Shown here: piece after piece, positions 1-40,644 of the stretch
Layout of the letters: every line of letters begins with the position of its first letter
Numbering within the stretch: the first letter of the stretch is position 1
NCBI GenBank assembly: GCA_012523135.1
Contig: JAAYJD010000204.1
Coordinates: forward strand, 1 to 40,644
Direction of reading: 5' to 3'
Source: Clostridiaceae bacterium
GTDB lineage: Bacteria > Bacillota > Clostridia > Saccharofermentanales > UBA5734
DNA: 40,644 bases
Program-made: the position numbers and the translations under genes
The notes under the pieces: model-generated
The model's input: only the letters and a program-made list of their open reading frames with translations
Database searches by the model: none
What the model was told of the DNA's origin: nothing

Positions 1-556
1 GCATAACGTGGAGAACTACCTGGCCGCGGCGGCCGCGGTCTGGCCGTACGTCAAGCCGGATGCGATCGCCGATGTCGCCCGCAGTTTTGGCGGCGTCGCC
101 CACCGCCTGGAGCTGGTTCGCGAACTGGACGGGGTCCGTTATTACAACAGCTCGATCGACACCAGCCCGACCCGGACCAAGGCCGCTTTGCGCGCCCTGG
201 CTGAACGGGGGGAGCGCGCCGTCCTGATCCTGGGCGGGCAGGACAAGAAATGCGATTACACGGGTCTGGGCGAAGCGATCCTCTCCGTGGCGCGCAAGAT
301 CGTGTATTGCGGCGCCAACAGCGAACAGATCGACCAGGTCTTGCGGCGTGAGGCCGGCTATGCCGGGGTGGCCTACGACAGCTTGCAGATCCGGCGCTGC
401 CAGCATTACCCGGATGCCGTCCGGGAAGCGCGGGCGCTGGCCGAACCCGGCGAGGTGGTCGTCTTGTCGCCGGCCGGGACCAGTTACGACCAGTTCCGCC
501 ATTTTGAAGAGCGGGGCGACCTGTTCCGCCAGCTGGTGAACGACCTCGAAGCCTGA
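1..556 (+). CDS. murD: UDP-N-acetylmuramoylalanine--D-glutamate ligase (MurD), C-terminal part, 5' truncated by window edge
   Basis: Frame is open to the left edge. Mur ligase C-terminal motifs: YYNSSIDTSPTRTKAAL, VLILGGQDKKCDYTGL, VVLSPAGTSYDQFRHFEERGDLF. Confidence 0.9.
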   Translation, partial: HNVENYLAAAAAVWPYVKPDAIADVARSFGGVAHRLELVRELDGVRYYNSSIDTSPTRTKAALRALAERGERAVLILGGQDKKCDYTGLGEAILSVARKIVYCGANSEQIDQVLRREAGYAGVAYDSLQIRRCQHYPDAVREARALAEPGEVVVLSPAGTSYDQFRHFEERGDLFRQLVNDLEA

Positions 557-604
557 GCGGGGTTGCTATTATCTCCGGTTTGCAGGATCGTGTTTTCTGC
601 CGAC

Positions 605-655
605 GCCTGGCCGGGCGGACCGCTGCGGTTGCCCGGTCAGGCAGGTTGTTGTTAT
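605..655 (+). terminator. Strong hairpin downstream of murD, possible terminator
   Basis: GCCTGGCCGGGC-GG-ACCGC-T-GCGGT-T-GCCCGGTCAGGC (605-642), followed by a T/G-rich stretch. Confidence 0.5.
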
Positions 656-696
656 AGTAGAGGTGAACAAGACCTGTTTGAAGGGAGATGACATCC

Positions 697-1215
697 ATGG
701 ACGTTTTATCCGCTATCCGGGAACGGCGCAGCATCCGCAACTACGCAGATCGCCCCGTCGAATCGGAAAAACTGGAAAAAGTGCTGGAAGCCGCCCGCTT
801 GGCACCATCCGCGAGCAACCGCCAAAACTGGAAATTCGTCGTGGTGCAGGACCGGGAGACCATCGCCCGGCTGGGCGACGCCTGCAACGGCCAGGCCTTT
901 GTCGGTCAGGCACCCGTTTTTATCGCGGCCTGTTCCACCGCGCCGGGCTCCGTCATGTCCTGCGGCCAGCCGCGCGATACCGTCGACCTGTCGATCGCCA
1001 CGGCCTACCTGATCCTGGAGGCGTATGAGCAAGGCCTGGGCACTTGCTGGCTGGGCAGCTTCAACGAAGGTAAGGTGAAGCGGCTGCTGGGCATACCGGA
1101 TCCGGTGCGCGTGGTTGCGGTAACCCCGCTCGGGTACGCAGACATCAGGCCCAAGCCGACCCCGCGCAAAACGCGCGAGCAGATTATCAGCTTTGAGACC
1201 TACCGGGACGATTGA
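697..1215 (+). CDS. Nitroreductase family protein
   Basis: MDVLSAIRERRSIRNYADRPVESEKLEKVLEAARLAPSASNRQNWKF is a typical nitroreductase N-terminus; GLGTCWLGSFNE and VVAVTPLGYA also match. SD-like aagggag upstream. Confidence 0.92.
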   Translation: MDVLSAIRERRSIRNYADRPVESEKLEKVLEAARLAPSASNRQNWKFVVVQDRETIARLGDACNGQAFVGQAPVFIAACSTAPGSVMSCGQPRDTVDLSIATAYLILEAYEQGLGTCWLGSFNEGKVKRLLGIPDPVRVVAVTPLGYADIRPKPTPRKTREQIISFETYRDD

Positions 1216-1255
1216 GCCGGCAGGCTTCTGATCTGCCTCTGCCCCGGTTGCATCA

Positions 1256-1774
1256 TCAGGTGCTTTCAGGTTTGCTGATCGAGTACAAGACGCAGCCGCG
1301 CAAGACGCCGCGGTAGGGAATCGAGCCTGATTTTTCGCTTTGTTTCAGGCCGCACTTTTCCATCACGCGCCGGCTGGCCGTGTTTTCCGAAAACGCCGTT
1401 GCGCTGACCTCGTCGAAACCGAGCTGGAACAAATCGGCAAGCGCGGCCCGCAGGGCTTGGGTCGCATAGCCGCGATTCTGGTGCGCCGGATGGATGACAT
1501 AGCCGATTTCGATGTGCCGCTCGTTGATGGCCACGTCATTGACAAAGCCGATCAGGCGTTCGCCCAGGTAAATGCCCCGCTCGTAGTGTTCTGCCGAATG
1601 GGAATAAGCCAGCAGCCGCCAGAACATGGCCGCAGCGTCTGCGGGTGCGGTAAAATCCGGCAGCATATAGGTATCCCTGATCGAATCATCTGTCAGCAGA
1701 CCGATCAGGCTTGGCTGGTCGCTCTCGCGGTAGGGTTTAAGGGTAAGTTGTTCGGTTAGCGTCATCTTGGCCAT
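1256..1774 (-). CDS. GNAT family N-acetyltransferase (RimJ/RimL-like)
   Basis: LTLKPYRESDQPSLIGLL; IGYVIHPAHQNRGYATQALRAAL acetyl-CoA motif; SENTASRRVMEKCGL. Confidence 0.88.
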   Translation of the reverse strand: MAKMTLTEQLTLKPYRESDQPSLIGLLTDDSIRDTYMLPDFTAPADAAAMFWRLLAYSHSAEHYERGIYLGERLIGFVNDVAINERHIEIGYVIHPAHQNRGYATQALRAALADLFQLGFDEVSATAFSENTASRRVMEKCGLKQSEKSGSIPYRGVLRGCVLYSISKPEST

Positions 1775-1831
1775 CCTGTCCGGCCTGGCACGCGGGCCGG
1801 TATGTGCTTCATTCAATGGCGAACCATCATG

Positions 1832-1869
1832 AAAAAGCCTCGTTGGCCGTTTGGGCAAACGAGGCTTTC
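1832..1869 (-). terminator. Rho-independent terminator after the tRNA-Tyr unit
   Basis: Minus strand AAAGCCTCGTT...AACGAGGCTTTTTC: 11-bp stem followed by a T run. Confidence 0.8.
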
Positions 1870-1954
1870 TGGTGGGAGGAGGTGGATTCGAACCACCGAA
1901 GTCGGTGACAACAGATTTACAGTCTGCCCCCTTTGGCCGCTCGGTAACCCTCCC
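1870..1954 (-). tRNA. tRNA-Tyr (GTA), CCA encoded
   Basis: GGGAGGGTTACCGAGCGGCCAAAGGGGGCAGACTGTAAATCTGTTGTCACCGACTTCGGTGGTTCGAATCCACCTCCTCCCACCA; class II with a variable arm; anticodon loop CTGTAAA. Confidence 0.96.
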
Positions 1955-1969
1955 ATGTTACGTATGTTG

Positions 1970-2046
1970 TGGTGGGCCTTCAGGGACTTGAACCCCGGAC
2001 CGACCGGTTATGAGCCGGCTGCTCTGACCAGCTGAGCTAAAGGCCC
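1970..2046 (-). tRNA. tRNA with CAT anticodon (elongator Met or Ile2), CCA encoded
   Basis: GGGCCTTTAGCTCAGCTGGTCAGAGCAGCCGGCTCATAACCGGTCGGTCCGGGGTTCAAGTCCCTGAAGGCCCACCA folds as a cloverleaf with anticodon loop CTCATAA. The loop and stem context resembles Ile2 (lysidine) tRNAs, but the identity is not certain. Confidence 0.93.
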
Positions 2047-2084
2047 ATATGTTGTCGCTTCGGGTTAGCGGGGCGACAAGGGGG

Positions 2085-2114
2085 ATTATAGACAAAGTGT
2101 GCGGAGCTTGTCAA
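2085..2114 (-). promoter_or_regulatory. Promoter of the CAU-tRNA/tRNA-Tyr unit
   Basis: Minus strand TTGACA (2109-2114), 18-bp spacer, TATAAT (2085-2090). Confidence 0.75.
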
Positions 2115-2120
2115 GCCTTT

Positions 2121-3293
2121 TCAAAACAGCAGCCTTTCGATGGCCCAGATCGCCAAACCGGCCAGGATCGCCAGTCCGAAGGCGATGAGATGCAGCGCTC
2201 GCTGCGTCAGGCGCAGCTGACGTCTGCCGATCAACTGGGTGTCGCCGATCAGGGCGATCGAGCAGGCGGCCAAGGCTGCGAAAGGCATGGCGCCCGTGGT
2301 GCCGGCCAGGTTGAAATAGAGCGTGGTGAAAACCAGCGAGGCACCGGTGCCCGGGATCAGGCCGATCAGGGCGCCGGCCAGGATCGCCAGGAGGGCACTT
2401 TGGGAAAAGAAGGCGGCGACATGCTCCGGGCCGATCAGGGCCAAAACGGCCTGGACCAGGAAGCTGAGCACGAAGATCAGCAGGATGATGCTGGCGCAAG
2501 TTTCGGCCAGGTCACCGACCGCATCGCCGGTATCTTCGAATTCATACTCGAAAATCTTGCCGAACTCGCGCGTCGTCATGTGGACGACCAGCCAGTACAT
2601 CACGATGATAAACAGGGCGAGCATCGACAGCCAGGAGACGAAGGGGATGCCCAGGGCCTGCAGCCGCGAGGAATCAAACCACGCCATGTGGTCGAGAGCC
2701 AGCACGAGCATCTGCAGAACAAAGGCGCCGCCGAAAAAAAACCAGAAGGCGCGGCCCAGAGTGTGGTAGCGGAAGTGGTGCAGCTTGTGCCGGAAGCGGT
2801 CCGGCAGGGCATGAAAATTCTCGTCGGCTTCGACGACCGCCTGGTTCATGCCGGCGGCCAGATCGGCTTCCAGCCAGGCATCCGCCTTTTTCTGCCAGCC
2901 GGGCAGATGGTTGAGCAGGTTGCCCAGGCCCACGGCCAGGAGCAGCTTGATCCCCGCGAGCGCCAGCCAGGCCAGCGGCTGGATGGACAGGATAATATAG
3001 GTCGCTTCCTCGCCGATGCCGATGATGCCGCCCAGCAGCGAGCCCGAACGGATGCTTTTGCGCCGGTAGATGCCGTACTGGAAGAGGAGGGTCCCGTCCA
3101 CCGGGATCAGGGCCAGGACGGTCATCAGGAACGGTCGATCCAGGCGGCGCCGCTCGATCAGGCGGCGCAGGGCGTCGCCTTTTTTATAATCGAGAATGCC
3201 GAACAGGAGCATCAGGAGCGCCATAACAGAACCGATTTCGAAAATCGCCGTATAGGCACTGGCAAAAGCGATGGTGAAGATTTTATCGATCAT
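2121..3293 (-). CDS. Putative 10-TM heavy-metal exporter/permease (ArsP_2-like)
   Basis: Many hydrophobic segments in two halves; GIGEEATYIILSIQPLAWLALAGIKLLLAVGLGNLL and LIPGTGASLVFTTLYFNLAGTTGAMPFAAL. Family assigned from recall of ArsP_2-type proteins. Confidence 0.7.
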   Translation of the reverse strand: MIDKIFTIAFASAYTAIFEIGSVMALLMLLFGILDYKKGDALRRLIERRRLDRPFLMTVLALIPVDGTLLFQYGIYRRKSIRSGSLLGGIIGIGEEATYIILSIQPLAWLALAGIKLLLAVGLGNLLNHLPGWQKKADAWLEADLAAGMNQAVVEADENFHALPDRFRHKLHHFRYHTLGRAFWFFFGGAFVLQMLVLALDHMAWFDSSRLQALGIPFVSWLSMLALFIIVMYWLVVHMTTREFGKIFEYEFEDTGDAVGDLAETCASIILLIFVLSFLVQAVLALIGPEHVAAFFSQSALLAILAGALIGLIPGTGASLVFTTLYFNLAGTTGAMPFAALAACSIALIGDTQLIGRRQLRLTQRALHLIAFGLAILAGLAIWAIERLLF

Positions 3294-3346
3294 GGCTGCT
3301 TCCTAGTTCTGGTTCCGGAAAAAGATTCACCGCGGTTAACTTGCCC

Positions 3347-3384
3347 GGAAAAAGCAAACGCCAGCCGGTTTTCCGACTGGCTGG
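3347..3384 (-). terminator. Probable terminator of tRNA-Leu
   Basis: Minus strand CCAGCC(AGTC)GG-AAAA-CCGGCTGG, then GTTTGCTTTTTCC. Confidence 0.5.
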
Positions 3385-3390
3385 TCTTAC

Positions 3391-3476
3391 TGGTGGGGAT
3401 GAAGGGACTTGAACCCTTACGACCCTTCGATCGACAGATTTTGAGTCTGTTGCGTCTGCCATTCCGCCACATCCCC
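3391..3476 (-). tRNA. tRNA-Leu (CAA), CCA encoded
   Basis: GGGGATGTGGCGGAATGGCAGACGCAACAGACTCAAAATCTGTCGATCGAAGGGTCGTAAGGGTTCAAGTCCCTTCATCCCCACCA; class II; anticodon loop CTCAAAA. Confidence 0.96.
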
Positions 3477-3497
3477 GCAGGTCTGCGGTACCGGATT

Positions 3498-3526
3498 ATC
3501 TTAACAAGGTTCTTGCATTCTGTCAA
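3498..3526 (-). promoter_or_regulatory. Promoter of tRNA-Leu
   Basis: Minus strand TTGACA (3521-3526), 17 bp, TAAGAT (3498-3503). Confidence 0.7.
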
Positions 3527-3541
3527 TTGATCCGGTATGCT
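3513..3541 (+). promoter_or_regulatory. Promoter of the pyr operon
   Basis: TTGCAT (3513-3518), 17 bp, TATGCT (3536-3541), just upstream of the PyrR-type leader. Confidence 0.65.
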
Positions 3542-3548
3542 AAGGAAA

Positions 3549-5177
<1,629 letters not shown>

Positions 5178-5181
<4 letters not shown>

Positions 5182-6458
5182 TGCGAATCGCGATCATCAA
5201 CGGACGCGTCCTCGACCCGTCCCAGGCGGCCGGCGAACCTGTTGCAAAGCCGGTTTTCATCGAAGACGGCCGACTTGTCGCAAAGCTGAGCGGCGACGCT
5301 GACCGGACCGTCGACGCGGACGGCCTGTTCGTCTTTCCCGGCCTGATCGACGCGCACTGCCACTTGCGCGACCCGGGCTACGAGTACAAGGAGGATATCG
5401 CCAGCGGCACGGCGAGCGCGGCCCGGGGCGGATTCACGACGGTCGCCTGCATGCCGAACACCCTGCCGGTCTGTGACCATGCGGCCCTGGTGCACTACAT
5501 CCGGGACAAGGCCGTACGCCAGGGCAAAGCCCGCGTCCTGCCGATCGGGGCGGTCAGCAAGGGTCAGCAAGGCCAGGAGCTGGCCGAGATCGGCCTGATG
5601 GCTGAAGCCGGCATCGTCGCCATCTCGGACGACGGCCACCCGGTGGAAACGGCTGACCTGATGCGCAAGGCGATGCTCTACGCCAGCCCGTTCAACCTGA
5701 CGGTGATCTCGCACTGCGAGGACATGAGCCTGGCCGGCGGCGGGCACATGAACGAGGGGACCTGGTCGACCCGGCTGGGCCTGCGGGGTATCCCGGACAT
5801 TGCCGAGTCGATCATGGTCGGTCGCGACTGCCAGATCGCCGGTTACACCGGCTTGCCGGTCCACATCGCCCATGTCAGCTGCCGCGCCTCGGTCCGCCTG
5901 ATCCGGGAAGCGAAGGCGCGCGGGGTGCCGGTCAGCGCCGAGACCTGCCCCCACTATTTTGCCCTGACCGAGCAAGCCTGCGACGGATACAACACGATGG
6001 CCAAAATGAACCCGCCGCTGCGCACGCCGGATGACGTCGAGGCGATCATCGAGGGCCTGGCCGACGGCACGATCGATGTCATCGCCACCGACCACGCGCC
6101 GCACCACAACGACGAAAAAGACCTTGAATTTGCCCTGGCCAGCAACGGGATCATCGGCTTTGAGACCGCGTTCGGGCTCGGGTACACGCTGCTGGTCCGG
6201 ACAGGCCGGCTGAGCCTTCGGCAGTTCCTGGCCGCGATGACCGTCAATCCAGCCCGCATCTTGCGCCAGCCGCTGGGTTCCCTGGCTGTCGGCGCGCCGG
6301 CGGACGTGCTCGTGGCCGATCTGGAGACGCCCTGGACGGTCGCCAGAAGCCAGATGCGGTCCAAATCGCGCAACACGCCGTTTGAAGGGATGACGCTGGC
6401 TGGTCGGCCGGTCATGACCATTTGCGAAGGGAGAATCACCCATGATGAACTTTGCTGA
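5178..6458 (+). CDS. pyrC: Dihydroorotase
   Basis: GLIDAHCHLRDPGYEYKEDIASGTASAARGGFTTV; ATDHAPHHNDEK. Confidence 0.97.
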
Positions 6459-7380
6459 CCGCTTGCAGGCCGCGATCCGGCGCACCCAGAACCCGACTGT
6501 GCTGGGTCTTGACCCGCAGCTCGAATACCTGCCGGCCTCGATGCGGGAAGCCTACCGGGAGACCGGCACGCCCGGCCAGGCGACCGGTTTGGCCCTCGCC
6601 GCCTTCAACATGCGCCTGATCGACGCGCTCGCCGACATCATCCCGGCTGTCAAGCTGCAAGCAGCTTTTTACGAGCAAATCGGCCTGCCCGGTCTCGAAG
6701 CCCTGCGCCAGACCATCGCCTACGCCCGCCAGAAAGGCCTGCTCGTGATCGTCGATGCCAAGCGCAACGACATCGGCTCCACAGCCAGCGCTTACGCCCG
6801 CGCTTATCTGGACGAGGCGATCCTGATCGACAACAGCCGCCAGGCGGCGTTCGAAGCGGATGCCCTGACACTCAACGGCTACCTGGGCCTGGACGGCATC
6901 GAACCCTTCCTGGCCCCTTGCCGCGCGCGCGGCAAAGGCGTATTCATCCTGGTCCGGACCTCGAACCCGTCCGCCGGCGATTTGCAGGACCTTATCCTGG
7001 CCGATGGCCGCCAGGTCTGCGAAGCCATGGCCGATCTGGTCGCGGCCTGGGGCGGGGACCTCATCGGCGACAGCGGCTATTCTTCGGTCGGCGCGGTGGT
7101 CGGCGCGACCTGGCCGCAACAGGCCGTCAAGCTGCGCAAGCGCATGCCGCACGCCCTGATCCTGGTTCCGGGGTACGGCGCACAAGGCGCCACCGCCGAT
7201 GACGCGGTCCAGGCTTTCGGGCCGGATGGCGGCGGCGGACTGGTCAACGCCTCGCGCAGCCTGATGCTGGCTTATAAGAAACACCAGATGGATCCCGACT
7301 TGTTCGACCTGGCCGCCCGCCGCGAGGCACTGGACATGCGCCAGGCACTCCAGGACGCCCTGGCCCGCAAGCGGCAGTAA
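6442..7380 (+). CDS. pyrF: Orotidine-5'-phosphate decarboxylase (longer PyrF type)
   Basis: NPTVLGLDPQLEYLP; VKLQAAFYEQIGLPGLEAL; IVDAKRNDIGSTASAYARAYL; LILVPGYGAQGATADD. Confidence 0.95.
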   Translation: MMNFADRLQAAIRRTQNPTVLGLDPQLEYLPASMREAYRETGTPGQATGLALAAFNMRLIDALADIIPAVKLQAAFYEQIGLPGLEALRQTIAYARQKGLLVIVDAKRNDIGSTASAYARAYLDEAILIDNSRQAAFEADALTLNGYLGLDGIEPFLAPCRARGKGVFILVRTSNPSAGDLQDLILADGRQVCEAMADLVAAWGGDLIGDSGYSSVGAVVGATWPQQAVKLRKRMPHALILVPGYGAQGATADDAVQAFGPDGGGGLVNASRSLMLAYKKHQMDPDLFDLAARREALDMRQALQDALARKRQ

Positions 7381-7448
7381 AGCAATCCTGTTGCATAACA
7401 ACGTATAATTATGTAAAATAACGAATAAATATGCATTAGAGGTGCTTT

Positions 7449-10733
<3,285 letters not shown>

Positions 10734-10742
10734 GAGTGTGCC

Positions 10743-11534
10743 ATGTTGCCTGAAGATCCGATTGAACACGCCGTGACCATCCGGTCGGTGCGCCGCCTCA
10801 ACAGCCTGACGGCGGTCCTGGTCCTGGACGCGCCGCTTATCGCTGCCGCCGCAACACCCGGCCAGTTTGTCAATGTCACCTGCGACCAGTTTCTGCGCCG
10901 GCCGATCGGGATCATGGCCGTCCAGCGCCGTGAAGGCCTGATCGAACTGGGCATTCGCGCGGTTGGTGCGGGGACTCGCAACCTGCTGCAAAAAAAGCCC
11001 GGAGACCCGCTGTCCGTACTCGGTCCGCTGGGACACGGCTTTCAGCTGGACGGGCTGCGGCGCGTGATCACGGTCGGCGGCGGCAGCGGCGTTTTTCCGC
11101 TTTTTTTCGTGCAGCAAGTCTGCCGGGAACGCGGCATCGATGCGCTGGCGGTTTGCGGCTACCGCTCGAAGAACGAAAGCATCCTGCGGGACGAATACGC
11201 CGGGCTGGGCTGCCAGACGCTCTTTGCCGCCGATGCGGGCGACCTGGATGTCGCCGGTCAGGCGGCCGACGCCCTTGCGCAGCTGCTTCGTCAGCTGCCG
11301 CCTGTTCCCGGTACGGCTATCCTGACCTGCGGGCCGCGCCCGATGATGCAGGCCGTAGCCGAACTGGCCCGCCGGAACCAGCTGCCCTGCCAGGTCTCTT
11401 TGGAAGAGCGGATGGCCTGCGGAATCGGCGTCTGCCTGGTCTGTGCCTGCCAGGTCAAGGCAGACGGGAAGACCGGCTACCAGCGCTGCTGTGTCGACGG
11501 GCCGGTCTTTGACGCGGAGGTGGTGGCATGGTAA
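10743..11534 (+). CDS. pyrK: Dihydroorotate dehydrogenase electron-transfer subunit
   Basis: PGQFVNVTCDQFLRRPIGIM; GPLGHGF; 2Fe-2S motif EERMACGIGVCLVCACQVK...CCVDGPVFDAEVV. Confidence 0.96.
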   Translation: MLPEDPIEHAVTIRSVRRLNSLTAVLVLDAPLIAAAATPGQFVNVTCDQFLRRPIGIMAVQRREGLIELGIRAVGAGTRNLLQKKPGDPLSVLGPLGHGFQLDGLRRVITVGGGSGVFPLFFVQQVCRERGIDALAVCGYRSKNESILRDEYAGLGCQTLFAADAGDLDVAGQAADALAQLLRQLPPVPGTAILTCGPRPMMQAVAELARRNQLPCQVSLEERMACGIGVCLVCACQVKADGKTGYQRCCVDGPVFDAEVVAW

Positions 11535-12445
11535 AGACAGCGCTTCAGATCGGCTCCCTCAGCCTGAAAAATCCGGTGCTGGCCGCGTCCGGCACCTTCG
11601 GGTTCGGCCGGGAGATGGCCCGCTTCCAGGACCTGTCGCGCCTGGGCGGCATCTGCTCCAAGGGCTTGACGCTGCACCCGCGCGCGGGCAATCCGCCGCC
11701 CCGGGTCGCCGAGACCAGCTGCGGCATGCTCAACAGCGTCGGGCTGCAAAATCCGGGCCTGGACGCCTTCTTGCGCGATGAACTGCCCTTTATGCGCCAA
11801 CTGGGCTGCGCGGTCATCGTCAATGTCGCCGGACACAGCACCGACGAATACTGCGAAATGTGCCGCCGGCTCGACCAGACCGCCATCGACGCGATCGAGC
11901 TGAATTTGTCCTGCCCCAATGTCCGCGAAGGCTGCATGCTGATCGGCAGCGAAGCCCGCCAGATCGAATCGCTCATCCGCCAGGTCAAGCTGGAGACAAA
12001 AAAGCCGGTCTGGGCCAAGCTGACACCCAACGTGACCAGCATCGCCGACATGGCGCTGGCCGCCCAGCGGGGCGGGGCGGACGCGATCGTCCTGATCAAC
12101 ACGCTGCTGGGGATGGCCATCGATCACCGCACCCGCCGGCCGGTACTCGGCAACAACACCGGCGGCCTGTCCGGACCGGCGATCAAGCCGGTCGCCCTGC
12201 GCATGGTCGCCGAGGTCAGCCGCCTGGTCGACCTGCCCCTGATCGGCGTCGGCGGGATCATGAACGGCCAGGACGCCCTCGAGTTCCTGGTCGCCGGTGC
12301 GTCGGCCGTTGAGGTCGGCACGGCCAGCCTGATCCGGCCGGCCGCCTGCCAGGATATCCTGGCTGAGATGCAGGCGCTGGCCCGGGTTGACGGAGTCGAT
12401 GACCTGGCCGAGTACCGGGGCACGCTCCAGCTGTGGGGCGGCTGA
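11528..12445 (+). CDS. pyrD: Dihydroorotate dehydrogenase B (NAD+), catalytic subunit
   Basis: LKNPVLAASGTFGFGREMARF; IELNLSCPNVREG; LPLIGVGGIMNGQDALEFLVAGASAVEVGTA. Confidence 0.97.
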   Translation: MVKTALQIGSLSLKNPVLAASGTFGFGREMARFQDLSRLGGICSKGLTLHPRAGNPPPRVAETSCGMLNSVGLQNPGLDAFLRDELPFMRQLGCAVIVNVAGHSTDEYCEMCRRLDQTAIDAIELNLSCPNVREGCMLIGSEARQIESLIRQVKLETKKPVWAKLTPNVTSIADMALAAQRGGADAIVLINTLLGMAIDHRTRRPVLGNNTGGLSGPAIKPVALRMVAEVSRLVDLPLIGVGGIMNGQDALEFLVAGASAVEVGTASLIRPAACQDILAEMQALARVDGVDDLAEYRGTLQLWGG

Positions 12446-12530
12446 AGCACGCCCGCTTTTCCAGGCCATAGCCCTGTGTTACACTAGATCCAACCAGCCG
12501 GGCCGGAAACGGCCCAGTTAAGGAGGAACC

Positions 12531-13397
12531 ATGAAGCCGATCGACCGGGAACAGCTGATCCACTGGCTGTTTGCCACCAGGGCCCTGCGCGCCGCGCCGG
12601 CAGCTGAACCATTCTGGTACACATCCGGTACACTGGGTCCCTATTACATCAACACGCATTTCCTCTATGGCGGCGAAGACGCGGCCAACGGCCTGCTGCG
12701 CCTGATCGACGATCTGGCCGCCAGTCCGCTGGATCTGCCGGCCGCGGTGCATGCCGCGGTGCTGCGCCAGTACGCGGAAAACCCGATCTACCGCCAGTTG
12801 ATGGACCAGCTGGCCGACCAGCTGACATCCGTTCCCGGCACGCTGATCTCCGGCGGCGAGCGGCGCGATTATTTCTTTTCCGTCGGCGCTGCCCATTTGC
12901 TGGGCAAGCCCCATGTCTACCTGTTCAAGGACCAGACGGCCGTCATCTGTACCGCTGACGGCAAGCGGACCGAGCTGCTGCGAGATAACGCGCTGGCCGG
13001 CCAGGTTGTCTGCCATGTCGCGGACCTGGTGACGGAGGCGTCCAGCTACACCCGTTCCTGGCTGCCCGCGCTGCGGCGGACCGGCGCCCGGATGCCGCTG
13101 ACCCTGGCAGTGGTCGACCGCAACCAGAACGGCCGCCAGGTCCTGGAGGCTGAAGGCACCCGGCTGATCAGCCTGGTGATGATCGATCCGGATCTGTTTC
13201 ACCAGGCGCGCGCGACCGGCCTGATCGATGCGGCGCAGCTGGATCAGATCCTCAGGTTTATCGCCGATCCCAAAGCGTACATGCAGCAGTTTTTACGCGA
13301 ACATCCCTCGTTTTTGGCAGACCAGCTCGCCCGGGGCGGCAAGAACGCCGAACGGGCCCGCCTTTGCCTGGAGTCTGGCTATGGCTCGGACTGCTGA
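12531..13397 (+). CDS. Orotate phosphoribosyltransferase-like protein (divergent)
   Basis: FWYTSGTLGPYYINTHFLYGG and GTLISGGERRDYFFSVGAAHLLGKPHVYLFKD resemble OPRT; located at the end of the pyr operon; SD aaggagg. The PRPP-loop region (HVADLVTEASS) is degenerate. Confidence 0.72.
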   Translation: MKPIDREQLIHWLFATRALRAAPAAEPFWYTSGTLGPYYINTHFLYGGEDAANGLLRLIDDLAASPLDLPAAVHAAVLRQYAENPIYRQLMDQLADQLTSVPGTLISGGERRDYFFSVGAAHLLGKPHVYLFKDQTAVICTADGKRTELLRDNALAGQVVCHVADLVTEASSYTRSWLPALRRTGARMPLTLAVVDRNQNGRQVLEAEGTRLISLVMIDPDLFHQARATGLIDAAQLDQILRFIADPKAYMQQFLREHPSFLADQLARGGKNAERARLCLESGYGSDC

Positions 13398-13944
13398 GAA
13401 CGTTCCCGCCTACCGGCTGGTCCGCAGCCGGCGCAAATCCCTGGCCGTGGTCGTGCGCGCCGACAATACCGTCGAGGTGCGCAGCCCGCTGACGCTGCCC
13501 AAAGACCGCATCGACCACTTCGTGCGCAGCAACAGCGCCTGGATCGCACGCAAAAAACAGGAGAACCGCGCAAGGACGCACCTGGAACCGGCCCGCCCGG
13601 AGCAGGTTCGCCAGTTTGCCGCGCATTTGCCGGCGCGTATCCAGGCCCTGGCCGACGAGCACGAGCTGCCTTTGCCCCGCGCCATCCGGATCCGCGATAT
13701 GGTCAGCCGCTGGGGCAGCTGCAGCCGCACCGGAACGATCACCCTCAACGGGCGCTGTGCCGTGCTGCCCGAAACGCTGCAGACGTATGTTATCCTGCAC
13801 GAAATGTGCCATCTGCGCCATATGAACCACAGCCCGGCTTTCTGGCAGCACCTGATCGCCTGCCTGCCAGACGCGCGCGACCGGCGAAATCAGCTCAAAG
13901 CCTACCAGTTGGCCCGCCCGGAACGTCAGGAGGCCTGCTCATGA
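13381..13944 (+). CDS. YgjP-like zinc metallopeptidase (DUF45/M48 family)
   Basis: SRWGSCSRTGTITLNGRCAVLPETLQTYVILHEMCHLRHMNHSPAFW (HEMCH...H zinc motif). The start overlaps the end of the upstream gene. Confidence 0.92.
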   Translation: MARTAENVPAYRLVRSRRKSLAVVVRADNTVEVRSPLTLPKDRIDHFVRSNSAWIARKKQENRARTHLEPARPEQVRQFAAHLPARIQALADEHELPLPRAIRIRDMVSRWGSCSRTGTITLNGRCAVLPETLQTYVILHEMCHLRHMNHSPAFWQHLIACLPDARDRRNQLKAYQLARPERQEACS

Positions 13945-14762
13945 GCCGCGTCGTCGTCATCACCGGCGCCAGTTCGGGCATCGGGCTGGAAATGGCCCGT
14001 CAGTTCGCGGCCGGCGGGGATCGCGTCTATGCGCTGGCGCGCCGGCTGCCGGATACCGGCAACGGCCCGGCAGCACTGGCCGCGGGCGACTGGTTCAACA
14101 TGCCGCTCGACGTGACCGACGCTGAAGCCGCGCACCAGGCCGTGGCCAGGATTGTCGCGCGGGAAGGCCGGATCGATATCCTGGTCCAGGCCGCAGGCTA
14201 CGGCCTGGCCGGTTCGGTTGAGGCCATGACTCCGGCGGACGCAGCCGGCCAGATAGGGACTAATTTCCTGGGCGCCTGCCATCTGCTGGGCCCGGTTCTG
14301 GCCTGCATGCGCGCCCGGAAATCGGGCCTGATCATCCAACTGGGCTCCGTCGCCGGCCTGCTGCCGATTCCGTTCCAGGCCTGTTATTCAGCCAGCAAGG
14401 CCGCTCTGGCGGCTCTGACCATGGCCCTGGCCAACGAAGTCCGGCCGCATGGCATCCGCTGCATGCTGGTTCAGCCCGGAGACACCCGGACAGGATTTAC
14501 CGAGGCCCGCGTGCTTAGCGCTGCCGAGGCCACTTTGCCTTACGCCGAACGTTGCCAGCGCTCAATCACACGCATGGCGGCCGACGAACAAAAGGGCATG
14601 CCGGCCGACCGCATGGCCGGCCTGATTATCCGCCAGGCCAACCGGAACCGGCCGCCGCTGGTCTATACGCCAGGCATGTTTTACAAGCTGGCCGCGCTGC
14701 TCAGCCGCGTACTGCCCCGACGCTGGGTCATGGCCGTGATCTATGCGCTCTATGCCCGCTAG
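13941..14762 (+). CDS. Short-chain dehydrogenase/reductase (SDR)
   Basis: VVVITGASSGIGLEMARQFA; ACYSASKAALAALTMALANEV (YxxxK). Confidence 0.93.
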   Translation: MSRVVVITGASSGIGLEMARQFAAGGDRVYALARRLPDTGNGPAALAAGDWFNMPLDVTDAEAAHQAVARIVAREGRIDILVQAAGYGLAGSVEAMTPADAAGQIGTNFLGACHLLGPVLACMRARKSGLIIQLGSVAGLLPIPFQACYSASKAALAALTMALANEVRPHGIRCMLVQPGDTRTGFTEARVLSAAEATLPYAERCQRSITRMAADEQKGMPADRMAGLIIRQANRNRPPLVYTPGMFYKLAALLSRVLPRRWVMAVIYALYAR

Positions 14763-14786
14763 GCGGGCGATACGGAAGGGGAGACG

Positions 14787-15428
14787 ATGAAAGTATTGCT
14801 GGCCGTCACAGCCGCCTGCCTCGGGTTTCTGATTCTGGGCGAGATCCTGCCGCCGGCGATCGGTTCCAGCCTGCTGCTGGCAGCTTTGGCCTGGCTGGTC
14901 GTGCTGATGCGCCAGGATTTTTTGCACAGGCGGCAGATGGGCCGGCGGCGATTGGAACTGGAAGCCCGCTGGGCAATCAGCATCCGGCACCTGAACGGAT
15001 TGCCCTTGCCGATCGACACGCCGGCGACCTTGTTCTACAGCGGCGATCAAATCATTCTGGAGACCGAGCAGGACCAATGGTCGCTGGCGCGCTCCAGTCT
15101 GCTGAAGGCGCTGGTTATCACGCCGGAAAATATCCGCCGCATCAACGACCAGCAGCTATGCCGCCTGCTGCTCGTGGAAAAACGCATCTTCACCGCCCTG
15201 CGGGAGAAAATCCGCCATCGGGACAGCACGGTCCGGCGTTCGGCCATTTTCATCTTGTCTTTTCAGGATCAGCCGGAGAACAAAAGCGTCTGGGTCCTGA
15301 TCGCCTTGAGTCGCCCCCAGGTCGTGGCCAACCTGCTCCAGGCGTCCGGCCTGCGCGATCAGGGGATCGTCCGCATCGCGCACAAACGTGCGCGCCGGCG
15401 CGGCGCCTCGCCCCGCTCATCCGCCTGA
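14787..15428 (+). CDS. Hypothetical membrane protein (about two N-terminal TM helices, basic C-terminus)
   Basis: ORF with an SD-like ggggag upstream; hydrophobic LLAVTAACLGFLILGEILPPAIGSSLLLAALAWLVVLM. No family recognised. Confidence 0.65.
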   Translation: MKVLLAVTAACLGFLILGEILPPAIGSSLLLAALAWLVVLMRQDFLHRRQMGRRRLELEARWAISIRHLNGLPLPIDTPATLFYSGDQIILETEQDQWSLARSSLLKALVITPENIRRINDQQLCRLLLVEKRIFTALREKIRHRDSTVRRSAIFILSFQDQPENKSVWVLIALSRPQVVANLLQASGLRDQGIVRIAHKRARRRGASPRSSA

Positions 15429-15435
15429 CGCGGCG

Positions 15436-15466
15436 ACTTGCCGGCCGTTTCTGCGGCGCGGCAAGT
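15436..15466 (+). terminator. GC-rich hairpin between the hypothetical gene and DAHP synthase, immediately before a TATAAT
   Basis: ACTTGCCG-GCCG-TTTCTG-CGGC-G-CGGCAAGT. No T run, so the terminator call is weak; TATAAT is at 15471-15476. Confidence 0.35.
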
Positions 15467-15506
15467 ATGGTATAATGAACGCCTGCACGGTCAGGGGAGA
15501 GATACG

Positions 15507-16535
15507 ATGAACGTGACCATTCTGGGAAAAATACCGACGACCGCCGAGATCCTCGACCGCTATCCCTTGTCCCGGGAACTGGCGGAACTGAAAGCGCGCC
15601 GCGATGAGGCGATCCGCCAGATTCTGAACGGCCAGTCCGACCGCTTTCTGCTGGTCATCGGGCCGTGTTCCGCGGACCAGGAGGATGCCGTCTGCGCCTA
15701 TACGGAGCGTTTGGGCCGCCTGCAGGAGACCGTTGCGGACCGTCTTGTCCTGATTCCGCGCATTTACACCAACAAGCCACGGACCACCGGCGAGGGTTAT
15801 AAGGGTATTTTGCACCAGCCGGATCCGGAAAAAGCACCGGACATGGCCGGGGGCCTGACTGCCTTGCGCAAGATGCACATCCGTTCGCTGTCCGTTTCCG
15901 GGCTGACCGCCGCGGATGAAATGCTCTACCCCGAAAACCACACCTACCTGGACGACATGCTCAGTTACGTCGCGATCGGGGCGCGCTCCGTGGAAAACCA
16001 GCAGCACCGCCTGACGGCGAGCGGCATCACCCAGCCGGCCGGCATGAAAAACCCGACCAGCGGCGACCTCACGGTGATGCTCAACGCCATCTTTGCCGCT
16101 CAGCACGGCCACGTCTTCGCCTACCAGGGACATGCTGTGCAGACCCGCGGCAATTCGCTGGCTCACGCGGTTCTGCGCGGTGAAGTCAACCGGCATGGCC
16201 AGTGCCAGGCCAACTACCATTACGAGGATCTGATGCGTCTGGCGCAGATGTACGCTGCACGTGAACTGGTCAACCCGGCCTGCCTGATCGACACCAACCA
16301 CGCCAACTCCAACAAGCAGTTCGCCGAGCAGCCGCGTATTGCCATGGAAGTCCTGCATAGCCGGCGATTGTCCCCCGACATCCGCAAACTGGTCAAGGGC
16401 CTGATGGTCGAAAGCTATCTTGAAGAGGGAAGCCAATCCGTCGGGGAGCACGTGTTCGGCAAGTCGATCACGGATGCCTGCCTGGGTTGGCCGGCCACCC
16501 GCAGCCTGGTCCTGAATATCGCCGACCAGGTTTAG
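15507..16535 (+). CDS. 3-deoxy-7-phosphoheptulonate (DAHP) synthase, class I
   Basis: VIGPCSADQEDAVCAYTERL; RIYTNKPRTTGEGYKGILHQPD; VMLNAIFAAQHGHVF; VESYLEEGSQ. Confidence 0.95.
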   Translation: MNVTILGKIPTTAEILDRYPLSRELAELKARRDEAIRQILNGQSDRFLLVIGPCSADQEDAVCAYTERLGRLQETVADRLVLIPRIYTNKPRTTGEGYKGILHQPDPEKAPDMAGGLTALRKMHIRSLSVSGLTAADEMLYPENHTYLDDMLSYVAIGARSVENQQHRLTASGITQPAGMKNPTSGDLTVMLNAIFAAQHGHVFAYQGHAVQTRGNSLAHAVLRGEVNRHGQCQANYHYEDLMRLAQMYAARELVNPACLIDTNHANSNKQFAEQPRIAMEVLHSRRLSPDIRKLVKGLMVESYLEEGSQSVGEHVFGKSITDACLGWPATRSLVLNIADQV

Positions 16536-16559
16536 GCAGACACGAGGAGACCGGCACAG

Positions 16560-17504
16560 ATGGAGCTTGCACACGCCCAAGAACTACTGGAACGCATCCG
16601 ACGCAATGTCAACGAGGTGATCGTCGGCAAACGGGACGCCATCGACCTGATCCTGATCGCCCTGATCAGCCGGGGACATATCCTGCTCGAGGACATTCCC
16701 GGCATCGGCAAAACAACGCTGGTGTCGGCCCTGGCCCGTTCACTCGGCCTGACGTTCCGCCGCATCCAGTTTACACCCGATGTCATGCCGTCCGATGTGA
16801 CGGGCTTCAACTTGTACAACCAGAAAACGGCCCAGTTCGCATTCCATCCCGGTGCGATCATGAGCCAGCTGCTGCTGGCCGACGAGATCAACCGCACCTC
16901 GCCCAAGACACAGTCCAGCCTGCTGGAAGCCATGCAGGAGAACCAGGTGACCGTCGACGGCGTGACCTATCCGCTGCCCCGCCCGTTCATGGTCCTGGCA
17001 ACCCAGAACCCGATCGAGCAGGTCGGCACCTACCCGCTGCCGGAAGCCCAGTTGGATCGCTTCATGCTGCGCGTGTCGTTGGGCTATCCGTCCCTCGAAG
17101 AGGAGATGACCATTTACCAGCGCTTTTCGGCGCGTTCGCCCTTGCTGGATCTGAATTCTGTCGTTTCGGTCGACGAGCTGTTCGAACTGCAGGATACGGC
17201 GGAGCGCCTCTATTGCGCCGAAGCGATCCGGCGTTATGTCGCCTTGCTGGCGCGCGCGACGCGCGAACACAAAGAGCTGCTGCTGGGCACCAGCCCGCGC
17301 GGTGCCCTGATGCTCCTGATCGCCGCCCGCTCACATGCCCTGCTGCAAAAGCGCGATTACGTCCTGCCCGAGGATGTGCAGCAGATGCTGCATCCGGTTC
17401 TGGGCCACCGGCTGCTGCTCAAGCCTGAAGCCAAACTGCACCAGGTCTCGATTCCGGATATTCTGGCCGGTCTGCTGCGTCAGGTGCCCGTTCCGGAAGC
17501 ATGA
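16560..17504 (+). CDS. MoxR family AAA ATPase
   Basis: GHILLEDIPGIGKTTLVSALARSLGLTFRRIQFTPDVMPSDVTG; ADEINRTSPKTQSSLLEAMQE. Confidence 0.96.
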   Translation: MELAHAQELLERIRRNVNEVIVGKRDAIDLILIALISRGHILLEDIPGIGKTTLVSALARSLGLTFRRIQFTPDVMPSDVTGFNLYNQKTAQFAFHPGAIMSQLLLADEINRTSPKTQSSLLEAMQENQVTVDGVTYPLPRPFMVLATQNPIEQVGTYPLPEAQLDRFMLRVSLGYPSLEEEMTIYQRFSARSPLLDLNSVVSVDELFELQDTAERLYCAEAIRRYVALLARATREHKELLLGTSPRGALMLLIAARSHALLQKRDYVLPEDVQQMLHPVLGHRLLLKPEAKLHQVSIPDILAGLLRQVPVPEA

Positions 17505-18736
17505 TCACGGCCCGGGGCGTCGGCTGGCTGCTGCTGATCCTGATTGCCTGGGGCTTTCTGGCCTACAGCGGCCTGGTCCAGCTGCAGCTGATCCTGATGA
17601 TCCTGCTGCTGCTGCCGCTGCTATCGGTCGGGTCCTTATTGTGGCTGCGTACCCGGCTCAAGATCGATGAAAGCATCCGCCAGACCCTGATCCGACGCAA
17701 GGACCAGACCAGCCTGGTCGTCCGCCTGACGCTGCGCAGCCGCCAGGTCGTCGGTCTGGCCGAGCTGCTGATCGCCCGGCCGGGCAAGGACGGCCGGACC
17801 GAGCGGGTAAAACGGCTGACGGCCCTGACGCAGCGGGGCGAAACCACGGTGGTTCTCCCGCTCAGCGGCCATCACCGCGGCTTGTTCCGTGTCGGCCTGC
17901 TCCGCTTGAAATGCCGCGATTTGTTCGGACTGGTCCTGTTGCCGTTCTACCGTTGCCAGCCGGACCGGCTTGAGCCGTTTCTGACGGTTCTGCCCCGTCC
18001 GTACACCTTCGACCCGCTGCAGGACCTGGCCAGTCTGCTCCAGCAGAACCAGCTGCAGAAAGCCTGGAAGCCGGGCAGTGAACTGGACGCCATCGCCAAC
18101 ATCCGCCAGCAGCAACCCGGCGACGCGCTCAAGCGGGCTCACTGGAAATTGTCCGCGCGGCTCGATGAACTCATGATTCGTGAATTCGAAAATCCGCTCC
18201 AGCAGGATGTGCTGGTGCTTTGCGACCTGAACCGGGCCCAGGCGGACAAGCTGCCCTGGGCGTCTTACGGCGACTATTTTTCCGACAGCGTTGCCTGGTT
18301 TACGGAGGTCATTTTGCGTTCCGCGAGCGCCGTCCGGCTGGTCTTTTGGCCGCAGGAGGGGAGACGGGAAGCCCGGGCCGGATCCCTGGAACAGCAGCTG
18401 GACTGCCTGATGCTGCTTTCGGCGCTGGCGGAGACCGGTGACTGGAACCCATCACACCTGGTTGCGGCGGAGTGGGAACGCGCCTCAGACTGCCAGGTTT
18501 TCATCCTGGTGACCAATCGCCTGGACGATGCGACCAGCCGGCAGCTGACCCAGCTGGCCCTGAGCGGTGTCACGGTCTGGCTGGTCATGCTGCAGGGATC
18601 GGTTTTGCTGCCGCGCACGCCCAATCCGATGATCCGGGCGCTGGAGCAAGCCGGTGTTCGGATCTGCCGCTCCGAGTTTTCATCGTTCCGGGCCGCTGAA
18701 AAAAACAGTCCTGAAAATCCGGAGGTCCAGTCATGA
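17501..18736 (+). CDS. DUF58 domain-containing protein
   Basis: Two N-terminal TM helices; PGDALKRAHWKLSARLDELMIREFENPLQQDVLVLCD. Located between moxR and a transglutaminase gene. Confidence 0.9.
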   Translation: MITARGVGWLLLILIAWGFLAYSGLVQLQLILMILLLLPLLSVGSLLWLRTRLKIDESIRQTLIRRKDQTSLVVRLTLRSRQVVGLAELLIARPGKDGRTERVKRLTALTQRGETTVVLPLSGHHRGLFRVGLLRLKCRDLFGLVLLPFYRCQPDRLEPFLTVLPRPYTFDPLQDLASLLQQNQLQKAWKPGSELDAIANIRQQQPGDALKRAHWKLSARLDELMIREFENPLQQDVLVLCDLNRAQADKLPWASYGDYFSDSVAWFTEVILRSASAVRLVFWPQEGRREARAGSLEQQLDCLMLLSALAETGDWNPSHLVAAEWERASDCQVFILVTNRLDDATSRQLTQLALSGVTVWLVMLQGSVLLPRTPNPMIRALEQAGVRICRSEFSSFRAAEKNSPENPEVQS

Positions 18737-21075
18737 GGGCCGCCCAGCCATTGCCGCTGCGCGCCCGCCTGGCTGCGGCGTTGGTCAAGCTCGCGTTTGG
18801 CTGGCTCTACGCGTCCGGTCTGTCCCAGCTGGTTTTGAAACTGAACGGGCTGCCGGCAACGCCACTTACCCAATTGCCGCTGATCCTGGCCCTGCTGCTG
18901 CTGCTGGCCCTGCTGACCTGGAGCCGCTACCAGCTGCTGGCATCCGGCGGAACCGCCTTGCTGGCGGCCTTGCTGCTCTGGCTGAGCCGCAGCCGCTGGC
19001 TGCCCGAAGAAGGCTGGCCGGAGCTGCTGGAACCCTGGGCCCGGCGCGCCACCTGGACGGTTGACTTTCTGCTCGGTTACCAGCAGGGCACGAAGGCCGA
19101 GCTGGCCTGGCTGGCCGGGCTGCTTTGCCTGCTTATCGCGCTCCTGGTCTATCTCGGCCTGGTCCGTTTCAATCTGCCTGGCCTGGCAGCCGTTGCCCTG
19201 ATCGCCGCTTTTTTGCTGGGTATCCAGCTGGACAAGGGTTATGTTCTGGCCTGGGCCGTACCGGCCGCCGTGGCGCTGTGTGCGGCGCTGGCCCGGCAGC
19301 AGAAGAAGACCTACCGCATGTACCGGCCGACCCGCCAAACGCTGGCAGCGCGCCTGATGCTGCAATCGGTCCCGTTCGCGGCTCTGGCCCTCAGCCTGGC
19401 CCTGCTGCTTGCAACCCTGATCCCGACATCGTTCTTTCATTCGCGGGCTTTCGAGGGCTTCATGGACGACTTGTCCGGGCGGATCAGCGCGATTCCGAAC
19501 CAGCAGCGCGAATTGCCGTCGTTCTCGCTGCAGCAGGCCGGCTACTACCCGCTGGTCGATCGCCTGGGCGGACCGGCCAGCCTGTCGGACTCGCCCATGC
19601 TGCGGGTCGGCGGCAGTGCCGAGGCGATGCTGCTGCGCGGTTCGGTCAGCCAGATCTACGACGGCCGGAACTGGATCCAGGACCCGGATCGAAGCTACTA
19701 CCGTTACGACAGCCCGCTGTGGCGCTCCGAGCAGACCGAGGTTTTCGACCTGGAGCGTCCGGATGTCTACACGGCCGGCCTGACCGCCGCCCAGTTCAAC
19801 CGGACGGTCAATGTCAGCTGGTCGCCTCTGCGGTTGCCGACGCGCACTTTGTTTATCGCCGGCAAGCCGCTGCGTGTCTCCCTGGCCCAGCCGGATCCGT
19901 TTATTGCCTATTTCCGGCCTTCCGGACAAATGTTCAGCAAGCACTGGATCCAGCCGGAGCAAGCGGTGCTGCTGACCGGCCGTGTCCTGCGCACCGAGCA
20001 AGCGGGGTTTGCCTCCATGGTCCGCCAGATCCAGGCGTCGCTGCCGCCGGAAGAGCGGGCTGTGCCGCCAGCGGTCACCGAACGCTATCTGCAGCTGCCC
20101 GATCTGCCCGAGTACCGTCCGGGCGGTTTGCCGTACGAGCATGCGCTGCAGCTGACAGCCGGTATTGAAGACCCCTACGCGCGCGTCCTGGTGCTGCGCC
20201 ATGACCTGATGGCGAACAACCGCTACGCGCTTGACGTGACCGTGCCGCCGCGCGACCAGGATTTTGTCAGCTGGTTTTTGCAGACCGGGGAGGGCTACTG
20301 CGTCTATTTTGCGACCGCCATGACCCTGCTGAGCCGCCTGGCCGGTATCCCGGCGCGTTATGTCGAAGGCTATTATGTGCCGCCGGCCGAAGACGGCGCC
20401 GACCGGATTTTGACCGGCGAGCAGGCGCACGCCTGGACGGAAGTCTACCTGGCCGGCATCGGCTGGATCAGCGTCGACGCGACACCGGGAACCGCGGCGA
20501 CCCAGCCCGACCCGACGCCGGTCGTCACGCCGGTGATAAGCGGCCCGCTGACGCCGGCAGTCACCGCGACCCCGACCCCGACGCCGACGGTTGCACCGAC
20601 CGGCGGCCCTAACCCCGGGCCGGACGACAAGGATCCGGATGATCCTGATGCGTCCGGTCAGCCTTTCGGCGCCTTATGGTTCCTGCTCCTGCTGCCGGCA
20701 TTGGCCATCGGGCTGCTGATCCGGGTCTGGCTGCGCAACCGGCTCGGACACGATGCCGCGCGGCTGTCCCGCCAGGTTCCGGATCCGGCGCGCCGCGGCC
20801 GATTCTACTGGCAGGAACTTCGCCTGCTGCTGCATGAACAAGGCCAGACCCTGCGGCCGGATGAATCGCCGGCCCGGTTTCTCAGCCGCCAGCAGATCGG
20901 GGCGACGCAAACGGCTGAAAGCGGCTTGAATGCACTGTTTTACGGCCCCCGGCCGCCGACCGGCTTAGAACTGGCCGCCCTGGCCGGACTCTACGACAGC
21001 CTGGAAGCGGATGTCCGCCGCAAGCGGGGCCTGCTGGCCTGGCTGGTCCGTCTGTTCAAGAGCCGGCCTGCCTGA
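18733..21075 (+). CDS. Transglutaminase-like membrane protein (TgpA-type)
   Basis: Multi-TM N-terminus; catalytic region GEGYCVYFATAMTLLSRLAGIPARYVEGY...AHAWTEVYLAGIGWISVDATPG; P/T-rich linker; C-terminal TM helix. Confidence 0.93.
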   Translation: MRAAQPLPLRARLAAALVKLAFGWLYASGLSQLVLKLNGLPATPLTQLPLILALLLLLALLTWSRYQLLASGGTALLAALLLWLSRSRWLPEEGWPELLEPWARRATWTVDFLLGYQQGTKAELAWLAGLLCLLIALLVYLGLVRFNLPGLAAVALIAAFLLGIQLDKGYVLAWAVPAAVALCAALARQQKKTYRMYRPTRQTLAARLMLQSVPFAALALSLALLLATLIPTSFFHSRAFEGFMDDLSGRISAIPNQQRELPSFSLQQAGYYPLVDRLGGPASLSDSPMLRVGGSAEAMLLRGSVSQIYDGRNWIQDPDRSYYRYDSPLWRSEQTEVFDLERPDVYTAGLTAAQFNRTVNVSWSPLRLPTRTLFIAGKPLRVSLAQPDPFIAYFRPSGQMFSKHWIQPEQAVLLTGRVLRTEQAGFASMVRQIQASLPPEERAVPPAVTERYLQLPDLPEYRPGGLPYEHALQLTAGIEDPYARVLVLRHDLMANNRYALDVTVPPRDQDFVSWFLQTGEGYCVYFATAMTLLSRLAGIPARYVEGYYVPPAEDGADRILTGEQAHAWTEVYLAGIGWISVDATPGTAATQPDPTPVVTPVISGPLTPAVTATPTPTPTVAPTGGPNPGPDDKDPDDPDASGQPFGALWFLLLLPALAIGLLIRVWLRNRLGHDAARLSRQVPDPARRGRFYWQELRLLLHEQGQTLRPDESPARFLSRQQIGATQTAESGLNALFYGPRPPTGLELAALAGLYDSLEADVRRKRGLLAWLVRLFKSRPA

Positions 21076-21151
21076 CCGGCGCATTCGATTTATGATATGA
21101 TAGGAACCAGTCCCGCCGCCAAACGGCGGGACTGTAAACCGACCGGATGAG

Positions 21152-22645
21152 GTGAAACACGTGACCATCATCGAACAGGCGGAGTTGGAACGCCAGCAGC
21201 GCTACATCGGCCAGATCGGCCAGTGCCTGGACGCCTACCGCAGCGAGACCGGCTTCAGCCGCCGTTACTGGATCCATACCTATGGCTGCCAGCTCAATGA
21301 AAACGACGGCGAGAAGATCGCCGGGCTGCTGGCCGAAATGGGTTACATTGAGTCGGGCGACCTGCGCGAAGCCGACCTGATCATCCTGAACACCTGCAGT
21401 GTGCGCGAGCATGCTGACGACCGGCTGTTCGGCAACCTGGGCCGGCTCAAAAACCTGCGGCTCGAAAAACCGGACCTGGTGATCGCTGTCTGCGGCTGCA
21501 TGATGAAGCAACCCGAGCATGTCACGCGGATCAGCCGCAGTTTCGCTTTTGTCGACCTGATTTTCGGGCCCCAGGACATCTACCGCCTGCCGGAGCTTTT
21601 GTACCACCGCCTGACCGAAGGAAAAAAGCAATACCTGGTCGGCGACGAGGACACACTGGTCGAGGGCTTGCCGGTCCACCGGGCGCGCCGCTTCCGGGCG
21701 TTGTGCTCGATCATGTTCGGCTGCAACAATTTTTGCACGTATTGCATCGTGCCGTACACGCGGGGACGCGAACGCAGCCGGCAGCCCGGCGACATCCTGC
21801 GCGAATTGCGCCAGCTGGCCGCTTCCGGCTACCGCGAAGTGATGCTGCTCGGCCAGAATGTCAACTCCTACGGCCAGGATATCGGGGACAGCGACGCGGC
21901 CATCCGCGATTTCGCCGACCTGCTGCAGGCCGCGGCGCATGAGCCTTTCTACCGGATCCGCTTTATGACCTCGCACCCCAAGGATATTTCGGAAAAGCTG
22001 CTGCAGGTGATGGCCGCCCATCCGGTGATCGAGCCGCATCTGCACCTGCCGCTGCAAAGCGGCAGCAACCGGGTGCTCGAACGGATGAACCGCCAGTACT
22101 CGCGCGAGCAGTACCTGGCGATCGTCAGGCGCGCGCGCCAGCTGATCCCGGGCCTGGCCATATCCACGGACATCATTGTCGGGTTTCCCGGTGAGACCGA
22201 AGAGGATTTCGCCGCTACGCTCGATGTCCTGGAACAGGTCCGCTTTGCCAGCGCGTTTACGTTCCTATACTCCCGGCGGACCGGCACACCGGCTGCCGAG
22301 ATGGCCGATCCTGTCGATCCGGCGGTGATGCACGAGCGCTTCACCCGCCTGACCGCGCTGCAGGACGCGCACAGCCTGGATGTCAACCGGCAAAACCTCG
22401 GCCAGTCGGTTGAAATCCTGGTCGAGGGCGCCTCAGCCAAGCAGGAGCAGGTGTTCAGCGGCCGGACAGGCCAGAACCAGCTGGTCAATTTCACCGTCGC
22501 CGACCCGGCATTGCTGCCGGCCGAGGCCCGCCGGCCGGACGGCGGCATCGACGGCAATCGCCTGGAGGGGGGACTGGCCCGGGTGCGCATCCTGGAAGCC
22601 AAGACCTTTTCGCTTTTCGGTGTCCTGGAGGCCTACCGCCCATGA
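21152..22645 (+). CDS. miaB: tRNA-2-methylthio-N6-dimethylallyladenosine synthase MiaB
   Basis: YWIHTYGCQLNENDGEKIAGLL; radical SAM GCNNFCTYCIVPYTRGRERSR; TDIIVGFPGETEEDF. GTG start assumed. Confidence 0.96.
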   Translation: MKHVTIIEQAELERQQRYIGQIGQCLDAYRSETGFSRRYWIHTYGCQLNENDGEKIAGLLAEMGYIESGDLREADLIILNTCSVREHADDRLFGNLGRLKNLRLEKPDLVIAVCGCMMKQPEHVTRISRSFAFVDLIFGPQDIYRLPELLYHRLTEGKKQYLVGDEDTLVEGLPVHRARRFRALCSIMFGCNNFCTYCIVPYTRGRERSRQPGDILRELRQLAASGYREVMLLGQNVNSYGQDIGDSDAAIRDFADLLQAAAHEPFYRIRFMTSHPKDISEKLLQVMAAHPVIEPHLHLPLQSGSNRVLERMNRQYSREQYLAIVRRARQLIPGLAISTDIIVGFPGETEEDFAATLDVLEQVRFASAFTFLYSRRTGTPAAEMADPVDPAVMHERFTRLTALQDAHSLDVNRQNLGQSVEILVEGASAKQEQVFSGRTGQNQLVNFTVADPALLPAEARRPDGGIDGNRLEGGLARVRILEAKTFSLFGVLEAYRP

Positions 22646-25281
22646 GCTTGACCACCCAGACAATCGACACGGAAAAGATCACGCCCATGATGCAGCAGTA
22701 CCTGGAACTGAAGCGGCAATGGCCGGACTGCATCCTGTTTTTCCGCCTCGGCGACTTTTACGAACTGTTCTTCGAAGATGCCGTCACGGCTTCGCGCGAG
22801 CTTGAACTGACTCTGACCGGCCGCGACTGCGGTCTCGAGGAGCGGGCGCCGATGTGCGGCGTCCCCTACCACGCGGTTGACAGCTACATCCACCGCATGA
22901 TCAACCGCGGTTACAAGATCGCCATCTGTGACCAGGTCGAAGATCCCGCGCTGGCCAAGGGCATCGTCAAGCGGGACGTCATCCGGGTGATCACGCCGGG
23001 GACCATCACCGATCCGGCGATCCTCGACGAGCGGCGCAACAACTACATCCTGGCGATCTACAAGCTGAACCGCTACTATGGCCTGGCCGCCTGTGACCTG
23101 ACAACCGGTCCTTTCGAAGCGACAGCCCTGATTACCGGCGCGACATCGGCCAAGTTGCTCGACGAGATCGTCCGCTACGCGCCTTCGGAGATCCTGGTTA
23201 TGGACGCGTTCCGGGAAGACCCGCTTTACAGCGTTTTGACCGAAAAGTATAACATCGTGCTGACAACACGTCCTGACAGCAATTTCAGCCTGGAAGCGGT
23301 TGAAAAATGGCTGGAACCCCTCGAAGGGCAGCAGCCGCTCTGGAGCCAGGCCGCCGCGGCGATCTTGATCTACCTGGTTGAGACACAGCGTGTCAAACCC
23401 AGCCACATCAAGCCCGTCCAGCCCTATTCGCTGGATGGGTTCATGAACCTGGACCCGATCGCACGGCGCAACTTGGAGATCACGGAGACCATCCGCGACC
23501 AGAACCGCAAAGGCAGCCTGCTGTGGGCGATCGACCGCAGTGTGACCGCCCTGGGCAGTCGGCTGCTGCGCCGCTGGATCGAGCAACCGCTATTAAATTG
23601 TTCGGATATCCGGCAGCGTCAGGATGCTGTTGCCGCGTTCAAGGAGCAGTTCATGCGCCGCCAGGAGCTGCGTGAATGCCTGCATGGCATCCACGACCTG
23701 GAGCGCTTGGGCAGCAAGCTGACCATGGGCCAGGCCAATGGCCGCGACCTGGTCGCCTTGCGTCAAACACTCGGCAAGCTGCCGGCGGTCCGCAGCCACC
23801 TCGACGGGGTCGGCGAAAGCTGGCTTGCGGAACTGGCGGGACGCATCGACGATTTACCGGAGCTGACCGGCCTGCTGGAACGCGCGCTGGTCGACGACCC
23901 GCCGGTCAGCGTCAAGGAAGGCGGCCTGATTCGGGCCGGTTTCGACGAGCAGATCGACCATCTGCGCGAAGCGGCTACGAACGGACAGCAGTGGATCCTC
24001 GACCTGGAAAAAAGCGAGCGGGAAAAAACGGGGATCAAGAGCTTGAAAATCAGCTACAACCGTGTTTTCGGCTACACGCTCGACGTGACCAAAGCCAACC
24101 TGGCCCAGGTCCCCGAACATTACCAGCGCCGCCAGACCCTGGCCAACTCCGAACGTTTTGTCACCGCCGAACTCAAGGAAATGGAAGACACCATCCTGAG
24201 CGCCCAGCAGAAACTGGTCGCGCGCGAGTACGATGTCTTTGTCATGCTGCGGGAAACGGCAGCCGACCGGATCCGCGACCTGCAGCAGACGGCCCAGGCC
24301 CTGGCGACCCTCGACGTGCTCGCGGCGCTGGCCGAACTGGCCGACCGGGAGCAGTATTGCCGGCCCGAGGTGGACCTGTCGGATCAGCTGCGCATCAGGC
24401 AGGGCCGCCATCCGGTGATCGAGCGCGTTTTACCGGCTGGCGAATTTGTGCCCAACGACCTGGCGATGGACATGAACGCCGCCCGCCTGATGATCCTGAC
24501 CGGGCCCAACATGGCTGGCAAGTCGACCTACATGCGCCAGGTGGCCCTGATCGTGCTGCTGGCCCAGTGCGGCAGCTTTGTTCCGGCTGCTGAGGCCCAT
24601 ATCGGGCTGGTCGACCGCATTTTTACGCGGATCGGCGCCAGCGACGATCTGGCTGGAGGCGCTTCGACCTTCATGGTCGAGATGAACGAAGTGGCCCAGA
24701 TCCTGCAGCACGCGACGCCGCGCAGCCTTCTGGTCCTCGATGAAATTGGCCGGGGTACGAGCACCTACGACGGCTTGAGCATCGCCTGGTCCGTGATCGA
24801 GCATGTCGCCGACCGCGACAACCTGGGCTGCCGGACCTTGTTCGCCACCCATTATCACGAACTGACCGACCTGGCGCCCAAGATGCCGGGCGTCTTCAAC
24901 AGCCATGTCGCGGTCAGCGAAGAAGGCGGCCGGGTCAATTTTTTGCACCAGATCCGTTCAGGCAGCTGCGACGACAGCTACGGCATCGAAGTGGCTCGGC
25001 TGGCCGGTGTTCCCGCTGCCGTGGTCACCCGCGCCCAGGATATCCTGCTCCAGCTCGAGCAGGAGATGGGACCGCGCCAGAAGCTGAAAGTGCGGCGCAA
25101 CGCCCGGCCTATGGACGGCCAGATCGATTTGTTCAGCGCCAGCCAGGCCCTCAAGAATACCGATGGGATCATCGAGCAGCTCAGTGAACTGGATATTCAT
25201 AAGCTCACGCCGCTGGACGCGCTCAACCTGCTCCATGACCTGCATCAGCGGGCCAGCCGAGGCAAAAGGAGTTTGACATGA
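22642..25281 (+). CDS. mutS: DNA mismatch repair protein MutS
   Basis: TPMMQQYLELKRQWPDCILFFRLGDFYELFFEDA; LTGPNMAGKSTYMRQVALIVLLAQ; DEIGRGTSTYDGLSIAW. Confidence 0.99.
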   Translation: MSLTTQTIDTEKITPMMQQYLELKRQWPDCILFFRLGDFYELFFEDAVTASRELELTLTGRDCGLEERAPMCGVPYHAVDSYIHRMINRGYKIAICDQVEDPALAKGIVKRDVIRVITPGTITDPAILDERRNNYILAIYKLNRYYGLAACDLTTGPFEATALITGATSAKLLDEIVRYAPSEILVMDAFREDPLYSVLTEKYNIVLTTRPDSNFSLEAVEKWLEPLEGQQPLWSQAAAAILIYLVETQRVKPSHIKPVQPYSLDGFMNLDPIARRNLEITETIRDQNRKGSLLWAIDRSVTALGSRLLRRWIEQPLLNCSDIRQRQDAVAAFKEQFMRRQELRECLHGIHDLERLGSKLTMGQANGRDLVALRQTLGKLPAVRSHLDGVGESWLAELAGRIDDLPELTGLLERALVDDPPVSVKEGGLIRAGFDEQIDHLREAATNGQQWILDLEKSEREKTGIKSLKISYNRVFGYTLDVTKANLAQVPEHYQRRQTLANSERFVTAELKEMEDTILSAQQKLVAREYDVFVMLRETAADRIRDLQQTAQALATLDVLAALAELADREQYCRPEVDLSDQLRIRQGRHPVIERVLPAGEFVPNDLAMDMNAARLMILTGPNMAGKSTYMRQVALIVLLAQCGSFVPAAEAHIGLVDRIFTRIGASDDLAGGASTFMVEMNEVAQILQHATPRSLLVLDEIGRGTSTYDGLSIAWSVIEHVADRDNLGCRTLFATHYHELTDLAPKMPGVFNSHVAVSEEGGRVNFLHQIRSGSCDDSYGIEVARLAGVPAAVVTRAQDILLQLEQEMGPRQKLKVRRNARPMDGQIDLFSASQALKNTDGIIEQLSELDIHKLTPLDALNLLHDLHQRASRGKRSLT

Positions 25282-27092
25282 CGCGTATTCATCTGCTGGA
25301 CCAGCAGACCGCCAACGCCATCGCGGCCGGCGAAGTCGTCGAAAGGCCGTCTTCAGTGGTCAAGGAGCTGGTTGAGAATGCCCTCGATGCCGGCGCGTCG
25401 GTCGTGACCGTCGCGATTAGCCAGGGCGGCATCCGGGAGATCAGCGTGACCGACAACGGATCCGGCATGGACCCCGAGGATGCCCGGATGGCCTTTGGCC
25501 GGCATGCGACCAGCAAGCTGAGCCGGATCGAGGATCTCGACGCGATCGGCACGATGGGCTTTCGCGGTGAAGCGCTGGCCAGCATCGCCGCGGTGGCCAA
25601 GATCACGCTGGAGACGCGTCCGCCGGAACTCGAGGAGGGGACGCGCATCGTCATCGAGGGGGGCGAACAGCTTGAACCGCAGCCGGCCGGTTGCCCATCC
25701 GGCACCCGCATCGTGGTCCGGGACCTGTTCTACAACGTGCCGGCCCGCTTCAAGTTCCTGCGCAAGGACACGACGGAAGCCGGCCATGTGGCCGAGCTGG
25801 TCGAGCGGATCGCCCTGGCGCGTCCGGATGTGTCGTTCCGCCTCTATCACAACCAGCAGGAGCTGCTGCACACCCCGGGCAACAACGATCTGCTCAGTGC
25901 TGTCTACGCAGTATGGGGCCGCCAGACGGCCCAGGCCTGCCTGCCGCTTGAAGCGTCCCAGGGGCCGCTCCAGCTGTCCGGCTTTATCGGCAGCCCGGAC
26001 ATCGCGCGCGGCACCCGGGGTCAGCAGTGCTTTTATGTCAACGGCCGCCTGGTGCGTTCCCGGGCCATGACCACGGCGCTCGACGAGGCCTGCAAGACGC
26101 ATTTCATGAAAGGCAAATACGCGGTCGCGCTCCTCTTTTTAAACATGCCTGCTCCGCTGGTGGACATCAATGTCCACCCGCAGAAAATGGAAGTGCGCTT
26201 CTGGCAGGACGGCGATGTCTTCCGGCTCGTCTACCACGCGATCCGGACCGCCCTCCAGGGCGGAGCCGGGATCGCCGGCGCGGAAGAAGAGGAAGAAGCA
26301 AAAGAAGAGGTGACTGAGGCGAACGGGGAGGCGCGGGCGGCTGAAACGGCCAGACCCGAACCGATGCCCCCGATGGTCCAGCGCCAGCTGCCGCTGCGCC
26401 TGGCCGACCAGCCGCAGCCGGACGCCGTGCGTCCGCCGATTGCGGAACCGCCCGCTGAGCCGCCGGACCTGGCCGCGCCAGACAAGCTGACGATCGGTGC
26501 ACTGGCCGAAGCCCGCCTGGCCGGCACGCTGTTCCAGACCTACCTGGTCATGGAGCTGGGTTCGGATGTGCTCCTGATCGACCAGCATGCCGCACATGAG
26601 AAGATTCTGTTTGAACGGCTCGTCGCCAGGCAGCGGCGTTTCCGGCAGGATGGCGACCGCCTGACCCAGGATCTGCTGGTTCCCGCGGTTGTGGCGGTCT
26701 CGCGCCGCGAGCTTCAGACCATTCAGGACTCGGAGCAGCAGCTGAGCGAGCTCGGCTTCGCCTGCACGGCACTTGGCCCCGCGTCGGTCGCCGTGCGCAG
26801 CGTGCCGGACACCGGCGATCGCGCCCTGCAGCCGGAAGCGGCCTTTCGACTCGCGCTTGCCGCGCTGCAGCAGGATACCATGCGGGCGGAGGACGATATC
26901 GAGGAATTCTTTTACCAGATGGCCTGCAAGGCGGCCGTTAAGGCCCATGACCGCCTGTCGGATGCCGAAATCCACCAATTGCTGGCTGACCTGCAGCGGC
27001 TCGAGGACCCGTACCAGTGTCCGCATGGCCGGCCGGTGATCGTCCGGCTGACCCGGCGGGAAATCGAGAAGCGCTTCCGCCGTATCGTCTGA
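25278..27092 (+). CDS. mutL: DNA mismatch repair protein MutL
   Basis: IAAGEVVERPSSVVKELVENALDAGA; GFRGEALASIAAV; NVHPQKMEVRF; C-terminal DQHAAHEKILFE nuclease motif. Confidence 0.98.
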   Translation: MTRIHLLDQQTANAIAAGEVVERPSSVVKELVENALDAGASVVTVAISQGGIREISVTDNGSGMDPEDARMAFGRHATSKLSRIEDLDAIGTMGFRGEALASIAAVAKITLETRPPELEEGTRIVIEGGEQLEPQPAGCPSGTRIVVRDLFYNVPARFKFLRKDTTEAGHVAELVERIALARPDVSFRLYHNQQELLHTPGNNDLLSAVYAVWGRQTAQACLPLEASQGPLQLSGFIGSPDIARGTRGQQCFYVNGRLVRSRAMTTALDEACKTHFMKGKYAVALLFLNMPAPLVDINVHPQKMEVRFWQDGDVFRLVYHAIRTALQGGAGIAGAEEEEEAKEEVTEANGEARAAETARPEPMPPMVQRQLPLRLADQPQPDAVRPPIAEPPAEPPDLAAPDKLTIGALAEARLAGTLFQTYLVMELGSDVLLIDQHAAHEKILFERLVARQRRFRQDGDRLTQDLLVPAVVAVSRRELQTIQDSEQQLSELGFACTALGPASVAVRSVPDTGDRALQPEAAFRLALAALQQDTMRAEDDIEEFFYQMACKAAVKAHDRLSDAEIHQLLADLQRLEDPYQCPHGRPVIVRLTRREIEKRFRRIV

Positions 27093-28015
27093 TGAACCCG
27101 GTTATTCTGATTACGGGACCCACGGCCAGCGGCAAGAGCGCCCTGGCGCTCAGACTCGCCGAATGGCTGGACGGTGAAATCGTCTCCGCGGATTCGATGC
27201 AGATTTACCGCGGCATGGATATCGGGACCGCCAAGGCAACGCCGGCCGAGCGGGCCCGCGTCGTCCACCACCTGCTCGATATCCGGGAGCCCGGCGAACC
27301 GTTCAGCGTCGTCGACTACCAGCGCGAGGCGTCGGCCGCGATCCGGCAGATCCAGACCAGGGGCAAGACAGCCGTCCTGTGCGGCGGAACGGGCCAGTAC
27401 CTGAGCGCCCTGACCGATGGCCTGACATTCGCCTCGGCCGGTGCCGACCCGGCGGTTCGGGCGGAGCTGGAACAACTGGCGGCGCGTGACGGCAGCGAAG
27501 CTCTCTGGCAGAAACTAGCAGCGCTGGATCCGGCGTCAGCCGGGCGGATCCAGCCCGGCGACAAAAAGCGCCTGGTCCGTGCCCTCGAGGTCAGCGTTCT
27601 GACCGGACGCCCGATGAGCGAGCACCTGGCGCGCTCCCGCGACCGGGCGCCGGAATTTGCCTTTAACTCGTTCTGTCTCAACCACGACCGGCCTGAGCTG
27701 TACCGCCGCATCGACCAACGGGTTCGCGACATGGTCGAACGGGGCCTGGTCGAAGAGGTCCGGGCCCTGCTGGCCCGGCCGCTGCCGGCCGGCAGCACCT
27801 GCCTGCAGGCGATCGGCTACAAGGAACTGGCGGAAACGATCGCCGGTTCGCAGCCGCTGTCCGAGGCGGTGGCCCGGATCCAGCAGGCCACGCGGCGCTA
27901 TGCCAAGCGCCAGCTGACCTGGTTTCGTAAAATGAAGGGCCTGATCTGGCTTGAAAACATGGGAGCCGACGATGCAATATGCCATATTAAAAGCGTTATG
28001 AACGAAAACAAATAG
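27092..28015 (+). CDS. miaA: tRNA dimethylallyltransferase MiaA
   Basis: ILITGPTASGKSALALRLAEWLDGEIVSADSMQIYRGMDIGTAKAT; QAIGYKEL; RRYAKRQLTWFRKM. Confidence 0.98.
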   Translation: MNPVILITGPTASGKSALALRLAEWLDGEIVSADSMQIYRGMDIGTAKATPAERARVVHHLLDIREPGEPFSVVDYQREASAAIRQIQTRGKTAVLCGGTGQYLSALTDGLTFASAGADPAVRAELEQLAARDGSEALWQKLAALDPASAGRIQPGDKKRLVRALEVSVLTGRPMSEHLARSRDRAPEFAFNSFCLNHDRPELYRRIDQRVRDMVERGLVEEVRALLARPLPAGSTCLQAIGYKELAETIAGSQPLSEAVARIQQATRRYAKRQLTWFRKMKGLIWLENMGADDAICHIKSVMNENK

Positions 28016-28142
28016 AAATATTCATGCAATCATGTGATGATTTAGTTATTGATTATGGCCTGCAGCCCATTGCGTTGGATCACGGTTGTCGCCAGAATTG
28101 AAAACAGACGCCTGGTCAGAAACCAATTGGAGGTTACATCAC

Positions 28143-28457
28143 ATGCAGAATCAAGAACGCAATGAGCGCACCCACAGCCGGGATATGCGCATCCAGGAGC
28201 CCTTTTTGAACCATTGCCGGCGGGACAAGATCCCGGTGACCATCGAGATGGTCGACCGCAGCGAAAAAAACGGCCAGATCATCGGGTTCGATCATCAGGC
28301 GATTATTCTGGAAGATGAAAATGGTCAGAACATGATCTACAAGAGCGCGATGATTGCGATTCGCCCGCGGGAGGCTGTCAATTATATCTTCAACGATGCC
28401 TACCGCCAGGAGCAGCCCTTAAAGGGCTACCCGGAATACCCCGCAAATTTTTCCTAA
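28143..28457 (+). CDS. hfq: Hfq-like RNA chaperone (divergent)
   Basis: IQEPFLNHCRRDKIPVTIEMVDRSEKNGQIIGFDHQAIILEDENGQNMIYKSAMIAIRP aligns to the Hfq Sm1/Sm2 core; located directly after miaA (classic synteny); SD ggagg. Confidence 0.88.
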   Translation: MQNQERNERTHSRDMRIQEPFLNHCRRDKIPVTIEMVDRSEKNGQIIGFDHQAIILEDENGQNMIYKSAMIAIRPREAVNYIFNDAYRQEQPLKGYPEYPANFS

Positions 28458-29048
28458 AACCTGGCATTCAGGCGTGTCAAAGGGAATGGGGCTGTATGCC
28501 GGATTTTCCGGCATCAGCACCATTTTCCCGTCGACGTTGGCCAGGGTCTTGACGGTCGCCTCTTCGCCGACTAGGGCGACGATGATGTCGCCCGGCGTGG
28601 CGGTGCTCTGGCGCCTGACAATGACGTAGTCGTTGTTCAGGATCGCGGCGCCGACCATCGAGTCTCCGTGCACCTTGAGGGCGAAGACATCGCCGTCATC
28701 GGCGAAGAAGTCGGCTGGGAAGGGGAGCGAGCGCTCGATGTTCTCGTGGGCCAGGATGGGCACACCGGCGGTGACTTGGCCGACAACCGGCAGGTAGACC
28801 GGCTTGTCCTCGAACTGGTCCGGAATCGTGATCGCCCGTCTTTTGCCGCTGGAATAACAGATCCGGCCAGAATCCTGCAACCGCTTGAGATGGCCGTGGA
28901 TCGTCGAGGTCGAACGGATGCCGACACCGGCGCATATGTCGCGAACGGCTGGCGGATAGCCTTTTTCCCGGATGTAGTCTACAATAAAATCGTAAACGAG
29001 GTTGACTGTGTCGTCAACATTGGCGCGGGTGAAGCGGTATGTGGACAT
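28419..29048 (-). CDS. lexA: LexA repressor
   Basis: GYPPAVRDICAGVGIRSTSTIHGHLKRLQ DNA-binding region; VTAGVPILAHEN cleavage region; GDSMVGAAI and EATVKTL peptidase motifs. Confidence 0.97.
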   Translation of the reverse strand: MSTYRFTRANVDDTVNLVYDFIVDYIREKGYPPAVRDICAGVGIRSTSTIHGHLKRLQDSGRICYSSGKRRAITIPDQFEDKPVYLPVVGQVTAGVPILAHENIERSLPFPADFFADDGDVFALKVHGDSMVGAAILNNDYVIVRRQSTATPGDIIVALVGEEATVKTLANVDGKMVLMPENPAYSPIPFDTPECQVLGKICGVFRVAL

Positions 29049-29089
29049 GGCGGCACCTCCGGTTGATCAAGCGTACAACATTTAACCTG

Positions 29090-29118
29090 ATTGTAACAAG
29101 CCTGTTTGGTTTTGTCAA
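29090..29118 (-). promoter_or_regulatory. Promoter of lexA
   Basis: Minus strand TTGACA (29113-29118), 17 bp, TACAAT (29090-29095). Confidence 0.75.
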
Positions 29119-29129
29119 ACTTTTGTTCG
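29116..29129. promoter_or_regulatory. Candidate LexA (Cheo-type) operator of lexA
   Basis: Minus strand CGAACAAAAGTTTG, close to the Gram-positive CGAACRNRYGTTY consensus; overlaps the -35 box of the lexA promoter. Confidence 0.65.
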
Positions 29130-29220
29130 CCCAAACAAACAAGAAATAACGGCGGCAGGTGAAATGTGGCGCCAGATACGCTATAATCACTTGTGACATT
29201 GCTCGATTGCGAGGAACGGT

Positions 29221-29790
29221 ATGGTGGTTGATCAGATTAAAAAGGCGGCCAGGCGCATCGGCAGCAAGATCCAGACGGGTTTTGCCGTGCTGGGTGAGCA
29301 GCTGCGCGCGTTCGGCGAGGCCGTTTCCGGACGCGTCAGGACATGGACTGACGCGCGCCGCAGCCACACGGCGCAGGCCCCGATCCGGCGTGTCGGTCTT
29401 GAGAACCGCCTGGACAATACCGCCCAGGTGACGCAGCTGATCAACCAGAACAAGAAGTCGCCCAAACGGATCCGCCCGATCCGCCGTCTCAGCCGCCAGC
29501 GGGTGTACCGGCTGCAGGGCTATACAACCGTCTCCAAGATCAACAGCCGCAGAAAATCGGAAAAGCGCCAGCGCCAGCTGCGCCAGCTGCTTTTGTATCT
29601 GATCATCATCCTGGTGGTGATCATGCTGTTTTACCTGTACAACCCGATCCGAGATCTGGCGGAGTGGTACCGGATCATCGGCATCCGTGATATCAAGGAC
29701 CTGACCGGAACGACCGGATCCCTAACACCGTCGGTTTCACCAGCCCTGACACCCACGCTAACTCCCACGGCGATAACGCCCACATCCTGA
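29221..29790 (+). CDS. Hypothetical single-TM protein with a long basic cytoplasmic N-terminus and a T/P/S-rich tail, divergent from lexA
   Basis: Own promoter GTGAAA-17-TATAAT (29159-29187); very basic region KKSPKRIRPIRRLSRQR...RRKSEKRQRQLRQ, then TM LLLYLIIILVVIMLFYLY, then a T/P/S tail. No family recognised. Confidence 0.7.
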   Translation: MVVDQIKKAARRIGSKIQTGFAVLGEQLRAFGEAVSGRVRTWTDARRSHTAQAPIRRVGLENRLDNTAQVTQLINQNKKSPKRIRPIRRLSRQRVYRLQGYTTVSKINSRRKSEKRQRQLRQLLLYLIIILVVIMLFYLYNPIRDLAEWYRIIGIRDIKDLTGTTGSLTPSVSPALTPTLTPTAITPTS

Positions 29791-29883
29791 CCTGGCGGGA
29801 AGGCTTGGGCAGCTTGTTTCCTGTGCTATCTCTAACTAGGCAAAATAATAATTATGTCTAGTTCAAAAGAGGTCAAAACCGGA

Positions 29884-30435
29884 TTAGCGGCTTTTAGCCT
29901 CTTCCGGGGCCTTCCGGCGCAGTTGATTGACGTCGCAGGTCATCAGAACCAAATCCAGCCAGCGATCCTGTTTCCAGCCCACACGCGGCAGTTGGCCGCT
30001 GATCACAAATCCGAATTGTTCATGAAAGCGAATGCTCGCTGCGTTGCCGCTGTCGATCGCCGCGACGATCGTCTGCAAATCACTGCGGGCCGCCTGCTCC
30101 AGGATCCGCTGCATCAGCTGTTTGCCGATGCCCTGGCCTGCGTATTCCGGCAGCACGTAGATCGAGTTCTCCGCACTGGGCCAATAACCTTCTGGTGCGC
30201 GAAAATCCGACAAGCAGCTGTATCCGACGATCCGGTCCTGAGCGACGGCCACCCAGACCCGATGCGCCGGCGTGTCCTGGTGCTTCTGCAGCCAGCTTGC
30301 CGTCTCCGCCAGGTCCATCGCCCGATAGCGCCAGCTGCTGGTCGTATGCCGGATAAACCAGACCATGAGCGCTTGAATCCCCGCCGCGTCCCCATTTTGG
30401 GCAAGCTGGATTTGTACGTTTCGAGCTTCTGGCAT
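29884..30435 (-). CDS. GNAT family N-acetyltransferase (phosphinothricin acetyltransferase/PhnO-like)
   Basis: IRHTTSSWRYRAMDLAETASWLQKH; SIYVLPEYAGQGIGKQLMQRILEQA; GNAASIRFHEQFGFVISGQLPRVGWKQDRWLDLVLM; ATG at 30435 with AGGGG SD. Confidence 0.9.
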   Translation of the reverse strand: MPEARNVQIQLAQNGDAAGIQALMVWFIRHTTSSWRYRAMDLAETASWLQKHQDTPAHRVWVAVAQDRIVGYSCLSDFRAPEGYWPSAENSIYVLPEYAGQGIGKQLMQRILEQAARSDLQTIVAAIDSGNAASIRFHEQFGFVISGQLPRVGWKQDRWLDLVLMTCDVNQLRRKAPEEAKSR

Positions 30436-30449
30436 AAACTGTTCCCCTA

Positions 30450-30463
30450 CGAACAAATGTTCG
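30450..30463. promoter_or_regulatory. Perfect LexA (Cheo-type) box upstream of the GNAT gene
   Basis: CGAACAAATGTTCG, with perfect CGAAC/GTTCG arms matching the Gram-positive LexA consensus; lies 15-28 bp upstream of the GNAT ATG. Confidence 0.75.
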
Positions 30464-30556
30464 TTTAATCAGGACGACTGAAACAAACCCATTATAGCAA
30501 TTCATCAGGGTTATGCGCACGCTTGCTTAATTAAATCACAACGTTATAATGTCGTT

Positions 30557-33500
30557 ATGGTTTTACGCAACAGTATATTGCACATCATTCGAACACCGGT
30601 CAAAACCCTGCTTTTTTTGTTGCTTCTGACGCTCTTGACCGCACTTTTAGGCCAGGGACTGGCCATGCAGGCTGGCAGTCAGGCCATGTTGGCGGCCGCC
30701 GATCAGACGTTTACGACGGTTGTTCAGATCGACGGTCCGTCACAGGACGAATCAGCACGCGCCGCCATCGGACAGCTGTCTGTCCATCCGGTTGTCCAGG
30801 CCGTGGACATCGAGCGATCAGCCAGCGCCTGGATCGAATCGGCTCAGGTTCCGCAGCAGGAACCTGCCCTGTCCCACTTGGCCATCTTGCATTTTACCGT
30901 TAACCATTTCATGGATAGCGGAGCGATTGTCGGCATCATCCAGACGGTCTATTTCGGGCGCGAACTCCGGGAAAACATCTATATCTCCCTGTCCCCTGCC
31001 GATCTCAACGGCCAGACGCTGCCTCTCCAGTGGCAAAAGGGACACCATTATGTGGCGCTGGGCTTCATGTTCCCGACCCAAACGCCCATGAAGCAGTTTA
31101 CCATTGCACCGAACCTGGGCTATGCGCCGATCAAGGCACCGCACCTGGATCTCGGCCTCTTGCCGGCTATCCTGGATATCACGGAGCATGAGGACCTGGA
31201 GCCGGTCTGGCAAGATCTGGCGCAAGTCTGCCAGGTTTTGGATGCTTCATTTGCCGTGACAGCCTCCAGCGCCATTGAGATTTCCAGTCCTTTTTACCAG
31301 CGTGAGACTTACCTGACCGGCGGCCGCTTGTTCACCGAGGCTGAAGTTGCCGCTGGTGCAGATGTCTGCCTGATCAGCGACCGTCTGGCCGGACTGCTCG
31401 GATTGACCAGCGGCGATCAGGTGTTCCTGAACCTGCACGGCGGTGCTTCCGGCCAGATGGAACAGAGCTATTGGCCGGAACCAGAAGACAGCGACAATTT
31501 TGTTCACAAGGCGTCCTTCCGGATCGTCGGCACCTTCAAGGACGTGGAAAGCCAGCAGTTCCAGATCTATGTCCCGCTGGCTGACTGGGCCGGTCAGCAG
31601 GCCGCTTCCAGCCAGCTGGCACGGTTCAAGATCGTCAACAGCCAGGTGGAGCGTTTCACAAAAGCCGCGACCGGTCAGTTGCCGGAGACCTGCAGCCTGA
31701 CCGTGTTCGACCAGGGTTATGCTGAGGCCGTCAAGCCGATCCATGCGTTGCGGGCCATGGCCCTGCGGCTGGCTGGGGGAACCTTGGCTGCCACGCTCCT
31801 GACGTTGTTGCTGTTCGTCCACCTGCAGATCAGCAAGCAGCGGGACAGTGCCCGGATCATGCTGGCCCTGGGCAGCGGCCGGCGCCGGACCTGGGCCAGT
31901 CTGGTCTTGAGCTGCATCCTGTTAGGCTCGTTAGCCGCCCTGCTTGGCTCTGTTATCGGTGTCCTGACAGCCGGTTCGGTGACGCAAAAGATCTGGCTGG
32001 CCATGCAGCAAGTACCGGAAACCGACCTGCGTTACAGCATCCGCAAGCTGGCCCCGCTGGTTTTGTTCAGCGCTGAACTGCCCACTGCCGGCCGCCAGCC
32101 GTGGCTGGCCGGCGGTCTGATTATTGTCCTGATGCTGATCCTGGCGTCACTGGCCGCGCTCCGGCTGGTCCTGCACCAGGCGCGTGCGCCGGGCGTTGCT
32201 GACGACTTGCCCCCGGGCAGGCCCAGGCGAGCGCACACGCGGCATCCGGTCGTGCACAGTCTGTCGCTTCGGCCGCTGGCGCTGCGCATGGCTTTGCTGG
32301 CCATCTGGCGTCGGCCGGCCCGCAGCCTGATCATCCCGGCGGTCAGCCTGGTCTTGTCCGCCCTGGTCGTGCTGCTGGGGCAGACACAGACTCATCAGGC
32401 CGCCCAGCTGGCCAGCGTGCATGAGCGCATCCCGGTCCGGGCCTGGTTTACCACCTACCAGGGCACGCGCAACTATAATTTCGGCCTGTCTATGACCAAC
32501 GATGTTAACGATGTCTTTTTTAGCAAACCGGACCGACCGGATCTGGACTGGCGCAGAACCTTCATGCAGGGACAAAGCACCGGGTTGACGCCAGCTGAAG
32601 CCCAGGCGGAACGTGAGCAGATGCTCGCAGCGACGCCGGATATCCGGGATCGGGCGCTCAGCGCACGTTTCCGTTATGGTCTGCAAGGCAAAGTCGCCTC
32701 GGCCGACGGCACACCGGCAGAGCCTGCGCCGCCCTTATGGCCGGTGATCCCCGAGCACAACAATGCGTGGGGCTACGACTGGTTCGTCCAGGAAGTGCTC
32801 ACGTATGACGACTTGATCTTTACCGAGGACCTGATGCTGACCCCCGCCTTCATGCAGCAGGCGCTGGCGGTCACCTTCCTGGCCGGTTACGACAACCAGA
32901 GCTTCAAGCGGGCGGAAGCCATCTGTGTCCTGCCGGAGGACCTGATGCAGGCCCAGGGCGCCGCTTTGGGCGACACCATTCGCCTGACCGCCTACCTGGT
33001 TGTCGGCGACGCCCAGATCCTGGTCGATGTCTGGGATGTGCGCGTCGTCGGCAGCTACCAGCGCCAGGCCCGCGCGCCGACGCTCTATATGCCCTGGCTG
33101 CTGTTGTTTGAAAACGAATTCATACCGGACGGCATCTTCCAGAACATGCCGGACCGTGACCTGGAAATGCCGGTCAAGCAGCTCCTGCCGGGCGAATTTC
33201 TGGCCGAACCGGTTTACAGCGCCGTGCTGATCCTGGACGGGACTGACGATCTGACCGCGTTTAAAGACCGCCTGGAGGATCTGGACTTTACGGAATCGGG
33301 CAAGCTGGGCGGCCGGCGCATCGCCGTCGTCATCGACGACAAGGAGCTGGCGGAAACCGTTCAGACCCTGACGCGCCAACTGCGCCTGATGGACCTGCTG
33401 ATCCCCGGCGTGCTCCTGTTGACGGCCGTGATCGGGTTCGTCGTGTCCTGGCTGCTGTCGCGCCATCGCGTGCGCGAATATGCCCTGATGCGCAGCCTGG

Positions 33501-33727
33501 GCAACGGTCATGCCGGTGCCTTCCTGGCGTTTTTCCTGGAGCAGGCCATCTTGTATGCCACAGGTCTCCTGCCGGTTCTGGTCTGGTTGCTGACCACCGG
33601 CCAGATGCAGGGCCGGGCAGCCAATCTGACAGGTTTGTTTGCGCTTTGCTACGGCTGTGGGATTGTTCTATCGATCAGCGTTTTACGCCATCGCTCGGTG
33701 CTGGATGTGCTGCTCGATCCGTCATGA
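30557..33727 (+). CDS. ABC transporter permease, FtsX/MacB-like, two FtsX-type halves
   Basis: 1056 aa; N-terminal TM; MALRLAGGTLAATLLTLLLFVHLQISKQRDSARIMLALGSGRRRTWASLVLS and a second C-terminal FtsX-like set (LIPGVLLLTAVIGFVVSWLLSRHRVREYALMRSLGNGHAGAFLAFFLEQ); adjacent ATPase. Confidence 0.9.
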   Translation: MVLRNSILHIIRTPVKTLLFLLLLTLLTALLGQGLAMQAGSQAMLAAADQTFTTVVQIDGPSQDESARAAIGQLSVHPVVQAVDIERSASAWIESAQVPQQEPALSHLAILHFTVNHFMDSGAIVGIIQTVYFGRELRENIYISLSPADLNGQTLPLQWQKGHHYVALGFMFPTQTPMKQFTIAPNLGYAPIKAPHLDLGLLPAILDITEHEDLEPVWQDLAQVCQVLDASFAVTASSAIEISSPFYQRETYLTGGRLFTEAEVAAGADVCLISDRLAGLLGLTSGDQVFLNLHGGASGQMEQSYWPEPEDSDNFVHKASFRIVGTFKDVESQQFQIYVPLADWAGQQAASSQLARFKIVNSQVERFTKAATGQLPETCSLTVFDQGYAEAVKPIHALRAMALRLAGGTLAATLLTLLLFVHLQISKQRDSARIMLALGSGRRRTWASLVLSCILLGSLAALLGSVIGVLTAGSVTQKIWLAMQQVPETDLRYSIRKLAPLVLFSAELPTAGRQPWLAGGLIIVLMLILASLAALRLVLHQARAPGVADDLPPGRPRRAHTRHPVVHSLSLRPLALRMALLAIWRRPARSLIIPAVSLVLSALVVLLGQTQTHQAAQLASVHERIPVRAWFTTYQGTRNYNFGLSMTNDVNDVFFSKPDRPDLDWRRTFMQGQSTGLTPAEAQAEREQMLAATPDIRDRALSARFRYGLQGKVASADGTPAEPAPPLWPVIPEHNNAWGYDWFVQEVLTYDDLIFTEDLMLTPAFMQQALAVTFLAGYDNQSFKRAEAICVLPEDLMQAQGAALGDTIRLTAYLVVGDAQILVDVWDVRVVGSYQRQARAPTLYMPWLLLFENEFIPDGIFQNMPDRDLEMPVKQLLPGEFLAEPVYSAVLILDGTDDLTAFKDRLEDLDFTESGKLGGRRIAVVIDDKELAETVQTLTRQLRLMDLLIPGVLLLTAVIGFVVSWLLSRHRVREYALMRSLGNGHAGAFLAFFLEQAILYATGLLPVLVWLLTTGQMQGRAANLTGLFALCYGCGIVLSISVLRHRSVLDVLLDPS

Positions 33728-33744
33728 TGAAGGGAGATCCTGGC

Positions 33745-34440
<696 letters not shown>

Positions 34441-36125
34441 CGGCGCTGACCACGGCGCGCAGCGAGGATTTGCTGATGCTCGAGCTGACGCCGGCGCCGA
34501 TGTAAAGCTTGTTGCCGCCATTCTGGACCTGGACATAGGTGATCGCCTTGGAGGTTGAACCGCGCTCCAGGGCGTGCTCGTGGTAGGTCGTGATCTCAAG
34601 CGGACTGCCCAGGTACTGGCGCAGCGCCTGGCAGAAAGCGTCGAGCAGACCGTTGCCCGTGCCGGTAACCGATACGGCCCGGCCGTCGTGCTGCAGCGTT
34701 CCGGAAAAAGCGACATGCTGGTCGTCGACCATTTCTTCCTTGTAGCCGGTCAGCATCAGGGGCTTCATCAGGTTGACATAAGTATCCTGGAAAAGCTGGT
34801 GGATTTCATCGGGCTTCAGCTCGCGCTGCTGCTGGTCCGAAACCGCGGTTACAATCTGGCTGAAAGCCTGCTGGACCGGTTTGGGCAGCAGGAGGCCGTA
34901 GAACTGCTCGAGGATGTAGGCGACGCCGCCCTTGCCCGACTGGCTGTTGATCCGGATGATCGGCTCGTAGCTGCGCCCGACATCGATCGGGTCGATCGGC
35001 AGGTAGGGCACGCTCCAGGGCCCCTGCCGCTTGCGGAATGCGGCCAGCCCCTTGTTGATCGCGTCCTGGTGCGAGCCGGAGAAGGCTGTGTAGACGAGCT
35101 TGCCAGCATACGGGTGACGCGGCGGAACGGCCATGTGCGTCGTCTCCTCGTAGATGTCGATCAGCCCGTTGATATCCGACAAGTCGAGGCCGGGGTCGAT
35201 GCCCTGGGAAAAGAGGTTCAGGGCCAGGGCGACCAGGTCGGCGTTGCCGGTCCGCTCGCCGTTGCCGAATAAGGTGCCTTCGACCCGTTCGGCTCCGGCC
35301 AGCAGGCCGAGTTCGGTCGCCGCCACGGCGGTGCCGCGATCATTGTGCGCATGCAGGCTGACGATGATCGCGTCGCGATGCCGGGTGCTGCGGCAGAAAT
35401 ACTCGATCTGGTCGGCGTAGATATTGGGCGTTGACATCTCAACGGTCGCCGGCAGGTTGATGATCACCTTGTTTTCCGGTGTCGGCTGCCAGACATCGCA
35501 GACCGCGTCGCAGATGCGCACCGCAAAATCCAGCTCCGTGCCGGTGAAGCTTTCCGGGGAATACTCGAACTCGAACGCCGTACCGGACGTCTCCCGGCCG
35601 GCTATCTCCCGGATCAGGCGGGCGCCGCTGACCGCCAGTTCCAGGCACTGCTCCTGGTCCATGCTGAACACGACCTCACGCTGCAGCACCGAGGTGGAGT
35701 TGTAGAGGTGAACCACCGCCTTCTTGCAGCCTTCGAGGGCGGCAAACGTCTTCTCGATGATGTGCGGGCGCGACTGGGTCAGGACCTGGATGGCGACGTC
35801 GTCAGGGATCAGGTCGTTCTCGATCAGGTGGCGCGTAAAGGCGAACTCGGTGTCCGAAGCCGCCGGGAAACCGATTTCGATGGTCTTGAAGCCCATCTCG
35901 ACCAGTTTGCGGAAAAAGCGCAGCTTCTGGTTCAGGTTCATCGGCACTTCGAGGGCCTGGTTGCCGTCGCGCAGGTCGACGCTGCACCAGAGCGGCGCCC
36001 GGGTGAGCTTACGGCCGGGCCACTGCCGGTCCGGCAGGCTGACCGGCTGGTAAGATGCGTATTTCTGGTAATTTTTCATGTGTGCCTCCTCCCTGCTTTC
36101 CCGTGAAGTCCGGGGACACCCGGGA

Positions 36126-36400
36126 AAACAAAAAACCTTCCGTCTCAATAAATCTTGAGACGAAAGGTTAAACTTCCGCGGTACCACTCACCTTCACTTC
36201 CCTGCCGGGAAATGCACTTGCCGGATACGGGCCGGGGCCGATATCCTGTCCCTGTAGCGGGAGACACCCGATATCGCTTACTGGACCGGTCGTTCGGCGA
36301 TATGCACTCCGGGGCGAGTTCGGTCCGGGTGCCATACCGCTTCACACCAGCTGGCGGCTCTCTGAAATGGTTTCCCTAACCTACTGTTCCCCATCGACGT
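36126..36400 (-). promoter_or_regulatory. T-box leader (leucine-type) of leuA
   Basis: Minus strand: T-box TGGTACCGCGG (36176-36186); terminator AACCTTTCGTCTCAA...TTGAGACGGAAGGTTTTTTG (36126-36169); AGTAG and CAGAGAGC Stem I motifs; specifier candidate GAA-CTC-GCC (CTC at 36316-36318). Confidence 0.93.
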
Positions 36401-36450
36401 GACAGAGGATCAAATTATCGTGGTGCACAGGCTCAGCCTGATGTGCTCCT

Positions 36451-36480
36451 AATGTATCACAGGATCAGGCGCAACGTCAA
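36451..36480 (-). promoter_or_regulatory. Candidate promoter for the leuA T-box transcript
   Basis: Minus strand TTGACG (36475-36480), 18 bp, TACATT (36451-36456). Confidence 0.55.
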
Positions 36481-36528
36481 GCACACGAAACGGGTGCTTT
36501 TCTGTCTCTTTTCTGATCTTAGGCCAGA

Positions 36529-37512
36529 TCAGGTGGTGCTGCGCACCTTGAGCTCCGGCTCGATCAGGATGCGCTGGCGTCCCCGGGACGGGAACGAGTC
36601 GATTTCACGCATCAAGGCCTGCAGGGCTGCGCATCCCAGCTTGTCGCGCGGCTGGGAGACGGTGCTGAGCCCGACCAGCGGCAGCGAGGCGCAGCCGATG
36701 TCATCAAAGCCGATGATACCCAGGTCGGCGGGCACCGCCAGATCGTGCTCGCGGGCATATTGCAGCACGCCCATGGCGATGATGTCGTTGCCGCAGAAGA
36801 CGGCATCCGGCGGTTTGGCCGTTTTCAGCAGTTCGGCGATCCGCGCGTAGCCGCTTTCCTGGCGGAACGGCCCGTAACTGATCAGGCGCGTATCGACCGC
36901 CAGGCTGTGCTCCTGGAGCGTCTTCTGGTAGGCCATCAGGCGGATCTGGTTGGAGGGCGATGTTTCGATGCCGCCGACATAGGCGATGCGCCGGTAACCG
37001 CGCTCGATCAGGTGGTTGACCGCCAATCGGGCGCCGGCCTCGTGGTCGACCTCGATATAGCTGAGATCGTCGGGCATGGCGTGCCAGAAGAGCACGACCG
37101 GCAAATTGAGCGCCTCGAGGGCTCCGGGTCGGATAAAAGCCGTCGGCTTGAGGATGATGCCCTCGACCCGTTGCTCGACCATGATGCGCAGCTTTTCCTG
37201 TTCCTTGACCGGATCCCAGCCGGTGTTGCAGATCATGGTCGTGAAGCCCGCCTCGTCGGCCGCGGCGTTGACCGCCATCGTGATGTCGGCAAAAAAAGGA
37301 TTGGACACATCCGGCACGATCACGGCGATGATGTCGGATTTTTTCCGAACCAGGCTGCGCGCGATGGCGTTGGGCTGGTAGCCCATTTCGCGGGCCAGTT
37401 CGAAGATGCGCTGGCGGGTCACCTCACTGACGTCGGATCGCCCGTTCAGGGCGCGTGAGACGGTCGCGTAGGAAACGCCGGCGCGTTCGGCAATGTCCTT
37501 GATCGTGATCAT
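36529..37512 (-). CDS. LacI family transcriptional regulator
   Basis: ITIKDIAERAGVSYATVSRALNGRSDVSEVTRQRIFELAREMGYQPNAIARSLV; periplasmic-binding-like domain. Confidence 0.96.
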   Translation of the reverse strand: MITIKDIAERAGVSYATVSRALNGRSDVSEVTRQRIFELAREMGYQPNAIARSLVRKKSDIIAVIVPDVSNPFFADITMAVNAAADEAGFTTMICNTGWDPVKEQEKLRIMVEQRVEGIILKPTAFIRPGALEALNLPVVLFWHAMPDDLSYIEVDHEAGARLAVNHLIERGYRRIAYVGGIETSPSNQIRLMAYQKTLQEHSLAVDTRLISYGPFRQESGYARIAELLKTAKPPDAVFCGNDIIAMGVLQYAREHDLAVPADLGIIGFDDIGCASLPLVGLSTVSQPRDKLGCAALQALMREIDSFPSRGRQRILIEPELKVRSTT

Positions 37513-38468
37513 AGCGGTTCGGTCCTCTCCTCCTGGCTGGCGAGGCGGTCGTGCCAGTCGGCGATGTCCTGCCAGACCTGGTTCCGGTTCACCTCGTTGA
37601 GCATCTCGTGGCGTCCGCCCGCATAGAGCTTCAGTTCCGCCTGGTTGCCGCTGGCCCGCAGCAGTTCGTGAACCGCGCGCGGTCCGGCGCCGTACTGGCC
37701 GATCGGGTCGGCTTCGCCGGAGAGCAGCAGGACCGGCAGCGCGCGCGGCACCCGGGATGCCCAGTCTGGCCGGGATACCCGATGCAGCCAGATCAGCAAG
37801 TCGCGGTAACCGGCGCTGGTGAAGGTGAAACCGCAGCGCGGATCGGCGTTGTACGCGTCGACAATCGCCTCATCCCGGCTCAGCCAGTCCACGGATGTCC
37901 GGGGGTTCTCGATCCGGTCCAGCTGTCCGGAAGCCATCAGTTTGGCCAGAAACGCGTTCGGCCGGCGCGGCCCGCCCAGCCAGACCGCCAGCCTGGCCAG
38001 GGCCAGGCCGGGCAGAACGGCGGGGTTGCGGCCGGATGTTCCGGAGAAAACGGCCCCCGCATAGCGGTCTCCTGACTGGGCGCAGACCAGGCGCGCGATA
38101 AACGAGCCCATGGAGTGCCCGAACAGGACGCAAGGCCGGCCGGGGACCGCCTGGCGGGCCAGTTCCAGGGCAGTTGAGACATCCGCAAGCACACGCTGGC
38201 TGCCCCGGCGGGGCCCAAAATAGCCCAGGTCGGCAGGATTCACGGCCGACCGGCCGTGGCCGGGCAGGTCGAAGATCAGGACCGCGTGCCCCTGGCCGGC
38301 CAGGAAACGGCAGAATGCGTCGTAACGGCCCATGTGCTCGGCCATGCCGTGCAGGATCTGGACCAGGAGGCGCGGCTCCCCCGCGGGCCGGTACAGGCGG
38401 GCCTGGATCAGGCCGGTGCCGGTTGCCGACGCGAAGGTGAATGATTCGGTGCGCTCATCGGGTGGCAT
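37509..38468 (-). CDS. Alpha/beta hydrolase (monoacylglycerol lipase/lysophospholipase-like)
   Basis: LVQILHGMAEHMGRYDAFCRFLAGQGHAVLIFDLPGHGRS; nucleophile elbow LFGHSMGSFIARL; LLSGEADPIG; GGRHEMLNE. Confidence 0.94.
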   Translation of the reverse strand: MPPDERTESFTFASATGTGLIQARLYRPAGEPRLLVQILHGMAEHMGRYDAFCRFLAGQGHAVLIFDLPGHGRSAVNPADLGYFGPRRGSQRVLADVSTALELARQAVPGRPCVLFGHSMGSFIARLVCAQSGDRYAGAVFSGTSGRNPAVLPGLALARLAVWLGGPRRPNAFLAKLMASGQLDRIENPRTSVDWLSRDEAIVDAYNADPRCGFTFTSAGYRDLLIWLHRVSRPDWASRVPRALPVLLLSGEADPIGQYGAGPRAVHELLRASGNQAELKLYAGGRHEMLNEVNRNQVWQDIADWHDRLASQEERTEPL

Positions 38469-38485
38469 AAGCCGTTCCTTTCGCT

Positions 38486-39571
38486 TCAGCGGGCTGTCAG
38501 GTAGCCCTGGTGGACCAGCAGTTCGGCGGTCAGGATCGCGCCGCCGGCGGCACCGCGGATCGTGTTGTGGGACAGGCAGGCGAATTTCCAGTCAAAGACC
38601 GGATCCTCGCGCAAACGCCCGATCGTGATCGCCATGCCGCCGCCCGCCATGCTGTCCAGCGCCGGCTGGGGACGGTCGTCGTCCGGCTGGTAGATCAAGA
38701 ACGGCTGGGGTGCCGAAGGCAGTCCGGCCTGCTGGGGCAATCCGCTGAAACCAGCCCAGCTGTCCAGGATCTCCTGGCGGGAAACCGGCCGGGCGAAACG
38801 AACCGACAAGGCCGCCGTATGGCCTTCCTGGACCGCGACCCGGTAGCACTGGGCCGAGATTGACGGTTTGACGGCCTTGATGATCCCGCTGTTGCTGAGG
38901 GTGCCCCAGATCTTGAGCGGCTCTTGCTCGCTCTTGTCTTCTTCCCCCCCGATGTAGGGGATCAGGTTGCGTTCCATCTCCGGCCAGTCGGCGAACGTCT
39001 TGCCGGCCCCGGAGATCGCCTGGTAGGTGGCGACGATGATCGTCTCCGGCTCATAGGCCATCAAGGGCGCCAGCGCCGGCACATAGCTCTGGATCGAGCA
39101 GTTGGGCTTGCCCGCGATGAAGCCGCGCTTCGTGCCCAGGCGGCGGCGCTGGATTTCGATCAGGCCGGCGTGGTCCGGATTGACTTCCGGGATGATCATC
39201 GGCACATCCGCCGTCCAGCGGTGGGCGGAATTGTTGGACAAGACCGGTGTCTCCAGGCGGGCGATCCGCTCTTCCAGGGCGCGGATCTCATCCTTTTTCA
39301 TGTCGACGGCGCAGAACACGAAGTCGACCGAATCGATCCAGTCTTCCAGGTTGTCCGTTGCCAGCACCTTGAGGCCGGCGATGCCGGCCGGGATCGCCCC
39401 GGTCATCTTCCAGCGCCCTTCGACCGCCTCGCGGTAGGGCTTGCCAGCGGAGCGGGCAGATGCCGCCACCGCGGTCACGTCAAACCAGGGATGGTCCGCC
39501 AGCAGCGTGACAAAGCGCTGGCCGACATAGCCTGTTGCCCCGATGATACCGGTACGCAGTTTGTTTTTCAT
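38486..39571 (-). CDS. asd: Aspartate-semialdehyde dehydrogenase
   Basis: RTGIIGATGYVGQRFVTLLADHPWFDVTAVAAS; SNNSAHRW; AGKPNCSIQSYVPALAPL; YRVAVQEGHTAALSVRF. Confidence 0.95.
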   Translation of the reverse strand: MKNKLRTGIIGATGYVGQRFVTLLADHPWFDVTAVAASARSAGKPYREAVEGRWKMTGAIPAGIAGLKVLATDNLEDWIDSVDFVFCAVDMKKDEIRALEERIARLETPVLSNNSAHRWTADVPMIIPEVNPDHAGLIEIQRRRLGTKRGFIAGKPNCSIQSYVPALAPLMAYEPETIIVATYQAISGAGKTFADWPEMERNLIPYIGGEEDKSEQEPLKIWGTLSNSGIIKAVKPSISAQCYRVAVQEGHTAALSVRFARPVSRQEILDSWAGFSGLPQQAGLPSAPQPFLIYQPDDDRPQPALDSMAGGGMAITIGRLREDPVFDWKFACLSHNTIRGAAGGAILTAELLVHQGYLTAR

Positions 39572-39600
39572 TGCATTCCCACCTTTATGTCCACAAGATA

Positions 39601-39620
39601 CGGACAAATGTATTTGTCCG
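39601..39620. repeat. Perfect inverted repeat in the asd 5' region
   Basis: CGGACAAAT-GT-ATTTGTCCG: 9-bp perfect arms, adjacent to the predicted asd transcription start. Confidence 0.85.
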
Positions 39621-39747
39621 ATGCATTCTAACATATCCGGACGCCTGCCGCAACGGGTACGCGCTGCCCTTATTATAGCCGATTATGTGTTAAAATGAAC
39701 CTATCGGCGCCATCTTGCGTCCTGCTGCGCGCCATTGGAGGTTGTTC

Positions 39748-40644
39748 ATGTCCCAAACGCCCCTTTTCGCCCGCCTGGAGCAGTTTCTGGATTATTTCCA
39801 GGCCATTCGTGAGCGCTCGCCCCTGACGATCCGCGAATACCGCTATGACCTGGTCCAGTTTTTCCGCTTCCTGCTGCGCCGGCGCGGCATGGCCGCGGCG
39901 GATACGCCCCTGGAAGAGATCGATGTCAGCGGCATCGACGACACGCTGCTCCGGTCGGTGCGCCTGACCGACCTCTATGCCTACATGACCTGGCTCAGCC
40001 GCGAACGCCGCTGCGGCCCGGCCGCCCGGGCCCGTCAGACGGCGGCCATCAAGGCCTTTTTCGCCTACCTGAAAAACAAGGCTTTCGTGCTCGAGGAGAA
40101 CCCGGCGCTCGAACTGGAGTCGCCCCGCCAGCTGCGCCAGCTGCCGCGCCATCTCTCGCTGGACGAGAGCCGCCAGCTCCTGGACACGGCAGATAACCCC
40201 GACAATCCCCGTGCGTCGCGCGATGTCTGTATCCTGACCTTGTTTCTCAACTGCGGCCTGCGCTTGTCCGAGCTGTGCTCGATCGATCTCGCCGACATCC
40301 GGGAGGACACCCTGGTCGTCCTGGGCAAGGGCGGCAAGGAACGGACGATCTATCTCAACGGCGCCTGTATCGACGCCCTCGAGGACTACCTGTCCGAGCG
40401 GCCCTCGGCCGCTCTCAAGGATCCGCAGGCGCTTTTCATCAGCCGCCTGCGCCGCCGGATCAGCCCCAAGACGGTCCAGCTGCTGCTCAAGAACTACCTG
40501 CTCCAGGCCGGACTGGATCCGCGCCGCTACTCTGTGCATAAGCTGCGCCACACCGCGGCCACCTTGATGTACAAGTACGGCAAGGTGGATATCCGCGCCC
40601 TGCAGCAGATCCTGGGCCACGCCAGTGTGGCGACCACCGAGAAC
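39748..40644 (+). CDS. Tyrosine recombinase XerC/XerD-like, 3' truncated by window edge
   Basis: My translation MSQTPLFARLEQFLDYFQAIRERSPLTIREYRYDLVQFFRFLL...NCGLRLSELCSIDLADI...LGKGGKERTIYL...VHKLRHTAATLMYKYG...LQQILGHASVATTEN. Not in the ORF track because there is no in-window stop. Confidence 0.93.
   Translation, partial: MSQTPLFARLEQFLDYFQAIRERSPLTIREYRYDLVQFFRFLLRRRGMAAADTPLEEIDVSGIDDTLLRSVRLTDLYAYMTWLSRERRCGPAARARQTAAIKAFFAYLKNKAFVLEENPALELESPRQLRQLPRHLSLDESRQLLDTADNPDNPRASRDVCILTLFLNCGLRLSELCSIDLADIREDTLVVLGKGGKERTIYLNGACIDALEDYLSERPSAALKDPQALFISRLRRRISPKTVQLLLKNYLLQAGLDPRRYSVHKLRHTAATLMYKYGKVDIRALQQILGHASVATTEN

Follow-up and report, generated by a model that had tools for sequence, protein, structure and literature searches.

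The open reading frame (ORF) that diverges from lexA in the window, i.e. the whole 40,644-nucleotide stretch of Clostridiaceae bacterium DNA analysed here, had been proposed in an initial annotation to encode a LexA-controlled SOS membrane effector in the place of YneA. Our analysis leans towards another explanation, in which the ORF encodes a single-copy core membrane protein specific to its order, is transcribed from its own sigma-A-type promoter independently of LexA, and serves as an accessory of the cell envelope or of cell division. As part of this explanation, which we hold with moderate confidence, its place beside lexA would reflect inherited gene order and not shared regulation. The features on which the argument rests are collected in Table 1.

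Table 1. Features of the lexA–ORF region (positions are those of the window)
Feature	Position	Strand	Remarks
lexA	28419-29048	-	Pfam LexA_DNA_bind 4e-14, Peptidase_S24 9e-33
lexA promoter TTGACA-17-TACAAT	29090-29118	-	11/12 matches; TTGACA at 29118, TACAAT at 29090; -35 overlaps LexA box
LexA box CAAACTTTTGTTCG	29116-29129		One mismatch from CGAACNNNNGTTCG; assigned to lexA autoregulation
ORF promoter GTGAAA-17-TATAAT	29159-29187	+	GTGAAA at 29159, TATAAT at 29187
ORF	29221-29790	+	189-aa single-pass membrane protein of an apparently order-specific family
RVYRLQGYTT codons (aa 94-103)	29500-29529	+	Most conserved motif, cytoplasmic juxtamembrane
TM helix codons (aa 123-140)	29587-29640	+	Predicted N-in/C-out
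NPIRDLAEWYRIIGI codons (aa 141-155)	29641-29685	+	Conserved outer juxtamembrane segment; smallest homologue (L028) stops here
Codons of variable C-terminal part with T/P/S-rich tail	29686-29787	+	Tail SVSPALTPTLTPTAITPTS
GNAT acetyltransferase gene	29884-30435	-	ArsN1 family B is the closest curated model, with a score below cut-off
Perfect palindromic LexA box CGAACAAATGTTCG	30450-30463		Just ahead of GNAT gene start

The ORF encodes a conserved single-pass membrane protein

The product is, as first described, a basic 189-aa protein without a LysM domain, with one hydrophobic stretch at residues 123–140 and a C-terminal T/P/S-rich tail, SVSPALTPTLTPTAITPTS. The promoter claimed for the gene was likewise found, the SD sequence GAGGAA precedes the ATG, and most loci of the family-level group have a perfect TATAAT at the ORF. 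In the AlphaFold2 model a single long helix spans residues 102–140 (pLDDT 91–97), the rest being of low confidence (mean pLDDT 64 and pTM 0.30 for the whole protein).

A single-sequence search gave a homologue for 20 of the 23 genomes in the family-level group and for 163 of the 188 across the order, including 102 of the 106 good ones, with a copy number that is almost always one. On a profile re-test of 28 genomes, which took in several of the single-sequence misses while five unlisted misses lay outside the set, all 17 good genomes were positive. When the profile was run class-wide (391 genomes), good scores, of 1e-13 or better, were limited to members of the order; matches outside it had E values of about 1e-4 to 1e-3, covered mainly the TM part and were taken as noise. 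Judged by these searches, the family appears to be order-specific, without members in the rest of the class. Pfam, NCBIfam, PHROGs, PADLOC and PDB returned nothing credible for the 189-aa protein, with no Pfam family over cut-off, suggesting a previously undescribed family that has no name and yet seems near-universal in the order. Comparison of the ORF with its nearest relative gave a dN of 0.11, a dS of 0.45 and a dN/dS of 0.24, and 40 of the 72 differences fall at third codon positions. The low dN/dS, the third-position bias and the presence of homologues in nearly all good genomes indicate that the ORF is a real gene, and it is under purifying selection.

The core consensus from 100 members reads [RK][VI]YxLxGYTT - TM - P..D..E...(I/M)xG. 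Its strongest columns are those of the first motif, about 20 residues ahead of the TM helix, where Y, G, Y, T and T are each found in 94–97 of about 100 members; the P..D..E...(I/M)xG segment directly follows the helix. The N-terminus is highly variable across the family, and the smallest member, a 95-codon frame, stops directly past the last motif. Since the median net charge of the family is +9 in the 40 residues preceding the TM helix and 0 in the 20 following it, an N-in/C-out topology is predicted, with the basic N-terminus in the cytoplasm and the short C-terminus outside. Two homologues from genus g4 (L029 and L031) carry a long acidic, proline-rich N-terminus and are extended at the outer C-terminus by roughly 160 aa, possibly an added domain.

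The ORF occupies the yneA position without homology to YneA

The gene order at the locus is mutS-mutL-miaA-hfq-lexA<>ORF. The adjacency is conserved among relatives: the ORF is divergent from lexA in 80 of 100 loci, while in the remainder lexA lies elsewhere (11), is missing over cut-off from the genome (6) or the locus is cut by a contig end (3). In the Clostridia sampled outside the order, the lexA-divergent gene usually encodes a TM+LysM protein of YneA type, one of which scored 62.4 bits against the YneA model NF010723 (cut-off 60). No match to this model over cut-off was found in 186 genomes of the order, and the matches below cut-off were mostly LysM parts of long proteins. As YneA stands at this position in other Clostridia, is missing from the order by this measure and shows no homology to the ORF product, the yneA position does hold a non-homologous occupant. 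The ORF product resembles YneA, a LysM division suppressor, in chromosomal position, divergence from lexA, its single TM helix and N-in/C-out topology; it differs in being larger and mostly cytoplasmic, in lacking LysM and profile homology, and in having no LexA operators on the effector side.

The LexA box at the locus belongs to lexA

The box described as lying about 30 bp upstream of the ORF -35 is present, its end being 29 bp away; what had been overlooked is that it overlaps the -35 of lexA. The same holds for nearly every locus at which a box can be recognised, where it is arranged as CGAACNNNNGTTTGACA-17-TAnnnT over the lexA -35, and the f2 group has a variant box, AAAACAAATGTTCA, likewise near the lexA end. 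The gap between box and ORF -35, meanwhile, is as small as 2 bp at some loci and exceeds 1000 bp at others. The centre of the box in the window lies about 72 bp before the ORF start site, which is beyond the usual polymerase footprint, and no LexA operator was found at the ORF's own promoter. The number of boxes also separates the two kinds of locus: at least two are present at 17 of 23 YneA loci versus 2 of 57 ORF loci (Fisher p 1.4e-10), or 17 of 22 versus 2 of 38 when only loci with a box are counted (p 9e-9), these p values being only indicative because the genomes are related.

Rearranged loci point in the same direction. In genus g29 (L081–L111) lexA and the ORF have a DUF1492 sigma-like gene between them. 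The box has remained at lexA, none was found near the ORF behind the inserted gene, and the stretch from that gene to the ORF contains a TATAAT-type promoter. Nor is the ORF restricted to genomes with lexA. Six genomes lack lexA and keep both recA and the ORF (completeness 96% for G031, 90% for G032, 93% for G033, 95% for G061, 86% for G068 and 99%, on one contig, for G072), and at least five of them count as good. In the five whose locus was read, the ORF is still downstream of miaA, and lexA is gone from its place between miaA/hfq and the ORF. The lexA-less genera fall into two family-level groups, so that more than one loss of lexA is probable.

The lexA box comes within 2–18 bp of the ORF promoter in a few genera, and in one of them (L020, L022, L023 and L026) just 2 bp lie between it and the ORF -35, so that LexA could repress the ORF there. 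By geometry, box number, separation and lexA loss, the ORF is nevertheless mostly LexA-independent. The proposed LexA-controlled SOS effector is thus not supported, since the sole box is the operator of lexA, stays with it when the ORF moves, and the ORF is kept where lexA is gone. Of the related proposal, a non-homologous functional replacement of YneA, the position and the lack of homology are supported, whereas LexA control and an SOS role are not. With no LexA site of its own and with its retention in lexA-less genomes, the ORF probably encodes a housekeeping protein of the envelope instead of the damage-triggered division blocker usual at this position.

Alternative explanations

We considered whether the ORF could still be an SOS-induced division inhibitor that replaces YneA, with LexA leaving a shared operator and the protein then blocking septal wall synthesis. 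The precedent is SosA of Staphylococcus, which is lexA-divergent, lineage-specific, has a single TM and no LysM (PMC6851548), all of which it shares with the ORF product. The absence of YneA from the order by the NF010723 search, the ORF's hold on the position YneA has in other Clostridia, and, in some genera, a distance of 2–29 bp between box and ORF promoter would fit as well. However, no second operator was found for the ORF, the box in the window sits at about -72 of the ORF start site, and the ORF persists where lexA is gone, so that its retention does not depend on lexA, and also where another gene has been inserted. The layouts also disagree. SosA has 77 aa with a TM at 10–30 and a functional outer C-terminus (PMC6851548), and both it and YneA work via their outer C-terminal parts, whereas the ORF product has its TM at 123–140 of 189 and its conservation peak at 94–103, in the cytoplasm. 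We therefore regard this explanation as unlikely. Descent from YneA by strong divergence, with loss of LysM and acquisition of a cytoplasmic N-terminal part, would account for the common locus and for the basic juxtamembrane segment ahead of the TM in both families, but no NF010723 match was obtained for the protein and profile–profile comparison gave nothing (probability 5.7%, one aligned column), by which we rejected homology and consider such descent highly improbable.

Two further roles were weighed against the same data. The positive charge ahead of the TM helix could suit a role in binding nucleic acid or ribosomes close to the membrane, yet such charge is expected under the positive-inside rule, and the far N-terminus is not conserved and is D/E/N-rich in some members; we think this improbable. 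An anti-sigma-like regulator of the DUF1492 sigma-like gene is suggested by genus g29, where that gene is oriented as the ORF, but in the other genera read it is not beside the ORF, and a promoter stands between the two genes where they do meet; this is the faintest of prospects.

A possible accessory of envelope or division machinery

Under the favoured explanation, that of a LexA-independent core membrane protein, the ORF product would assist, as an accessory protein, the machinery of the envelope or of cell division. The cytoplasmic [RK][VI]YxLxGYTT motif may dock a cytoplasmic partner or be modified by one, and the TM helix with the P..D..E...xG segment may contact a membrane-bound synthase, much as MacP does on PBP2a. 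Single copy, selection, order-wide spread and a cytoplasmic motif with two threonines together suggest an accessory through which a membrane machine is connected to a cytoplasmic partner or kinase. MacP, the PBP2a activator, consists of a cytoplasmic domain, a C-terminal TM and few outer residues (PMC10746261), a layout that the ORF product shares without a significant sequence match: it scored 18.7 bits against the MacP model NF038277, below the cut-off of 45, and kinship was rejected because three of eight segment shuffles of the protein also matched, reaching 16.2 bits. In one genome an ORF copy lies 9 bp downstream of an LCP cell-wall ligase gene, but such a neighbour occurs once, and the other relocated copies follow an M18 aminopeptidase gene or lie elsewhere.

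Other LexA targets and significance

Two other genes appear to be better LexA targets than the ORF, as judged from their upstream sequences. The GNAT gene next to the ORF is likely a true SOS gene: besides the perfect palindrome in the window, two further members of the genus have one-mismatch boxes near its start, while genus g8 has no LexA box at this gene. On contig C9 (G000:C9:22737; L001 1440–1850; L214), two LexA boxes flank the TTGACA promoter of a gene for a 102-aa protein with an N-terminal TM. A search of 58 genomes from the order gave no relative of this protein, which may be regarded as this genome's best candidate for an SOS membrane effector. Most other matches to the LexA pattern in the genome are intragenic and occur at about the rate of a control pattern.

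The operator counts and the regulator-less genomes make the ORF a clear case of a conserved position beside a regulator without regulation by it. More tentatively, and with low confidence, a new membrane protein may have moved into an ancestral SOS effector slot next to lexA, turned into a constitutive core part of wall synthesis or division throughout the order, and outlived SOS in several lineages. These findings raise the question of how the order halts division after DNA damage without YneA, and a near-universal, unannotated membrane family with a sharp motif would be a good target for envelope studies in this uncultured-rich order of anaerobes.
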